Assembly (NCBI RefSeq): GCF_000183745.1 | Contig: NC_014761.1 | Span: 434,001-498,000 of the forward strand | Reading direction: 5' to 3' | Length of the DNA stretch: 64,000 bases | DNA from: Oceanithermus profundus DSM 14977 | Lineage (GTDB): Bacteria; Deinococcota; Deinococci; Deinococcales; Marinithermaceae | Shown: in pieces, positions 1 to 64,000 of the stretch | How positions within the stretch are numbered: position 1 is the first letter of the stretch | How the letters are laid out: the number at the start of each line of letters is the position of its first letter | Notes under the pieces: model-generated | The model's database searches: none | What the model saw: the letters and a program-made list of their open reading frames with translations, nothing else | Told to the model about the DNA's origin: nothing | Position numbers and translations under genes: made by a program

Positions 1-625
1 CTGGAGCGCTTTGTAGTGCGAGCCGGACTTCCGTCTGCTCGGCGTTGAACGAGGCGGTGTAGCCAAGGCTGGTCGCGCCGTCGCGGACCGCCACTGTCGC
101 CGGCGTGACGGAGGCCGGGTCCACGGCCTCGCTGAAGACCAGCACGATCTCATCGGCCAGCAGGACCCCGGTCGCGCCGTCGGAAGGCACGTGGCTTTGC
201 AGTTCGGGTGCGGTCACGTCAGCGCTTTCGAAACCAAACGAGGTGGCCGCCAGCAGGTTTCCGGCGAGGTCGCTGACGTTCTGCAGTTCTACCGTCACCG
301 GCGCCGGGCTGGCGGCGGGGAAGGAAGTAAGCGTAAGCGTAAGCGTCTTCTTGTCGGAGCTGAGGGTGTACGCGTAGTTCAGGCTGGCGCCGCCGCTACT
401 GAGTTTGACGCTGGCGGAGGTTACGCTGTCAGGAGCGATGGCCTCGTTGAAGGTCAGAAGGAGGGGGGCGTGCAGGTCCACCCCGGTGGCCCCGTCGGCC
501 GGAGTGTGGCTCACCAGCCGGGGCGGGGTGGTGTCGGCGGGGGGCGGGGGTGAGCCGCAGGCCGCCAGAAGGGCGGGGAAGAGCGCCAAAATCCAAACGT
601 AGAAATGTCTGGGAACCGTGGTCAT
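1..625 (-). CDS. Surface lipoprotein with Ig-like repeats (C-terminus off the window)
   Basis: The reading frame opens at an ATG at 625-623 and runs off the left edge, so 208 codons are seen and the C-terminus is missing. The first residues form a signal peptide ending in the lipobox LLAAC, with the lipidated cysteine at residue 23, then a proline-rich linker. Two tandem repeats follow, each with a 'HTPADGATGV / HVPSDGATGV' motif leading into 'LTFNEAI / LVFSEAV', the pattern of bacterial Ig-like (Big_5 / SbsA-type) modules. An AAAGGAG ribosome binding site lies just upstream. The product is probably exported and anchored at the cell surface. Its specific function cannot be told. It belongs with the two large lipoproteins that follow on the other strand. 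Confidence 0.8.
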   Translation of the reverse strand, partial: MTTVPRHFYVWILALFPALLAACGSPPPPADTTPPRLVSHTPADGATGVDLHAPLLLTFNEAIAPDSVTSASVKLSSGGASLNYAYTLSSDKKTLTLTLTSFPAASPAPVTVELQNVSDLAGNLLAATSFGFESADVTAPELQSHVPSDGATGVLLADEIVLVFSEAVDPASVTPATVAVRDGATSLGYTASFNAEQTEVRLALQSAP

Positions 626-681
626 ACCGCTCCTTTCGGCCGACAATCGGTGGAAGCTGATTCTCGACGCAGGTTTGTCAA

Positions 682-687
682 ATTGTA
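682..687 (-). promoter_or_regulatory. Candidate -10 box TACAAT for the minus-strand lipoprotein
   Basis: On the minus strand TACAAT lies about 57 bases before the ATG at 625. A TTGACA lies directly downstream of it and cannot be its -35, so the promoter is tentative. Confidence 0.3.
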
Positions 688-1044
688 ACAGAAGCCCTAT
701 TGTGTGACCGGTTCATCCCGCGGATCGGCCTGTGGCCTGTGGAGGAGGCCGGCGACCGCATCCGGGATGATCCGAGGCGGAGGCCGGGCTGCCCGGCTTC
801 GGCGGCCAGCCTGCCCGCTGCAATGACCCCCCCTACGAGCACCGCAGACGCGCGGCACCGGTCCTTTCGTACCTACACAACGTGTCGGCAAGCAACCCGG
901 CGTTCAGGGAACCCCGCACCGGTTCGGTACCCTGCCTCTTCGCGCCGGCGCAACACGTTACCTGAGGGTTGCGGTGTCAAATCGCCTGTGCGATCGTCGA
1001 CGTCTTTTTCCGGAAATGTGCTTGGGTTCACGTATAATGAGAGA

Positions 1045-1093
1045 CTTAACGTTTGTTTAACGCCGATGTTAACGGTAAATGTTCTTGTATTCT
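1045..1093 (+). promoter_or_regulatory. Three TTAACG direct repeats followed by a -10-like TATTCT
   Basis: TTAACG occurs at 1046-1051, 1057-1062 and 1069-1074, so starts are 11 and 12 bases apart, on one face of the helix. TATTCT at 1088-1093 follows the last repeat by 13 bases. This resembles activator sites of OmpR/PhoB-type response regulators (Pho boxes), which are direct repeats about 11 bases apart ending near -35. A separate TATAAT lies at 1033-1038 just upstream. The likely target is the lipoprotein at 1261. This is inference from pattern only. Confidence 0.35.
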
Positions 1094-1260
1094 GAGAAGT
1101 TCTTGCATAGGATGAGGATGCAATGAATAACGAGAGGGGGGAGGTGGTGAGACTGAGGTAGCGGCAGTACAGGTCCTAGGCATACCGTCTGCGATCCGTA
1201 TACGACTTCAAGCTATTTTCATCGGCAGCACCCATCATTTTCGGCCTATTGGAGGTACAC

Positions 1261-4125
1261 ATGCAAAAGCAAGCAAGGTTGTGGTTGTGGGTATTGGGAT
1301 TGGTGTTCGTGCTCGCGGCGTGCTCGCAGCCGCAGGGCAACAACGGCACGAATCCGAACGTGCCCCCGCCGCCTCAGACCGCCGTGTTGAAGATCGCCGT
1401 TGACGGCGTTTCCGCGGCGGACGTTGTTTTGGCCAAGGGGCAGGAAGTGCTCTTCCAGGGCACCGTTGCGGGCGAAAAGACGCTCGAGCTCGGTCCCGGG
1501 ACCTACACCCTGGACGGCATGCCCATTAGCGGCATGATCGACCCCTCGCCGATGCTCGTCGTGCTCGACGGGGGCTCCCAGGTCACCGCCAAGCTCGAGT
1601 ACAAGCCGGTAGCGGTCGAAGGCGAACCCGGCATCGCGCGCTCGCTGCAGGTGGTTTCGGTCACCGACGTGATGGGCGTGGATCTGCCCGGCTTGCCGGA
1701 GCGGAACATCAACAAGGACGTGATGATCTACGCCTCGCAGACCGAGGAACCCGTCTGCGTGACCCTGCAGGCGCTCGACGAGAACGGTGATCCGGCCGCC
1801 TACGTGCCCGTCGTGGTCAACATCGCCGACGGCACCTGGATGGACGACCGCATCGCCATCATCCGCGGCTGCGCCGCCGAGGGCGACTACGCGGCCATGG
1901 GCTTCCGCGACGGCCTGATGACCGACGCGCAGGGCATGGTCAAGTTCACCCTGTACGCGACCTTCGGCAGCGAAGCGTACGACTGGGACTACGGCATCGC
2001 CAAGATCACCGCGGCCGCCGAGAACTCCGACGACACCAACGTGCTCGAGGAGTTCAAGTTCTACTTCTACAACATCGCGCACCTCTGGGCCGGCTTCGAC
2101 GGCGACAAGCCGATTCCCACCGATCAGCGCGTCGGCGCGAGCTTCGAGCGGGTCAACATCTTCGATCCCTATCCGCCCGAATGGGAAGACTTCCCCAACA
2201 CCTTCTGGATCGACACCGCCGTCTTCTCCAAGCAGCCGCAGTTCCGCATCGACGGCCGGTTCTGGAAGGACTTCTACGGCGGTAACTTCTACGTCCGCTA
2301 CGAGATCGTCGACGGGGCCGAAAACGTTCACTTCGTAGGCTGTGATGATGTGATCTCGCCCACGGTCTGCAACGACTTCGACACCAACATCGGCCTGCAG
2401 CCGAACGACGACATCGGCCTCGAGGACCTGCCCATCAGCGCGACCGTGAAGGCCACGCTGGTCATCGTGCAGCCCTACGGGCAGACCCTCTACGAGTTCG
2501 ATCTCAAGGACTACACGGTCACCAAGACCTGGATCGGCAGCTACCTCAAGATCGACAAGCAGATCGACCACCACGTCCTGACCTGGTACGGCCCCGAGCA
2601 CACGCTCGACCCGGCCAACGCGGTGCCCGCGAACTCGGTCTTCACCGCCACGGTGACCCTGACCGCGACCAACGAGGGCAACGCCCCGGTCTACGACGTG
2701 AGCATCGCCGACCAGCTGCCCGCCGAGCTGGGCGTGATCGAATCCACGCTCAACCCCGCAGGCGGCACCTACGACGCCACCAACCACGTGGTGACCTGGA
2801 ACTACCAGACCGCCGGCGCCTTCGAGCCGAAGTTCAAGCAGCTCGACCCCGGCGAGTCGATCACGGTCACCTTCCAGATCTACGTGCGTCAGAAGCCCGG
2901 CTTCTGCGTGGATCCTGAGGATCTCGCGGCCGCCGAGTTCTACGCCGTGCCCTTCATGTTCGGCTACGACGACGACGGCGAGTACTGCTACGAAGACCCG
3001 TACTTCGTGGTGAACGGCGCGCAGCAGCGCGACGTGACCGCCAGCTGGTTCACCGGCGCCCCCGAAGCCGAGGGTGGCTTCCAGGCCGTCGTGGACTTCA
3101 ACGGCTGGTACAACGAAGAACAGGCCATCGTCTGGGCCGTCCGTCCGGTCTTCGACATCGACAAGACCCTCACGAACGCCCAGGATCTGCCGTTCCAGAT
3201 CGGCATGGACGCCTTCTTCGACATCACCCTCTACAACCTCGACCGGCCCGAGTACGCCTCGCTGATGGCGAAGTACCCGGCCGAGTTCGACGGCAGCTCG
3301 CGCGACAACCCCTACGGGCGTGACGTGGTGGTCGGCGACGGCTTCCTGATCGGCCTCGACTTCAACACCACCAACCCGATCACCCTCGTGGACGACGACG
3401 GCGTGAACCCCGACCAGACCTTCGCTCCCAACGCGGCGCCGGGCGACTTCCTCGGCTTCGCGGACAAGAGCATGTTCTGGGCGACGATTCCGCTGATGGG
3501 CGGCGGTGACGTGGCCAGCACCTCGCTGGTGCTCGACAACAACCTGTCGGGTATCCACGTCAACGTTGCCGGGGCGACCGCGGCCAACATGAACCAGTTC
3601 ACCAACAACTGCCGCCTGCCGTACGAAGGCGTGGACGCCGCGGCCATCGGCATGCCGTCCATTCCGGTGCGGCCCAACCTGGTGTTCGACTGTGACTGGG
3701 TCTTCGTGATCGAGCCCACCGACCCCTGGGTCGAGCTGAACAACATCGGCAACTACGAAGGATACCTCTTCAACAGCCAGGTTCAGCGCGGCGACGACTT
3801 CGTCTACCTCTACCAGATCCAGAACACCGGCGACGGTACCGCTGAGGGCGTTTCGCTGGTCATCAACCTCGACAACGCCAACGCCACGATCACCGGCGGC
3901 CTCAGCAGCCACACCACGGTGGCCGGCTTCAACGCCTCGAGCCTGAGCTTCACCCCCTTCGACCTGGCTCCGGGTGACACCGCCTTCTTCGTGGTCCTCG
4001 CGCACGCCAACGCCGTAGGCAACAACTCGGCGACGGCGACCGTGGACTACGCCAACCCCGACACGCAGGCTCCGCTGATGCCCTACAGCGTCGTGGAGAC
4101 CGTGTCCATCCAGCCTCCCTTCTAG
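1261..4125 (+). CDS. Large surface lipoprotein with DUF11-like domains
   Basis: The protein has 954 residues. The ATG at 1261 is preceded by GGAGGT at 1251-1256; a TTG four codons earlier overlaps that site and was rejected. The signal peptide ends in the lipobox VLAAC with cysteine 21. Residues about 40-115 form a small domain ('GTYTLDGMPI') also found in the next gene. Residues about 445-545 look like a DUF11 repeat ('TLTATNEGNAPVYDVSIAD', then a 'LDPGESITVTF' end), and a second such segment begins near residue 842 ('YLYQIQNTGDGTAEGVSLVI'). The family is found in cell-envelope and S-layer-associated proteins. I infer a structural or adhesive envelope role; no catalytic motif is visible. Confidence 0.8.
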   Translation: MQKQARLWLWVLGLVFVLAACSQPQGNNGTNPNVPPPPQTAVLKIAVDGVSAADVVLAKGQEVLFQGTVAGEKTLELGPGTYTLDGMPISGMIDPSPMLVVLDGGSQVTAKLEYKPVAVEGEPGIARSLQVVSVTDVMGVDLPGLPERNINKDVMIYASQTEEPVCVTLQALDENGDPAAYVPVVVNIADGTWMDDRIAIIRGCAAEGDYAAMGFRDGLMTDAQGMVKFTLYATFGSEAYDWDYGIAKITAAAENSDDTNVLEEFKFYFYNIAHLWAGFDGDKPIPTDQRVGASFERVNIFDPYPPEWEDFPNTFWIDTAVFSKQPQFRIDGRFWKDFYGGNFYVRYEIVDGAENVHFVGCDDVISPTVCNDFDTNIGLQPNDDIGLEDLPISATVKATLVIVQPYGQTLYEFDLKDYTVTKTWIGSYLKIDKQIDHHVLTWYGPEHTLDPANAVPANSVFTATVTLTATNEGNAPVYDVSIADQLPAELGVIESTLNPAGGTYDATNHVVTWNYQTAGAFEPKFKQLDPGESITVTFQIYVRQKPGFCVDPEDLAAAEFYAVPFMFGYDDDGEYCYEDPYFVVNGAQQRDVTASWFTGAPEAEGGFQAVVDFNGWYNEEQAIVWAVRPVFDIDKTLTNAQDLPFQIGMDAFFDITLYNLDRPEYASLMAKYPAEFDGSSRDNPYGRDVVVGDGFLIGLDFNTTNPITLVDDDGVNPDQTFAPNAAPGDFLGFADKSMFWATIPLMGGGDVASTSLVLDNNLSGIHVNVAGATAANMNQFTNNCRLPYEGVDAAAIGMPSIPVRPNLVFDCDWVFVIEPTDPWVELNNIGNYEGYLFNSQVQRGDDFVYLYQIQNTGDGTAEGVSLVINLDNANATITGGLSSHTTVAGFNASSLSFTPFDLAPGDTAFFVVLAHANAVGNNSATATVDYANPDTQAPLMPYSVVETVSIQPPF

Positions 4126-4133
4126 CCCTCTCG

Positions 4134-4176
4134 GGCCCCCGGACCGCCGTGCGGTCCGGGGGCCGCTCTCTTTTTT
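4134..4176 (+). terminator. Rho-independent terminator
   Basis: A 14-bp perfect stem (arms 4134-4147 and 4151-4164, loop CGT) is followed by a T-rich tract ending in six T at 4171-4176. It ends the lipoprotein transcript. Confidence 0.9.
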
Positions 4177-4183
4177 CTGAACT

Positions 4184-7100
4184 ATGAAACGAACCCTCCA
4201 TCTTGCCCTTCTCGCTGCGGTCGTGCTGTTGCTGACGGCTTGCGGTACGACGCGCCGCGCCGCCATCACCTCGCTGGTCGTGACCGTGCCCAACGCCACC
4301 GTCAAGATCGAGGGCGTGGAAAAAATATTGTCGATCCAGTATCAAATCAACGGCCGCGGGGCCGGGGCCCTGAACGGCCCGCTCGCGGCCGGAACCTACA
4401 CCCTGCCCCTGGAAGGGCTCATGTGCTACGGCTCGAACCTGCTCAAGGTCTCGGCTCAGGTCGTCAGCAGCGGAGGGGTCCAGCTGACCCTGGAACGCAG
4501 CGCCACCTTCGACTACACCCCGGACCCTCCGCAGCTCGTGCTCGCGAGTCCAGTGGCCGCCGAGCCCGATCGGTACATCTCGGTACCCGTCCGCATCGAC
4601 AGCGGCGTACGTTTTGGGTGTCCGGCGGCCCTCGAGTTTCGTGACCCGTCCGGGGCCCTCGTGGCCCGGGAGCCGCTGATGGTGCCCGGCCAGACGAGCG
4701 TGGTGCTGCCGCCGCAGTCGGCCGAAGGCACCTACGGCTACACCCTCGAGGCCTCCCTGGGCGACTGGCGGGTGCGCCGCCCCTTCGAGGTCGAGGTCGG
4801 CCTTCCGGTCGTCAAGGGGCAGCTCGAGCTCGTCCTCGAGGGCGTGGCCGCAGCCGACGTGCTGGTGAACCAGGGCGCGCAAACGATCTTCAGCGGCACC
4901 GTGAACGGCAGCACGGTCCTCGAGCTTCCCGTGGGCACCTACACCGTCGACGGCCTGCCCCTGGACGGCTACGTCGATCCCCCGGCGACCGACGTGGAGG
5001 TGCTCGAGGGCCAGACGACGCGGGTGACCCTGACCTACACCCAGGGCACCCCGCCCCCGCCCGACGGCGGCATCACCCTGGTGGAGCCCGCCGACGGCGC
5101 GGTGATCACCGAACCCCGCTTCAACGTGGTCGTGGACCTGGCCGATCCCGGGCAGTACGTGCGCATGGACGTGCAGTTCCTCGACAAGGGCATCCTCGAT
5201 TCCTGGTACGTGGACGGAAACAGCCACTTCGTGCGCGAGTTGATCCTCGACCCCACGCTTTACAACGGGCCGCACGACCTGCTCGTGCGCGCCATGAAGC
5301 TCGACGGCACGTGGGTGAACGGACCCACCCACGCGGTCACCCTCAACGTCCCCTGGAACGCTTCGGCCTACGTCGAGTACCAGAACCTGCCGGCGCTGGT
5401 GCGGCTGGTGCCGGGCGACAGCACGAGCTTCAGCGCCACCGTGCGGTCGCGCAACGGCTTCGAGGGCATCGCGTTGCTCAGCGGCGATCAGAACGGCAAC
5501 GCGGTGGTCTCGGTGAGCCCCTCCCAGATGACGCTCGCCAGCGGAGGCAGTCAGAGCGTCACCGTTACGGTGCAGGTGCCCGCGGATGCGGTTTCCGGGG
5601 AGTACGCCCCGCGCCTTTACTGGCAGGACGAGTACGGCCTGCGCCGGGGCTCGACGAGCTTCACCCTGCAGACCTCGCGGCCGCCCCAGGTCGGCCTGGA
5701 CGTACCGGCCAAGCCCACCGCCGCCCCCGTGACCGTGACCGCGAACGTGACCGACGACGGCACCCTCGACCGGGTGGAGTTCTACCTCGACGGCAACCTG
5801 GTGGCCACCGACACCGAGGCCCCCTACACCTGGAGCTGGGATCCGGGGCTGCAGGCCAACGGCGTGCACACGGTGCGCGCGCTGGCCGTCGACACCCTGG
5901 CGTTCTCGGGTGAGGCACAGGCCAGTTTCGACCTGAGCCTGCCCTTCGGCGTGCGCGACGAGGTCGCGCTCCCCGGCGTGCCCACGGCGGGTCCGGTGGT
6001 GCTAGGCAGCGGAGTCTACTGGGGCGGCGACGGCTGGGTCGCCCGGGTGGACAGCGACACGCTGGCGCTCGCCCAGCGGGCCGTCTCGGGGCAGGTGCTG
6101 GAGCTGTGGAACGATCAGGGCATCCTCTACTTCCGCACCACCCAGGGGGTGTACTACATCGGCGCCGACCTTACGGGCCTGGTCCCCGTTTGGGAACCGG
6201 GCACCCCCGTCGGCGTTCGTGCGGGATCCGCCTACTTCGCCTCCGGCAGCGTCCTCCGCGCCGCGGGCACGGGCCCCTGGTCGCTGGACGTGGGGGAATC
6301 GATCGTCGGTCTGGCCACGGACAGCAACTACGTCTACGTCGTCACGCCCACCCGCATCCTGGCCTACGCCCACAGCGCGGCCGCGGCGCCGGTGACCTAC
6401 GAACGCCTCGAGGTCGCCCCCGCGGACGCCACGGGCGGCTGGGGCCGGCTCTGGCTGGTGGCGGGGACGCGGCTCGTCGGACGCGACTTCACGCTCAACC
6501 CGGTGCAGGACCCCGCTTCGCTGGACGCCGCCAGCTGGTCGGCCAGCGGGGTGACGATCACCGCCGACGCGCTCGCGGCGCCCGACGGCAGCACCACCGC
6601 CGAGCAGGTCACGGCCGGCGTGGAGGGTTACGCGCTGGGGCAGACCGTCGACGTCAAGGAAGGGGAGACCTACACCTTCAGCTTCTGGGCCTATCCGGGG
6701 GCCGGGAGCGAGGCCTACTACGCCGTCAGCGACGGGTCCGGCAACCCCATCGTGCCCGAGACCGACTACGCCGCCGCGCTTACGGCGGGCAGCTGGTCGC
6801 GCGTGGCGGTGACCTTCACCGTGCCCGCGGGCGTCGGCCAGATCGTCCTCTACCCCTTGAAACGCGAGGCCAGCGGCTCCGATCCGCCCCTCGCCGCCGA
6901 CGTGGACCTCTACCTCTGGGGCGTGCGCCTCGACGGGGGCAACGCCGCCCTCGACCCCGCCCCGACGGTGACCTACGACCTTTGCGGCGCCTACGCCGGC
7001 CGCAGCCGCACCAGCGCGGTCTGGATCCACGACGCGGGCGGCTGCCTGACCCGCCTCGACGACACCGGGCCGGTCCTGTTCCACACCTTTGCCGGGCCGC

Positions 7101-7303
7101 TGGCGGCCGCTCCGGTGACCGACGGGCCCGTCTTCGCCACCGAGGCCGCGGGCGGGCTCGTGGCGCTCGACGCCGCGGGGGCGGTGCTCGAGCGCCAGAC
7201 CCCGGTGACCGCGGCCGCCCCGGTGGGCGCCTTGGCCGACGCGGTCTGGCTCTGGCAGGCCTACGACGACGGCGTGGCCCGCCGCATGGACCCCCTGCCC
7301 TGA
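4184..7303 (+). CDS. Large multidomain surface lipoprotein
   Basis: The product has 1039 residues and a signal peptide with lipobox LLTAC (cysteine 20). Residues about 210-285 repeat the domain of the preceding lipoprotein ('GTYTVDGLPL'). Residues about 500-585 form an Ig-like domain of the Big_17 type ('DRVEFYLDGNLVATD', 'YTWSWDP'). A segment at about 775-920 resembles a carbohydrate-binding jelly roll ('GETYTFSFWAYPG', 'WSRVAVTFTVPAG'). Between and after these are repeated short beta-strand blocks that may form a propeller. The ATG lies eight bases after the T-run of the terminator and has no clear ribosome binding site, so expression may depend on read-through or on an unseen promoter. It may bind surface glycans; function is unknown. 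Confidence 0.75.
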   Translation: MKRTLHLALLAAVVLLLTACGTTRRAAITSLVVTVPNATVKIEGVEKILSIQYQINGRGAGALNGPLAAGTYTLPLEGLMCYGSNLLKVSAQVVSSGGVQLTLERSATFDYTPDPPQLVLASPVAAEPDRYISVPVRIDSGVRFGCPAALEFRDPSGALVAREPLMVPGQTSVVLPPQSAEGTYGYTLEASLGDWRVRRPFEVEVGLPVVKGQLELVLEGVAAADVLVNQGAQTIFSGTVNGSTVLELPVGTYTVDGLPLDGYVDPPATDVEVLEGQTTRVTLTYTQGTPPPPDGGITLVEPADGAVITEPRFNVVVDLADPGQYVRMDVQFLDKGILDSWYVDGNSHFVRELILDPTLYNGPHDLLVRAMKLDGTWVNGPTHAVTLNVPWNASAYVEYQNLPALVRLVPGDSTSFSATVRSRNGFEGIALLSGDQNGNAVVSVSPSQMTLASGGSQSVTVTVQVPADAVSGEYAPRLYWQDEYGLRRGSTSFTLQTSRPPQVGLDVPAKPTAAPVTVTANVTDDGTLDRVEFYLDGNLVATDTEAPYTWSWDPGLQANGVHTVRALAVDTLAFSGEAQASFDLSLPFGVRDEVALPGVPTAGPVVLGSGVYWGGDGWVARVDSDTLALAQRAVSGQVLELWNDQGILYFRTTQGVYYIGADLTGLVPVWEPGTPVGVRAGSAYFASGSVLRAAGTGPWSLDVGESIVGLATDSNYVYVVTPTRILAYAHSAAAAPVTYERLEVAPADATGGWGRLWLVAGTRLVGRDFTLNPVQDPASLDAASWSASGVTITADALAAPDGSTTAEQVTAGVEGYALGQTVDVKEGETYTFSFWAYPGAGSEAYYAVSDGSGNPIVPETDYAAALTAGSWSRVAVTFTVPAGVGQIVLYPLKREASGSDPPLAADVDLYLWGVRLDGGNAALDPAPTVTYDLCGAYAGRSRTSAVWIHDAGGCLTRLDDTGPVLFHTFAGPLAAAPVTDGPVFATEAAGGLVALDAAGAVLERQTPVTAAAPVGALADAVWLWQAYDDGVARRMDPLP

Positions 7304-7333
7304 GCCCTGCTAGCGTGGGGTGGGGAGGCGGGC

Positions 7334-8038
7334 GTGAACCTCGTGCTCGTAGGGCCCACCGACCGAGGCAAGTCCACCCTTGCTCGGGCGCTGGCCGCGC
7401 GCGCGGCCCGGCGTTTCGGACGCGCGCACCTGCTCGACCTGGACGTGGGGCAGGGCAGCCTCCCGGGTACGGTGACGCTCTTCCGCTGGGACCGCACCGG
7501 CGTACGCCCGTGGCGGCGGCTGCTCGTGGGCCGGGTGCAGCCGCTCGGCGCCGAGGCCTGGTTGCTGGCGGCGTCCGCGCGGCTGGCGCGTACGGCCGGG
7601 GAGGTCTGGGTCGCCGACACCGACGGCTGGGTCACGGGGGCGCAGGCCCGCCGTTTCCGCTACCAGCAGGTCGAGGTTCTGGGGGCGGCGCAGGTGGGCG
7701 TCCTGGACGACGCGGCCCTGTACGAAGCGTTCGCCTGGCGCCGTGACCTGGAGGTGCGGGCCCTTCCCGTGCCGCCGGGGGTGCGCGCCAAGGCGGCCGC
7801 CGAGCGCCGGCGGCTGCGCAGCCTGCGCTTGCTGCGGCACCTGCAGGGGGCGGAGCCGCGCGAACTGGAGCTTCCGCCCGCCCGACCCGGTTACTTCTAC
7901 GCCCTGCTGGACGAGGAGGGCTGGTTCCTGGGGTACGGGGCGCGCACCCGCGACGGCCGCCTGCTCACCCCGGTTCGCGCAGGGGCGGTGCGGGTGGTGC
8001 CGACCTGGGTCCCCGTGCCTATCGCGGGGCTTTGGTAG
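7334..8038 (+). CDS. Clp1/Grc3-like polynucleotide 5'-kinase, putative
   Basis: The 234-residue protein opens with the P-loop GPTDRGKST (residues 7-15), followed by 'LLDLDVGQGSLPGTV'. This pairing of a Walker A of the form GPTxxGKST with a D-x-D-x-G-Q motif is characteristic of Clp1/Grc3-family kinases, which phosphorylate 5'-hydroxyl ends of RNA or DNA. A third motif 'VWVADTDGWV' fits the Walker B strand. The C-terminal third has no domain I recognise. GTG at 7334 is chosen because GGGGAGG lies just upstream; a TAGCGT -10 candidate is at 7311-7316. The family is best known in eukaryotes and archaea and is less common in bacteria. Substrate is inferred from the family only. Confidence 0.65.
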   Translation: MNLVLVGPTDRGKSTLARALAARAARRFGRAHLLDLDVGQGSLPGTVTLFRWDRTGVRPWRRLLVGRVQPLGAEAWLLAASARLARTAGEVWVADTDGWVTGAQARRFRYQQVEVLGAAQVGVLDDAALYEAFAWRRDLEVRALPVPPGVRAKAAAERRRLRSLRLLRHLQGAEPRELELPPARPGYFYALLDEEGWFLGYGARTRDGRLLTPVRAGAVRVVPTWVPVPIAGLW

Positions 8039-8041
8039 CTT
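8036..8041 (+). promoter_or_regulatory. Leaderless -10 box TAGCTT overlapping a stop codon
   Basis: TAGCTT lies six bases before the ATG at 8048, the spacing of leaderless promoters. Its first three bases are the stop codon of the kinase gene. Confidence 0.6.
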
Positions 8042-8047
8042 GGGGGC

Positions 8048-8419
8048 ATGGAAAGCGAAGCCCGCACCCTCGAGATGGTCTTTCCCGAACACACCAACCC
8101 GCTGGGCAACGCCTTCGGCGGCTTCGTGCTGGGGCTGATGGACAAGGTGGGGTCGTACGCGGCCGCGCGCCGCGCCAAGAAGCCGGTCGTCACCGTGGCC
8201 GTGGGGCGCGTGGAGTTCGAGGTGCCCATCCGCGCCGGCGACCTGCTCGAGGTGGTGGCCCGGGTGGCGCGGGTGGGCCGCACCTCGCTGACCGTCCAGG
8301 TGGACGTCTTCAAGGAGCGCTTCGGGGGCGGCGAGGCGACCCGGGTGCTGGCGACCCGTGGTGAGCTCGTCTACGTGGCCATCAACGAGGAAGGCCAGCC
8401 TACGCCGGTGGACGGCTGA
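8048..8419 (+). CDS. Hotdog-fold acyl-CoA thioesterase
   Basis: This 123-residue protein matches the YciA/BACH type of acyl-CoA thioesterase. It has the 'NPLGNAFGGFVLGLMDKVG' segment, in which the N-x-x-G-x-x-FGG region binds CoA and the following aspartate is catalytic. It also has 'RVEFEVPIRAGDLLEV', the second half of the hotdog sheet. Such enzymes hydrolyse acyl-CoA to free acid and CoA in the cytoplasm and usually act as hexamers. It starts nine bases after the kinase stop, with its own leaderless -10 box. No partner pathway is encoded beside it. Confidence 0.85.
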   Translation: MESEARTLEMVFPEHTNPLGNAFGGFVLGLMDKVGSYAAARRAKKPVVTVAVGRVEFEVPIRAGDLLEVVARVARVGRTSLTVQVDVFKERFGGGEATRVLATRGELVYVAINEEGQPTPVDG

Positions 8420-8463
8420 GCCCCGGCGGCGGGGACGAGGCGCCGTCGGCCGAGGGGGCGCGG

Positions 8464-9153
8464 TTACCCGTAGAGCGCGCTCACCGGCTTGTTCAGGTAG
8501 CGCCCCTTCGTCAGCTGCCACCACAGCAGCCTGGGTTTCCACAGCGGCAGCCGGGTCACGTAGCCCGCGCGTTCCCGGGTGAGCCGGTCCAGCACTTCGA
8601 GCGGCAGGGTCTCGAGCACGCGTTCATACTCGCCCCGGCCCTCCAGCCAGGCCTCGGCCTGCTCGTGCAGCGCGAGCAGCTCGTCCAGCGACCGGCCGGG
8701 GAAGGCCTGCACGTAGTGGTTCGGCGGCTGCGGCAGGAAGAACTCGGCGGGCAGGTCGGTGGTGTTGACCATCACCTCCCGTCCGTCCGTGGGGTTGCGG
8801 TAGAGGGTGATGAAGTGGTGGAAGGTCCGGCCCTGGACGAACTGCGCGACCAGCATGCGCCGGTGCGCGCGATCCAGCCAGGCGCCCATGTCTTCCCATA
8901 GCTTTTCCTCGTCGGAGGCGCCGACCAGCTCAGGGTAGGCCAGCACCCGCGTGAGGCCCGCGGCCTGGTAGCCGCGGCTGCGGGCCAAGGCGTCCACGGC
9001 GGCGTGAGCGGGCGCGAAGGCCCCGGTGGGCGCGGGCAGGTCGCGGCGCAGCGCCGTGCCCTCGCGCAGGTGTTCGATGGCCCGGGCCGTCGTGTTCGTC
9101 ACGAACCAAAGCAAGCCGACGAGCACGACCGCGCCGATGAGGTAGTAGAGCAT
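8464..9153 (-). CDS. Membrane-anchored protein of unknown function
   Basis: The 229-residue product has one N-terminal transmembrane helix (about residues 2-20) and an otherwise soluble domain rich in charged residues. Visible blocks include 'VAQFVQGRTFHHFITLYRNP' and 'VNTTDLPAEFFLPQPP', but I recognise no family. The short N-terminus suggests the bulk faces outward or is tethered on the cytoplasmic face; the sequence does not decide this. It is convergent with the thioesterase gene (45 bases between ends) and divergent from the thiamine operon. The ATG at 9153 sits six bases after a TATCCT box, so the transcript is probably leaderless. Confidence 0.7.
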   Translation of the reverse strand: MLYYLIGAVVLVGLLWFVTNTTARAIEHLREGTALRRDLPAPTGAFAPAHAAVDALARSRGYQAAGLTRVLAYPELVGASDEEKLWEDMGAWLDRAHRRMLVAQFVQGRTFHHFITLYRNPTDGREVMVNTTDLPAEFFLPQPPNHYVQAFPGRSLDELLALHEQAEAWLEGRGEYERVLETLPLEVLDRLTRERAGYVTRLPLWKPRLLWWQLTKGRYLNKPVSALYG

Positions 9154-9159
9154 GAGTAC

Positions 9160-9165
9160 AGGATA
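9160..9165 (-). promoter_or_regulatory. Leaderless -10 box TATCCT
   Basis: On the minus strand TATCCT is followed by six bases and the ATG at 9153. Confidence 0.5.
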
Positions 9166-9227
9166 CCCGAGCGTTGCGGCGTCCGGGTGAACCGGCTTCG
9201 CCCGCGACCGGGCCGCGCAAACGGCGC

Positions 9228-9233
9228 TATACT
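9228..9233 (+). promoter_or_regulatory. thiB: -10 box TATACT of the thiamine operon
   Basis: TATACT lies five bases before the first P1 base of the riboswitch at 9239, so transcription would begin at the riboswitch itself. No good -35 hexamer is seen. Confidence 0.6.
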
Positions 9234-9238
9234 GGAGG

Positions 9239-9317
9239 CGTCACCGGGGGTGCCCCACCGGGCTGAGAGACACCCTTGGAACCTGAACCGGGTAATGCCG
9301 GCGTAGGGAAGGTGACG
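9239..9317 (+). promoter_or_regulatory. TPP riboswitch (thi box)
   Basis: The aptamer shows both conserved cores: CTGAGAG at 9263-9269 and the ACCTGAACCGGGTAATGCCG block at about 9281-9300 followed by GCGTAGGGA. The closing P1 stem pairs CGTCACC (9239-9245) with GGTGACG (9311-9317). It senses thiamine pyrophosphate and controls thiB and the genes behind it. Confidence 0.97.
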
Positions 9318-9364
9318 GGCCAAGGCCCCATCCTTCCCCTCCCGCGTGACAAGGAGGGGTTTTT
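9306..9364 (+). terminator. Riboswitch expression platform: terminator that also masks the ribosome binding site
   Basis: CCCCTCC (9336-9342) pairs with GGAGGGG (9353-9359), followed by five T and then the thiB ATG. The right arm contains the AAGGAGG ribosome binding site. GGGAAGG (9306-9312), which overlaps the 3' side of P1, can instead pair with CCTTCCC (9332-9338) and break that stem. Ligand binding stabilises P1 and so favours the terminator. Confidence 0.8.
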
Positions 9365-10408
9365 ATGTGGAAGAAACTGCTGGTCCTCGTTCCCCTGGTC
9401 TTCGGTCTGGCGCTGGCGGAGACGCTCACGGTGCTGACGCACTCGAGCTTCGCGCTCTCCAAGGACGTCATCGCCAGCTTCGAGCAACAGACCGGCATCA
9501 AGCTGCGCTTCATCGAGGGCGGCGACGCCGGCGAGACGCTCAACAAGGCGATTCTCAGCAAGGGCGCGCCGATCGCCGACGTCATCTACGGCATCGACAA
9601 CACCTTCCTCTCGCGCGCGCTCGAGGCGGGGATCCTGGAGCGCTACTCGACGCCCCAGATCGGCGCGGTCCAGAGCCGTTTCCTGCTCGACCCCACGCTG
9701 ACGGCGCTGCCGGTGGACTACGGCTACGTGGCCCTCAACTACGACAAGGAATACTTCAAGGACCGGCCGCTGCCCGGGAGCTGGGAGGACCTGGCCAAAC
9801 CCGAGTACGCCAAGCTGCTGGTCGTCGAAAACCCGGCCACCAGCTCGCCGGGGCTGGCCTTCCTGCTGGCCACGGTCGCCTCGCTGGGCGAGGACGGCTA
9901 CCTGAAGTTCTGGGAGGCGCTGCGCGACGGCGGCGTCAAGGTGGCCCCGGGCTGGAGCGAGGCCTACTTCGCCCACTTCACCCGCTACGGCGGCGACCGC
10001 CCGCTGGTGGTCAGCTACACCACCAGCCCGGCGGCCGAGGTCTACTTCTCGGAAGGGGCCTACCGCGAGCCGCCCACCGGCAACCTGCTCTGGCCGGGGG
10101 CGAGCTTCTTGCAGGTCGAGTTCGTGGGCATCCTCAAGGGAACCAAACACCGCGCCGCCGCCGAGAAGTTCGTCGACTGGCTGCTCTCGAAGCCGGTGCA
10201 GGAGGACATTCCGCTCAACATGTGGGTCTGGCCGGTGCGGCGCGACGCGGCCCTCCCGGACGTCTTCAAGTTCGCCGAGCGGCCGCTCGAGCCGGCCGAG
10301 CTGAGCCCCGACGCCATCGCCAAGAACCGCGAGCGCTGGATTGGCGAGTGGGAAGCGGTCGTCGTCCGCGGCCAGAGCGCGGAAGAGGTGATGAGAAACA
10401 GGAGGTAG
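9365..10408 (+). CDS. thiB: Thiamine ABC transporter substrate-binding protein
   Basis: The 347-residue protein has a cleavable signal peptide (about 18 residues, ending LALA) and the fold of ThiB/iron-type periplasmic binding proteins: 'TVLTHSSFALSKDVIASFEQ' near the N-terminus, 'LNKAILSKGAPIADVIYGID' and a C-terminal 'LNMWVWPVRRDAALPDVF' motif. It captures thiamine outside the membrane and hands it to ThiP. It is the first gene after a TPP riboswitch, and AAGGAGG lies inside the switch hairpin. The last codons (N-R-R-stop) are read from a 7-base repeat array that starts here, so the natural C-terminus may have been replaced by repeat sequence. Confidence 0.93.
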   Translation: MWKKLLVLVPLVFGLALAETLTVLTHSSFALSKDVIASFEQQTGIKLRFIEGGDAGETLNKAILSKGAPIADVIYGIDNTFLSRALEAGILERYSTPQIGAVQSRFLLDPTLTALPVDYGYVALNYDKEYFKDRPLPGSWEDLAKPEYAKLLVVENPATSSPGLAFLLATVASLGEDGYLKFWEALRDGGVKVAPGWSEAYFAHFTRYGGDRPLVVSYTTSPAAEVYFSEGAYREPPTGNLLWPGASFLQVEFVGILKGTKHRAAAEKFVDWLLSKPVQEDIPLNMWVWPVRRDAALPDVFKFAERPLEPAELSPDAIAKNRERWIGEWEAVVVRGQSAEEVMRNRR

Positions 10409-10534
10409 GAGGTGGGGTGTAGGAGGTGGGTAGTGCTGGCGAGCAGCGGCGGGGTTGAGTTCCCGTCCGCGCCGGTTCGGATTTTGGCCGTTCCCTTTGC
10501 TTTTCCCACCTCCCACACCCTCCCCCCCACATCC
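10400..10534. repeat. Heptamer-repeat element with inverted arms (element A)
   Basis: The left arm is a run of degenerate 7-base units (aggaggt, aggaggt, ggggtgt, aggaggt) from 10400. The right arm (cccacct, cccacac, cctcccc, cccacat) spans 10505-10534 and is the imperfect reverse complement of the left. About 70 bases of unique sequence lie between. The element fills the gap between thiB and thiP and contains the thiB stop codon. A related element lies at 48879-49135. Confidence 0.75.
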
Positions 10535-10542
10535 TTCTTCTT

Positions 10543-12081
10543 ATGATCTCCCGCCCCGCCACCCTCTTCGTCCTGGCCTTTCTGGCCGTGGCGCTCTTCT
10601 GGCCGTTGGGGCTGGTCGTCGGCCGCGGGATCGAGTACGGCCTGAGCGCGGTGCTGGCCGACCCCTACCTGCGCGGCCGGCTCGGCTGGAGCCTGGCCTT
10701 CGGGGCGGGCTCGAGCCTGCTCGTCGCCCTCTTCGCCGTGCCGCTGGTCTACCTGCTGCGCTACCGCTTCCCCGGTCGCGACGCGCTGGTGGCGCTCTCC
10801 ATGGTTCCCTTCGTACTGCCGACGCTGGTGGTGGCCACCGGCCTCTTGGCCTGGGCGGGGCCGCGGGGGCTTTTGGGCCTCGACCTGAGCGAGACGCCCT
10901 GGATCCTCTTCTGGGGCAGCCTGCTCTACAACCTGGGGATGACGTTGCGGCTGGTGCTGGGCGTTCTGGGCGGCAGCGGGCGGCTGGTGGAGGCGGCCCG
11001 CACGCTGGGGGCCGGCTCCTGGCGCAGCTTCTGGCGGGTCGAGCTGCCGCTGGCCGCCGGGGCGCTGGCCGCCGGGGCGGGGCTGACCTTCGTCTACAGC
11101 TTTTCGAGCTTCGGCCTGCCGCTCATTTTGGGCGGGCCGCGCTACGCGACGCTGGAGGTGGAGATCTACCGCGCCCTCTTGCAGCGGCTGGCCTTCGGCG
11201 AGGCGGCGGCGCTGATTCTGCTGCAGACCGCGGTGCTGGCGCTCGTCAGCCTGGGCTACCTCTACGCCCAGCGGCGGCTGGCGGTGCGCGCCGCCGCCCC
11301 GGCCCCGCCGCCGCGGCTCGGCGGGGCGGGCGGCTGGGCGGCCTTCGCGCTGGTGGCCGGCTTTTTCGCGCTGCTCTACGCGCCGCTGTGGGCGCTGGTG
11401 CTGAGGAGCTTCTGGGGGCCCGAAGGGTTCACCCTGGCCGGCTGGGCGGCGCTCGCCCGGCCGCAGGCCAGCTACTTTGCCCCCACCGCCGCTCATGCTA
11501 TTTACAACACCCTGCGCTTTACCCTGCTGGCGCTCCTCGTCGCCGCGCCGCTGGGTTTCGCCTACGCCTACGGCGTCTGGAAGGGAGCCCGGACGCTCGA
11601 CCTGCTGGGCTTCCTGCCGCTTTTGGTCAGCCCGGTCAGCCTGGCGGTCGGCTACCTGCTGGCCTACCCGGGCCTCAGGGCCTCGCTGGTGCTCCTCGTC
11701 ATGGCCTACGCCCTGATCGCCTACCCGCTCTTCGCCCGCACCGTGCTGGCGGCCATGCGCCGGCTGCCGCCGGGTCTGGCGGAGGCGGCGCGCACGCTGG
11801 GGGCCGGGCCCTGGCGGGTGCTGGGGCGGGTGGAGCTGCCGCTCTTGCGCCCGGCGCTGGGCGCGGCGGCGGCGCTGGCGGCAGCGGTGACCATCGGCGA
11901 GTTCGGGGCGACGCTGGTGCTGGCGCGGCCCGAATGGGCCACCCTGACGGTGGCCATCTACGAGCGGCTGGGCAAGCCGGGTATCGTGAACTACCAGGAA
12001 GCGATGGCGCTTTCGGTGGTGCTGGGGCTCTTGGCCGGTGGGGTCTTCTGGGGCCTGGGTCGCGGCGGGGAGGTGGGCTAG
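10543..12081 (+). CDS. thiP: Thiamine ABC transporter permease
   Basis: This 512-residue membrane protein consists of two homologous halves, each ending in a permease EAA loop: 'EAARTLGAGSWRSFWRVELP' in the first half and 'EAARTLGAGPWRVLGRVELP' in the second. About twelve hydrophobic segments are visible. It forms the channel through which ThiB-bound thiamine enters, driven by ThiQ. ATG at 10543 follows the heptamer repeat element and has no strong ribosome binding site. The downstream gene starts immediately after the TAG stop. The thiBPQ order is that of enterobacterial thiamine transporters. Confidence 0.92.
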   Translation: MISRPATLFVLAFLAVALFWPLGLVVGRGIEYGLSAVLADPYLRGRLGWSLAFGAGSSLLVALFAVPLVYLLRYRFPGRDALVALSMVPFVLPTLVVATGLLAWAGPRGLLGLDLSETPWILFWGSLLYNLGMTLRLVLGVLGGSGRLVEAARTLGAGSWRSFWRVELPLAAGALAAGAGLTFVYSFSSFGLPLILGGPRYATLEVEIYRALLQRLAFGEAAALILLQTAVLALVSLGYLYAQRRLAVRAAAPAPPPRLGGAGGWAAFALVAGFFALLYAPLWALVLRSFWGPEGFTLAGWAALARPQASYFAPTAAHAIYNTLRFTLLALLVAAPLGFAYAYGVWKGARTLDLLGFLPLLVSPVSLAVGYLLAYPGLRASLVLLVMAYALIAYPLFARTVLAAMRRLPPGLAEAARTLGAGPWRVLGRVELPLLRPALGAAAALAAAVTIGEFGATLVLARPEWATLTVAIYERLGKPGIVNYQEAMALSVVLGLLAGGVFWGLGRGGEVG

Positions 12082-13044
12082 GTGCTGGCGTGGCGGGGGG
12101 TGGTGGTGCGCTATCCGGGCTTCGAGCTCGCGCTCGACCTGGAGGTGGCCCGGGGCGAGGCGCTGGCCCTCCTGGGCCCCAGCGGCTCGGGCAAGTCGAG
12201 CGCGCTGCGGGTGGCCGCGGGGCTGGAGCGGCCGAGCGCCGGCCGGGTCTTCCTTGGCGGGCGCGACGTGACCGACCTGCCGCCGGAGCGGCGCGGGGTG
12301 GGCTTCGTTTTCCAGGAATACGCCCTCTTTCCTCACCTGACGGTCGAGAGGAACGTGGCCTTCGGCCTCGAAGAGCGCGGCTGGGATCGGGCGCGCATCC
12401 GCCGGCGGGTGGGCGAGCTGCTGGCCAGGATGGGCCTCGAGGCCCACGCCCGCAAGAAGCCGGAGCAGCTTTCCGGCGGCGAGCGGCAGCGGGTGGCGCT
12501 GGCGCGGGCGCTGGCGCCGGAGCCCGAAGTTTTGCTGCTCGACGAGCCGTTGGGGGCGCTCGATCTCAGGCTGCGCGAGCGCCTCTTGCTCGAGCTGCGC
12601 CGGGTGCTCGCTGGCGAGGAGGTGACCGCGGTCTTCGTGACCCACGACCAGACCGAAGCCTTTGTTCTCTCGCAGCGGGTGGCCATCGTCAAAAGCGGCC
12701 GGCTGGTGCAGCAGGGCGCGCCCGAGGCGGTCTTCGAGCAGCCGGCCGACGTCTGGACGGCGCGGTTCTTGGGCCACAAGAACGTGCTGACGCCCGAGGA
12801 GGCCGCGGCCCTGGGCCTGCCCGGCGGGCCGCTGGTGCTGCTGCCCGGGGCGCTGCGCCCGGGCGCGGGCGAGATCGAGGCCCGCGCGGCCGAGCGGCTC
12901 TTCTACGGGCCGCGGGTGGGCGTCTGGCTGGAGGCGCGCGGGGTGCGGCTCTACTGGGAAGGCCCGGCGGCCGAGGCGCCGGCCGAGGGCGCCAGCCTGC
13001 GCATCGCGATCGACCCGGAGCGGGCGGTGGAGGTGCGGCCGTGA
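12082..13044 (+). CDS. thiQ: Thiamine ABC transporter ATP-binding protein
   Basis: The 320-residue ATPase shows Walker A GPSGSGKSS (about residues 32-40), a Q-loop in 'VGFVFQEYALFPHLTVERNV', the signature LSGGERQRVALARA, Walker B VLLLDEP and the switch histidine in 'VTHDQTEA'. The C-terminal 80 residues form a small regulatory domain as in sugar and spermidine transporter ATPases. GTG at 12082 follows the thiP stop codon without a gap, which points to translational coupling. It energises thiamine import with ThiP and ThiB. Confidence 0.92.
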   Translation: MLAWRGVVVRYPGFELALDLEVARGEALALLGPSGSGKSSALRVAAGLERPSAGRVFLGGRDVTDLPPERRGVGFVFQEYALFPHLTVERNVAFGLEERGWDRARIRRRVGELLARMGLEAHARKKPEQLSGGERQRVALARALAPEPEVLLLDEPLGALDLRLRERLLLELRRVLAGEEVTAVFVTHDQTEAFVLSQRVAIVKSGRLVQQGAPEAVFEQPADVWTARFLGHKNVLTPEEAAALGLPGGPLVLLPGALRPGAGEIEARAAERLFYGPRVGVWLEARGVRLYWEGPAAEAPAEGASLRIAIDPERAVEVRP

Positions 13045-13691
13045 AGTTTGCCCCCGACGTTTTGATTTTGCTCGGCGGGCCGCTCGAGGCCACGCCCGAG
13101 CTGGTCGAAGCGGCCGGCAAGGCGCGGCTGGTCATCGCCGCCGACGGCGGGGTGCGCCACGCCGGGGCGCTGGGGGTGGAGCCGGCGCTCTGGGTGGGCG
13201 ACTTCGACTCGGTGAACCTGGAAGACCTGACCCGCTGGGCCCACCTGCCGCGGATGGAGTACCCGCGAGACAAGGACGCCACCGACGCCGAGCTGGCGGC
13301 CCAGGCGGCGCTAAAAGCCGGGCCAAAGAGCCTGCTCTTCGCCGGCGGCCTGGGCGGCGAGCTGGACCACGAGCTGGGCAACCTGATGCTGGCCGTGGCC
13401 TTGGCCCGCCGTGGCGTGCGCACCGCGCTTTCCAGCGGCCCCACCTGGGCCTTTGCGCTGGTGCCGCCGGGGCTCGAGCTGGACCTGGAGCCGGGCACGC
13501 CCTTTAGCGTGGTGCCGCTTTCCGACTTGCAGGGACTGACCCTCCGCGGCGGACGCTGGGAGTTGGAAGACGCCGAGCTGCCACTGGGCAGCGGGCACGG
13601 CTTGCGCAACCTGGCCGAAGGCGGTGTGGGCGTCGAGCTTGCGGGCGGTCACGGCCTCCTCGTCGTTGACGCGGCGGGCAAGGCTTCCTAG
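13041..13691 (+). CDS. thiN: Thiamine pyrophosphokinase
   Basis: The 216-residue enzyme transfers pyrophosphate from ATP to thiamine to make TPP. Family motifs are clear: 'IAADGGVRHAGALGVEP', 'WVGDFDSV', 'RDKDATDAELA' and 'GGLGGELDHELGNL', which carry the metal- and ATP-binding acidic residues. The GTG start overlaps the thiQ stop by four bases (GTGA), and GGAGGTG lies just before it. Its place as the last gene of the riboswitch-controlled cluster makes sense: the cell imports thiamine and activates it, and the product shuts the operon off. The TAG stop is the first half of the next promoter's -10 box. Confidence 0.93.
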   Translation: MKFAPDVLILLGGPLEATPELVEAAGKARLVIAADGGVRHAGALGVEPALWVGDFDSVNLEDLTRWAHLPRMEYPRDKDATDAELAAQAALKAGPKSLLFAGGLGGELDHELGNLMLAVALARRGVRTALSSGPTWAFALVPPGLELDLEPGTPFSVVPLSDLQGLTLRGGRWELEDAELPLGSGHGLRNLAEGGVGVELAGGHGLLVVDAAGKAS

Positions 13692-13793
13692 AATACGAAC
13701 AAGATGATCCTTTAGGCGCCTCCTTTTTCGTTGGCGCGCCCCTGGTGGGCGCGAGGTTCGGACTGTTCGTTCACGGACACGAAAAGGAGGCGC
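13689..13793 (+). promoter_or_regulatory. Leader with -10 box, three-codon ORF and stem that buries the ribosome binding site
   Basis: TAGAAT at 13689-13694 overlaps the thiN stop codon. A minimal ORF ATG-ATC-CTT-TAG (13704-13715) follows. Directly after its stop, a left arm (13716-13731) pairs with a right arm (13779-13793) in a 15-bp stem with one bulged T. The right arm contains AAGGAGG (13784-13790), the ribosome binding site of the ABC exporter. A second hairpin (13735-13741 with 13747-13753) sits in the loop. The layout resembles translational attenuators of drug-resistance genes. Confidence 0.6.
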
Positions 13794-13794
13794 A

Positions 13795-15528
13795 ATGCTT
13801 TCCCGTTTTCAAAGCATGGCTTTTGCGCTGGGTTTCGTCCTGCGCGCTGCCCCAACGCTGGCGTTGGGGTTTTGGGGACTGCTCGTCCTGCGGGCGCTGG
13901 TGCCCGCGGCGGTTGTGCTGGCGGTGGGGCGGCTGGCCGCGGCGGCCGCGACTGGCGACGGCGCGGCGCTCGCCCGCTGGGGCGGCGTCTGGCTGGGAGC
14001 GCTGCTCGCCGAGTGGCTTTTGGGTCCGCTTGCGGGCATGGTGGAGGGCAACCTCAACGAGCGGCTCACCGCCCGGGTCAACCGGGCGCTGATGGAGAAG
14101 ATGAACGCCTTCGAGGGGCTCGAGCCCTTCGAAAACGCGGAGTTCTACGAGCGGGTCGAGCGACTGCGGCGCGAGGCCAGCTACGCGCCGATGAACCTTT
14201 CCATCTTCCTGGGCCAGGTGCTGCTCGCGGGCCTGACGGCGCTGCCGCTGCTGGCGCTGGTGGCCCGCTGGGGCTGGGTCTACCCGCCGGCGTTGTTGCT
14301 CTCGACGCTGCCCTACGCCCTCGCCGGGGTGCGGCTGCAGCGGCTCGTCTGGGAGACGGTCGTCGGCACCAGCCCCGAGGCGCGGCGCATGGACTACGCC
14401 ACCGGGGTGGCGCTCAGCCCCGAGCTGGCGGCGGAAACGCGGCTGTTCGCCAGCGGCGGCTTCTGGACGCGCTTTTATGAGCGCAACTTTCGCGTGTTGC
14501 ACGCGCGCGGCCGCGCGGTGCGGCGGCGCGAGGTGGCGGTGTCCGGCGTCTACTTCCTGCCCAGCGCCCTGGGGCTGGGGTGGACGTTCTGGAGCGTGCT
14601 GAAGGGCGGCGTGGGGGTGGGTGGCGTGGTCGAGGTGACCGCGGCGCTGCAGCGGCTGCAGGCCGAGCTGGTGCTGCTGGTAGACGCGCTGGGCATGCTC
14701 GAGCGCTCGCTTTACTACATGGACGAGCTGCGGGCCTTTCTGGAAACCAAACCGCGCATCGCCGGCGGCCGGCTTCGTCTGGAGCCCGGGCCGCCCGAGG
14801 TGGTCTTCGAAGACGTTTCCTTTAGCTACCCCGACGGGCGGGCGGCGCTCGAGCAAGTCTCGCTCAGGCTCGAGCCCGGCGTCCTGTCGGCGTTGGTGGG
14901 CGAGAACGGCGCCGGCAAGACCACGCTGGTCAAGCTGCTTTTGCGCTACTACGACCCCAGCGAGGGGCGGATTCTGGTGGACGGGGTGGACCTGCGCGAG
15001 CTCGACCTGGCCGCCTGGCGGCGGCGGGTCTCGGCCGTCTTCCAGAGCTTCGGGCGCTACGCGCTCAGCCTCGCGGAAAACGTCCGCATCGCCGACCTCG
15101 ATTCGCAAGCGCCCATCGAACCGGCGCTGGCGCAGGCGGGCGCGGCGGCGCTGGCGCGCAGGCTGCCGGCAGGCCCGGCCACCCCGCTCGGCAAGGCCTT
15201 TGGCGGCACCGAGCTTTCGGGCGGCGAGTGGCAGAAGGTGGCGCTGGCGCGGGCCTTTTTCCGCAAGGCCGACCTGCTTATCTTCGACGAGCCCACCGCC
15301 GCCCTCGACCCGCGCAGCGAGGCGGCGCTCTTTTCCCGCTTCGCCGAGCTGGCCCGGGGGCGCACGGCGCTGTTGGTGAGCCACCGCCTGGCCTCGGTAC
15401 GCAGCGCCGGGCGCATCTTCGTCTTCAAAACGGGCCGGTTGGTCGAGTCGGGCGGCCACGACGAGCTGCTGGCTGGGGGCGGCGAGTACGCCGAGCTGTG
15501 GCGGTTGCAGAGCGCGCGCTACGCCTAG
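13795..15528 (+). CDS. ABC exporter (fused membrane and ATPase domains)
   Basis: The 577-residue half-transporter has an N-terminal membrane domain (about residues 1-325, roughly six helices) and a C-terminal ATPase. ATPase motifs are Walker A GENGAGKTT, Q-loop 'VFQSFGRYALSL', signature LSGGEWQKVALARA, Walker B LLIFDEPTAALD and H-loop 'LVSHRLASV'. The W in the signature and the overall layout resemble exporters of the lantibiotic/NisT and multidrug type. It would act as a homodimer, moving a peptide, lipid or drug outward. No precursor peptide gene is beside it. Expression appears to be controlled by the structured leader in front. Confidence 0.85.
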   Translation: MLSRFQSMAFALGFVLRAAPTLALGFWGLLVLRALVPAAVVLAVGRLAAAAATGDGAALARWGGVWLGALLAEWLLGPLAGMVEGNLNERLTARVNRALMEKMNAFEGLEPFENAEFYERVERLRREASYAPMNLSIFLGQVLLAGLTALPLLALVARWGWVYPPALLLSTLPYALAGVRLQRLVWETVVGTSPEARRMDYATGVALSPELAAETRLFASGGFWTRFYERNFRVLHARGRAVRRREVAVSGVYFLPSALGLGWTFWSVLKGGVGVGGVVEVTAALQRLQAELVLLVDALGMLERSLYYMDELRAFLETKPRIAGGRLRLEPGPPEVVFEDVSFSYPDGRAALEQVSLRLEPGVLSALVGENGAGKTTLVKLLLRYYDPSEGRILVDGVDLRELDLAAWRRRVSAVFQSFGRYALSLAENVRIADLDSQAPIEPALAQAGAAALARRLPAGPATPLGKAFGGTELSGGEWQKVALARAFFRKADLLIFDEPTAALDPRSEAALFSRFAELARGRTALLVSHRLASVRSAGRIFVFKTGRLVESGGHDELLAGGGEYAELWRLQSARYA

Positions 15529-15531
15529 AAT
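15526..15531 (+). promoter_or_regulatory. Leaderless -10 box TAGAAT overlapping a stop codon
   Basis: TAGAAT begins with the stop codon of the ABC exporter and lies six bases before the ATG at 15538. Confidence 0.55.
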
Positions 15532-15537
15532 GAAGGC

Positions 15538-15768
15538 ATGGACGCCAAGGGCTGGGTGCTGACCGCGGTCGAGAAGCTGGGCTGGGCGGGGGAGCGCGAG
15601 ATCGTCCGCTGGCTCGACGAGGCGGGGGAGGAGCTTTCGCGGCTGGAGCTCGAGCGGGCGCTCGCGACCCTGCTGGCCGAGGGCAAGCTCGAGCAGAAGG
15701 GCGAGCTCTACCGCCGCGCCACCCCGGGCGGCGCGAAGCGTGCCTTCGACGCCCTCTTCGAGGAGTAG
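15538..15768 (+). CDS. Small winged-helix-like protein
   Basis: The 76-residue protein is charged and helical, with the spacing of a winged helix: helices around residues 3-15 and 18-30, a recognition-like helix 'RLELERALATLLAEGKLEQ' and a short wing 'KGELYRRATPGG'. I infer a DNA-binding or protein-interaction role; no exact family is recognised. It lies between the ABC exporter and the ribonucleotide reductase and ends two bases before the latter's GTG, so it may be cotranscribed with the reductase. Confidence 0.6.
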   Translation: MDAKGWVLTAVEKLGWAGEREIVRWLDEAGEELSRLELERALATLLAEGKLEQKGELYRRATPGGAKRAFDALFEE

Positions 15769-15770
15769 CC

Positions 15771-17535
15771 GTGCCCGACCTCACCCCCCACGCCCTGCGG
15801 GTGCTGCGCGCGCGCTACTTCCTGCGCGACGCCGAGGGCCGGCCCGTCGAGGACGCCGCGGCCCTCTTCCGCCGGGTCGCGCGCGCCGTCGCCGCGGCCG
15901 AGCTCGACTACGGCAGCCGCAAGGACGCCGAAGCCTGGGCCGAGCGCTTCGAAGCCGCCATGGCGGGGCTGGACTTCCTGCCCAACTCGCCCACGCTGAT
16001 GAACGCGGGCACCCCGCTGGGCCAGCTCTCGGCCTGCTTTGTGCTGCCGATCGACGACGCCGTCGACGCGATCTTCCAGACCCTGCACGAAACGGCCCTG
16101 GTGCACCAGTCCGGAGGCGGCACCGGCTTCAACTTCTCGGCCGTTCGCCCCGAGGGCGACCGCGTCACCCGCACCGGCGGCCGCGCCTCGGGCCCGCTCT
16201 CGTTCCTGCGGGTCTTCGACCGCGCCACCGAGGAGATGCGCCAGGGGGGCAAGCGCCGCGGCGCCAACATGGGCATCCTCGACGCCGACCACCCCGACGT
16301 CGAGGCCTTCGTGGGCGCCAAGCGCCGCCCGGGGGTCCTGCGCAACTTCAACCTTTCGGTGGGGGCGGAGGACGCCTTCCTCGAGGCGGTCGAGGCGGAC
16401 GCGGACTGGGCACTCGTCAACCCACGGGACCGCCGCGAGGTGCGGCGGGTGTCGGCGCGGGCGCTCTTCCGCCGCATCGCCGAGGCCGCCTGGGCCGGGG
16501 GCGACCCCCGGGATGGTCTTCCTCTCCACGATCAACCGGCACAACCCTCTGCCCGGCCTGGGGCCGATCCGCGCCACCAACCCCTGCGGCGAGGTGCCGC
16601 TTCTGCCCTACGAGAGCTGCAACCTGGGTTCGCTGAACCTGGCCCGCCGGGTGCGCGGGGGCGAGGTCGACTGGGCGGGGCTGCGCGAGCTCGTGCACCT
16701 GGCCGTGCGCTTTCTCGACGACGTGATCCGCGTCAACCGCTATCCGGCCACCCCCTTCGCGCTCATGGCCGAGCGGAACCGCAAGATCGGGCTCGGGGTG
16801 ATGGGCTGGGCGGAGATGCTGATCCGGCTCGGCCTTCCCTACGACTCAGAGGCCGCCCGCCGCCTCGCCGGCGAGGTCGCCGCCTTCCTCCGCGCCGAGG
16901 CCGAGGCCGCCAGCGCGGTGTTGGCGCGCGAGCGCGGCGCCTTCCCCAACCTGCCCTACGCGCGCGATCCCGAGCGGCCGCGGCGCCACGCCACCCTGCT
17001 CTCGATCGCCCCCACCGGGACGATCAGCATCATCGCCGGCACCACCCCCTCGATCGAGCCCCTCTTCGCGGTCGCCTACACCCGCGAGGGGGTCCTTGGG
17101 GGCGAGGCGCTGCCCGAGGTGAACCCGCTCTTCGTGCGGATGATGGAGGAGCACGGCGCCGACTGGCGGCGGGTGGTGCGCGAGGCGGCCGCGACCGGGA
17201 CGCTCGAAGGGGTGCCGGGGGTGCCCGAGGAGGTACGGCGGGTCTTCCGTTCGGCGCTCGAGGTGCGCCCCGAGGACCACCTGAAGATGCAGGCGGCCTG
17301 GCAGGCCCACGTGGACAACGCGGTTTCCAAGACGATCAACCTGCGGCCCGAGGCCACGCCCGAGGAGGTCGAGCGGATCTACCTGGAGGCCTGGCGGCTC
17401 GGCCTCAAGGGGATAACCGTCTTTCGCTACGGTTCGAAGGGGGAGCAGGTGCTCGAGCTGGGTTTCCACCCCCGGGGCCTGAAGAAGCCCGAGCCCCTGC
17501 AGACCTGGGCCGAAGAGGCCGGAAAGGAGGGGTGA
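15771..17535 (+). CDS. nrdJ: Adenosylcobalamin-dependent (class II) ribonucleotide reductase, frameshifted as read
   Basis: The two halves of one enzyme lie in different frames. The first, from GTG 15771, carries 'PNSPTLMNAGTPLGQLSACFVLP' (split here for length: LPNSPTLMNAG, then SACFVLP), with the first redox cysteine, and reads to GDP at about 16508. The second carries the active site NPCGEVPLLPYESCNLGS and 'PTGTISIIAGTTPSIEP'. The shift falls in a run of five C (16505-16509); dropping one C joins GDP to GMVFLSTINR as in the family. The joined length is about 587 residues, short because no ATP-cone is present. It makes deoxyribonucleotides without oxygen, using B12. The cause may be a sequencing slip, a true mutation or recoding. 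Confidence 0.85.
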
Positions 17536-17840
17536 TGTCGGTCCTCATGGAGTTCGCCGTATTCCCCACCGACAAGGGCGAGAGCGTGAGCGCCTACGTG
17601 GCGCGGGTGCTGCGGGTGGTGCGCCAGAGCGGCCACCCCCACCAGCTGACCGCGATGGGCACGATCGTCGAGACCGAGACGATGGCCGAGGCGACCGAGC
17701 TCTTGAACCGGGCCTACGCGGTGCTGGCGGAAGACTGCAACCGCGTCTACGCCACCGCCAAGTTCGACGTGCGCGCCGGCCCCATGGGCCGGCTAGAGGC
17801 CAAGGTGAAGTCGGTGGAAGAAAAGGTGCGTGGTGCGTAG
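17535..17840 (+). CDS. MTH1187/YkoF-type thiamine-binding-like protein
   Basis: The 101-residue protein belongs to the UPF0045/MTH1187 family: 'EFAVFPTDKGESVSAYVARV' near the start and 'LTAMGTIVETETMAEATELL' in the middle are its hallmarks. Members form ferredoxin-like dimers, and the related YkoF binds thiamine or HMP. The ATG overlaps the nrdJ stop by one base (TGATG), with AAAGGAGGG upstream, so it is coupled to nrdJ. The last codons (VRGA-stop) are read from a 7-base repeat array. Ligand is inferred from the family only. Confidence 0.8.
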   Translation: MSVLMEFAVFPTDKGESVSAYVARVLRVVRQSGHPHQLTAMGTIVETETMAEATELLNRAYAVLAEDCNRVYATAKFDVRAGPMGRLEAKVKSVEEKVRGA

Positions 17841-17893
17841 TTCCTGATATCGGGTAAAGCACCACGTACTACGCACCACGTACCACGCACTTT

Positions 17894-17895
<2 letters not shown>
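17821..17895. repeat. Heptamer-repeat inverted element acting as a bidirectional terminator
   Basis: The left arm (17821-17841) carries two GTGCGTG-type units. The right arm (17868-17895) is its reverse complement plus one extra 7-base unit, and it ends in TTTTT. The left arm supplies the stop codon of the MTH1187-type gene, and the T-run overlaps the guaB stop (17894-17896). A- and T-runs at both outer ends suit termination in both directions between these convergent genes. Confidence 0.75.
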
Positions 17896-19405
<1,510 letters not shown>

Positions 19406-19687
19406 CTACTTCAGCTCTTTGGGCGGCGGGGGGCGGAACTCGCGCATCAGCCAGGGCTGGAAGAGGATGTAGGCCCCGGCGTAGACGATGAGCTGGGCCC
19501 ACCAGCTCTTCAGCACCGCCAGCCCCGAGGCGATGCCCACGCTCATCAGGATCAGCAGGGCCGAAAAGAGCAGGAAGGTCTTGAGGAAGAGGCGCAGCAT
19601 CTTGCCCAGGGTGGGCTTCCTGGCTTCTTCGAGCTGACGCTGGTAGAGCTTCTTCAGCTTCTTCTTCTTTCCCACGCGGCTCAGCAT
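19406..19687 (-). CDS. Small membrane protein of unknown function
   Basis: The 93-residue protein has a strongly basic N-terminus (VGKKKKLKKLYQRQ), two hydrophobic helices (about residues 35-55 and 62-80) and a proline-rich tail (RPPPPKELK). The positive-inside rule puts both ends in the cytoplasm. I recognise no family. It is oriented like guaB but lies upstream of it, with 42 bases between its stop and the guaB start, and is divergent from the M28 peptidase. Confidence 0.65.
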   Translation of the reverse strand: MLSRVGKKKKLKKLYQRQLEEARKPTLGKMLRLFLKTFLLFSALLILMSVGIASGLAVLKSWWAQLIVYAGAYILFQPWLMREFRPPPPKELK

Positions 19688-19700
19688 ACTTCACGCGCGG

Positions 19701-19706
19701 TAGGCT
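19701..19706 (+). promoter_or_regulatory. Leaderless -10 box TAGGCT
   Basis: TAGGCT is followed by six bases and the ATG at 19713. Confidence 0.55.
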
Positions 19707-19712
19707 GGGGGC

Positions 19713-20783
19713 ATGCGCGAGGTCTGGCAGGGCCTGGTGGCCTTCGAGCACCGGGGGACGGGTACGCGGCTCGAGCGCGAGGCTGCGGAGTGGCTGGCCG
19801 CCTACCTGGAAGCCCATGGGTTCGCCCCCGAGGTGCAGCGCTTCCGCGCGCCCGCGAGCTGGGGGCCCGAGGTGCTGGCGGTCTCGCTGGCGCTGGGCCT
19901 TGGGGGGCTGCTCGGCTGGGTTTGGCTGGCGGCGCTGGGCTTCTACGGTTTCTGGGCCTACTTTTCCGGCTGGCCGCGGCCCTGGCAGGCGCTCTTCGCC
20001 CGGGCCACCTCGCAGAACGTCCTCGCCGAAGCGGGCGAGGGGCCGCGCACGCTGGTGCTGATGGCCCACTACGACACCGCCAAGACCTACTGGACCTACG
20101 ACCCCAAGCGGGTGCGGGGCTTCCGCGCCACCTTTCTGCTCAACGCCGTGCTGGCGGCGCTCGCCGTTCCCGCCGCGCGGTGGGGCGGGCCGGCCGGGGC
20201 GGCGCTGGGGGTCTACTTCCTGGCGCAGGCGGGCCTGCTCGCCTGGCGCGAGCGGACCGCGCCGTACGTGAACGGCGCCAACGACAACGCCAGCGGCGTG
20301 GCCGTGGCCGTCCGGCTCTTTTTGGACCTGGCGCGGCGCCCGCCCGCGGGCTGGCGGGTGCTGCTGGCGCTCACCGGCGCCGAGGAAACCGGGGCGGCGG
20401 GCGCCGAGCGGCTGCTGCGCTCGGGCCGGGTGCCGCCGGACGCCCTGGTGCTCAACGTGGACAATGTGGGCGCGGGCGAGCTCCACTACGCCACCGGCGA
20501 GGGGATGCTCGCCTACTACCCCTACCGGGGGCCGTTGCTCGAGGCCGCGCGCGGCCTCGAGGGGGCGCGGCCGGTCGCCTACCGGCTCGCCTACTTCGAC
20601 ACCCTGCCCTTCGCCCGCCGGCGGCGCACCGTGCTCACGCTGATCCGGCTCGAAGGCGGGGTGCCGCCCAACTGGCACTGGCCCAGCGACGTTCCCGCGG
20701 GGGTGCGCTGGGACCGGGTCGAGGAGACCCACGCCTACGCGGCGCGGCTTTTGGGCCGCCTGCTCCCCCTCAAAAAGGGGTAG
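19713..20783 (+). CDS. M28-family zinc metallopeptidase with internal membrane segments
   Basis: The 356-residue protein has all M28 metal-ligand motifs in order: 'LMAHYDTAK' (His), 'NGANDNASGVAVA' (bridging Asp), 'LTGAEETGAAG' (Glu pair), 'NVDNVGAG' (Asp) and 'NWHWPSDVP' (His). Such enzymes remove N-terminal residues with two zinc ions. Unusually, hydrophobic helices interrupt the domain: about residues 50-85, before the first ligand, and about 130-170, between the His and bridging Asp motifs, where the family normally has a short loop. It is probably an integral membrane aminopeptidase. It starts at ATG 19713 behind a leaderless -10 box. Confidence 0.8.
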   Translation: MREVWQGLVAFEHRGTGTRLEREAAEWLAAYLEAHGFAPEVQRFRAPASWGPEVLAVSLALGLGGLLGWVWLAALGFYGFWAYFSGWPRPWQALFARATSQNVLAEAGEGPRTLVLMAHYDTAKTYWTYDPKRVRGFRATFLLNAVLAALAVPAARWGGPAGAALGVYFLAQAGLLAWRERTAPYVNGANDNASGVAVAVRLFLDLARRPPAGWRVLLALTGAEETGAAGAERLLRSGRVPPDALVLNVDNVGAGELHYATGEGMLAYYPYRGPLLEAARGLEGARPVAYRLAYFDTLPFARRRRTVLTLIRLEGGVPPNWHWPSDVPAGVRWDRVEETHAYAARLLGRLLPLKKG

Positions 20784-20803
20784 TTACGGCAGCGGTGTGC
20801 GGG

Positions 20804-20809
20804 TAGGGT
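20804..20809 (+). promoter_or_regulatory. Leaderless -10 box TAGGGT
   Basis: TAGGGT lies seven bases before ATG 20817. This favours that start over the GTG at 20808, which overlaps the box. Confidence 0.45.
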
Positions 20810-20816
20810 GAGGAGG

Positions 20817-21791
20817 ATGCTGCAACGGTCGGGAACCCGCAGGTGGCGTGCCGGCATCGTCTCGCGCGCCATCGTCAGCGTGTTCGTGGGGCTGCTGGTG
20901 CTGACGCGCGTCATCCCCATGGACCCGCGCGTCTACCTGGGGCTCACCGCGGTGGCCGTCGCCCACCTCTTCTTCATCTGGAAGGCGAGCGTGCGCGCGG
21001 GGGTCTGGCTCGACTGGTTCAACCTGGTCTTCGACCTCTCGATGGTGCTCGCGATCCTGCAACTCGGCGGGCGCTCCGAGAGCCCCCTGGTGATCCTGGT
21101 CTACCTCTGGCTCTTCGCCATGGTGACGATGAACGCCCGCTACGGCGAGGTGCGGCTGCTGGTGCTGCTCGCGACCCTGGGTTGGGGCGTGCTCGCCCTG
21201 GGCGGGCTCGGGGGCCCGGGGTACGGCGCCTACCTCGGGGTGCACACGATGGGCGTCCTCCTCTTCGTGGTGACCTCGCTGACGCTGATGGGCGAGCGTC
21301 GCCAAAGCCTGCTCGATCCCCTCACCCAGGTGCTGCACCGGGGGGCGGGGCTCGAGCGCCTGGCGGAGTGGGTGCGCCGCCGCGAGCCCTTCGACCTGGC
21401 CTTCATCGACCTCAAGGGGTTCAAGCGCATCAACGACGCCTACGGCCACGCCGGAGGGGACGAGGTGCTGCAGGCCTTGGCGCGCCGCCTGCTCGCGGGG
21501 GTGCGGCCGCAGGACCTGGTGATCCGTTACGGCGGCGACGAGTTCCTGGTGGCCGGTCCCGCGGGCTCGCTGGCCGGGCGGATCCGGCGCGTCTTCGAGG
21601 AGCCGATCGCCACGTCGATGGGCCGGGTCCGCCTCGCCGGGGACCACGGCGTCGTCACCTGGCGCCCCCACGAGGGCTCGAGCCTGGAGACCCTGCTGGC
21701 CCGGGCGGACGCGGCGATGTACCGCATGAAATATACTGAGTCCCGTGAGGATCCTCCGGAAACCGGAAGACCTGCCACGGACCGGGCCTAG
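20817..21791 (+). CDS. Membrane diguanylate cyclase (GGDEF)
   Basis: The 324-residue protein has about five N-terminal transmembrane helices (to about residue 160) and a C-terminal GGDEF domain. The catalytic motif is intact (RYGGDEFLVAG), as is 'DPLTQVLHRGAG' at the domain start. An inhibitory I-site RxxD (RPQD) lies exactly five residues before GGDEF. It should make cyclic di-GMP and be inhibited by it. The membrane part is an unrecognised sensor. Its 3' end overlaps panC by 47 bases. The nearby pilT may be a functional link through surface motility, but that is inference. Confidence 0.88.
   Translation: MLQRSGTRRWRAGIVSRAIVSVFVGLLVLTRVIPMDPRVYLGLTAVAVAHLFFIWKASVRAGVWLDWFNLVFDLSMVLAILQLGGRSESPLVILVYLWLFAMVTMNARYGEVRLLVLLATLGWGVLALGGLGGPGYGAYLGVHTMGVLLFVVTSLTLMGERRQSLLDPLTQVLHRGAGLERLAEWVRRREPFDLAFIDLKGFKRINDAYGHAGGDEVLQALARRLLAGVRPQDLVIRYGGDEFLVAGPAGSLAGRIRRVFEEPIATSMGRVRLAGDHGVVTWRPHEGSSLETLLARADAAMYRMKYTESREDPPETGRPATDRA
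21732..21737 (+). promoter_or_regulatory. panC: Leaderless -10 box TATACT of panC inside the GGDEF gene
   Basis: TATACT lies seven bases before the GTG at 21745, within the last codons of the upstream gene. Confidence 0.6.
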
Positions 21792-22575
21792 GCCCCGCGG
21801 CCTGGTGCCCACGATGGGCTACCTGCACGAAGGGCACCTGGAGCTGATTCGCCGCTCGGCGGCGGAGAACGCCGAGACCGCGGTCTCGATCTTCGTCAAC
21901 CCGCTCCAGTTCGGTGCGGGGGAGGACTACGAAACCTACCCGCGCGACCTCGAGCGCGACGCCCGCCTGGCCGAGGAGGCGGGGGCCGACTGGATCTTCC
22001 ACCCCGATCCCGCGACGATGTACCCGCCCGGTTTCGCCACCACCGTGCACGTCGGCGGCCCGCTCACCGAGCGCTGGGAGGGCGAGCGCCGGCCCGGCCA
22101 CTTCGACGGCGTGGCCACGGTGGTGACCAAGCTGTTCAACCTCGTTCGGCCCGACCGGGCCTACTTCGGCGAGAAGGACTACCAGCAGCTGCAGGTGGTG
22201 CGCCGCTTCACCGCCGACCTCGACCTGGGCGTCGAGATCGTGCCGGTGCCCATCGTGCGCGAACCCGACGGGCTGGCGCGCTCGAGCCGCAACGTCTACC
22301 TGACGCCCGAAGAGCGCCCGAAGGCCACCGTGCTCTACCGGGCGCTTTTGGCCGTGCGCGAGGCCGCCGCCGCCGGGGCCTCGCCCCGGGAGGCGGAGCG
22401 GGCGGGGGCGCGCGTCCTGGCCGAGGTGCCCGAGTTCGCCCCCGACTACCTGGCCGTGGTGCACCCGGAGACGCTCGAGCCTTTGCAAGAATGGGTACCG
22501 GGAGCCCGGGCCATTGTGGCCGGCCGCTTCCCTACGGTACGCTTGATTGACAACATGGAGGTTTGGAACCCGTGA
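21745..22575 (+). CDS. panC: Pantothenate synthetase (pantoate-beta-alanine ligase)
   Basis: The 276-residue enzyme joins pantoate and beta-alanine with ATP, the last step of pantothenate synthesis and so a source of CoA. It has the class I synthetase motif 'PTMGYLHEGHLELIRRS', 'IFVNPLQFG', 'TKLFNLVRPDRAYFGEKDYQQ' and the KMSKS-like 'LARSSRNVYL'. The GTG at 21745 is set by a leaderless TATACT box inside the GGDEF gene. Its stop overlaps the pilT start by four bases. No panB or panD is in the window. Confidence 0.95.
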   Translation: MRILRKPEDLPRTGPRPRGLVPTMGYLHEGHLELIRRSAAENAETAVSIFVNPLQFGAGEDYETYPRDLERDARLAEEAGADWIFHPDPATMYPPGFATTVHVGGPLTERWEGERRPGHFDGVATVVTKLFNLVRPDRAYFGEKDYQQLQVVRRFTADLDLGVEIVPVPIVREPDGLARSSRNVYLTPEERPKATVLYRALLAVREAAAAGASPREAERAGARVLAEVPEFAPDYLAVVHPETLEPLQEWVPGARAIVAGRFPTVRLIDNMEVWNP

Positions 22576-23657
22576 CGATCGTGGACATGCTGAAGGCGAT
22601 GGTGGCGCAGCGCGCCTCCGACATCCACCTGCAGGCGGGGGCGCCGCCGACGGTGCGCATCGACGGTAAGCTCAAGCCCTTCAGCCCCAAGGAGCTCAGC
22701 CCCGCCGAGGTGGAGCAGATCATCAAGGTGCTGCTCACCCCCGAGCAGTGGGAGATGTTCGAGTACCAGAAGGAGATGGACTTCGCCTACACGATCCCCG
22801 GCGTCGCCCGGTTCCGCTGCAACCTCCTGCGTCAGCGCGGCTCCATGGGCCTGGTGATGCGCGTCATCTCCGACGCCATTCCCAGCTTCGAGGCTTTGGG
22901 GCTGCCGCGCCCGATCATGGAACATTTCGGCGGGCAGGAGCGCGGCCTCGTCCTCATCACCGGCCCCACGGGCTCCGGTAAGTCCACCACCCTGGCGGCG
23001 CTGATCGATCACATCAACGCCCACTACCCCAAGAACATCATCACCATCGAGGATCCGATCGAGTACCTGCACAAGAACAAGAAGAGCCTGGTGGTGCAGC
23101 GCGAGGTGGGCGTCGACACCGACTCCTTCCAGTCGGGCCTCAAGTACTCGATGCGCCAGGACCCCGACGTGATCCTGATCGGCGAGATGCGCGACCGCGA
23201 GACCGTGGAGGCCGCGATCACCGCCGCCCAGACGGGCCACCTGGTCTTCTCGACCTTGCACACCCTCGATTCGATCCGCACGATCAACCGCATCATCGAC
23301 TTCTTCCCGCTGCACGAGCACCAGCAGATCCGCATCCTGCTGGCCGAGTCGCTCCTCGGCATCGTTTCCCAGCGCCTGCTGCCGCGCGCCGACGGCCGCG
23401 GCCGGGCGCTCGCCCACGAGGTGCTCGTGGCCACGCCGCTGATCCGCGAGTACATCAAGGACGAGGCCAAGACGCCGCAGATTAAGGAGGCGCTGATGGA
23501 GGACAACGTGCGCGGCATGCACACCTTCGATCAGCACCTGGTCGAGCTCTACAAGGAAGGCGTCATCTCCCTGGAGGACGCGCAGGACTTCGCCACCAGC
23601 CCGCACGAGTTCAAGCTGCTGCTCACCCAGATGACCGGACAGAGCTTCACCGACTGA
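22572..23657 (+). CDS. pilT: Type IV pilus retraction ATPase PilT
   Basis: The 361-residue ATPase has Walker A GPTGSGKSTTLAALID, the Asp box 'IEDPIEYLHK', the Walker B-like 'MRQDPDVILIGEMRDRETVE' and His box 'TGHLVFSTLHTLD', all typical of PilT. Its N-terminus 'MLKAMVAQRASDIHLQAGAPP' matches the family. It powers retraction of type IV pili, needed for twitching and DNA uptake. The GTG at 22572 overlaps the panC stop and has GGAGG at 22557-22561. The TTG at 22563 touches that site and was rejected. No other pilus gene is in the window. Confidence 0.93.
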   Translation: MTIVDMLKAMVAQRASDIHLQAGAPPTVRIDGKLKPFSPKELSPAEVEQIIKVLLTPEQWEMFEYQKEMDFAYTIPGVARFRCNLLRQRGSMGLVMRVISDAIPSFEALGLPRPIMEHFGGQERGLVLITGPTGSGKSTTLAALIDHINAHYPKNIITIEDPIEYLHKNKKSLVVQREVGVDTDSFQSGLKYSMRQDPDVILIGEMRDRETVEAAITAAQTGHLVFSTLHTLDSIRTINRIIDFFPLHEHQQIRILLAESLLGIVSQRLLPRADGRGRALAHEVLVATPLIREYIKDEAKTPQIKEALMEDNVRGMHTFDQHLVELYKEGVISLEDAQDFATSPHEFKLLLTQMTGQSFTD

Positions 23658-23666
23658 CCCGTGCCT

Positions 23667-23672
23667 TACAAT
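23667..23672 (+). promoter_or_regulatory. -10 box TACAAT before the aldolase gene
   Basis: TACAAT ends 17 bases before ATG 23690, giving a short leader that carries a GGGAGGT ribosome binding site. Confidence 0.5.
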
Positions 23673-23689
23673 CAGGGCGGGAGGTAGGC

Positions 23690-24613
<924 letters not shown>

Positions 24614-24632
24614 CGTCGCCGGACACGAAGAA

Positions 24633-24660
24633 AAGCGCCCCGGGACCGGGGCGCTTCTCC
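24633..24660. terminator. Bidirectional terminator
   Basis: A 10-bp stem (24633-24642 with 24647-24656, loop GGAC) has an A-rich left flank and a TTCTCC right flank. It separates the convergent aldolase and lipoprotein genes. Confidence 0.8.
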
Positions 24661-24672
24661 ATTCCGACGCGC

Positions 24673-25959
24673 CTAGGGCACGGTGAAGGTGCCCGTATCG
24701 CTCGCCGCCTGCAGCGTGGCGCCGGGGATGAGCGGCGCCATGATGGGCCCGCCCATGCCGATCCAGCGCTGGCTGGCGAGCCAGTCGCCCATGGGGTGGT
24801 CCGAGAAGAGCGCCGCCACCTGCCAGCCCATGTCCTCGCCGCTCAGCGGCACGACGCCGCCGAAGTCGGGGGCGGAGGAGAGGTCGGGCAGGGTGTAGTC
24901 GGTCGCGCCCGCGAGCCAGTCGGCGCTGACGTAGACCGTCCAGAAGTAGCCGTTTCCGCCGTAGAGGATCATGTAGCCGATGGCGTCGCCGTCGGGGTGG
25001 TCGAGCGTGAAGGTGGGCAGCGCTGCGGCGGTGACGCTGTAACCCGCGGGCCAGGGCGAGGGCAGCGCCGGCAGGGTGACGTCGCCGAGACCGGTGGCCT
25101 CGGGGAAGCTCATCGTCACCAGGGCGCGGTTGTCGCTGGCGTGGTCGTAGCTCGCCGTCATCACGTAGACGTCGCCGCTCGCGGTTCCGGGGATCTTGGC
25201 GTACGCCCCGCTGCAGGGGTTGCCGCTGGCTTCACCCAGATCGTCCGCGAGCAGCCCGTCGGAGGTCTGGAAGTAGACGTCGAGGTTGCAGTCGTTGAAC
25301 CCGGCGGGCGTGGCCGGACCGCTGACCGCGCCCAGGACGGCGGCGTCGCCGGCGCCGAAGGTGACGCTGTGCGAGGGGTTGGCCCCGGTCACGTCCAGGC
25401 GCTCGAAGACGACGCCCTTCAGGTCCGCGAAGTTGCTCGTGGTGCTGTAGGCCAGGAACAGGAAGGGTTGCTGGTTGCCGACGAGCGTGCTGAAGGTGAA
25501 CGGCGAGATCGAGGTGCTCCTGCGGCTTAGGGCGTCGAACGCGCGGATGCGGTCGCCCGACAGCGCGGTGGCGTCCCAGGTCACCGTCATTTCGGTCATC
25601 TGCTGGTCGCTAAGGTTCAGGCAGGGGAAGACGACCTCGGTGGCGTCGTTCGTCGTCAGCTGGTAGGTGCCGAAGAAGCCGATCGTGTCCAGCCCGAGGA
25701 CCGAGGGGATGCAGTTGGCCGAGACGCCGTAGCGGGTCTCGCCAGGGGGCACCACGAAGGAGTAGACCCCGTAGTCCTGCCGGGCGGCGAGCTTCCATTC
25801 GCCGTTGCCCACTTGGTAGATCACGGTCGCCGTCGCCGGCGTGCCCCACTGGTTGAGGAGCTTGACCGTGACCACCGTTCCTTGTTGCTGGTTGCAGCCG
25901 GTCAACCCGAACAGGGCCGCGATGACGAGCACGGCCGGTACAGCGAGCAACCTTTTCAT
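24673..25959 (-). CDS. Lipoprotein of unknown function
   Basis: The 428-residue protein has a lipoprotein signal peptide (lipobox GLTGC, cysteine 22) followed by a glutamine-rich linker. The first 100 residues look like an Ig-type or transthyretin-like beta domain ('[20 protein letters not shown]'). The rest is beta-rich with no recognised family. Six cysteines after the lipidated one ('SANCIPSV', 'VFPCLNL', 'NDCNLDVYF', 'NPCSGAY') suggest exported disulfides. GGAGGTGAGCC precedes the ATG. It stands alone and convergent with the aldolase. Confidence 0.75.
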
Positions 25960-26116
25960 GGCTCACCTCCAGTAGAGAACCGGGCACGAGAACGGGGCTC
26001 GAGCGGACCATGTTCGCAGATCGATTGTTCCCTCGTTCTCATTCTCCACCGCGCGCCGGCCTTTGGCAAGGGGTCCGCGCCCCCGTTTCGGGGTGTCGTT
26101 CCTCACGATCGCGGAT

Positions 26117-26122
26117 TATGCT
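26117..26122 (+). promoter_or_regulatory. Leaderless -10 box TATGCT
   Basis: TATGCT lies seven bases before ATG 26130. This rules against the upstream ATG at 26118, which is inside the box. Confidence 0.6.
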
Positions 26123-26129
26123 GACCGGT

Positions 26130-27410
26130 ATGCACGCCGTGGAGTTCATCGAGAAAAAGCGGGACGGCGGGGAGCATTCTCCGGCGGAACTGCAGAAGTG
26201 GATCGCGGCCTACGTGGAGGGGGCGGTGCCCGACTACCAGATGGCCGCCTGGCTGATGGCCGTCTACTTTCAGGGCATGACCCCGCACGAGACCGCCGAG
26301 CTGACGCTGGCCATGGCCCGCTCGGGCGAGGTGCTCGACCTCGGCGGCCTGGGCAAGACGGTGGACAAGCACTCCTCCGGCGGCGTGGGCGACAAGACCA
26401 CGCTGGTGGTCGCCCCCATCCTGGCCGCTGCGGGGCTGGTCGTGGCCAAGATGAGCGGCCGCGGCCTCGCCCACACCGGCGGCACGATCGACAAGCTGGA
26501 GAGCATCCCCGGCTGGCGGGCCGAACTCTCCGACGAGACCTTCCTGCGTCAGGCGCGCGAGGTGGGGCTGGTCATCGCCGGCCAGTCGAAGAACCTGGCC
26601 CCCGCCGACGGCAAGATGTACGCCCTGCGCGACGTGACGGGCACGGTGCCCTCGATCCCGCTGATCGCCAGCTCGATCATGTCGAAGAAGCTGGCCGCCG
26701 GCGCCCGCATCATCACCCTGGACGTCAAGGTGGGCAAGGGGGCCTTCATGAAGGACCTGGAGCACGCCCGCGAGCTGGCGCGGTTGATGGTGGACATCGG
26801 CCGCCACGCCGGCCGCGAGGTGCGGGCGGTGCTCAGCCAGATGGACGAGCCCCTGGGCCGTGCGGTGGGCAACGCCATCGAGGTGCGCGAGGCCATCGCC
26901 ACCCTGCGGGGCGAGGGCCCGGACGACCTGACCGAGCTTTCGCTGGCGCTGGCGCGCGAGGCGCTGGAGGCCGCGGGCGAGGACCCGGGCCGGGCCGAAG
27001 CGGTCTGGAAGAGCGGCGCGGCGCTCGACAAGCTGCGCGCCTTCGTGGCCGCCCAGGGCGGCGACGCGCGCGTGGTGGACGAACCCGAGCGGCTCGAGCT
27101 GGCCCCCGACGTCTTCGAGCTGCGCGCCGAGGCGGCCGGCGTCGTCACCGAACTCGACGCCTACAAGGTGGGGCTGGCGGTGCTGCGGCTGGGGGGCGGC
27201 CGTGAGCGCAAGGGCGACGCGATCGACCACGGCGTGGGGGTGCGGCTCGCCAAGAAGGTTGGCGACCGCGTGGCCGAGGGTGATATACTGGCTACGGTAT
27301 TTCATCGCGCGGGGCGCGGACTAGAGGAATCGTCGCAACGATTGAAGGAGGCCTACCGGATTGGGCAACGCGCGGGCGTTCCCCCGTTGATCCTGGAAGT
27401 CGTCGCATGA
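26130..27410 (+). CDS. Pyrimidine-nucleoside phosphorylase
   Basis: The 426-residue enzyme cleaves thymidine or uridine with phosphate to base and (deoxy)ribose 1-phosphate. It begins '[18 protein letters not shown]' like Thermus and Bacillus enzymes. It has the glycosyltransferase family signature '[20 protein letters not shown]' (about residue 108), the phosphate loop '[13 protein letters not shown]' and '[12 protein letters not shown]'. The start is fixed by a leaderless -10 box. The M23 peptidase gene follows closely. Whether it prefers thymidine alone (deoA) or both nucleosides (pdp) cannot be told from sequence. Confidence 0.92.
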
Positions 27411-27460
27411 TTCCTCGCTTTTACGTGCGTCCCCGCGCCACCAAAGGAGAAACGGGCGGT

Positions 27461-28393
27461 ATGAAGAGGCGGGTAAACGAGCGTTACACCATCCTGATCA
27501 CCCGAACGGGCCGCGAGCCCCTGGTGGTCTCCTTTCGGCCCCTGGCGCTCCTGCTGGCCGCCCTGATCCTCGTGGCCTGGACCGCGGCCAGCGGCTATGC
27601 CTACTACAAGGTGAGCGCCCTGCGCGACACCGAGCAGCGCCTCGAGCTCCTCTCCGAACAGGCGCGGCAGCTGGGCCTCGAGCTCGCGGCCGAGCGCAAC
27701 CGCAACGAGAACCTGGCGGGTCAGGCGGCGAAGATGCTCGAGGAGCTGGACACCCTCGAGTCCGAGATCAACCGCCTGCGCGAACGCGCCGGCCTGCCCA
27801 AGCTCGAGCTGACGCCGGTGAACGGGCGCACTCCCGCCTCCGAGGGCCAGGGCGGCGGCGGCCGGCCGCTGTCCGCCGAGGACCTCTACAACCTCACCGC
27901 CGACCGGCTCAAGACGCTGCTGAGCGACCTCAACGGCGAGGTCGAGCCGGCCCTGCAGGAGACCCTGGCCAAGGAAGCGGCGCGGCCCGTGGGCTACCCC
28001 CTCAAGGTCGAGACCTACATCGCCTCCGGCTTCGGCACCCGCCGCAACCCCTTCGGCCGCGGTTACGAGTTCCACGACGGCCTCGACCTGCCCGCCTGGT
28101 ACGGCACCCCGATCTACGCCACCGCTCCGGGCAAGGTGATCGAGGCCGGCTGGTCGAACATCTTCGGCCGCTACGTCAAGATCGACCACGGCTACGGTTA
28201 CCGCACCCTCTACGGGCACATGTCCAAGATCCTGGTCAAGCGCGGGCAGACCGTCGAGCGCGGTCAGGTGATCGGCAAGGTGGGCAGCACCGGCCGTTCC
28301 AGCGGCCCCCACGTCCACTACTCCGTCTACGTCTGGGGCAAGGCCGTCAACCCGGTCCCCTACCTCAAGGCCCCCAGCTACGCAAACCGGTAA
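27461..28393 (+). CDS. M23-family murein peptidase
   Basis: The 310-residue protein has one N-terminal transmembrane helix (about residues 28-50), a coiled coil (about 55-115) and a C-terminal LytM domain. Zinc ligands are intact: 'YEFHDGLDLPAWYG' (His and Asp) and 'SSGPHVHYSVYVWG' (HxH). It should cut peptidoglycan cross-links or guide other hydrolases from the periplasmic side. ATG 27461 has AAAGGAGA ten bases upstream; an in-frame ATG at 27407 overlaps the previous stop but lacks a binding site. The bactofilin gene follows directly, a pairing known from cell-shape systems. Confidence 0.88.
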   Translation: MKRRVNERYTILITRTGREPLVVSFRPLALLLAALILVAWTAASGYAYYKVSALRDTEQRLELLSEQARQLGLELAAERNRNENLAGQAAKMLEELDTLESEINRLRERAGLPKLELTPVNGRTPASEGQGGGGRPLSAEDLYNLTADRLKTLLSDLNGEVEPALQETLAKEAARPVGYPLKVETYIASGFGTRRNPFGRGYEFHDGLDLPAWYGTPIYATAPGKVIEAGWSNIFGRYVKIDHGYGYRTLYGHMSKILVKRGQTVERGQVIGKVGSTGRSSGPHVHYSVYVWGKAVNPVPYLKAPSYANR

Positions 28394-28396
28394 ACT
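28391..28396 (+). promoter_or_regulatory. Leaderless -10 box TAAACT overlapping a stop codon
   Basis: TAAACT begins with the stop codon of the M23 peptidase and lies seven bases before the bactofilin ATG at 28404. Confidence 0.6.
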
Positions 28397-28403
28397 ACAC
28401 ACT

Positions 28404-28841
28404 ATGTTCGGTCGCAAACCCTCCCCCCAACCCAAGCCGGGCGGTTCCTCCCAGGCCCCCACCTTCGTCGCCTCGGGCACGCAGATCCACGGCGACCTCA
28501 AGGCCAAGGGCCCTGTCCGCGTGGACGGCGTGATCCTCGGCTCCCTGCTCATCGACGGCGATCTGGAGATCGCCCCGGGCGGCCGCATCGAGGGCGAAGA
28601 GGTGCGGGCGCGCAACATCCTGGTCAACGGCGAGGTGCGGGCCAAGATCATCGCCGACGGCAAACTGACCCTGACCAAACGCGCCCGCGTGGAGGGCGAC
28701 GTCGTGGCCAAGGCGCTCGACATCGAGGCGGGCGCGACCTTCGTCGGACGCAGCGTGACCGGCGACGGCAAGCAGCTCCCTCCGACGATCACCTCGGAGA
28801 CCCCGCCCAAGGGCAAGCAGCCACCCGCTAAGGAGGATTAA
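28404..28841 (+). CDS. Bactofilin
   Basis: The 145-residue protein has the right-handed beta-helix of bactofilins, with the family pattern '[20 protein letters not shown]', '[20 protein letters not shown]' and '[18 protein letters not shown]'. Both ends are disordered and rich in proline and lysine. Bactofilins polymerise without nucleotide into filaments that scaffold cell-wall enzymes, here most likely the M23 peptidase just upstream. It may be expressed from its own leaderless promoter as well as by read-through. The last base of its stop is the first base of accD. Confidence 0.92.
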
Positions 28842-29701
28842 TGGCCCTGGACCGGCTGTTCCGCCGCCGCCGGACGCGGGGAGGCGGACGCGACGTACCC
28901 GAGCTCTGGCTCAAGTGCCCCGCCTGCGAGGCGCAGATCTACAAGAAGGACCTCGAGGCCAACCTGATGGTCTGCCCCGAGTGCGGGTACCACTTCCGCA
29001 TGGACGTGGTGGAGCGGGTGCGTCTGCTGGCCGACGAGGGCAGCTTCGAGCCGACGACGGGGCACGTCCTGCCGGAGGACCCGCTGCGTTTTCGCGACAC
29101 CGAGCCCTACGCCGAGCGCCTGGCCCGCTACCAGCAGAAGACGGGCCGCCCCGACGCCATCTACGGCGGCACCTGCACCGTGGGCCGCGTGCCGGCGGTG
29201 CTGCTGGCCATGGACTACGCCTTCGCCGGGGGCTCGATGGGCTCGGTCGTCGGCGAGGAGATCGCGCGCGGCGCCGAACGGGCCGCGTCCGAGGGCCGCG
29301 CCCTGGTGATCGTCGCCGCCTCGGGCGGGGCGCGCATGCAGGAGGCCGCGCTCTCGCTGATGCAGATGGCCAAGACCACGATGGCGCTGGACCGCCTTTG
29401 GGAGCGCCGCCTGCCGTACGTCTCCATCCTTACCGACCCCACGACCGGAGGAGTGACGGCCAGCTTCGCCACCCTGGCCGACGTCGTCCTCGCCGAACCG
29501 GGCGCGCTCATCGGCTTCGCCGGGCCGCGCGTCATCAAGCAGACGATCCGCCAGGACCTCCCCGAGGGCTTCCAGCGTTCCGAGTTCCTTCTCCAGCACG
29601 GCCTGCTCGACCGGGTGGTGCCAAGGTCCGAGCTGAAGGCCACGCTGGCGCGGATCCTCCGCCTCCTGCACCCCGAAGGAGCCCAGGCCGATGGCGCTTG
29701 A
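28841..29701 (+). CDS. accD: Acetyl-CoA carboxylase carboxyltransferase, beta subunit
   Basis: The 286-residue subunit has a four-cysteine zinc ribbon (C26, C29, C45, C48) and a crotonase-like domain with '[20 protein letters not shown]', '[15 protein letters not shown]' and '[16 protein letters not shown]'. With AccA it moves the carboxyl group from biotin to acetyl-CoA to make malonyl-CoA for fatty acids. TAAGGAGG precedes the ATG, which overlaps the bactofilin stop by one base. accA overlaps its 3' end by 11 bases. Confidence 0.95.
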
Positions 29702-30641
29702 GTTTGAACAGCCGATCCTCGAACTGGAATCGCGCATCCGCGAGCTGCGGGAGTACGCCCAGGAGAAGGGCGTCGACCTGAGCGACGAGATCGCGCTGCT
29801 GGAGCAGAAGCTCGAGCGGCTGCAGAAGGAGACCTTCGCCAACCTGAGCCGCTGGCAGCGGGTGCAGCTGGCCCGCGCCCCCGGCCGGCCCACCACCCTC
29901 GACATCGTCCAGCACGTCTTCGAGGACTTCGTCGAGCTGCACGGCGACCGCGCCTTCGCGGACGACCCCGCCATCGTCGGCGGCCTGGCGCGCTTCCGCG
30001 GGCGCAGCGTCGTCGTCGTGGGCCACCAGAAGGGCAAGACGACCAAGGAGAACATCCACCGCAACTTCGGCATGCCCCACCCCGAGGGGTACCGCAAGGC
30101 CATGCGGATGATGGACCTGGCCGACCGCTTCGGTTTCCCCTTCGTCAGCCTGATCGACACCCCGGGCGCCTACCCGGGGGTCTCCGCCGAGGAGCGCGGC
30201 CAGGCCTGGGTCATCGCCCAGTCGATCCAGCGCATGGGCCGGCTCAGGGTCCCGGCCGTCGCGGTCATCCTGGGCGAGGGGGGCTCGGGCGGGGCGCTCG
30301 CCATCGCCGTGGGCAACCGCGTGCTCATCATGGAGAACGCCTGGTACTCGGTCATCAGTCCCGAGTCGTGCGCCGCCATCCTCTGGCGCGACGCCGCGCA
30401 GGCGGAACAGGCGGCCGACGCCCTCAAGCTGACCGCGCACGACCTGCGCGAGCTCGGGGTGGTCGACCGGGTGATCCCGGAGCCGGGCGGCGGGGCGCAC
30501 CGCCACCCCGAGCGCGCCATGCAGGCCCTGGCGGAGGCGCTGGCCGAGGAGCTCGCGGAGCTCGAGCGGCTCACCCCCGAGGAGCTGCTCGAGGACCGCT
30601 ACCGCCGTTTCCGCCAGATGGGCGCGGTTCGGGAAGCCTAA
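29691..30641 (+). CDS. accA: Acetyl-CoA carboxylase carboxyltransferase, alpha subunit
   Basis: The 316-residue partner of AccD has the N-terminal coiled coil ('[17 protein letters not shown]'), '[20 protein letters not shown]', '[20 protein letters not shown]' and the oxyanion segment '[19 protein letters not shown]'. Its start lies inside accD in another frame, so the two are translationally coupled, which suits the equal subunit ratio. Biotin carboxylase and carrier genes are not in the window. Confidence 0.95.
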
Positions 30642-30732
30642 ACGCCGCAAGAGAGAAAAATTAAAGTTTATTACACCTCGTTTACATCTTCTCGTGAGGG
30701 CGCGGGGTAGGCTGAAGGCGGAGGTGAAGCAT

Positions 30733-32151
30733 ATGCGCAGATGGCTATCCCTGCTGCTTTGGTCGCTGGCCGGGGCGGCGATGGCCCAGGCGACGATCTC
30801 GCCCCAGGGCATCATCGTCAACCCCACCCCGGGCGACCTCACCGTCACCGTCTGGGTGGACAAGGACCCGGGACGGAGCGGCAACGCCGTATACAAGATC
30901 GGTGAGCCTATCCGCATCGGCGTCGAGGTGAACCGCGACGCCTACGTCTACCTGTTCAACGTCAACGCCGACGGCAGCGTCGACCTGATCCTGCCGAACG
31001 CCTACGACCGCAACAACCGCCTGCGCGCCGGCGAGGCCCGCACCTACCCGCCCAAGGGCGCGCGTTACGAGTTCACCATTACCGGCCCCGAAGGCGAAAA
31101 CTACGTACTGGCGCTGGCCTCGCTGCGGCCGCTCTCGCTCGGCGAGATTGCCGACGTGAAGAGCGGGCGCGTGAACCTGAGGGGCCTGCGCAACCTCTCG
31201 CAGACGCTTTCGATCATCGTGCGCCCCGTGCCCAACCGCGAGTGGGCCACCGACGCGATCCGCTACTACGTGGGGCGCCGCGCGCCGCCGCCTCCGGCGA
31301 CGGGCACCCTGGCGGTCGAGTCCAGCCCCGGCGGCGCCAAGGTCTTCATCGACGGCGCCTACCGCGGCCGTACGCCGCTGGTGCTCGAGCTGCGGCCGGG
31401 CATGCACGACGTGGAGCTTCGCCTCGAGGGCTACGAGCCCTACCGCGCCCGCGTCCAGGTGCGCGCCGGACAGACCACCCGCCTGAGCCCGCGGCTGGTG
31501 CGCACGGTGCGGACCGGAACGCTGTTCGTCGACTCCTCGCCGCAGGGGGCCCAGGTCTATGTCGACGGCGATCCGGTCGGCCGCACCCCGGTCCAGCTGG
31601 CGCTGGACGAGGGAACGCACGACGTGGAGCTTCGCCTCGAGGGCTACGAGCCCTACCGCGCCCGCGTCCAGGTGCGCGCCGGACAGACCACCCGCCTGAG
31701 CCCGCGGCTGGTGGCCGTCGTGCGCACGGGCACGCTCGAGGTGACCTCCACCCCCGACGGTGCCGAGGTCTACGTGGACGGCGTCTACCGCGGACGCACG
31801 CGCCTGCTGATGGAGCTCGACGCCGGGATGCACGACGTCGAGGTCCGCATGGACGGCTACACGAGCTACCGGGCCCGGGTCCGCGTCGATCCCGGTGCGA
31901 CCACGCGGGTCTACGCCCGCCTGACCGCGGCGAAGGCGACCCTCGACATCAGCGTCAACGTCGACGCCCAGGTCTTCCTCGACGGCTACTTCCTGGGCAA
32001 GACCAAGAACGGCCGCCTGGTCGCCAAGGTCTCGCCGGGCAACCGCGAACTCGTCGTCCTCGCCCCGGGGTACCACGTCTACGTGGAGACGGTGCGCCTC
32101 GATCCGGGAGGCTACCACAAGTTCGTGGTGCGGCTGCAGCGCATCCGCTGA
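30733..32151 (+). CDS. Exported DUF4384 and PEGA-repeat protein
   Basis: The 472-residue protein has a signal peptide ending AMA-Q (about residue 19), a DUF4384-like domain (about 45-140, 'VNRDAYVYLFNVNADGSVDL') and a C-terminal series of four PEGA modules from about residue 195, the first three with the family motif 'GAxVYVDGxxxGRTP'. PEGA domains are common in surface proteins of thermophiles. The second halves of modules 1 and 2 are identical in DNA. ATG 30733 has GGAGGTG before it, and TAGGCT at 30708-30713 may be its -10 box. The role is probably structural or binding at the envelope. Confidence 0.82.
   Translation: MRRWLSLLLWSLAGAAMAQATISPQGIIVNPTPGDLTVTVWVDKDPGRSGNAVYKIGEPIRIGVEVNRDAYVYLFNVNADGSVDLILPNAYDRNNRLRAGEARTYPPKGARYEFTITGPEGENYVLALASLRPLSLGEIADVKSGRVNLRGLRNLSQTLSIIVRPVPNREWATDAIRYYVGRRAPPPPATGTLAVESSPGGAKVFIDGAYRGRTPLVLELRPGMHDVELRLEGYEPYRARVQVRAGQTTRLSPRLVRTVRTGTLFVDSSPQGAQVYVDGDPVGRTPVQLALDEGTHDVELRLEGYEPYRARVQVRAGQTTRLSPRLVAVVRTGTLEVTSTPDGAEVYVDGVYRGRTRLLMELDAGMHDVEVRMDGYTSYRARVRVDPGATTRVYARLTAAKATLDISVNVDAQVFLDGYFLGKTKNGRLVAKVSPGNRELVVLAPGYHVYVETVRLDPGGYHKFVVRLQRIR
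31404..31713 (+). repeat. 97-bp perfect direct repeat inside the PEGA gene
   Basis: Positions 31404-31500 and 31617-31713 are identical by eye over 97 bases, offset by 213 bases (71 codons), so the reading frame is kept. They encode the second half of PEGA modules 1 and 2, whose first halves differ. Confidence 0.85.
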
Positions 32152-32164
32152 CCCTCCGCGCCTC

Positions 32165-32197
32165 CACCCCCGCCGCGCGGGCCGCGCGGCGGGGGTG
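32165..32197. terminator. Strong GC hairpin after the PEGA gene
   Basis: A 16-base arm (32165-32180) pairs perfectly with 32182-32197. There is no T-run, so termination by this hairpin alone is uncertain; the next promoter box begins right after it. Confidence 0.55.
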
Positions 32198-32198
32198 T

Positions 32199-32204
32199 TA
32201 TCGT
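32199..32204 (+). promoter_or_regulatory. Leaderless -10 box TATCGT
   Basis: TATCGT lies seven bases before GTG 32212. TAGGCT at 32204-32209 is too close to the start to be the box. Confidence 0.4.
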
Positions 32205-32211
32205 AGGCTTT

Positions 32212-32958
32212 GTGGACGCGATCGTGCTCGCGGGCGGTTCGCCCGAAGACCCCCTGGCGGCCCGGTACGGGGTGCCGAGCAAGACCCTGGCGCCCGTGCG
32301 CGGCCGGCCGATGGTGGAGTTCACGCTCGAGGCCCTGAGGGCCACCCCGGAAGTGGACCGCATCGTCTACGTCGGGCCCGTGCCCGCGCAGGGGCTCACG
32401 CCCGCGCCCGACGCGGTGCTGCCCGATCAGGGCAGCCTGTTGGCCAACCTGGAGTCGGGGCTGGCCGAGGCCCGCAGCCCGCGGGTGATCGTCGCCAGCG
32501 GCGACAACCCCTTCATCACGCCCGAGGCCGTGCGGGACCTGCTCGAGCGCGCCCCCGAGGCCGCGCTCGTCTACCCGATCGTCCCCAAAGCCGCGGTCGA
32601 GGCCCGCTGGCCGGGCATGCGCCGCACCTACGCCCGGCTCCGCGACGGGGTCTTCACCGGGGGGAACCTGATCCTGCTCGACAAGGCCCTCTTTGTGCGG
32701 GCGCTGCCGATGGCGCGCAAGATCGTCGCCTTGCGCAAGAAGCCGCTGGCGCTCGCGGGAACCGTGGGCTGGGGCGTGCTGCTCAAGCTGCTCCTGGGCC
32801 GGCTCGCCATCGCCGACGTGGAGCGGCGGGCCGAACAGCTGTTCGGGATGCCGATGCGGGCCCTGGTCACGACCCACGCCGAGGTGGGCGTGGACGCCGA
32901 CAGTGAAGAGGACATTCGCTGGTTCGAGGGGGAGGATGCGCGTGCGAACGGTTCGTGA
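32212..32958 (+). CDS. MobA-like nucleotidyltransferase
   Basis: The 248-residue protein has the NTP-transferase start 'DAIVLAGGSPEDPLAARYGV' followed by 'SKTLAPVRGRPMVEFTLEAL', where the glycine loop and lysine bind the nucleotide, and 'VIVASGDNPFITPEAVRDLL', where the aspartate binds metal. These motifs fit the MobA-like family, whose members transfer a nucleotide to molybdopterin, sugar or alcohol phosphates. The substrate cannot be told. The next gene begins inside its last codons, so the two are probably coupled. Confidence 0.8.
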   Translation: MDAIVLAGGSPEDPLAARYGVPSKTLAPVRGRPMVEFTLEALRATPEVDRIVYVGPVPAQGLTPAPDAVLPDQGSLLANLESGLAEARSPRVIVASGDNPFITPEAVRDLLERAPEAALVYPIVPKAAVEARWPGMRRTYARLRDGVFTGGNLILLDKALFVRALPMARKIVALRKKPLALAGTVGWGVLLKLLLGRLAIADVERRAEQLFGMPMRALVTTHAEVGVDADSEEDIRWFEGEDARANGS

Positions 32959-33493
32959 ACTGCGCTGGGCGGGGGCCATCGCCTACCTCGCGGCGCTGGC
33001 CGCGGGGCTGCTGGTGGCCTTCGTGTTGCACGCCCTGTTTAAGGGTCAGGGGCGTTTCGGCTGGGAGGGCTTCAACGTGTGGGGCGTGCTCGAGGGGATC
33101 GCCTTCGTCTTCGCCTTCACCTTCGGTCTCTGGGCGGCCAAGCGCGCCGTCCGGGTCCCCTGCACCACCCTGCTCACCGCGGGCCTGGTGGCCCCGCCCT
33201 CGGCCGGCAAGGTGGCCCGCCCGCTGCCCACGATCGAGCAGGTGGAGTCGTTCGAGGGCCGACTGGCCGTGCTCACCGAGGCCGGCGAGCCCCAGGGCGT
33301 ACTCGGGCTCGAAGACCACATGGTCCCCTGGGAGCAGGCCCCGGTGGTGCCCGCCGACGTCGCCGTGAGCGAGCTCTCGGCGCTCTTCTGGAAGAGCCCC
33401 GTCGTCTTCGTGGTGCAAGACGGCGAGGTGCTGGGCGTGATCACCCGCGAGCGCTTCTTTCAGTTGATGGGGTTCGGCCGCCTCACGGTTTAG
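32942..33493 (+). CDS. Two-helix membrane protein with a CBS-like domain
   Basis: The 183-residue protein has two transmembrane helices (about residues 10-30 and 45-65) and a cytoplasmic C-terminal part that resembles a CBS domain ('FWKSPVVFVVQDGEVLGVIT' near the end). GTG 32942 is preferred because GGAGG at 32931-32935 is six bases upstream; ATG 32936 would touch it. It overlaps the nucleotidyltransferase gene by 17 bases. CBS domains usually bind adenosine ligands, so a regulatory role is possible. Confidence 0.65.
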   Translation: MRTVRELRWAGAIAYLAALAAGLLVAFVLHALFKGQGRFGWEGFNVWGVLEGIAFVFAFTFGLWAAKRAVRVPCTTLLTAGLVAPPSAGKVARPLPTIEQVESFEGRLAVLTEAGEPQGVLGLEDHMVPWEQAPVVPADVAVSELSALFWKSPVVFVVQDGEVLGVITRERFFQLMGFGRLTV

Positions 33494-33517
33494 GGCTATC
33501 CGTCACGGGCCATCGTT

Positions 33518-33523
33518 TACAAT
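33518..33523 (+). promoter_or_regulatory. -10 box TACAAT of the ferredoxin gene
   Basis: TACAAT lies 44 bases before ATG 33568; the leader carries AAAGGAGGT. Confidence 0.5.
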
Positions 33524-33567
33524 AGACCCAGGCGCGCCCGCGGTGGGCCGCCGAAAGGAGGTGCGGT

Positions 33568-33816
33568 ATGGCCCATATCATCTGTGAACCCTGTGTTGGC
33601 GTCAAAGACAAGGCCTGCGTCGAGGTCTGCCCCGTCGAGTGCATTTACGAGGCGCCCGCCGAGTACGACATGCTGTACATCCACCCCGAGGAATGCATCG
33701 ACTGCGGCGCCTGTGTTCCCGCCTGCCCGGTCTCGGCCATCTTCCCCGAGGAAGACGTGCCCGAGCAGTGGAAGAGCTACATCGACCTGAACTACAAACT
33801 GGCCGGCTTGAAGTAG
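33568..33816 (+). CDS. 7Fe ferredoxin
   Basis: The 82-residue protein has the arrangement of Thermus-type 7Fe ferredoxins: C9-x7-C17-x3-C21-P for the [3Fe-4S] side and C43-x2-C46-x2-C49-x3-C53-P for the [4Fe-4S] side. It carries electrons at low potential in the cytoplasm, for example for 2-oxoacid oxidoreductases. AAAGGAGGT precedes the ATG. It is a single-gene unit with its own promoter and terminator. Confidence 0.95.
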   Translation: MAHIICEPCVGVKDKACVEVCPVECIYEAPAEYDMLYIHPEECIDCGACVPACPVSAIFPEEDVPEQWKSYIDLNYKLAGLK

Positions 33817-33833
33817 TCGCCAATGCAGGAAGA

Positions 33834-33865
33834 CCGCCCCGCGTGCGCGCGGGGCGGCCCCTTTT
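33834..33865 (+). terminator. Rho-independent terminator of the ferredoxin gene
   Basis: A 10-bp stem (33834-33843 with 33848-33857, loop TGCG) is followed by CCCCTTTT. Confidence 0.85.
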
Positions 33866-33877
33866 GAGCGCGTTCCC

Positions 33878-35083
33878 TCAGACCAGGTTGATGGGGGTGA
33901 ACTCGGGGCCGACCAGTTCCGCGGGGTTGGCCCCGATGAACTGCGCCCCCGCGGCGTAGACGCTGCGGAAGTCGACCCTCACCGGCAGGTCCCCCTTGTC
34001 GAGGGCCTCCTCGGCGAGGTTGGGCTCGCCGCCGTAGACGCCGCCCTGGACGGCGCCCCCGCTGACGAACATTACCCCGCCCTTGCCGTGGTCGGTGCCC
34101 GCCGAGGCGTTCTGCTTGGCGCGGCGGCCGAACTCGCTGAAGACCATGACCATCACGTCGTTCCACTTGCCCTGGAGGATCATCTCCTGGCGGAAGGCCG
34201 AGAGCGCTTCCGACAGGCCCGCCAGCAGGTTGGCCTGGGTGCCCTGGACCCCGCCCTGGCCCGAGTGGGTGTCGAAGCCGCCTGAAGAAGCGTAGTAGAC
34301 CTGGGAGGGGAAGTCGTACTTGATCAGGCGGGCGATGTCGCGGAAGCGGCGGCCGTAGCTGCTGTTGGGGAAGGTCGTGGCCGGGGCGAACTCCGCGGCC
34401 TGGGCCCCGCGCACCTTGTCCACGCTGCGGAGCATGTGGTCCATGGCGCGGCGCACCTCTTCGGCGGTGCCGCTGCGGGTCTGCTGGATCTGGCGCTGCA
34501 GCTCGCTTTGCAGCTGCTGCTCCCAGTCGCTGCTCCCCAGGCCGAAGCCGCCGATGCTCTCGATGCTCAGCCCCGACGTGTGCACGCCGCGGAGCGCGCG
34601 GGGCAGGGTGGAGCCGAAGTTGGTCGCGCAGAAGGGGTCGTTCTGCTCGTCGATGTAGCCCCCGAGCCATCCGGTCTTGTTGGGGCGCTCGGGGTCTCCG
34701 GTGTTCCAGATGGCGGTGGAGACGAAGTGGCTGCGGTTATGGTTGGGGTAGCCCACCTGGCTGATCAGGGCCAGCTGGCCGTTGTTCCAGAGGTTGTCCA
34801 CCATGGGCTGCATGGCGGGGTGCAGCCCCAGGGTCATCCCCGGAGCGCCGAGGTCGAGGACGTCCGCAGCGGGGATGGCGATGTCGGGGCGGTAGGCCGC
34901 GTACTCGGGCTGGTTGTAGGGGATCAGGGTGTTGACCGCGTCGTTGCCCCCGAAGAGGTGGTAGAGCACCAGGATCTTGCCGTTGCCCCCCGCGGCCAGG
35001 GCGGTGCGGCTGAACAGCGAGGGCACCATCCCGGTGGCGGCGAGCGTGAACAGGCTGCGTTTGATGAAACTCCGGCGGTTCAT
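33878..35083 (-). CDS. DUF1501 secreted protein (Tat signal)
   Basis: The 401-residue protein starts MNRRSFIKRS, a twin-arginine signal (RRSFIK), so it is exported folded. The rest matches DUF1501, a family related to sulfatases and alkaline phosphatases: 'ILVLYHLFGGNDAVNTLIPY', 'GYPNHNRSHFVSTAIWNTGD', 'YYASSGGFDTHSGQ' and 'VMVFSEFGRRAKQNASAGTDHG', with the histidine and aspartate residues of the presumed metal site. It lies eight bases after the DUF1800 gene, its usual partner. Substrate is unknown. Confidence 0.88.
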   Translation of the reverse strand: MNRRSFIKRSLFTLAATGMVPSLFSRTALAAGGNGKILVLYHLFGGNDAVNTLIPYNQPEYAAYRPDIAIPAADVLDLGAPGMTLGLHPAMQPMVDNLWNNGQLALISQVGYPNHNRSHFVSTAIWNTGDPERPNKTGWLGGYIDEQNDPFCATNFGSTLPRALRGVHTSGLSIESIGGFGLGSSDWEQQLQSELQRQIQQTRSGTAEEVRRAMDHMLRSVDKVRGAQAAEFAPATTFPNSSYGRRFRDIARLIKYDFPSQVYYASSGGFDTHSGQGGVQGTQANLLAGLSEALSAFRQEMILQGKWNDVMVMVFSEFGRRAKQNASAGTDHGKGGVMFVSGGAVQGGVYGGEPNLAEEALDKGDLPVRVDFRSVYAAGAQFIGANPAELVGPEFTPINLV

Positions 35084-35091
35084 GTTCCCTC

Positions 35092-36462
35092 CTAGAGCAG
35101 CTGCGCCTCGGGCGCAACCAGGCTGAGCGGGTTGACGGCTCCGTCCATGAAGACTGAGTAGTCGATGGGCCCCGGCGGGGGTCCGCCGTCGGGGGGCTGG
35201 GTGGCGAAGTCGATGAACTTGAGGCGCTGCAGCAACGAGGCGTCGGGGAGCCAGTCGGTGTTGGCCAGCGGCCAGCCCGAGACGTCGGGCGGGTTGTAGG
35301 GGTCCTGGTCCAGGCGGGCGCGCAGCCAGTAGGAAAGGTCGCTGTCCATGGGCACCTCCCGCTTGCCGGCGGCGTAGAGGAGGCCCACCGCGTACTCGAG
35401 GGGGCTCTTGACGAGGGCGTTGCGGGTGCCCTCGGCGTAGAACTCGGGATGCATGAAGAGCCACTTGAGGAAGTCGCGCACGGTGCCGCCCTTTAGCACG
35501 TCGGCGCCGACGTTGACCATCTCCTGGGTGGGTTCGGGATGGAAGAAGTACTTGAGGAGTTTACCGGCGACGAAGCGGTAGGTCTGGTCCTTGGCGAGGA
35601 GGATGTCGAGGACCTCGTAGCCCTCGAAGAGCGGGTTGAAGGTGTTGTGCACCCGCCGACCGAGGATGGTCTTGGGTTCGAAGTCGTGCACCTCGCCGTA
35701 GAAGAGGAAGTAGTGGTGGCCGTCTTCGTAGCTGACGCGCCAGCCGGTGAAGGCGCGGGCGATTTCCTGGATGTCCTTTTCGGTGTAGTGCCCCTCGCCC
35801 AGGGTGAACAGCTCCATCAGCTCCCGGGCCCAGTTCTCGTTGGGGTGCTCCTTGGTGCTGTCGTCGTTGTCGAGGTAGATGAGCATCGCCGGATCCTCGG
35901 CGATCATGTAGAGGAGGTCGCGGAACGAGGAGAGGCTGAGCTCGCGCAGCTTGTTGATCTTGTGGTAGGTGTTCCAGGCCCCGGTCTTGGAGGCCTCGGT
36001 CGTGAAGTGCCCGTGCCAGAAGAGGGTCAGGCGCTCCGCCAGCGGCGTCCGGGTCGTGAGCCAGTGGTTCACCCACTCGTGCACGTAGTTGGCGTCGTCG
36101 AAGTACGCGGGCTCCTGCTCGGTGGGCAGGTCGGGGGTGTCGAGCAGGGCGTCGACGGCGCGCTCGAGCCCCATCGCGGCCAGGTCGTCGGCCTCGTCGG
36201 CGTTGCCGCGGGCCGCGGCCCGGCGCAGCAGGTGCGCGGCCTCGTACCGCCCGAAGGGGCCGCGGTACTTGGCGCGCGCCCCCAGACCGCCGCAGGCGGT
36301 CAGCGTGCCGCCCACGAGGAGCAGGGCGAGCGCGGACTTCCAGGCGGAGCCGCTGGGGCGGTAGGGCGCCGTGGCGGGGAAGGCACCCGTCGTCGGAGCC
36401 GATCCGGAGCCCGTGGAGGAAGATTCCGGAAGGGGAGGGTTTAGGGTGCGGTTTTTGTCCAT
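35092..36462 (-). CDS. DUF1800 exported protein
   Basis: The 456-residue protein matches DUF1800: 'EWVNHWLTTRTPLAERLTLF', 'FWHGHFTTEASKTGAWNTYH', 'PNENWARELMELFTLGEGHY' and 'EIARAFTGWRVSYEDGHHYF'. A long N-terminal tail precedes a hydrophobic stretch ending LTACGG, which looks like a lipobox, so the true start may be internal or the signal unusual. ATG 36462 is chosen because TACCAT lies five bases upstream. DUF1800 and DUF1501 genes occur together in many bacteria and are thought to act as a pair in the envelope; the function is not known. Confidence 0.85.
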   Translation of the reverse strand: MDKNRTLNPPLPESSSTGSGSAPTTGAFPATAPYRPSGSAWKSALALLLVGGTLTACGGLGARAKYRGPFGRYEAAHLLRRAAARGNADEADDLAAMGLERAVDALLDTPDLPTEQEPAYFDDANYVHEWVNHWLTTRTPLAERLTLFWHGHFTTEASKTGAWNTYHKINKLRELSLSSFRDLLYMIAEDPAMLIYLDNDDSTKEHPNENWARELMELFTLGEGHYTEKDIQEIARAFTGWRVSYEDGHHYFLFYGEVHDFEPKTILGRRVHNTFNPLFEGYEVLDILLAKDQTYRFVAGKLLKYFFHPEPTQEMVNVGADVLKGGTVRDFLKWLFMHPEFYAEGTRNALVKSPLEYAVGLLYAAGKREVPMDSDLSYWLRARLDQDPYNPPDVSGWPLANTDWLPDASLLQRLKFIDFATQPPDGGPPPGPIDYSVFMDGAVNPLSLVAPEAQLL

Positions 36463-36532
36463 GACCCATGGTAGCAACCGCTGCGGAAAAAGTTGTAAAA
36501 AAGTGCAAGGAATATACCCGGTTTAAGTAAGA

Positions 36533-36850
36533 CTACTTTTTCCGATGAAAAAGCCACAAAGCGAGCACGGCCCCCGACACGTCGGCCGCCCAGTCGGCCA
36601 GGCTGGCGTCGCGCCCGGGGACGAACGACTGGTGCCACTCGTCGCTGAGGCCGTAGAGCGCGGCCGCGGCGAGCGCCGGCGCCGGCGGCAGGCCGCCGGC
36701 GCGCAGCAGGCCTGCGAGCACCGCGTAGGTGATCAGGTGGGCCAGCTTGTCCCAGGGCGGCGGCAGGCCGACGCTGCTGCCGGGCTGGCTGGAGGCGGCG
36801 AAGATCAGCGCCGCCCAGGCGAGGGCGAGCAGCAGGAAGAACCGGTTCAA
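36533..36850 (-). CDS. VanZ-like membrane protein
   Basis: The 105-residue protein has about three to four hydrophobic helices and the VanZ-family pattern 'PPPWDKLAHLITYAVLAGLL' with 'LYGLSDEWHQSFVPGRDASL', in which the acidic and histidine residues are conserved. VanZ-like proteins are widespread; a few affect resistance to glycopeptides, but most have no assigned role. It overlaps the epimerase gene by four bases, so the two are cotranscribed. Confidence 0.85.
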   Translation of the reverse strand: MNRFFLLLALAWAALIFAASSQPGSSVGLPPPWDKLAHLITYAVLAGLLRAGGLPPAPALAAAALYGLSDEWHQSFVPGRDASLADWAADVSGAVLALWLFHRKK

Positions 36851-37242
36851 GCCCCCGCCTCGACGAACTCGACGAGCACGCCCCCGTACCAGCGCGGATG
36901 CACGAAGGCCACCCGGTGCCCCCCGAAGCCGCGGCGCGGCTCCTCGTCGATCAGGGGGGCGCCCGCGGCGGCGAGTTCGGCGAGCGTGCGCTCCAGGTCG
37001 GGGGTGGCGAAGGCCAGGTGGTGCAGGCCGGGTCCGCGGCGCTCCAGGAAGCGGCCCACGGGGGTCTCGGGGCCCAGCGGGACGAGCAGTTCGAGGCGGT
37101 GGCCTCCGCTGACCAGCATGAAGGCGTGGACGCCCTGCTGCGGCAGTTTTTCTTCGGCTTCGAGTGTGTAGCCGAGCGCCCGGTAGCGCTCGAGCATGGC
37201 CTCCGGTTCCGGGGTGGCGATGCCTACGTGGTGCAGGTCCAT
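36847..37242 (-). CDS. mce: Methylmalonyl-CoA epimerase
   Basis: The 131-residue enzyme is a glyoxalase-fold protein with the epimerase motifs 'LHHVGIATPEPEAML' at the start, 'RLELLVPLGPETPVGRFLER', 'GPGLHHLAFATPDLERTL' and 'VAFVHPRWYGGVLVEFVE', which carry the metal-binding histidines and glutamates. It interconverts (S)- and (R)-methylmalonyl-CoA in propionate and branched-chain breakdown. Methylmalonyl-CoA mutase is not in the window. The stop of this gene overlaps the start of the VanZ-like gene. Confidence 0.9.
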   Translation of the reverse strand: MDLHHVGIATPEPEAMLERYRALGYTLEAEEKLPQQGVHAFMLVSGGHRLELLVPLGPETPVGRFLERRGPGLHHLAFATPDLERTLAELAAAGAPLIDEEPRRGFGGHRVAFVHPRWYGGVLVEFVEAGA

Positions 37243-37246
37243 GCCT

Positions 37247-37459
37247 TCATTCTGCCCGACCGCGGTCCGCGGTGGAGCGGGCCGCCATTGCCGCCCGCAC
37301 CTTGCGCCGCCGCCGCGCCCGGGTCTCGGCGCGCTTGGCCTCGGCCACGTAGCGCAGCCACTCCGCTTGGTGCGAGGGCGCCAGCGCGCGCCAGGCGTCG
37401 AGGGCGGCGGGGTGGTCCGCCAGCTCCGCTTCCAGCCGGGCGCGTTCGTCGCGGTCCAC
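37247..37459 (-). CDS. Small YdeI/OmdA-like protein
   Basis: The 70-residue protein matches the C-terminal motif of the bacteriocin-protection YdeI/OmpD-associated family: 'LADHPAALDAWRALAPSHQA' then 'EWLRYVAEAKRAETRARRRR'. It is basic and helical. Other members carry this segment after a beta domain, so this is a short version. It overlaps the preceding gene by one base and lies four bases before the epimerase start, so it is part of the same transcript. Confidence 0.7.
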   Translation of the reverse strand: MDRDERARLEAELADHPAALDAWRALAPSHQAEWLRYVAEAKRAETRARRRRKVRAAMAARSTADRGRAE

Positions 37460-37749
37460 TAGTCGGCTCCGGCTTCGTTCAAGGCCTCCGCGTGCGGCGC
37501 CTTCCGGTCGGGGTCGACGCTGACGAGGTAGCCCTGCATGAGCAGCTCCATCGAGGTGGGCAGGGCGACGGCCAGGTAGCGCAGGAAGCGCTCCTCGTCG
37601 AGGTGCTCGTACCGCCTTCGGGCCTCGAGCACCCAGCGGCGCACGGCCTCGGGGAGGCGGGCTTCCCGGTCGAGGTCGGTCGTCAGCGGGCCGGTGTACT
37701 CGATCTGACGGTTGTAGCGGTTGCGTACGTAGAGGGTGCCCCGGTTCAT
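37459..37749 (-). CDS. Hypothetical protein
   Basis: The 96-residue protein begins 'MNRGTLYVRNRYNRQIEYTG', which could be a short beta hairpin, and continues with a charged helical part ('RRYEHLDEERFLRYLAVALP'). I recognise no family and see no signal peptide or membrane segment. GGAGGACG precedes the ATG at 37749; a longer frame to 37800 lacks a binding site. It lies in a run of minus-strand genes with tight spacing. Confidence 0.65.
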   Translation of the reverse strand: MNRGTLYVRNRYNRQIEYTGPLTTDLDREARLPEAVRRWVLEARRRYEHLDEERFLRYLAVALPTSMELLMQGYLVSVDPDRKAPHAEALNEAGAD

Positions 37750-37813
37750 CGTCCTCCTCAGCCTACCCCGCAGCGGCGCCGCGCGCTGCCGAATCTGCAC
37801 CGCTTCCGGAAGT

Positions 37814-38326
37814 TCATCCCCGCTCCTTGTCGGGGTTTTGGTTGTAGCGGGCGCTCTGGCCGGGCGGGATCGTCAGGAAGCGCCACGCAGGCCCCTTCAG
37901 GTGCCGCCCCAGCAGCACGATCTGGCCGACGTGGTAGGCCAGGTGCGCCAGCGACCGCGCCAGCGCCTCCTCGACGCTGAAGCCTACGCCGCGGATCGTG
38001 ACCCGCCGGGTGCGGTCCGCCTCGCCGAGCGCCAGCGCCTCCCGTTCCACGATCGCCCACGCCTCGCGCCAGGCGTGCTCCAGCTCGCTCCGGCTCGCTC
38101 CGGAGGCGTCGAACTCGGCCTCGCGTTCGCGCCAGGGCTTCTCGCCGTCCTCGCTGAGGAAGTTCGTGAAACGGGAGCGCAGGTTGCCCGAGAGGTGCTT
38201 CCATAGGTCGGCCACCGCGTTCTCGCCGGGGCCCAGGCGGGTGAACAGCGCCTCGTCGTCGAGCTGGGCCACCGCCTCTTCGAGCATTCGCTTGTACCGC
38301 CGGAATTCCTGCGCGTAGGGTTGCAT
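37814..38326 (-). CDS. DinB-like (DUF1572) protein
   Basis: The 170-residue protein matches the DinB-like four-helix family DUF1572: 'KHLSGNLRSRFTNFLSEDGE', then 'ARSLAHLAYHVGQIVLLGRH'. The histidines in 'LWKHLSGN' and 'HLAYHVGQ' form the expected metal triad. It is cytoplasmic. Relatives include thiol transferases for bacillithiol, but the role here is open. AAGGAGGAGG precedes the ATG, ten bases after the stop of the glycosidase-like gene. Confidence 0.82.
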   Translation of the reverse strand: MQPYAQEFRRYKRMLEEAVAQLDDEALFTRLGPGENAVADLWKHLSGNLRSRFTNFLSEDGEKPWREREAEFDASGASRSELEHAWREAWAIVEREALALGEADRTRRVTIRGVGFSVEEALARSLAHLAYHVGQIVLLGRHLKGPAWRFLTIPPGQSARYNQNPDKERG

Positions 38327-38335
38327 GCCTCCTCC

Positions 38336-39505
38336 TTATTGCGGCGAGGTCCGGAGCCGGCGGCGGATCCGGTCCCAGGTCTGCAGCGCGGGCTTGGGCC
38401 GCCCGTCCGCGTCGGTCAGGCCCATGCGGGTGAACATCCCCAGGGTTTGCAGGTCGCGGTCGCTGCCGATCGCCTCCCGGTAGGCCTCCAGGTCCAGGTC
38501 GTTGTAGAGCAGGTAGATCCAGAACGCGAGCCGCGGGCCCAGCTGGTCGGCGACGGCGTTCAGGTAGGCGATCTGGTTTTGGTCCGAGCCGGGCCGGCGC
38601 CCCGAGCCGCGGGAGGCGCAGCCGCCCTCGCCCAGCGCGAGCGGACGGTCGGTGCGCCGGGCGAGCGGGGCGTAGTACCCCGCCCCCGGGGCGCGGCCGC
38701 CGAGCCAGAGGCAGGGGTAGGAGGAGATCACCCAGAGGTCGAGCCGGGGCTCGAAGGCCTCGATCAGGCTCCAGTCGGGACCTCCGGGGGCGGCCCGCAG
38801 CTCGTCCCACTGGAAGGTGGTGAAGACGCGGGTGGCGGGCGAGGCGCGCTTGACCGCCGCGTAGGTCTCCAGGTAGAGCGAGACCAGGTGGGGCGCGTCC
38901 TCCGGATGGGCGGTCATGTAGGTGTTGACCTCCGAGCCCAGGCCCAGGTAGCGGGGGCGGTACGTGCGTGCGATCCGCACGGCGAAGTTCTTGAAGGCCC
39001 GGCGGATGCGCGGGTCCGCGAAGCTGGGCGGCCCCCAGGCCGCGGGCACCCCCTGAAAGGCGCGGCGGTCGAGGCCGTTGAGGGCGTCGACCACGAAGAT
39101 GGGCTCGAGCCCCTGCTCGCGGCTCAGCCGCACCAGGTTGGCCAGGTCGGCGAAGCGGCGCGAGTCGGCCTCGGGGCCGCGCTCGAACGCCTCCCAGGGG
39201 ACGTTGCGCTGGAGCAGCACGGCGTCGGCGTGGCGTCCGATGCCGCGCAGGGTGGCGAGCAGGCTGGACCACTCGATGCGGGCGGGCGAGGGGAAGAAGC
39301 CCATCCAGGGGCCGTCCTGGGCCCGCACGGGGCCCGGGTAGGCCAGAAGGGCCGCCAGCAGCAGCGCGGCCCAAGGCCGCCCCTGCCCGCTCAACGGCGG
39401 TCGTCCCTTCGCACCTGCCTGGCTGCGTGCACCCCGCGGCCCTCCCTCCCCGAGGCCGGCGACCGGGCGTTCCCGGTGCGCCGGGCGCGGACGGTTTGCT
39501 TCCAT
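38336..39505 (-). CDS. Secreted glycoside-hydrolase-like TIM-barrel protein
   Basis: The frame of 389 codons has a hydrophobic signal-like segment (PWAALLLAALLAYPGPVRA) only at residues 44-62, so the true start may be a later TTG at about 39394 rather than ATG 39505. The mature part looks like a TIM-barrel glycosidase: 'YLGLGSEVNTYMTAHPED' with a candidate acid Glu after strand 4, and 'RPLALGEGGCASRG' with a candidate nucleophile Glu after strand 7. The order fits clan GH-A. I cannot name the family or substrate. It begins after the cold-shock terminator. Confidence 0.65.
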   Translation of the reverse strand: MEANRPRPAHRERPVAGLGEGGPRGARSQAGAKGRPPLSGQGRPWAALLLAALLAYPGPVRAQDGPWMGFFPSPARIEWSSLLATLRGIGRHADAVLLQRNVPWEAFERGPEADSRRFADLANLVRLSREQGLEPIFVVDALNGLDRRAFQGVPAAWGPPSFADPRIRRAFKNFAVRIARTYRPRYLGLGSEVNTYMTAHPEDAPHLVSLYLETYAAVKRASPATRVFTTFQWDELRAAPGGPDWSLIEAFEPRLDLWVISSYPCLWLGGRAPGAGYYAPLARRTDRPLALGEGGCASRGSGRRPGSDQNQIAYLNAVADQLGPRLAFWIYLLYNDLDLEAYREAIGSDRDLQTLGMFTRMGLTDADGRPKPALQTWDRIRRRLRTSPQ

Positions 39506-39540
39506 CCTACCGCGCCCCGCCCCGAGGGCACGGAGGGCCC

Positions 39541-39568
39541 AAAAACAAAGGCGCCCGCAGGCGCCTTT
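39541..39568 (-). terminator. Terminator of the cold-shock gene
   Basis: A 9-bp stem (39547-39555 with 39560-39568, loop CGCA) is followed on the minus strand by TTTGTTTTT, counting the last stem bases. Confidence 0.85.
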
Positions 39569-39587
39569 GGTCGGTTGCGGGTTCAGG

Positions 39588-39803
39588 CTAGTAGCCCGCG
39601 GACTCCACCACGGTCACGTTCGCGGCCGAGGGGCCCTTGGGGCCATCTTCCACTTCGAACTCCACGACGTCGCCTTCGTTGAGGGTGCGGAAACCCGAGG
39701 AGTTGATGGCGCTGAAGTGCACGAACACGTCGCTGCCACCTTCGCGCTCAATGAAACCATAGCCTTTTTCCGCGTTGAACCACTTCACTTTACCTTTTTC
39801 CAT
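39588..39803 (-). CDS. Cold-shock domain protein
   Basis: The 71-residue protein has both RNA-binding motifs of the CspA family: '[18 protein letters not shown]' (RNP1 region KGYGFIE) and '[15 protein letters not shown]' (RNP2 VFVHF). It binds single-stranded RNA and DNA and acts as an RNA chaperone. AAAGGAGC precedes ATG 39803. A leader of about 90 bases starts after a TACAAT box and holds a GCCC-GAAA-GGGC hairpin just before the ribosome binding site. Confidence 0.96.
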
Positions 39804-39899
39804 TACTGCTCCTTTACTCCTGCCCTTTCGGGCAACGCACGGGGGCTGGGCGATGAGACTTACCAATTTGGCCACCACAGCTTTCCCGCAGCGCGCTTC

Positions 39900-39905
39900 A
39901 TTGTA
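39900..39905 (-). promoter_or_regulatory. -10 box TACAAT of the cold-shock gene
   Basis: On the minus strand TACAAT lies about 96 bases before ATG 39803, giving a leader of about 90 bases like those of other cold-shock mRNAs. Confidence 0.55.
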
Positions 39906-39943
39906 GCACAGATGTCCGCCGCCGCATTTGCGGGGCATGTGAA

Positions 39944-39973
39944 GCACCCCCCGCGGCCGGCCGCGGGGGGTGC
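39944..39973 (-). terminator. 30-base perfect palindrome after leuS
   Basis: GCACCCCCCGCGGCC at 39944-39958 is followed directly by its reverse complement. It lies 13 bases past the leuS stop and could end that transcript, though no T-run follows. Confidence 0.6.
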
Positions 39974-39986
39974 GGGATCGGGCCCT

Positions 39987-42617
39987 TCAGCCCTTGGCCA
40001 CGAGGTTGACGAGCTTTCCGGGAACGTAGATCTCCTTGACGAGCTGCTTGCCCTCGAGGTGGCGGCGGACGTTTTCGTGCGCCTTGGCGCGGGCGATCGC
40101 CTCGTCCTTGTCGATCTCAGCGGGCACCTCGATCCGCGCCCGCACCTTGCCGTTCACCTGCACCACCAGGGTGAGGGTGTCGGCGGCCAGGGCGGCCTCG
40201 TCGTAGGTCGGCCAGCGGGCGTCGAAGACCGAGTTCTCGTTGAAGCGGTGCCACAGCTCCTCGGCGATGTGGGGGGCGAAGGGGGCCAGGAGCTGCAGGT
40301 AGCCCAGCACCGCGTTCTTGTAGACCGCGTTCGCCTCGCTCGTCTTGCGGAAGTCGTAGAGCGCGTTGAGCATCTCCATGAGCGCGGCGATGGCGGTGTT
40401 GAAGCGCAGGCCCTCGACGTCCTCGGTGACCTTCTTGATCGTCTGGTTGAGCTTGCGGTAGAGGGTCTTGTCCGCGCCCTCGAGCCGGGCGGGGTCGAAG
40501 GCCTCGGGGGCCTGGCGCAGGGCTTCTTCGTCCTCCACCACCCGCCGCCAGACGCGGTTCAAGAACCGCCAGGCGCCCTGCACGCCCTCCTCGGTCCAGA
40601 CCATCTCCTTCTCCGGCGGGGCGGCGAAGAGGATGGTCACGCGGGCGATGTCGGCGCCCTGCTCGCGCACGAAGGGACCGACCATCACGCCGTTGCCCAG
40701 TGACTTGCTCATCACCGCCGGCTTCCAGAAGTGGAGGTGGCCGTCCTCGCCCTCGCGCAGCTCGGCGCCCATCTTCTTCACGTCGTCCCGGCTCAGCTCG
40801 GAGGTCTCCAGCTCCAGGCGGATGCGCGCCTCCTCGCTCAGGCGCACGCGCTCGCCCTCGACCTGGACGGGGCCGTAGTCGGTCCAGCCCATGACCATGC
40901 CCTGGGTGAAGAGGCGTTCGAAGGGCTCGTCCACCGCGACCATCTTCTGGTCGTGGAAGAACTTGGTGAAGAAGCGCGAATAGAGGAGGTGCAGCACCGC
41001 GTGCTCGATGCCGCCGATGTACTGGTCGACGGGCATCCAGTAGTCGGCCTTGTCGCGCGCGAAGGGCCGGCGCTCGTTGTGGGCGTCGGTGTAGCGCAGG
41101 TAGTACCACGACGAGTCGAAGAAGGTGTCCATGGTGTCGGCGTCGCGCCGCGCCGGGCCGCCGCACTTGGGGCAGGTGGTGCGGATGAACTCGGGGTGGG
41201 CCTCGAGCGGGCTCTTGCCCTGGGGCCGGATCTGCTCGACGTCCTTGATCTCGGGCAGCTCGACCGGCAGCTGGTCCTCGGGGACCGGAACCACGCCGCA
41301 GTTCTCGCAGTGAATCATCGGGATGGGCGTGCCCCAGTAACGCTGGCGGCTGATCAGCCAGTCGCGCAGCCGGTAGGTGACCGTGGCCTCGCCCAGCCCC
41401 TTCGCGGCGAGCCACTCGGTGATCTTCTTCTTGCCCTCCTCGCTGGGCAGGCCCGTGAACTCGCCCGAGTTGATCATGACGCCGGGGCCCTCGTAGGCGG
41501 CCTCGAGCGGCTCGGGCAGGTCCTCGCCCTCGGGCTTGACGACCGGGACGATCTCGAGCCCGAACTTGCGGGCGAACTCGAAGTCGCGCTGGTCGTGGGC
41601 CGGCACCGCCATGATGGCCCCGGTGCCGTAGCCGTAGAGCACGTAGTCGGCGGTCCAGATGGGCACCTTCCGGCCGTTCACCGGATTTATGGCGTAGGCG
41701 CCGGTGAAGACGCCGGTCTTCTCCCGGTCTTCGGTCTGGCGTTCGATCTCGCTCTTGAGCTGCGAGGCGCGGACGTATTCTTCCACCTCGGCGCGGCGCT
41801 CGGGGGTGGCGAGCTCGAGCGTCAGCGGGTGTTCAGGGGCGATGACCATGAAGGTGGCCCCGAAGAGGGTGTCGGGCCGGGTGGTGAAGACCTCGAGCGC
41901 CTCGTCCCGGCCCTCGAGCGCGAACTTCACCGTGGCCCCCTCGCTGCGCCCGATCCAGGCGCGCTGCATCGCCTTCACCTTCTCGGGCCAGTGCTCCAGC
42001 TTGTCCAGGTCGTCGAGCAGCCGGTCGGCGTAGGCGGTGATCTTCAGGTACCACTGCTCCAGGTTCTTCTTCTCGACCAGGGTGTCCTCGTGGCGCCAGC
42101 AGCGCCCCTCGACGACCTGCTCGTTGGCCAGCACCGTCTGGCACTTGGGGCACCAGTTCACCAACCCGCCGGCGCGGTAGACCAGCCCCGCCTCGTACAT
42201 CTTGATGAAGATCCACTGGTTCCAGCGGTAGTAGTCGGGGGTGCAGGTGGTCACCTCGCGGTCCCAGTCGTAGAGGATCCCCATCAGGTTCAGCGATTCC
42301 TTGGCCTTGGCGATGTTGTCGAAGGTCCAGTCGGCCGGGTGCTTGCCGAACTTGAGGGCGGCGTTCTCGGCCGGCAGGCCGAAGGCGTCCCACCCCATGG
42401 GGTGGAGCACGCTGTACCCCTGCTGCTTCTTGAAGCGGGCCAGGGCGTCGCCCATGGTGTAGTTCTTGAGGTGGCCCATGTGCAGGTCGCCCGAAGGGTA
42501 GGGGAACATCTCCAGGACGTAGTACTTCGCCCCTTCCTCGCGGGCCTTCATCAGGCCGCGCTCTTCCCAGAAACGCTGCCATTTGGGTTCGATCGCGTGG
42601 GGGTTGTATTTGCTCAT
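39987..42617 (-). CDS. leuS: Leucyl-tRNA synthetase
   Basis: The 876-residue class I synthetase charges tRNA-Leu. It has the HIGH motif as HMGH in '[20 protein letters not shown]', the KMSKS loop as VMSKS in '[16 protein letters not shown]', a CP1 editing domain (about residues 230-415, with '[20 protein letters not shown]') and a tRNA-binding C-terminus ending '[15 protein letters not shown]'. Cysteines at 'WCPKCQTVL' and '[12 protein letters not shown]' suggest zinc sites. It is preceded by an attenuator-like leader with its own leader peptide. GGAGGAACG precedes the ATG. Confidence 0.97.
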
Positions 42618-42636
42618 CGTTCCTCCGGTGAAGCCT

Positions 42637-42726
42637 AAAAAACCCTCCCGCAGCAGGGGAGGGAGCGGACCCGTAGGGCTCCCTCAGGCGGGGGGTAGGC
42701 CGGTGCGCGTCATCGCTAAGAGTATA
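42637..42726 (-). promoter_or_regulatory. leuS: leuS leader: promoter, leader peptide and attenuator
   Basis: On the minus strand TATACT (42726-42721) is followed after seven bases by a nine-codon ORF. Its stop overlaps the start of GAGGGAGC (+ strand 42678-42685), which pairs with GCTCCCTC (42659-42666) as an antiterminator. The latter overlaps CCCTCCC (42657-42663), which pairs with GGGAGGG (42643-42649) followed by six T (42642-42637) as a terminator. The two stems exclude each other. Confidence 0.75.
42684..42713 (-). CDS. leuS leader peptide MTRTGLPPA
   Basis: The ORF ATG-ACG-CGC-ACC-GGC-CTA-CCC-CCC-GCC-TGA has one leucine codon, CTA, which is rare in this GC-rich window. It is leaderless by position (seven bases after TATACT). 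Two prolines follow the leucine, which may add to pausing. The stop codon abuts the antiterminator stem, so a ribosome that finishes would cover that stem. This supports a role in sensing leucine supply for leuS, but translation is not proven. Confidence 0.6.
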   Translation of the reverse strand: MTRTGLPPA

Positions 42727-42756
42727 CGCTCGCGTGCATGGAAAAAACAAAGATGA

Positions 42757-42762
42757 TATAAC
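42757..42762 (+). promoter_or_regulatory. -10-like TATAAC before the hydrolase lipoprotein
   Basis: TATAAC lies 24 bases before ATG 42787, divergent from the leuS promoter 31 bases away. GGGAGGTG lies in between. Confidence 0.45.
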
Positions 42763-42786
42763 GACGTAAACCGTTTGGGAGGTGCT

Positions 42787-43683
42787 ATGAAAAAGCTTAT
42801 CGGATTCGTTGCGTTGTTCGCCCTGCTCGTGCTTTCCGCCTGCACCGGGCCGGCGGCGGGCAAGCCGGCCTACGCCCCCGAACCGCGCGTCGCCGGGGAA
42901 GCCGGCCTGGCCCTCGCCGTGCCCGACGTGGTGCTCTTCGCCGTCTCCGGCCGTTGCGGCGTGCCCTGCGACGGCGCACCCACAGGCAACTACGACTACC
43001 TGACCGAGCGCGGCACCGCCCAGGCGGTGGCCCAGGCGTTCCGCGACCTGGGCCGGAGCGTCCTCGTGCTCACCTACAGCTCGCACCTCTACAACCACTA
43101 CTCCTCGATCAGCGGCGCCTACGAGTACGGTTTCCTGCAGCTCGAGGCCGACTTCGACTGGGTGCGGCGCAACTGGCCCGGCAGCCGGCGGGTGCTTCTG
43201 GGCCATTCCCACGGCACCAACTGGACCCACAACCTGCTGCGCGCCCACCCCGGCTGGACCGCCGACTACCTGATCGACCTCGACGGCATCTGCGCGCTCT
43301 GGGAAGGCGACAACCGCCCGTACTTCGACGATTTCTACGCCCGCTACGGCAACCCCTGGCCGGTGGACCTGTCCGAGAGCTGCGACGTCGAGCCCATCGA
43401 GAAGTACTGGTGGTGGACCTCGTACTACAGCGCCAAGGACGTGGCCTACCCCGGCGCGACCTACAACCTCGAGGTGCAGTCGGCCCGCCTCCTGGCCGCG
43501 GACGTGCAGCCGGAGGGGAACACCAGCCTGGTCTTCGACTACACCGACAACATCCGCCTGGACGCGGGGTACTGGAACGTCTGGACCTACGTCGCCGACG
43601 AGGACCACAACGGCATCACCTACCCGGGGTCGAGCGCCCTCGACTGGGTGCGGTCGCGCATCGCCGCGCTGGGCCTGCCCTAG
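42787..43683 (+). CDS. Alpha/beta-hydrolase-like lipoprotein
   Basis: The 298-residue protein has a lipobox LLVLSAC (cysteine 19). The core resembles an alpha/beta hydrolase: the nucleophile elbow is GHSHGTN ('RRVLLGHSHGTNWTHNLL'), with a candidate acid in 'YLIDLDGICAL' and a candidate histidine in 'VADEDHNGITYPG'. Cysteine pairs ('SGRCGVPCDG') suggest disulfides outside the membrane. It may be a surface esterase or lipase; the substrate is unknown. ATG 42787 is chosen because GGGAGGTG is just upstream. It is divergent from leuS. Confidence 0.75.
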   Translation: MKKLIGFVALFALLVLSACTGPAAGKPAYAPEPRVAGEAGLALAVPDVVLFAVSGRCGVPCDGAPTGNYDYLTERGTAQAVAQAFRDLGRSVLVLTYSSHLYNHYSSISGAYEYGFLQLEADFDWVRRNWPGSRRVLLGHSHGTNWTHNLLRAHPGWTADYLIDLDGICALWEGDNRPYFDDFYARYGNPWPVDLSESCDVEPIEKYWWWTSYYSAKDVAYPGATYNLEVQSARLLAADVQPEGNTSLVFDYTDNIRLDAGYWNVWTYVADEDHNGITYPGSSALDWVRSRIAALGLP

Positions 43684-43715
43684 GCACTCCTCACCGGCCT
43701 TCACCCCGCGCGTCC

Positions 43716-43721
43716 TAGACT
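43716..43721 (+). promoter_or_regulatory. merR: Leaderless -10 box TAGACT of merR
   Basis: TAGACT is followed by five bases and the ATG at 43727. Confidence 0.5.
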
Positions 43722-43726
43722 GGGGC

Positions 43727-44131
43727 ATGCTGCGGATCGGCGAACTGGCGCGCGCCGCCGGCGTCTCGGTGGACACGCTGCGCTTCTACGAGCGCCGCGG
43801 CCTCCTGCGGCCGGCGGCGCGCAGCACGGCGGGCTACCGCCTCTACGACGAGGCGGCCCTGCGGCGCCTGGACTTCATCCGGCGGGCGGGGGCCCTGGGC
43901 TTCACCCTCCGCGAGGTGGCCGGATTGCTGGAGGTGATGGAGGAGGGGCAGCCGCCCTGCGCTCACGTGCGCGCCCTGCTTGAGGGCAAGCTCGCCGCCC
44001 TGGAAGAGCGGATGCGCGAGCTCGAGGCCCTGCGGCGGGAGCTGGCCGAGCGGCTTGCCTGGGCGCGCGCCCACCCCGACCCCGCCTGCGACGGCGCGGA
44101 CGCCTGCGTCTACCTCGACCCGCCCGCCTGA
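43727..44131 (+). CDS. merR: MerR-family metal-responsive regulator
   Basis: The 134-residue protein has the MerR winged helix ('LRIGELARAAGVSVDTLRFY', then ERRGLLRPAARS), a long dimer helix and cysteines C78, C121 and C127, placed much like the three mercury-binding cysteines of Tn501 MerR (C82, C117, C126). It would repress merA and, with Hg(II) bound, twist the promoter to activate it. The operator lies just downstream, before merA, in the same orientation, unlike the divergent Tn501 layout. A zinc, cadmium or lead sensor is possible from the cysteines, but the target gene argues for mercury. Confidence 0.85.
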   Translation: MLRIGELARAAGVSVDTLRFYERRGLLRPAARSTAGYRLYDEAALRRLDFIRRAGALGFTLREVAGLLEVMEEGQPPCAHVRALLEGKLAALEERMRELEALRRELAERLAWARAHPDPACDGADACVYLDPPA

Positions 44132-44134
44132 GGC

Positions 44135-44166
44135 TTGACCCTGGACCGCGGTCCAGGGTCTAGGCT
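44135..44166 (+). promoter_or_regulatory. MerR-type operator and promoter of merA
   Basis: TTGACC (44135-44140) and TAGGCT (44161-44166) are separated by 20 bases, the over-long spacer of MerR promoters. A perfect 24-bp palindrome, GACCCTGGACCG and its complement, spans 44137-44160. Confidence 0.9.
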
Positions 44167-44184
44167 GAACCCGGGAGGTGGGGG

Positions 44185-45783
44185 ATGATCCGACTTAAGC
44201 TCTTCGGCATGACCTGCGCGGGTTGCGCCGAGGCCGTGGGCCGGGCGCTCGAGGCCGTGCCCGGGGTGCGCAAGGTGGCCGTCGACTACGAGGCGGCGCG
44301 GGCCGAGGTCTGGGGCGACGCCGACCCCGGGGACCTGATCGCCGCAGTGCGGGCGGCCGGCTACGAGGCCCGGTTGGAAGAAGCGGGCGGACCGGCGGCG
44401 GCCGTGAAAAACGAGTCCACGAGCCCCGACCTGGTGGTGATCGGCAGCGGTTCGGCGGGGGTGGCGGCGGCGCTGGAGGCCGCGGGTCGGGGCGCGCGGG
44501 TGTGGGTCGTCGAGTCCGGCACCCTGGGCGGGACCTGCGTCAACGTGGGCTGCGTACCCTCCAAGACGCTGCTCAGGGCCGGCGAGGCCGCCGAGCGGGC
44601 CCGCAACGCAGGCTTTCCCGGCGTCGAAGCCCGGGGGGCGGAGGTGGACTTCGCGGGGGTGGCCCGCGCGCGCGACGCGCTGGTAAGCGATCTGCGCAAG
44701 CGCAAGTACCGCGAGGTGCTCGAGGCCGCGGGGGTGGTCCTCAAGCAGGGGCACGCCCGCTTCACCGCGCCCGACCGCCTGGAGGTGGACGGCGAACCGG
44801 TCGCCGCCCACGCCTACCTGGTGGCCACCGGTGCGGAGCCGGTTCTGCCCACCGTTCCCGGGCTGGAGGGGGGCCGGATCTGGACCTACCTGGACGCCAC
44901 CACCGCCCGCGAACGCCCCGAAAGTCTGGTCGTCGTCGGCGCCGGTGCGGTTGGGCTGGAGCTGGCCCAGGCCTACCGGCGGCTGGGGAGCCGGATCGTC
45001 GTCCTTGAAGCCCAAGACCGCATCCTGCCGGGCGAGGACGAGGAACTGACCACCCTGCTGCGGGGCTACCTGGAAAAGGAAGGCCTGCAGGTCGTTACCG
45101 GAGTCCGGGTGGAGCGGATCGAGGGGGGAGAGGTGCGCACGACCGGGGGAGTCTACGAGGGCGAGCGGGTGCTCGTGGCCACCGGCCGCCGCGCGCGCAC
45201 CCGGGGGCTGGGGCTCGAGGCCGCCGGCGTCGAGCTCGACGCCGGCGGCTTTGTCCGCGTGGACACGGCCCTCCGCACCTCCAATCCGCACGTCTTTGCC
45301 GCGGGTGACGTGGCGGGCTTGCCCCAGTTCGTCTACGTCGCGGCCCAGTCGGGGAGGGTGGCGGCGCAGAACGCCCTGGGGGCGGGCGCCACCCTCGACC
45401 TCGCCGCCGTTCCCCGCGTCACCTTCACCGACCCGGCGCTCGCCGCCGTGGGCCTGAGCGAGGCCGAAGCGCGGGCGCGGTACGGCGAGGGTGTTCGCAC
45501 CGCGACCCTCGACCTGGCCGACCTGCCCCGGGCGCTGGCCGCCTTCGACACCCGCGGTCGCTTCAAGATCGTCGTGGACGCAGAGGGCCGGGTGCTGGGG
45601 CTGCAGCTGCTGGCGCCGGAAGCGGGCGACATGATTGCCGAGGGGGCGCTGGCCGTGCGCCTGGGGCTCGGCTACCGCGAGCTGATCGAGACCTACCACC
45701 CCTACCTGACCCTTGCCGAGGGGGTTCGGTTGGTCGCCCAAGCCCTGGACACCGACGTCAAACGGCTTTCTTGCTGCGCCTAG
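44185..45783 (+). CDS. merA: Mercuric reductase with N-terminal metal-binding domain
   Basis: The 532-residue flavoenzyme reduces Hg(II) to volatile Hg(0) with NADPH. An N-terminal HMA domain (about residues 1-68) has GMTCAGC. The core has the FAD motif 'VIGSGSAGVAAALEA', the redox pair GGTCVNVGCVPSK, the NADPH motif 'VVGAGAVGLELAQAY' and, at the C-terminus, YHPYLTLAEG and the vicinal pair LSCCA that passes mercury to the active site. That pair separates it from dihydrolipoamide dehydrogenase. GGGAGGTG precedes the ATG. No mercury transporter or lyase gene is beside it. Confidence 0.95.
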   Translation: MIRLKLFGMTCAGCAEAVGRALEAVPGVRKVAVDYEAARAEVWGDADPGDLIAAVRAAGYEARLEEAGGPAAAVKNESTSPDLVVIGSGSAGVAAALEAAGRGARVWVVESGTLGGTCVNVGCVPSKTLLRAGEAAERARNAGFPGVEARGAEVDFAGVARARDALVSDLRKRKYREVLEAAGVVLKQGHARFTAPDRLEVDGEPVAAHAYLVATGAEPVLPTVPGLEGGRIWTYLDATTARERPESLVVVGAGAVGLELAQAYRRLGSRIVVLEAQDRILPGEDEELTTLLRGYLEKEGLQVVTGVRVERIEGGEVRTTGGVYEGERVLVATGRRARTRGLGLEAAGVELDAGGFVRVDTALRTSNPHVFAAGDVAGLPQFVYVAAQSGRVAAQNALGAGATLDLAAVPRVTFTDPALAAVGLSEAEARARYGEGVRTATLDLADLPRALAAFDTRGRFKIVVDAEGRVLGLQLLAPEAGDMIAEGALAVRLGLGYRELIETYHPYLTLAEGVRLVAQALDTDVKRLSCCA

Positions 45784-45841
45784 CGTTTGCATGCGCCGGA
45801 CTACGGCGACTCAGTGCGGCTCGGCTCGATTGCTGGAAGGT

Positions 45842-46051
45842 TCAGTAGCCGGGCGGGAGCCGGCGGTTGCGGTACTTAAGGCGCAGCCAGGTGTAGTAGA
45901 CCCAGCCCGCCAGCGCCAGGATGGCGATGTAGACGAAGGCGGTGACCAGCACCCAAACGGTGAGCACGAGGCCCAGCAACGCGGCCACGATGAAGACCGC
46001 CCAGGCCAGGGGTCCGCGCAGATTGAAGCGTCGGGCGAAACGTCCGTTCAC
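45842..46051 (-). CDS. Small membrane protein of unknown function
   Basis: The 69-residue protein has two closely spaced hydrophobic helices (about residues 13-35 and 37-53), a basic N-terminus (NGRFARRFNLRG) and a basic tail (RLKYRNRRLPPGY), so both ends probably lie in the cytoplasm. No family is recognised. GTG 46051 is chosen because GATAAT lies six bases upstream, giving a leaderless mRNA; the longer frame would overlap the divergent gene. It is convergent with merA. Confidence 0.65.
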   Translation of the reverse strand: MNGRFARRFNLRGPLAWAVFIVAALLGLVLTVWVLVTAFVYIAILALAGWVYYTWLRLKYRNRRLPPGY

Positions 46052-46091
46052 GTCCCCATTATCCCTGCCGCGGTGTGGAAGTCGTGAAAGG

Positions 46092-46097
46092 TAAACT
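46092..46097 (+). promoter_or_regulatory. Leaderless -10 box TAAACT
   Basis: TAAACT is followed by six bases and the ATG at 46104. Confidence 0.6.
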
Positions 46098-46103
46098 GAG
46101 TGC

Positions 46104-48758
46104 ATGAAAAGGCTGGTGCTGCTGGGCTGGATGCTGGCCGTCGCGCTGGGGGCCGGGTGGGGGCAGGTGACGAGTGAGCGGGTCCGGGTGCTCTACCCCC
46201 GACCGGAGCTGGCCGCCTACGCCGAACGGGTGGCGCGCGAGGCGGAGGCGGCGTTGGACCTGCTGGAACCGCTGTTCGGGGCGCGCGAGGGGCCGGTGGT
46301 GCTGCGCATCAACGATACCGTCGACGTCTTCAACGCCTACGCCACCACGGTGCCGCGGCGCACGGTGGAGCTCCTCGCCCCGGTGCCCGCGGGCGCGGTC
46401 GTCGACCTGCGCAGCCCCAGCGTCAGCTACCTGCTGCTGGTGCACGAGCTGACCCACACCCGCCAGCTTAGCTTTCGCGAACGGCCGGGCGGCCAGCCGC
46501 CGCTGCGGCTGGGGTTGGCGACCGAGCTCTCGGCGCCGATGCCGCCGGCGTGGTTCGTGGAGGGGCTGGCCACCTTCATGGAGTCGCGCTTTACCCCCGG
46601 CGGACGGCTCGACTGGGCCTTCACCCAGGGGTTGATCAACGCGTTGCTCGAGGAGGACCGCTTCCCCGACCTGGCCGACATGAGCCTATACACCTACGAC
46701 GCCTGGCCCCGGGGGCTGACCCGGTACCTGCTCGGGGTGCGTTTCGTGCAGGACCTGATCGAGCGTCGCGGTTGGGATGCGGTGCTGAACGCTTTGCGTG
46801 AATACAACACCGGCCTCGTGGCCCCGCCTTCGTTTGCCGAAGCCTGGAGGCGGGCGAACGGCCGCGCACTCGCGGACGAGTGGCATGACTGGGTGGAACG
46901 CGAGCGCCGGCGGACCGCGGCCTACGCCGAGGCGGCGCTGCCGCGCGGCGAGACCGTCGTAAGCGGCAGGGACCCGGTGCTGAGCCCCGACGGCCGCCGG
47001 CTCGCGTTCGTTCGGCGCAGCGGCGTGTGGGTGGCCGCGCGCGACGGCTCCGGGGCGCGGCGGCTGGCCCCGGTCCACCCGCAGCGGCTCTGGTGGGGCG
47101 ACGAAAGCATCCTGATCTACAGCCGCTACTTCCGCGAGGGCGACGGCGTGGCCAGCGACGTGTTCGCTCTCGACGTCGCCACCGGCCGAGAGACCCGCCT
47201 TACCCGGGGGCGCCACGCCCGACTGGCGGCCCCCGGCCCCGAAGGTTGCGTCTACTTCGTGCGCGACCGGGCGGGCGAAGCCGCCGCGCTTGGGCGCTGG
47301 TGCGCGGGACGGGTGGAGGAGGTGTGGCGGGCGCCGGGCGGCGAGCACCTGGTCGGCCTGGCGTTGAGCCCCGGCGGGCGGGTGGCCCTGGCCGTGGCCC
47401 ACGGCGGGGTGGTGGACGTGGCCCTGCTCGAGGGCGGCCGGCTGCGCTACCTGGCGGCCGGCCCGCTGGACGTCGTGCCGCCCGCACGCGCGCCCGATCC
47501 CTGCGCGGGCGGGGGCGCGGAGCTGGGAACGGGTTACCGGCGGGACCGCTACCAGCACCTCCAACCCACGTGGGACGGCGACGGCGCCCTGCTCTTCCTC
47601 GGCGACGAGGGCGGGGTCTTCGACCTGTACCGGATGGAGATGCCGGAAGGACGGGTGACCCGGCTCAGCGCCACCCTGGGCGGAATCGTGGGGGCCGCCG
47701 CGCATCAGGGCGCCTACGTGGTGGCCGAGTTGCGCGGTCAGGGCTACGGCATCTACCCGCTGGCGCCGCTGGGCGAGCCCGTGCGCGCCGCGGCTCCGAA
47801 CGCGGCGCCGGGCGGCGAGGCGTGCTCGGAAACGATGCCCGCGAACTGGCGGGCGCCCGAACGCCCCCTGGAACGCGCCTCCTACCGGCCCTGGTCCAGC
47901 TTGAAACCCTACGGCTGGCTGCCCACGAACTTCAGCGTCGCCGCGAACCCGCCCTACCTGGGTCTGGAGCTCAGCGTCTACGGCCTCGACGACTCGCGGG
48001 TCTACAGCTACCGGGCGGCGCTCGGGTACGACCCGACGCTCGCAGGAACCTCCTACGGGGCCTACGCCTACGTGGAGGCCGGCGCCGGAGCGGGCGTCGA
48101 CCTGGTCGGGCGCACCGCGCCCCTGGGGTTCACGCTCCGCGGCGGGGCCTGGCCCTCCCGGGGCGAGGTCGTCTTCGGGGTGGTGCCGGGGCTCGCGAGC
48201 ACCGGCTTTTGGGACCGCTGGAACTGGCGGGCCCGCTTCGAGGCCGGGCCCGTCTGGAGCGCGGCGGCGGGCTGGCGGCTGAGCTACGGCGGGTTCGTGC
48301 GCGCGGGACGCGAAGGGCGCGACGCCTGGGGTTACCTCACCGGCGGCGGTTACGGCGGCGTCTATGGGGGGCCGGGTTCCGTCTGGGGCCTTGCCGGTGC
48401 GGCCTGGAAGTGGGGCGGGCGGGACCTGGCGCTCGAGGCCCGTTTTGCGGGCGGAACGGGCACGCCGGTGCCCGTGGGGGCGGGTGCGGTGGGCGACGCC
48501 GCGGCGCTGGAGGCGCGGCTGCGCTACTGGACCCTCCCGCGCTGGCGCACCCCCGACGGCTGGCTGGCGCTCGAGCGCGTCACCCTCGCCCCCGGGGTGC
48601 ACGGACGTTACGACCCGGCCGCGGGCGCGCTGGGTTACGGCGCCGATCTGGGAATCTACGCGGATACGGTGCTCTTTTACATGGTTCCGCTGCCGCTGGG
48701 CGTGCGCGCGGGCTGGGACGGCGGCTGGTGGTGGCGGTTGGAGCTGGGGCCGTGGTGA
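46104..48758 (+). CDS. Exported gluzincin peptidase, beta-propeller and barrel protein
   Basis: The 884-residue protein has a signal peptide (about 20 residues). The first third is a zinc peptidase-like domain with HELTH in 'LLLVHELTHTRQLSF' and a downstream glutamate in 'PAWFVEGLATFMESRF', the HExxH...E pattern of gluzincins. A TolB-like propeller follows (about 285-600, 'DPVLSPDGRRLAFVRRSGVW' and similar blades). The last 270 residues are rich in alternating aromatic and glycine strands ('YGAYAYVEAGAGAGVDLVG') ending in W, which looks like an outer-membrane barrel. It may be a surface protease. A heptamer repeat array starts at its stop codon. Confidence 0.75.
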   Translation: MKRLVLLGWMLAVALGAGWGQVTSERVRVLYPRPELAAYAERVAREAEAALDLLEPLFGAREGPVVLRINDTVDVFNAYATTVPRRTVELLAPVPAGAVVDLRSPSVSYLLLVHELTHTRQLSFRERPGGQPPLRLGLATELSAPMPPAWFVEGLATFMESRFTPGGRLDWAFTQGLINALLEEDRFPDLADMSLYTYDAWPRGLTRYLLGVRFVQDLIERRGWDAVLNALREYNTGLVAPPSFAEAWRRANGRALADEWHDWVERERRRTAAYAEAALPRGETVVSGRDPVLSPDGRRLAFVRRSGVWVAARDGSGARRLAPVHPQRLWWGDESILIYSRYFREGDGVASDVFALDVATGRETRLTRGRHARLAAPGPEGCVYFVRDRAGEAAALGRWCAGRVEEVWRAPGGEHLVGLALSPGGRVALAVAHGGVVDVALLEGGRLRYLAAGPLDVVPPARAPDPCAGGGAELGTGYRRDRYQHLQPTWDGDGALLFLGDEGGVFDLYRMEMPEGRVTRLSATLGGIVGAAAHQGAYVVAELRGQGYGIYPLAPLGEPVRAAAPNAAPGGEACSETMPANWRAPERPLERASYRPWSSLKPYGWLPTNFSVAANPPYLGLELSVYGLDDSRVYSYRAALGYDPTLAGTSYGAYAYVEAGAGAGVDLVGRTAPLGFTLRGGAWPSRGEVVFGVVPGLASTGFWDRWNWRARFEAGPVWSAAAGWRLSYGGFVRAGREGRDAWGYLTGGGYGGVYGGPGSVWGLAGAAWKWGGRDLALEARFAGGTGTPVPVGAGAVGDAAALEARLRYWTLPRWRTPDGWLALERVTLAPGVHGRYDPAAGALGYGADLGIYADTVLFYMVPLPLGVRAGWDGGWWWRLELGPW

Positions 48759-48762
48759 GGGC

Positions 48763-48838
48763 GGTGCGTGGTACGTGGTACGTGGTACGTGGTGCGTGGT
48801 AGCGGGGCTGGCCTGTGGCCCGTAGCTTGTAGCCTGTG
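48763..48838. repeat. Two adjacent heptamer-repeat arrays
   Basis: From 48763 there are five near-identical 7-base units (GGTGCGT, three GGTACGT, GGTGCGT), then from 48811 four units of a second family (gcctgtg, gcccgta, gcttgta, gcctgtg). The first family is the one found between nrdJ's neighbour and guaB. The array starts four bases after the stop of the peptidase gene. Confidence 0.8.
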
Positions 48839-48878
48839 GTGGGCCAGCCAGCGGCAACCGAATCTCGGCTTCTCTCCT

Positions 48879-49135
48879 GGCATGGTCCTGAATCAAGTTC
48901 AGGGCAGGCTCCCGGATCTCGGCGGCATAATGCCGCCTCGTCCGGGGATACGGGAAAGGCAGGAAGTAGGGGGTGGGGTGTGGGAGGTAGGTTTTTCAAG
49001 AACCCCGCCAACGAGCTCCGGGTCAGCACGTTAATGATGAAAAAGCGCTTTTCCCACATCCCACACCCAACACCCCACATCCCGGCGAAGCCCGCGAGCC
49101 GGGCCTGCCCCAGACCTGATCCGGGGCCCCATGCC
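48879..49135. repeat. Nested inverted-repeat element (element B)
   Basis: Outer arms of about 33 bases (48879-48911 and 49101-49135) are imperfect reverse complements, both starting GGCATGG when read inward. Inner heptamer arms lie at 48961-48991 (aggaagt, agggggt, ggggtgt, gggaggt) and 49053-49083 (cccacat, cccacac, ccaacac, cccacat). A GGCGGCAT-type palindrome lies near 48920. The centre resembles the centre of element A in reverse orientation. No coding capacity is seen, so a MITE- or REP-like element is likely. Confidence 0.65.
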
Positions 49136-49140
49136 GCGCC

Positions 49141-49399
49141 ATTGCCCCACGGTTTGGTCGCCGCAAAACTAACCTCCCTCCCCTGGGGGAGGGCCGGGGT
49201 GGGCGTTGTTGGCGCTGGCAAAGCCAAACGCCCTTCTTTCGAATCGTGGCCAACCTACATCCCGCGCTTGGCGAACGGTTCCGCCAGCCGCTTCACGACT
49301 ACTTTCCTTTTTGGCCCCGGTCTGGTAGCCGTGGTCCGTCGCGCCGTAAAGGCAGCCTCACCGCACGGCTGGGTGGCAACGTCGTGAGTCCGGTCACGG
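49141..49399. other. Non-coding stretch with small hairpins
   Basis: A hairpin of the type CCCTCCCCTGGGGGAGGG occurs near 49177-49194, followed by GC-rich sequence typical of dispersed repeats. GGTAGCCGTG (49324-49333) is the reverse complement of 49395-49404, which overlaps the end of the FAD-oxidase gene. I see no gene here. Confidence 0.5.
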
Positions 49400-50767
49400 C
49401 TACCCGGCCTCGGTGTCGGGCAGCACCTTGCCCGGGTTGAGCACCCCTTCGGGGTCGAGGGCGGCCTTGATGCGGCGCATCCACGCCAGCGCCGGGCCGT
49501 GTTCGCGCGCCATGTACTTGCGCTTGCGCAGGCCCACGCCGTGCTCGCCGGTGGCCGTGCCCCCCAGCTCAAGCGCCCGCTCCACCAGCCGGGCGCTAAA
49601 GGCCTCGGCCCGGGCGTACTCGTCCCCGGGGCGGGCGGCCACGATGGTGTGAAAGTTGCCGTCGCCCACGTGGCCCAGGATGTTGCCCTCGAGCCCCAGC
49701 TCGTCCATCAGCTCTTGGGCGTAGCGCACCATACCCGGCATCTCGGAGAGCGGCACCGCGGTGTCGGTGATCATGTAGTGCCGCCCGGGGAAGGTGTGGA
49801 CCAGCGCCCAGTAGGCCTGGTGGCGCGCCTCCCACTGGGCGGTGCGTTCCTCGGCGGTGCGGGCGGCGTCGAAGCCGGTGGCCCCGGCTTCGCGCAAGAG
49901 CTCCTCGGCGAAGGCGCTCTCGGCCTGGACGGCCTCGGGGGTCGAGGAGTGGAACTCCACCAGCAGCATCGGCCGCTCGGGGTAGTTGCGGCCCAGGTGG
50001 CGGTTCACCGCGGCGATGGCGCGTTCGTCCACCAGCTCCAGCCGCGCCACCGGCAGCCCCGCGCCCATGAGCGCGAAGGCCCCCTCGGCCGCGGCCCCCA
50101 CGTCCTCGAAGTAGACGCGCACGGTGTGCACCTCGGCGGGCAGGGGGGAGAGCCGGAGCCACAGCTTGGTGATGACCGCCAGCGTGCCCTCGCTGCCGAT
50201 GAGCAGGTCCTTGAGGTCGTAGCCGCTCGAGCTCTTCTGCACCGGCCGGCCGAAGCGCACCACCTCACCGTCCGCCATCACCGCCTCCAGCGCCAGCACG
50301 TTCCGGCGCATCCCGCCGTAGCGCACCGTGGTGGTGCCCGAGGCGTTGGTGGCCGCCATTCCGCCCAGCGAGGCGTCGGCCCCCGGGTCCACCGGAAAGA
50401 AGAGCCCCTCGTGGCGGAGCCGCTCGTTCAGCTGCTTGCGCGTGACCCCGGCCTCGACCACGGCCAGGAAGTCGCCCGGGCGCACCTCCAGGATCCGGTT
50501 CATGCGGCCGAGGTCGAGGCTGATCGTGGGTTTCACCGGAACGAGCGCCCCCTCGATGCTCGTGCCCGCGCCGAAGGGGATGACCGCGTAGCCGTGCTCG
50601 CGGGCGAGGCGCAGGGTCCGGCTCACGTCTTCGGGGCTCTCGGCGAAGACCACCGCCTCGGGCAGGGCGGTTTCGGGGTAGCCCTCGTCGCGGCCGTGGG
50701 CCTCGAGGTCGGAGGGGCGGGTGCTGACCTTGTCTGCCGTCAGGGTTTGGATGAGGCGGTTCACCAT
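49400..50767 (-). CDS. FAD-linked oxidase (GlcD / D-lactate dehydrogenase type)
   Basis: The 455-residue enzyme has the FAD-binding type 4 fold: 'YAVIPFGAGTSIEGALVPVK', 'FFPVDPGADASLGGMAATNA' and 'KDLLIGSEGTLAVITKLWLR', and the C-terminal oxidase motifs 'GNILGHVGDGNFHTIVAARP' and 'TATGEHGVGLRKRKY'. Members oxidise D-lactate, glycolate or D-2-hydroxyglutarate. With no glcE or glcF beside it, a single-chain D-lactate dehydrogenase is the better guess. The start is fixed by TATGCT nine bases upstream. It is divergent from the DUF72 gene with only 32 bases between starts. Confidence 0.88.
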   Translation of the reverse strand: MVNRLIQTLTADKVSTRPSDLEAHGRDEGYPETALPEAVVFAESPEDVSRTLRLAREHGYAVIPFGAGTSIEGALVPVKPTISLDLGRMNRILEVRPGDFLAVVEAGVTRKQLNERLRHEGLFFPVDPGADASLGGMAATNASGTTTVRYGGMRRNVLALEAVMADGEVVRFGRPVQKSSSGYDLKDLLIGSEGTLAVITKLWLRLSPLPAEVHTVRVYFEDVGAAAEGAFALMGAGLPVARLELVDERAIAAVNRHLGRNYPERPMLLVEFHSSTPEAVQAESAFAEELLREAGATGFDAARTAEERTAQWEARHQAYWALVHTFPGRHYMITDTAVPLSEMPGMVRYAQELMDELGLEGNILGHVGDGNFHTIVAARPGDEYARAEAFSARLVERALELGGTATGEHGVGLRKRKYMAREHGPALAWMRRIKAALDPEGVLNPGKVLPDTEAG

Positions 50768-50776
50768 TTGTCCCCC

Positions 50777-50782
50777 AGCATA
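50777..50782 (-). promoter_or_regulatory. -10 box TATGCT of the FAD-oxidase gene
   Basis: On the minus strand TATGCT precedes ATG 50767 by nine bases. Confidence 0.5.
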
Positions 50783-50787
50783 CGCCC

Positions 50788-50793
50788 TAAACT
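50788..50793 (+). promoter_or_regulatory. Leaderless -10 box TAAACT of the DUF72 gene
   Basis: TAAACT is followed by six bases and ATG 50800. It lies five bases from the divergent TATGCT box. Confidence 0.6.
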
Positions 50794-50799
50794 AAAGGT

Positions 50800-51522
50800 A
50801 TGGAAAAACGGGTCTGGGTGGGCTGTTCCGGGTACTTCTACTGGGGCTGGCGCGGCCGCTTCTACCCCGAGGACGCCCCGCCCAGCCGCTGGTTCGAGTT
50901 CTACGCCCAGCGTTTCGACACCGTGGAGATGAACAGCACCTTCTACCGCTTCCCCACCGAGGCCACGGTGAAGCGCTGGCTGAAGAAAGCGCCCGAGCGG
51001 TTCCGCTTTACCGTCAAGGCGCCGCGCCGCATCACCCACATCGAGCGCATGGGCGAGCCCGCCAGCGTGACCAAGCTCTACGCGGTGCTGCGCACGCTGG
51101 GGGACCGCCTGGGGGCGGTGCTCTTCCAGCTGCCGCCCAGCCTGCACTACAGCCCCGAGAACCTGGAGCGCGTGCTCGCGCCGCTCGACGCGGGCTTCGA
51201 CAACGCGCTCGAGTTCCGCCACCCCAGCTGGTGGCGCGAGGAGGTCTACCGCGCGCTGGACGCCGCGGGCGCGGTCTTCGTGAGCGTAAGCGCCCCCGAC
51301 CTGCCCGACGACTACGTGGAGACGGCGGGCCGCGCCTACCTGCGGTTCCACGGGCGCACCGCCTGGTACCGGTACCGCTACACGGACGAAGAGCTGGCCG
51401 TGTGGACGCGGCGGGTGCGCGCGGGTGCGGCGGGGGTCGTCTACGCCTACTTCAACAACGACCCCGAAGCCGCCGCGCCGGACAACGCCCTCGCCTTCCG
51501 GGAAATGCTGGAGGGCGCATGA
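50800..51522 (+). CDS. DUF72 (YecE-like) protein
   Basis: The 240-residue protein matches DUF72, a TIM-barrel family: 'VWVGCSGYFYWGWRGRFYPE' at the start, 'FDTVEMNSTFYRFPTEATVK', 'FRFTVKAPRRITHIERM', 'GAVLFQLPPSLHY' and 'AYLRFHGRTAWYRYRY'. Relatives resemble endonuclease IV-type barrels, but no activity is established. It is cytoplasmic. The Nudix gene overlaps its stop by four bases, so the pair is cotranscribed from the leaderless promoter at 50788. Confidence 0.9.
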   Translation: MEKRVWVGCSGYFYWGWRGRFYPEDAPPSRWFEFYAQRFDTVEMNSTFYRFPTEATVKRWLKKAPERFRFTVKAPRRITHIERMGEPASVTKLYAVLRTLGDRLGAVLFQLPPSLHYSPENLERVLAPLDAGFDNALEFRHPSWWREEVYRALDAAGAVFVSVSAPDLPDDYVETAGRAYLRFHGRTAWYRYRYTDEELAVWTRRVRAGAAGVVYAYFNNDPEAAAPDNALAFREMLEGA

Positions 51523-51953
51523 GCCGGGTCGTCTTCGAGCACTCCGCCGGGGGCGTGCTGCTGGACGACGCCTGCCGGGTGCTGCTCATCCGCACCACCA
51601 ACCTGAAGGGCGAACCCGTCTGGACGCTGCCCAAGGGGCTCATCGAGCCCGGCGAGCGGCCCGAGGAGGCGGCGCTGCGCGAGGTGCGCGAGGAGACGGG
51701 CTACGCCGCCGAGATCGTGCGCAGGCTCGAGCCCAGCACCTACTGGTTCGTGCGCGAGGGAAGGAAGGTCAAGAAGCGGGTGGACTGGTTCCTCATGCGC
51801 CCGCGCGGCAAGGTGGGCGAGCACGACCGCGAGGTCAGCGGTACCGCCTGGGTGCCGCTGGACGAGGCGGCCGCGCGCCTCAGCTACAAGAGCGACCGGG
51901 CGCTGATCGAGCGGCTCGCCGTCGAGACCGGCTGCGGGCCTGCAGCGCCCTAG
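51519..51953 (+). CDS. Nudix hydrolase
   Basis: The 144-residue protein has a complete Nudix box, GLIEPGERPEEAALREVREE followed by TG and a hydrophobic residue, matching G-x5-E-x7-REUxEExGU. The N-terminal 'AGGVLLDDACRVLLIRTTN' and 'WTLPKGLIEPG' are typical of the small MutT-like or diadenosine polyphosphate type. It hydrolyses a nucleoside diphosphate linked to some group; the substrate is unknown. In Thermus, similar short enzymes act on Ap6A. Its ATG overlaps the DUF72 stop (ATGA). Confidence 0.9.
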   Translation: MSRVVFEHSAGGVLLDDACRVLLIRTTNLKGEPVWTLPKGLIEPGERPEEAALREVREETGYAAEIVRRLEPSTYWFVREGRKVKKRVDWFLMRPRGKVGEHDREVSGTAWVPLDEAAARLSYKSDRALIERLAVETGCGPAAP

Positions 51954-52124
51954 GGCGGCCTTGCCCCCGTTCGGAGCGCGGCCAAGCCGAAAACCGGACG
52001 TCGCAGGCGGGCGCCGGCGAGGCCCGCGGCCCTCCACCGCGACAAACGAACAGCGCCGCCCGCTTTACCGTTCCTTAACACGGCCGGAGTAGTTTGCCAC
52101 CACAAACCCGAAGGGAGGAGCGCG

Positions 52125-52571
52125 ATGAGCGAGAAAAAGACTTCTCGGCAGGGCGGGCAAGCGTTGGGGCGCCAGCTGGGCGTCTTCGTCGTGTTGGCGG
52201 TCTTGGGGGTGGCGCTGTACCTGTTCGCCCTGCCCTACCTCAGAACGGCCGCGCGTTCGGCCTCGGGTGCGACGTCCCAAGTCGTCTTGCGCATCAGCAT
52301 GTCGGGATGGCAGCCCACCGAGGTCCGGGTCAAGCGCGGAGAGCCCGTGACCGTCGAAATCGTCAACCTCGACAACCGGTTCCACACGGACGGCGGCGGC
52401 TGGCACAACTTCGTCGTCGAAGCGCTGGGAATCGAAAAGCGGGTGCCCCCCAAGGGGACGCTCACCTTTACCTTCGTTCCCGAACGAGCCGGCGAGTACC
52501 TGTTTTACTGCGACATCTGCTGCGGCGGCAAGGACAACCCCTTCATGCAGGGCAAGCTCGTGGTCCTGTGA
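52125..52571 (+). CDS. Membrane-anchored cupredoxin with unusual copper motif
   Basis: The 148-residue protein has one N-terminal helix (about residues 18-38) and a cupredoxin domain. Candidate ligands are His in 'GGGWHNFVVEALG', cysteines in YCDICCGGKDNPFM and the final Met. The C-x3-C spacing resembles CuA of oxidase subunit II, but the usual histidine after the second cysteine is replaced by K-D and there is a third, vicinal cysteine. It probably carries electrons or delivers copper outside the membrane. GGGAGGAG precedes the ATG. The CcdA-like gene follows by 45 bases. Confidence 0.8.
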   Translation: MSEKKTSRQGGQALGRQLGVFVVLAVLGVALYLFALPYLRTAARSASGATSQVVLRISMSGWQPTEVRVKRGEPVTVEIVNLDNRFHTDGGGWHNFVVEALGIEKRVPPKGTLTFTFVPERAGEYLFYCDICCGGKDNPFMQGKLVVL

Positions 52572-52616
52572 GGCCGGCGGCGTCGGGGGTCCTCGTGATG
52601 GACGGGGTGGAATCGG

Positions 52617-53471
52617 ATGGGCACACGGAAGAGCGCACGTAAGGGGAGCGCGGGGCGCGGGCGGCTGTGGCTTGGGGCTGCGGGGCTGTTGCTGCTTTTC
52701 GCCGCCGGGGTCTACCTGGCGGTCGCCCGGCCCTTCGGCATGCCCGGCGTCGTCTGGCTCGAGGCCCACCCCCTGCTCGCCTTCGGGCTTTCCGGGGTCG
52801 CGGGCTTCGCCGACGGCCTCAACCCCTGCGCGATCACCACGTTGCTCCTCTTCATCGGGGCGTTGATGGCCGTGGTGGAGCGCGCGGCGCGGGTGGGCGA
52901 GGCCTGGCGGGCCCACCTGTACGTGTGGTCCGTCGCCGGGGCTTACATCCTCGGCATCTTTCTGCTCTACTTCGTCCTTGGCGCAGGCTTCATCGAGGTC
53001 ACCAGCCTGCGGGTCTTCGGCAACACCCACGTCTTCACCCGGATTGCGGCCCTGCTGGCGGTGCTCTTGGGCCTGACCATGGTGTGGGAGTATTTCCAGC
53101 CCCATTCGCCTATCCGGCTGACGATGCCGGCCGGCCTGCACGGGCTTGCCAGGAAGTGGGGGCGCAGGACCACCGTTGCGGCGGCGTTCGTGGGCGGGGT
53201 GTTGATCGGAACCTGCACCATCCCCTGCGGCGGCGCGATGTACCTGGCGGTGGCCTCGCTCATCGGAAGCCTTCCGTCGAAGCCGTACGCGTACGGCCTT
53301 CTGCTCACCTACAACCTCGCGTTCGTCCTGCCCCTCCTGCTGCTCGTCGGCGCGAGCGGCAGCCGCACGGTGCTCAGGGAACTTTCCCGGCTGCACGTTA
53401 CGCAGCGGGGGAAGGTCAAACTCGGCCTTGGCCTCTTCGTGGTCCTGGTCGGCTTGTTCGCGCTGTCGTGA
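52617..53471 (+). CDS. CcdA/DsbD-like membrane protein
   Basis: The 284-residue protein has about seven membrane helices. It has the paired cysteine motifs of the CcdA/DsbD family: 'ADGLNPCAITTLLLFIGALM' and 'VLIGTCTIPCGGAMYLAVAS'. These move reducing power across the membrane to exported thiol proteins. Beside a cysteine-rich cupredoxin it may keep the copper-site cysteines reduced, or serve cytochrome c maturation; this is inference. The start is uncertain: ATG 52617 has only a weak GGGGTGG before it. Confidence 0.82.
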   Translation: MGTRKSARKGSAGRGRLWLGAAGLLLLFAAGVYLAVARPFGMPGVVWLEAHPLLAFGLSGVAGFADGLNPCAITTLLLFIGALMAVVERAARVGEAWRAHLYVWSVAGAYILGIFLLYFVLGAGFIEVTSLRVFGNTHVFTRIAALLAVLLGLTMVWEYFQPHSPIRLTMPAGLHGLARKWGRRTTVAAAFVGGVLIGTCTIPCGGAMYLAVASLIGSLPSKPYAYGLLLTYNLAFVLPLLLLVGASGSRTVLRELSRLHVTQRGKVKLGLGLFVVLVGLFALS

Positions 53472-53576
53472 GCCCGGCGCAGCCGGCGGGCGATGCGCCG
53501 GCGATCCCGGATCGAGGCCGGGGCCGGACGGGGCGAGGGCCGACGCACCGGGCCGTCCCTCCCCCGGGTGGTGGGC

Positions 53577-53582
53577 TAACAT
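53577..53582 (+). promoter_or_regulatory. Leaderless -10 box TAACAT
   Basis: TAACAT is followed by six bases and ATG 53589. Confidence 0.45.
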
Positions 53583-53588
53583 GGTTCC

Positions 53589-54893
53589 ATGCGCCACCCT
53601 ACGCGAAAGCTTGCCCCCGGCGAAAAACTCGGCAAGAAAGAGCTCCTTGCCATCGGCGTGGGGGGCATGATCGGGGGCGGGATCTTCTCGGTTCTCGGCA
53701 TCACCGTGACCCTCTCCGGCAACGGCGCCCCCTTCGCGTTTCTGGTCGGGGCGGTGGTCGCACTGGTCGCCGGTTACTTCTTCGTGCGCCTTGCGCTGCA
53801 CTTTCGCGACGACGGCGGGGTCTTCACCTACCTGCGGGGGGCCTGGCCCCGCGTTCCGGCGCTGCCCGCGCTCGCGGGTTGGATCCTCCTGGCCATGTAC
53901 GTGGGCACGCTGGCGCTCTACGCGTACACCTTCGCCGCCTACGGGGCCGATCTGCTGGGCGAGCCCGGCCTGCGGCCGCTGCGCATCTTCCTGGCCCTGG
54001 GGGTGCTGGCCTTCTTCGTGCTGGTCAACCTCGAGGGCGTGCGGGCGAGCGGAACGACGGAAGACCTGATGGTCTACACCAAGCTGATCATCCTCGGCCT
54101 CTTCGCCCTCATCGGCCTGTTCCGGGCCGACTACGGGCGTTTCCTCCCGGTCTTCGACCAGGGGGTGACCGCGGTCTTCCTGGGGGCGGCGGTGATCTTC
54201 GTCGCCTTCGAGGGGTTCGAGCTCGTGGCCAACGCGGTCAAGGAGACCCGGGACCCGGAGCGGGACCTGCCCTTCGGAATCTACGGCAGCATCCTGGTCA
54301 CCGCGGCCGTCTACGTGCTGCTGGCCGTCGTGGCCGTGGGCTCGCTGTCGCTCGGTGAAATCCGCGCGGCGAGCGACTACGCCCTCGCCAAGGTGGCCGA
54401 GCCCGTCCTGGGGCAGGCCGGCCGCTACCTGATCGCGCTTTCCGCCCTGCTCGCCACCAGCTCGGCCATCAACTCGACGCTCTTCGGCGCGAGCCGCATG
54501 GTGGCCGAGATGGCGCAGGAAGGCAGCCTGCCCCGGGTCTTCGCCGCGCGGGACGCCCGCGGGGTGCCCTGGCTGGGCGTGGTGGCGCTGGCCGTGGCGG
54601 CCGGAGCGTTCGCGGTGTTGGGTTCGCTCTCGCTGATCGCCGAGTTCTCCAGCCTGACCTTCCTCTTGGTGGTGCTCCTGGTGGCGCTCGCCGGGTGGCG
54701 CCTCAGGGGCGCGATCGGGGTGAACCCGTGGCTGGCCGCGCCCGGATTCGTTCTGGTCCTCGTGGTGGCCGCGACGCTGCTGGGCTACCTGGCGGTCCAC
54801 CGCCCGGACGAGCTCATTGCACTGCTCGCGATCTACGCCGTGGTGGGTTTGGGGGCGCTGTATTTCGGGCGCCGTGTTCGAGCCGCCGGTTGA
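53589..54893 (+). CDS. APC-family amino acid permease
   Basis: The 434-residue protein has about twelve membrane helices and the APC-family start 'KKELLAIGVGGMIGGGIFSV', where the GxGxxGGGIF loop in helix 1 binds the substrate amino group. 'VFVAFEGFELVANAVKETRDP' style sequence (here VIFVAFEGFELVANAVKE) marks helix 6 and the following loop. It probably imports an amino acid or polyamine with a cation. The substrate cannot be told. It starts behind its own leaderless box and is convergent with the next gene. Confidence 0.88.
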   Translation: MRHPTRKLAPGEKLGKKELLAIGVGGMIGGGIFSVLGITVTLSGNGAPFAFLVGAVVALVAGYFFVRLALHFRDDGGVFTYLRGAWPRVPALPALAGWILLAMYVGTLALYAYTFAAYGADLLGEPGLRPLRIFLALGVLAFFVLVNLEGVRASGTTEDLMVYTKLIILGLFALIGLFRADYGRFLPVFDQGVTAVFLGAAVIFVAFEGFELVANAVKETRDPERDLPFGIYGSILVTAAVYVLLAVVAVGSLSLGEIRAASDYALAKVAEPVLGQAGRYLIALSALLATSSAINSTLFGASRMVAEMAQEGSLPRVFAARDARGVPWLGVVALAVAAGAFAVLGSLSLIAEFSSLTFLLVVLLVALAGWRLRGAIGVNPWLAAPGFVLVLVVAATLLGYLAVHRPDELIALLAIYAVVGLGALYFGRRVRAAG

Positions 54894-54926
54894 CGGCACC
54901 GCACCGCGATCTCCGGTCGATCGGCC

Positions 54927-55442
54927 TCAGGCCGCGGGCTGCGGCTCGAAGAGGTCGAGGAGCGAGCGCGCCGCCCGACCGAGCAGGGGAACCCCCGCGT
55001 CCGAACCGCGGAGGACGAGCGCCAGGCCCCAGAGCATCAGCAGCCCGACAATAATCGTCACCCCGCCGAAGGCCCAGTAGCTGGACAGGGTCACGAGGTT
55101 TTCGAAGCCAAAGGTCGAGGGCGGCTTCGTAACGAAAACGAGGTACAGCACCTTTTGCAAAACGCCCTGCAGGAAGTTGTACACGGCTACGAGCAGGAAG
55201 ATTTGCATGGACTGGAAGGCCAGGTAGCCGGCGCCCTGGCGCAGCATCCAGCCGAGACCCAAGAAGAGCAGCGCGAAGAAGAGGCCGTCTTCGCTTCCGC
55301 GCAGCATCTCGGAGACTCTGGAGACGGCGAACTCGTTTACCGAAGGCGTCGCGTACAGGATGAGGAGTTGGAGCAAAGGCAGGCCGATCAGCACCGCGGC
55401 CCAGAGAACCACGGCCCAGGTTCGTTCGCGTTTAGTCGTCAC
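54927..55442 (-). CDS. Four-helix membrane protein of unknown function
   Basis: The 171-residue protein has about four hydrophobic helices (near residues 9-29, 52-67, 74-95 and 123-143) and short loops, with a cytoplasmic-looking tail ending EPQPAA. I recognise no family. GTG 55442 is chosen because GGGGAGGG is four bases upstream. It is convergent with the permease gene; 33 bases separate the stops. Confidence 0.7.
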   Translation of the reverse strand: MTTKRERTWAVVLWAAVLIGLPLLQLLILYATPSVNEFAVSRVSEMLRGSEDGLFFALLFLGLGWMLRQGAGYLAFQSMQIFLLVAVYNFLQGVLQKVLYLVFVTKPPSTFGFENLVTLSSYWAFGGVTIIVGLLMLWGLALVLRGSDAGVPLLGRAARSLLDLFEPQPAA

Positions 55443-55510
55443 GATTCCCTCCCCTTCTGAAAAACTTCCTTGGTGGAGTCGAAAGGCATTCTATCAAGCA
55501 GCCGCGCGGT

Positions 55511-56410
55511 TCAAAGGTCAGCAAGCCGCTGGCGGTGTTCCTGCAGGCCGTGCAGGAGGTCCCCGCTTCGGCGAAGCCGCTCGGGCACGGTTTCCAGGTT
55601 GAAGTCGGCGGGCTGGAAGCCGCCCGCTTCCACCTCGTCCCACCCCAGCGGCGTGCTCACCGGCGCGCCGGGCCTGGCGCGCAGGCTGTAGGGCGCGGCG
55701 GTGTTGCGGCCGTAGCCGTTCTGGGCGTAGTCGACGAAGACGCCGCTGCCGCGGTGCGTGGCTCCGTGGGGAAGCCGCAGGAGGCCGCCCGAACGCTCGG
55801 CGAGCCTGGCAGCGAAGGCCTTGGCCCAGGCCCGCACCTCGGCGTGGGAGTAGCGGCCGGGCTCGAGCGGCACCAGCAGGTGCAGCCCCCTTCCGCCGCT
55901 CGTCTTGGGCCAGCCGACGAGCCCGAGTTCCTCGAGCTCCTTGCGCACGAAGCGCGCCGCCTCCAGCACCGCGCCGAATCCGGTGGCGTTGCCCGGGTCC
56001 AGGTCGAGCACCAGCCAGCTGGGGTGGGCGAGGTCGCGGGCGGGGCTGGCCCAGACGTGGAACTCCACCGCTGCCTGGTTGGCCAGCCAGATCAGCTGCG
56101 CCTCGTCTTCCACCAGGATCAAGGGCACCTGCCCCGTCTTGGTCCTGGGGTTGTAGGGCACGTAGGGCATCCAGTCGGGCGCGTAGTCGGGCCGCTTGCG
56201 CCGGTAGTAGCAGCCGGCGGCGATGCCGTCGGGGCACATCACCAGCGTGAGCGGCCGGCCCCGCAGGTAGGGCAGCATCACCGGCGCCACCTCGCGGTAG
56301 TAGCGCAGCAGGTCGCCCTTGGTGTAGCCGTGCTCGGGCCAGAAGACCTTGTCCAGGTTCTTGACCTCAACCCGGCGCCCCGCCAGCCCCCAGACCTCGC
56401 GCCGGGCCAC
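55511..56410 (-). CDS. LigD-type DNA polymerase/primase domain protein
   Basis: The 299-residue protein matches the polymerase domain of LigD: 'VEVKNLDKVFWPEHGYTKGD' at the start, 'GRPLTLVMCPDGIAAGCYYR', the catalytic D-x-D in 'SWLVLDLDPGNATGFGAVLE' and 'KTSGGRGLHLLVPLEPG'. Such archaeo-eukaryotic primase-like polymerases add nucleotides, often ribonucleotides, during end joining. Here the domain stands alone, with no ligase, nuclease or Ku gene in the window. GTG 56410 lies eight bases after the stop of the SDR gene, so they may share a transcript. Confidence 0.9.
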   Translation of the reverse strand: MARREVWGLAGRRVEVKNLDKVFWPEHGYTKGDLLRYYREVAPVMLPYLRGRPLTLVMCPDGIAAGCYYRRKRPDYAPDWMPYVPYNPRTKTGQVPLILVEDEAQLIWLANQAAVEFHVWASPARDLAHPSWLVLDLDPGNATGFGAVLEAARFVRKELEELGLVGWPKTSGGRGLHLLVPLEPGRYSHAEVRAWAKAFAARLAERSGGLLRLPHGATHRGSGVFVDYAQNGYGRNTAAPYSLRARPGAPVSTPLGWDEVEAGGFQPADFNLETVPERLRRSGDLLHGLQEHRQRLADL

Positions 56411-56418
56411 GCCGCCCC

Positions 56419-57183
56419 CTAGACCGGCCGCCCCGCCATCATGAAGCTCGCGGTCATGCCGCCGTCCACCGGCAGCACCGCCCCGGTGATGAACGAGGCC
56501 TTGGGCGAGGCCAGAAAGAGCACGGCCTCGGCCACCTCCTCGGGCCGACCCAGCCGCCTGAGGGCGTGCAGGTCTTCCCAGTCGCGCCGGGTGGCCTCGG
56601 GGTCGGGCGCGCGGGCGATGGCCTCGAGCACCCCTTCGGTGGCGATGGCGCCCGGGGCCACCGCGTTCACGCGGACACCCAGGGGCGCCAAGTCGAGCGC
56701 CAGCGAACGGGTGAGGTTGACGAGGCCGCCCTTGGAGGCGTTGTAGGCGGCGTTCTCCTGCTCGGCAAAGAGTCCCTGCACGCTGGCCACCTGCACGATG
56801 GCCCCGCCGCGGCCCCGGGGCAGGGCGCGGGCGAAGAGGGCCGAAAGGTGCATCGGGGCGGTGAGGTTGACCTCGAGCACCCGCCGCCAGTCGTCCAGGC
56901 GCACGGTCAATGCCGAGCCCGGCGCGGAGATGGCGGCGTTGTTTACGAGCACGCTTACCTCGCCCAGCGCTTCCCGCGCCCTTGCGAAGGCGCGCTCGCG
57001 CGCCGCCTCGTCGGCCAAGTCGGCCTGCACGAAGGTTGCCCCCAGCTCGCGCGCCACCGCTTCGCCCGCCGGGTCCACGTCCACGAGCGCCAGCCGCGCC
57101 CTTTCGCGGGCGAAGGCTTCGGCAATCGCGCGGCCGATGCCGCGGGCCGCTCCGGTAACGAGCACGCCGGCGCCCTCGAACAT
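56419..57183 (-). CDS. Short-chain dehydrogenase/reductase
   Basis: The 254-residue protein has all classical SDR motifs: the coenzyme loop [16 protein letters not shown], and the catalytic Ser-Tyr-Lys in '[24 protein letters not shown]' (read in parts: VASVQG, then YNASK). An Asp at the end of the second strand ('LALVDVDP') favours NAD over NADP. The substrate is an unknown alcohol or ketone. TAGACT six bases before ATG 57183 gives a leaderless start. The LigD-type gene follows in the same direction. Confidence 0.9.
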
Positions 57184-57189
57184 GCCCTC

Positions 57190-57195
57190 AGTCTA
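57190..57195 (-). promoter_or_regulatory. Leaderless -10 box TAGACT
   Basis: On the minus strand TAGACT is followed by six bases and ATG 57183. Confidence 0.55.
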
Positions 57196-57254
57196 GCGCT
57201 ACGGCACAAAGTGGGCGGCGGGGCCGGGGGCCCCGCCGCACGAAAAGGCTCCGT

Positions 57255-58217
57255 TCAGGCGTAGCAGTCCGGACCCGGCGGGAAGATGGCGTCGATCTTC
57301 TCGATGATCTCCGGGGTCAGCTTCACTTCGACCGCGCCCAGGCTTTCCTGCAGCTGCTCGGGGGTGCGGGCGCCGGTGATGGCGCTCGAGACCTGCCCCT
57401 TCCGCAGCACCCAGGCCAGCGCCAGCTGGGTGCGGGTCACGCCCAGCTCGTCGGCCACGGCTTTCAGCTTCTTGACGCGCTCGCGGTTCTCCTCGGTGAG
57501 CAGCCGCTCGCGGAACTGCTCGTACTGCGCCAGGCGCGAGCCCTCGGGCAGGCCTTCGTCGTACTTGCCCGTGAGCACCCCCTGCCCCAGCGGGCTCCAC
57601 ACCACCAGCCCCATGCCGAAGCGTTCGGCCTCGGGGAGGATCTCCTTTTCCACCCGGTCGCGGTAGACCAGCGAATACTGCGGCTGCTCCACCACCGGCG
57701 CGGCCAGCCCGTTGGCGCGCGCAAAGGTCACCGCCTCGGCGATCCGCGCCGCCGGCCACTCGCTGGTGCCCCAGTAGAGGATCTTGCCCGCCTTCACCAG
57801 GTCGGAAAAAGCGGTGACGATCTCCTCCATGGGCGTCTCGGGGTCGTAGCGGTGGGCGAAGTAGAGGTCCAGGTAGTCGGTCTGCAGCCGCTTCAGGCTG
57901 CGGTCGATGGACTCGTGCACGTGCTTGCGCCCCAGGCCGCGGCCGTTGGCGTCTTCCGAGGTGGGCCAGAAGACCTTGGAGCTCATCACCAGGGTGTGCC
58001 GCGGGTAGTCCTTCAGCACCTCGCCCATCAGTTCTTCGGCCGCGCCCATTGCGTAGACGTCGGCGTTGTCGAAGAAGTTGACGCCGGCGTCGTAGGCCAG
58101 CTTGGTGATCTGCTTGATCGTCTCGAGGTCCTTCACCTGGTTGCCGTAGGTGACCCAGGCCCCCAGCGAGATCTCCGATACCTTAATGCCGTACTGCCCT
58201 AGTTTGCGGTAGTTCAT
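57255..58217 (-). CDS. Aldo/keto reductase (potassium-channel beta-subunit-like)
   Basis: The 320-residue TIM-barrel enzyme has the catalytic tetrad: Asp and Tyr in 'FFDNADVYAMGAAEELMGEV', Lys in 'VMSSKVFWP' and His in 'LDLYFAHRYDPETPMEE'. 'VVWSPLGQGVLTGKYDEGLP' and 'SSAITGARTPEQLQESLGAV' bind NADPH. The layout is that of the voltage-gated potassium channel beta-subunit-like group found widely in bacteria. The substrate is unknown. GGAGGTG lies upstream of ATG 58217, which is preferred to the GTG at 58223. Confidence 0.9.
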   Translation of the reverse strand: MNYRKLGQYGIKVSEISLGAWVTYGNQVKDLETIKQITKLAYDAGVNFFDNADVYAMGAAEELMGEVLKDYPRHTLVMSSKVFWPTSEDANGRGLGRKHVHESIDRSLKRLQTDYLDLYFAHRYDPETPMEEIVTAFSDLVKAGKILYWGTSEWPAARIAEAVTFARANGLAAPVVEQPQYSLVYRDRVEKEILPEAERFGMGLVVWSPLGQGVLTGKYDEGLPEGSRLAQYEQFRERLLTEENRERVKKLKAVADELGVTRTQLALAWVLRKGQVSSAITGARTPEQLQESLGAVEVKLTPEIIEKIDAIFPPGPDCYA

Positions 58218-58260
58218 GCGCACCTCCCCCTAACCAGTATAGCCCTGACTGACCGGGCGG

Positions 58261-58821
58261 TCACTCTTGGGCGATCCGGAGGGTGTTCGTGCAGTCGGGG
58301 CGTTCCGGCGGGTCTTGCAGCAGCTTCGCCAGGCAGGAGGGCGCAAGGTTGAACGCTGGCACCCGGCGCGCGTAGGCGGCGTAGTCGGCGCCGAACTTCA
58401 GGCGCGCCTCGCGTTCCTCGACGAGGTGGACGAGCAGCACGATCGCCAGCGCCTCGAGCGGCCAGACGAAGAGCACGAAGGCCGGCGAGCCCAGGACGAG
58501 CGCGAAGGCCAGGGGAAAGAGCATCAGCCCCAGGTGCATGGGGTGGCGCATGCAGGCGTAGGGGCCCACCGTCACGAGCCGGTTGGTCTGCATTCGGGGC
58601 AGCTCGCCCACCCGCCCGCAGCGCGCCAGCCAGCGGCCGGTGACGCGGCTGACGGTCAGCACGATCCGGAACACCCCAAAGCCCGCGAGCGCGCTGGCGA
58701 GGTGCCAGATGGGGTCGTGCCACCAGGCGGGCCAGAGGCGCAGGTCGAGCCAGACTCCGAGCCAACCGCCGCCCACCAGAAAGAGCAGCCACACCAGCGC
58801 CCGCACCGCGTTGGAGACCAT
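58261..58821 (-). CDS. Isoprenylcysteine methyltransferase-like membrane protein
   Basis: The 186-residue protein has about five hydrophobic helices and the C-terminal signature of the ICMT/PEMT-like group: 'RLVTVGPYACMRHPMHLGLM' followed by 'HLVEEREARLKFGADYAAYA'. The RHP and the E-E-x-x-L-x-x-x-F-G-x-x-Y segments bind S-adenosylmethionine. Bacterial members methylate small molecules or lipids; the target is unknown. Start ATG 58821 lies six bases after TAAACT on the minus strand. It follows ctaD but behind a hairpin and its own promoter. Confidence 0.8.
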   Translation of the reverse strand: MVSNAVRALVWLLFLVGGGWLGVWLDLRLWPAWWHDPIWHLASALAGFGVFRIVLTVSRVTGRWLARCGRVGELPRMQTNRLVTVGPYACMRHPMHLGLMLFPLAFALVLGSPAFVLFVWPLEALAIVLLVHLVEEREARLKFGADYAAYARRVPAFNLAPSCLAKLLQDPPERPDCTNTLRIAQE

Positions 58822-58827
58822 ACCCAC

Positions 58828-58833
58828 AGTTTA
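58828..58833 (-). promoter_or_regulatory. Leaderless -10 box TAAACT
   Basis: On the minus strand TAAACT is followed by GTGGGT and ATG 58821. The box directly follows the ctaD hairpin. Confidence 0.6.
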
Positions 58834-58855
58834 AGCCCCCGCCGCGGCGGGGGCT
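58834..58855 (-). terminator. Terminator-like hairpin after ctaD
   Basis: AGCCCCCGCCG and its reverse complement form a perfect 22-base palindrome 19 bases past the ctaD stop. Only a short T-poor tail follows. Confidence 0.65.
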
Positions 58856-58873
58856 GGAGGAAGGCGCGGCGGC

Positions 58874-62286
<3,413 letters not shown>

Positions 62287-62349
62287 GGTCGTTCTCCTCC
62301 GTGGCTAACTCGCCATATAGGGACAAAAGCCCTCATAAAACTGCGTACC

Positions 62350-62399
62350 AGCCTACCGCATTTCTCATGGCGATGCCATACCCCAAATGGGTATGGCAT
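62350..62399 (-). promoter_or_regulatory. Palindromic operator-like site and -10 box before ctaC
   Basis: ATGCCATACCC (62373-62383) and GGGTATGGCAT (62389-62399) form a perfect 11-bp inverted repeat around CAAAT. On the minus strand TAGGCT (62355-62350) follows after 17 bases, so the site would cover the -35 region. The ATACCC-N5-GGGTAT core resembles operators of CsoR-type copper repressors, but no regulator gene is here to support that. Confidence 0.45.
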
Positions 62400-62421
62400 T
62401 ACCTTTGCCCGGGTCCAGGTT

Positions 62422-63411
62422 TCAGGGTTGGGGCAGTGCCGTAAAGTCGAAGCCTTCGACGCGCAGGCTTTCCAGGTAGGCGACGAGGGCGTTCAGGTCG
62501 TCGTCCGAGAGCTGGGCGAAGGCGGGCATGCGCACGTCCGGCTTCAGGTCGGGTGCGGCGCGGATCCAGGTGCGCAGGTTGACGGGGGTGTTGGGCAGCG
62601 AGGCCGCGCCCAGGGTGGTGCGGTTGCCGAACAGGGTCAGGTCCGGTCCCGCGGTGCCCGCCGCCTCGGTGCCGCGCACGGTGTGGCAGGAAGCGCAGAG
62701 CGATCCGAAAAGTTCGGCGCCGCGCCGCAGCTCCGGGGTTGCCGGGGGCGGCGGGGTGAAGTTCGAAGCCGCGGTCAGGAAGCGGTCGAAGGTTTCGGGC
62801 TCGAGCACGAGCACCCGCATCCGGTGCTGTCTGGCGCCGAGGCCGCACTGCTCGGTGCACAGGCCGGGGTAGTTCCCCGGCTTCTTGAAGCGGACCGTGG
62901 CGCGGGTGTTCTGGCCGGGTATGGCCGAGGCCTTCAGCCCCACCTCGGGCACGCTGAGGGCGTGAAAGGCGTCGGTCGAGGTGAAGCGCAGCTCGACGGT
63001 CGCCCCCGCGGGGAGCACCAGCTCGTTGCTGAGCCGTACCGGGGTGCCGGCGTAGTCGAAGTCCCACCAGTAGCGGTGCGCCGTCACCTTGACGCCGAAG
63101 GCGGGCTTGCCGCCGGTCGAGAAGAGCTGGATCGCACTCTGGACGCCCAGGATGCCCACCACCGCGACGAGGATGATGGGGACCGCGAACCACACCGCGT
63201 CCAGGGCGTCGCCGCCCCGGCTGGCGCGCTTGCGGCCGTAGAGGAGCGCGCCAAGGATGATGGCCACCGACACCACGGCGAAGACGGCCACCCACAGCAA
63301 CAGGCGGCCGCTCTCGGTACCGGTGGGGTCGTCCGAGAAGGTGGTGGCCTGGTGGGCCCAGGCCAGGTTCAGCGCGAGCGGCGGTAAACCGTGGACGAGC
63401 GTTCGCTTCAC
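62422..63411 (-). CDS. Second oxidase subunit II-cytochrome c fusion with altered CuA motif
   Basis: This 329-residue paralog of ctaC has a signal peptide (about 19 residues), two membrane helices, a cupredoxin domain and a cytochrome c with CASCH and Met ligand in DVRMPAFAQL. The first copper histidine is kept ('STDAFHALSVPEVG'), but the CuA loop reads CTEQCGLGARQHRM, with three extra residues before the His and one fewer between His and Met than in ctaC (H-x-M instead of H-x2-M). It may hold a changed copper site or act with another oxidase. The GTG start lies one base after the ctaB stop. Confidence 0.85.
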   Translation of the reverse strand: MKRTLVHGLPPLALNLAWAHQATTFSDDPTGTESGRLLLWVAVFAVVSVAIILGALLYGRKRASRGGDALDAVWFAVPIILVAVVGILGVQSAIQLFSTGGKPAFGVKVTAHRYWWDFDYAGTPVRLSNELVLPAGATVELRFTSTDAFHALSVPEVGLKASAIPGQNTRATVRFKKPGNYPGLCTEQCGLGARQHRMRVLVLEPETFDRFLTAASNFTPPPPATPELRRGAELFGSLCASCHTVRGTEAAGTAGPDLTLFGNRTTLGAASLPNTPVNLRTWIRAAPDLKPDVRMPAFAQLSDDDLNALVAYLESLRVEGFDFTALPQP

Positions 63412-63412
63412 G

Positions 63413-64000
63413 CTAGAAGTGTACGCTGCGGTCCACGGCCATGGCCAGGAACAGCAGCGCCAGGTAGGACATCGAGTAGAAGAACAGGCGGCGCGCCTGG
63501 GGGCGCTGGGGGTGCAGGTAGAGCATCAGGCTCTGGGCGAGCAGCACCAGGTTCAGGAAGCCCGCGGAGGCGGCGTAGATCCAGCCCATCTGCCCCAGCG
63601 TCAGCGGCATGATCGAGATCACCGCCGTCAGCACCGCGTAGAGCGCGATCTGGATCACCGTGACCCGGTCGCCGAGGACGACAGGCAGCATGGGGACGCC
63701 CACCCGGGCGTAGTCGTCCTTGATCAGCAGGGCCAGGGCCCAGAAGTGCACCGGGGTCCAGAAGAAGACGATCGCGAACAGGTACCAGGCGAGCAGGTTG
63801 AGGTCGCCGGTGACCGCGGCCCAGCCCACCAGCGGCGGGAAGGCGCCGGCCGCGCCGCCGATGACGATGTTGCTCCAGCTGCGGCGCTTGAGGTAGAGGG
63901 TGTAGATCAGGACGTAGTGCATCAGCCCCGCGAGCGAGAGCGTCGCCGCCAGCAGGTTGGCCCCCCACCAGAGCACCACGAAGGCGAAGGCGGCAAGCAG
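63413..64000 (-). CDS. ctaB: Protoheme IX farnesyltransferase (heme O synthase), N-terminus off the window
   Basis: The visible 195 C-terminal residues have about six membrane helices and the UbiA-type prenyltransferase motifs of heme O synthase: '[20 protein letters not shown]', '[20 protein letters not shown]' (second acidic motif) and '[13 protein letters not shown]'. The frame is open to the window edge, so the true start lies beyond 64000. It adds a farnesyl group to heme b to make heme O, a precursor of the heme A used by caa3 oxidase. In some Thermaceae it is fused to heme A synthase, which cannot be checked here. Confidence 0.93.

Follow-up and report, generated by a model that had tools for sequence, protein, structure and literature searches.

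A probable ribosome-mediated attenuator with a nine-codon leader ORF and a single CTA codon upstream of leuS in Oceanithermus profundus, and its conservation across the order

The leuS gene of Oceanithermus profundus lies on the minus strand of the window, i.e., the whole 64-kb stretch of DNA that was analysed, at positions 39987..42617, and encodes a leucyl-tRNA synthetase of 876 aa, which is recognised by the NCBIfam model TIGR00396 (leuS_bact) with 1104.8 bits against a cut-off of 548.4. Its ATG is located at 42617 and is preceded by a ribosome site, GGAGG, at 42622..42626. Further upstream on the same strand, a -10-like hexamer, TATACT (42721..42726), is followed by an ORF of nine codons (42684..42713; ATG ACG CGC ACC GGC CTA CCC CCC GCC TGA) encoding MTRTGLPPA, in which CTA at codon 6 (42696..42698) is the sole Leu codon and the proposed sensor. 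A possible -35 hexamer, TTGTTT (42745..42750, minus strand), which matches TTGACA at 4/6 positions, lies 18 nt upstream of the -10-like hexamer, and a strict sigma-70 promoter scan of the region found no consensus promoter before leuS. The 5' arm of a candidate antiterminator, GAGGGAGC (region 2; 42678..42685), begins 1 nt inside the stop codon, at a distance of 13 nt from the C of CTA, and its 3' arm, GCTCCCTC (region 3; 42659..42666), overlaps the 5' arm of an intrinsic terminator hairpin, CCCTCCC-CTGCTGC-GGGAGGG (42643..42663), which runs into six T (42637..42642), all on the minus strand. Together, the -10 box, the T run and everything between them span ~85 nt; the hairpin ends 25 nt before the leuS start and leaves GGAGG free. 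As the neighbouring gene, on the plus strand from 42775/42787 onward, is divergent to leuS, no transcript other than that of leuS can be subject to the terminator. The original prediction had named TATACT, the MTRTGLPPA ORF with its single CTA, the stem overlapping its stop codon, and the terminator with six T, and all of these lie on the minus strand where it had placed them.

This leader is, very probably, a ribosome-mediated transcription attenuator that senses the supply of Leu-tRNA. Such a reading, judged from the sequence, had been put forward in the original prediction, and the conservation of the leader, the rarity of CTA and the folding of the RNA all support it. What the sequence shows are the elements, their mutually exclusive pairing, their conservation, the choice of codon and the spacing; the start of transcription, the translation of the ORF, the stalling of the ribosome, termination and the response to leucine we infer. 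Based on the position of the -10-like hexamer, the transcript would have its 5' end at the AUG of the nine-codon ORF or approximately one base upstream of it, and a ribosome would load there while RNA polymerase moves on. When Leu-tRNA for CUA is scarce, the ribosome would wait with CUA in its A site and its leading edge approximately where GAGGGAGC begins; with the ribosome stalled, the GAGGGAGC/GCTCCCTC antiterminator would take the 5' half of the terminator, and leuS would be transcribed. When charged tRNA is plentiful, the ribosome would proceed to the stop codon and cover GAGGGAGC, upon which the CCCTCCC/GGGAGGG terminator would form and transcription would stop before leuS.

A terminator scan of the region upstream of leuS is unremarkable by itself, with one site found against 1.0 expected in shuffles, and the folding z-score of the whole O. 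profundus leader is only -1.54; the antiterminator that overlaps the terminator, for its part, beats shuffles of region 2 (p = 0.010). That terminator-like sites are not rare by shuffling, and that the folding of the leader alone is unexceptional, would fit a constitutive terminator with a chance ORF, in which the hairpin would do no more than reduce leuS expression and the other features would be coincidental. Such a coincidence is nevertheless hard to credit in view of the conservation of CTA leaders, their codon statistics and a plan that is common to leuC and ilvB, which are described below, and the explanation is judged highly improbable.

The conservation was assessed in 111 genomes of the order, in which a search for leuS gave 101 matches in 99/111 genomes; a class-level search covered the same 111 genomes, among which no group is recognisable as Deinococcus proper. 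G107, at a contig start, and L180, with 154 bases, were dropped for having no upstream sequence, leaving an analysed set of 99 leuS upstream regions from 97 genomes, in which the mislocated leuS starts of L084, L091, L147, L155, L193 and L195 were corrected by hand. Leader ORFs were defined as starting with ATG or GTG 4-11 nt after TAnnnT and spanning 5-40 codons, and their codon content was ignored in order to avoid circularity. By this rule, 79/99 regions contain a leader ORF beside a -10-like box, and 78 of these 79 ORFs hold an in-frame CTA. In dinucleotide shuffles of the same regions (n=9,900), any ORF was found in 11.7% and a CTA ORF in 2.7%, so the conservation of the CTA leader (78/99 regions) is far beyond chance. 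CTA leaders occur in all five families sampled from the order, and the leuS leader is thus not confined to Thermaceae: they precede leuS in 6/6 regions of the O. profundus genus, 1/1 of g2, 1/5 of g3, 2/2 of f2, 3/3 of f3, 47/49 of f4 and 18/33 of f5. As a guess, g13 is Thermus-like, g12 is Meiothermus-like and f5 is Trueperaceae-like. A terminator-like hairpin, by a loose score, follows 77/78 of the CTA leaders at leuS. With the same ORF filter, CTA leaders were absent before ileS, valS and leuA (0/16 each) and before the other CDS-like ORFs of the window (0/35), the 36th and sole match being leuS itself. The original prediction called for a conserved short ORF with Leu codons and for covarying stems upstream of leuS in relatives. 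The former is found in 78/99 regions and in all five families; competing stems are clear in the O. profundus family and in the Thermus-like genus, and are weaker or not shown elsewhere. The comparison with relatives does not, therefore, refute the original prediction.

The filter found no CTA leader in 21/99 regions, including 4/5 of g3, a genus of the O. profundus family; two of these misses, L164 and L191, hold CTA ORFs outside the filter (too long, or without a box). On manual reading, ten f5 genomes (L174-L178, L182, L183, L185, L193 and L195) have a TAnnnT box immediately upstream of the start codon of leuS, and leuS would therefore itself be leaderless there. Two g3 loci, L087 and L089, have a very short leader before leuS, and no leader ORF was detected by the filter at L146 and L147 of f4. 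From this distribution, the absent leaders would represent losses rather than primitive absence. The best 80 matches of a scan of genome contigs for leuS include one Thermaceae locus. Of the 79 loci other than L001, 72 leuS loci belonging to other groups were put through a rough, weak screen: 8 have a terminator-like hairpin and 9 a T-box-like core, and the 5 loci that combine a terminator with the lack of such a core yielded no ORF in which Leu makes up at least 25%.

The codon at which the ribosome is predicted to wait is rare. CTA accounts for 21/15,330 codons, or 1.2% of Leu codons, in the 33 CDS-like ORFs of the 64-kb window, and leuS itself has zero CTA among its 74 Leu codons; the expectation that CTA would be scarce is thereby borne out, on the scale of the window rather than of the genome. 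In the 63 distinct leaders, CTA is the commonest codon (87/686 codons), while all other Leu codons together number 34, and CTA triplets are distributed over frames 0/1/2 as 87/4/4, i.e., 87/95 are in frame. CTA is codon 6 in 8/8 CTA leaders of the O. profundus family (f1). The leader peptide varies between genera, as in MTRTGLPPA, MTRRDLSRV, MIWAGLART, VKGSALPRR, MSPARLIP and MQWFIHLELP; this divergence of the peptide while CTA stays suggests that the codon, and not the peptide, is what matters.

The position of the leader ORFs relative to the -10-like boxes is equally regular. The gap between the -10 box and the leader start is 6 nt in 61/78 CTA leaders and ranges from 5 to 9 nt in all 78; this sharp mode is informative, since the ORF rule admitted gaps of 4-11 nt. 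Transcription should therefore begin at or next to the AUG. Only 5/78 CTA leaders are preceded by a Shine-Dalgarno-like motif, and a -35 element with at least 4/6 matches at 15-19 nt is present in 27/78. Hence, the leuS leader ORF is probably leaderless.

A leader model based on sequence only (R1) was built from 32 leuS leaders and applied with strict filters, under which few candidates were scored per genome and weak copies may be missed. Its 36 strong matches (E <= 1.6e-7) all lie at leuS, in as many genomes, and prove nothing alone, being the 32 source sequences and near copies of them. The next match (E 5.5e-5) lies in G010, a genome whose leuS has no CTA leader, before leuC, which encodes the large subunit of 3-isopropylmalate dehydratase. 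A CTA leader with a terminator-like hairpin was found before leuC or a relative of it in 17/18 genomes (16/17 without G010), against 3.1% of shuffles; examples among the leuC loci (L311-L328) are MTYARALTLIPPPRG in O. profundus (L323) and MRRGILLDLGRAGPA in a g13 genome. The identity of leuC was checked by NCBIfam for three genomes (G010, O. profundus and one g13 genome), and for the relative in G014 (L328), the family model of homoaconitate hydratase gives a better fit than that of leuC. Before ilvB, a CTA leader with a terminator-like hairpin is present in 14/16 genomes, against 3.4% of shuffles, as exemplified by MHAFASIILRPALGLVLGRGGGGLLT in O. profundus (L230; the ilvB loci are L219-L233 and L236). 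In O. profundus, leuA, a gene with CTA leaders in 0/16 genomes, follows ilvB in the same orientation at a distance of ~1.5 kb. Taken together, the CTA leaders at leuS, leuC and ilvB imply a leucine regulon. The ilvB leaders are rich in Leu, Val and Ile, with rare CTA codons and, in O. profundus, also GTA.

Upstream of pheS, short ORFs with at least 2 Phe codons were found in 8/16 genomes (loci L274-L291; L284 in O. profundus), and none was found by the filter in the four g13 genomes. These ORFs are leaderless-looking and contain FF or FFF, e.g., MRAYGFFFSY. A leader at trpS was considered and rejected: any ORF was found in 2/16 genomes, and that of L304, with two Trp codons, seems on manual reading to lie inside a tRNA gene.

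These leaders bear on whether leucine is the specific signal at leuS or whether the leader is a general sensor of translation, responding to growth rate, drugs or coupling. For a general sensor speaks the single Leu codon, always CTA, in 8/8 f1 and 30/47 f4 leaders, which is fewer than in textbook leaders; moreover, the same arm would be freed by stalling anywhere near codon 6, in O. profundus for instance at the two prolines CCC CCC. CTA, however, is kept while the peptide diverges, and CTA leaders are none at ileS, valS and leuA but present at leuC and ilvB, while pheS instead has Phe-rich short ORFs in 8/16 genomes, all of which makes a general sensor unlikely. We propose, with a fair degree of confidence, that the Thermus/Deinococcus phylum possesses a leucine regulon (leuS, leuC and ilvB) of minimal leaderless attenuators, in which a short ORF, of 7-25 codons at leuS, would supply its AUG as the very start of the mRNA, a 70S ribosome would load directly at that bare end, and the charge of one Leu-tRNA would be read through rare CUA codons, one or a few per leader; the switch at leuS would have been lost in some lineages by the promoter moving next to the structural gene. 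The genomes sampled for this proposal represent one order of the phylum.

The competition between antiterminator and terminator was evaluated by shuffling, by folding and by covariation. In the 51 distinct f1 and f4 leaders, the antiterminator arm begins 9-16 nt (median 14) beyond the C of the first CTA, and a ribosome with this codon in its A site should cover the RNA up to about that point. Compared with shuffled versions of region 2, the antiterminator reaches p<=0.05 in 37/72 distinct leaders and in 35/51 of those from f1 and f4. The proportion varies among the groups, from 7/7 in f1, 22/24 in g13, 1/1 in g14 and 1/2 in g11 to 0/2 in g10, 4/15 in g12, 1/2 in f2, 0/3 in f3 and 1/16 in f5.

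The switch was then modelled by folding, at 37 and 60 C, the part of the RNA not covered by a ribosome, which was placed at CTA or at the stop codon or omitted altogether. For the 5 distinct leaders of Oceanithermus, a ribosome at CTA yields the antiterminator in 4/5 and one at the stop codon yields the terminator in 5/5, in agreement with the two states that the original prediction had assigned to these positions; without a ribosome, the antiterminator forms in 5/5 at both temperatures. In g13 at 60 C, 17/24 leaders give the antiterminator when the ribosome stands at CTA, and 21/24 give the terminator when it stands at the stop codon, as do 21/24 without a ribosome; the corresponding values at 37 C are 10/24, 22/24 and 21/24. 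The difference between g13 and Oceanithermus in the absence of a ribosome fits an extra helix of g13, in which the codons before CTA (GGCCAGG) pair with CCTGGCC and 90.5% of the cells on alignment A1 are paired. Thus, the g13 leaders conform to the classical attenuator scheme of 1:2, 2:3 and 3:4 pairing, whereas Oceanithermus seems to have no strong 1:2 helix. On A1, the covariation score of region 1:2 was reached by 0/500 shuffles, and that of the antiterminator was not above shuffles (316/500 as high), the shuffles ignoring relatedness in both cases. On alignment A2, 0/500 shuffles (antiterminator) and 5/500 were as high for the two helices, again with relatedness ignored, which makes all of these tests weak; overall, the covariation is modest. 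A third alignment, A3, comprises 17/21 leaders of f5, f3 and f2.

With the ribosome at CTA at 60 C, the g12 leaders fold to the terminator in 14/15 cases and to neither structure in 1/15, and the f5 leaders at this temperature yield the terminator in 15/16 with the ribosome at CTA, at the stop codon and without a ribosome. For L090 and L092 of the O. profundus family, equilibrium folding did not give the antiterminator at the CTA position. As the leaders of g12, f5, L090 and L092 fold to the terminator at CTA, a switch there would need co-transcriptional folding or pairings that were not found. Mutually exclusive antiterminator and terminator folds are accordingly found for O. profundus, for 4/5 Oceanithermus leaders and for about two thirds of g13 at 60 C, and the same tests did not show them for f5, f3, L090, L092 and most of g12. 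It could be argued from such leaders that the short ORF controls the translation of leuS, by reinitiation or by masking the ribosome site, and not termination: the antiterminator is significant (p<=0.05) in just 2/21 distinct f2, f3 and f5 leaders, and, by a stricter score, 5/18 f5 CTA leaders have no terminator. Translational control is nonetheless very improbable at the O. profundus locus, where a hairpin followed by six T stands clear of a free GGAGG, 25 nt before the leuS start.

No Rfam family, including RF00230 and RF00512, matched the leuS leader at gathering in the window or in L081, L090, L111, L156 and L189; at E<=0.1, the leuS leaders of L081 and L111 gave no match, the one match obtained lying elsewhere. 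These results bear on the possibility that the leader switches by binding tRNA (T-box), a protein or another ligand and that its short ORF is incidental. T-boxes do exist in the group: the ileS leader L263 matches RF00230 and is thus confirmed by Rfam, and ileS and valS leaders are T-box-like in several genomes. In O. profundus, the ileS (L266) and valS (L239) leaders carry what we take to be a T-box-like core, GGTGGTACCGCGG, with long variable stems. The Rfam T-box model misses both of these leaders, even at E<=0.1; as it matches L263, the model evidently misses divergent T-boxes, and L239 and L266 are perhaps such divergent members. The leuS leader, by contrast, combines the lack of an Rfam match with a span of only ~85 nt from the -10 box to the T run and a strong coding signature, and there is scant likelihood that it is a T-box or a related switch. 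A ribosome-mediated attenuator accordingly remains the favoured reading of the leuS leader.

Ribosome-mediated attenuation in response to leucine is known from the enterobacterial leu operon, the leader of which constitutes the Rfam family RF00512; that of Salmonella has rare CUA codons. As proposed here, the ribosome senses rare CUA Leu codons and alternative hairpins compete. The enterobacterial leader controls a biosynthetic operon, is longer and has clustered Leu codons, whereas the target here is leuS and the leader gives no match to RF00512.

The closest counterparts are the leuS attenuators that Seliverstov et al. (2005, PMC1262725) predicted in Streptomyces avermitilis and S. coelicolor, and which likewise consist of a leader ORF with Leu codons, an antiterminator and a terminator before leuS. 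They belong to another phylum and are also predictions only, and, compared without sequence alignment, they differ from the present leader, which has 9 codons with one CTA and lies right after the -10 box. In mycobacteria, cysteine-rich upstream ORFs have been proposed as attenuating leader peptides, a role that the authors call speculative (PMC4633059); they resemble the leaders described here as short ORFs in bacteria with many leaderless transcripts, and differ in the amino acid (cysteine) and in the genes concerned. A conserved uORF also regulates the branched-chain amino acid operon ilvBNC of Corynebacterium (PMC10272879), in a different phylum and at a different gene. A survey of attenuators from 2010 stated that leader-peptide systems had, to its authors' knowledge, not been shown outside Proteobacteria and Actinobacteria, save for ermC and their own Firmicutes hisS (PMC2965389).

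The mechanism is therefore known, and what may be new is a minimal, probably leaderless, order-wide ORF that often uses a single rare codon as its sensor. In the literature searched (attenuation, leader peptides and leaderless mRNA), no leuS attenuator was found for Deinococcota; the work of Lopatovskaya et al. from 2010, which reportedly treats the attenuation of amino acid and aminoacyl-tRNA operons, could contain it, and early papers on Thermus leu genes could contain a leuC leader. If the proposal is true, a leucine attenuator in five families of a deep-branching order would show that the mechanism is older, or has been invented more often, than thought. Thermus, which serves as a model in work on transcription and on the structure of the ribosome, should belong to this order. 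The leader would then also be a very small and heat-stable system for studying leaderless initiation, the reading of a single codon and termination jointly, from purified components.

Several further features were observed at these loci and in the window. A tRNA-Leu gene (anticodon taa) lies shortly upstream of leuS or its leader in the g12 genomes of L147, L151 and L154. One f5 genome (G083) has two leuS matches, L159 and L196, which share an identical leader ORF, MVVFVHFRLRLGSGLA, and the second of which covers residues 2-497 only. Some f5 leader peptides (L161, L172, L173, L189 and L194) are alike at the C-terminus (LGGPRR, LGGPRP, LGGPRL, AEGPGH and AGGPGR), a likeness that perhaps stems from region 2 lying inside the ORF. 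In the O. profundus window, a TPP riboswitch (RF00059, 69.4 bits) is located at 9236-9327 on the plus strand, and a sub-threshold Rfam match to cspA (29.8 vs 78 bits) at ~39541-39897 on the minus strand, corresponding to 1052-1408 of L081 and lying over a cold-shock-like ORF just downstream of leuS, probably reflects coding similarity.
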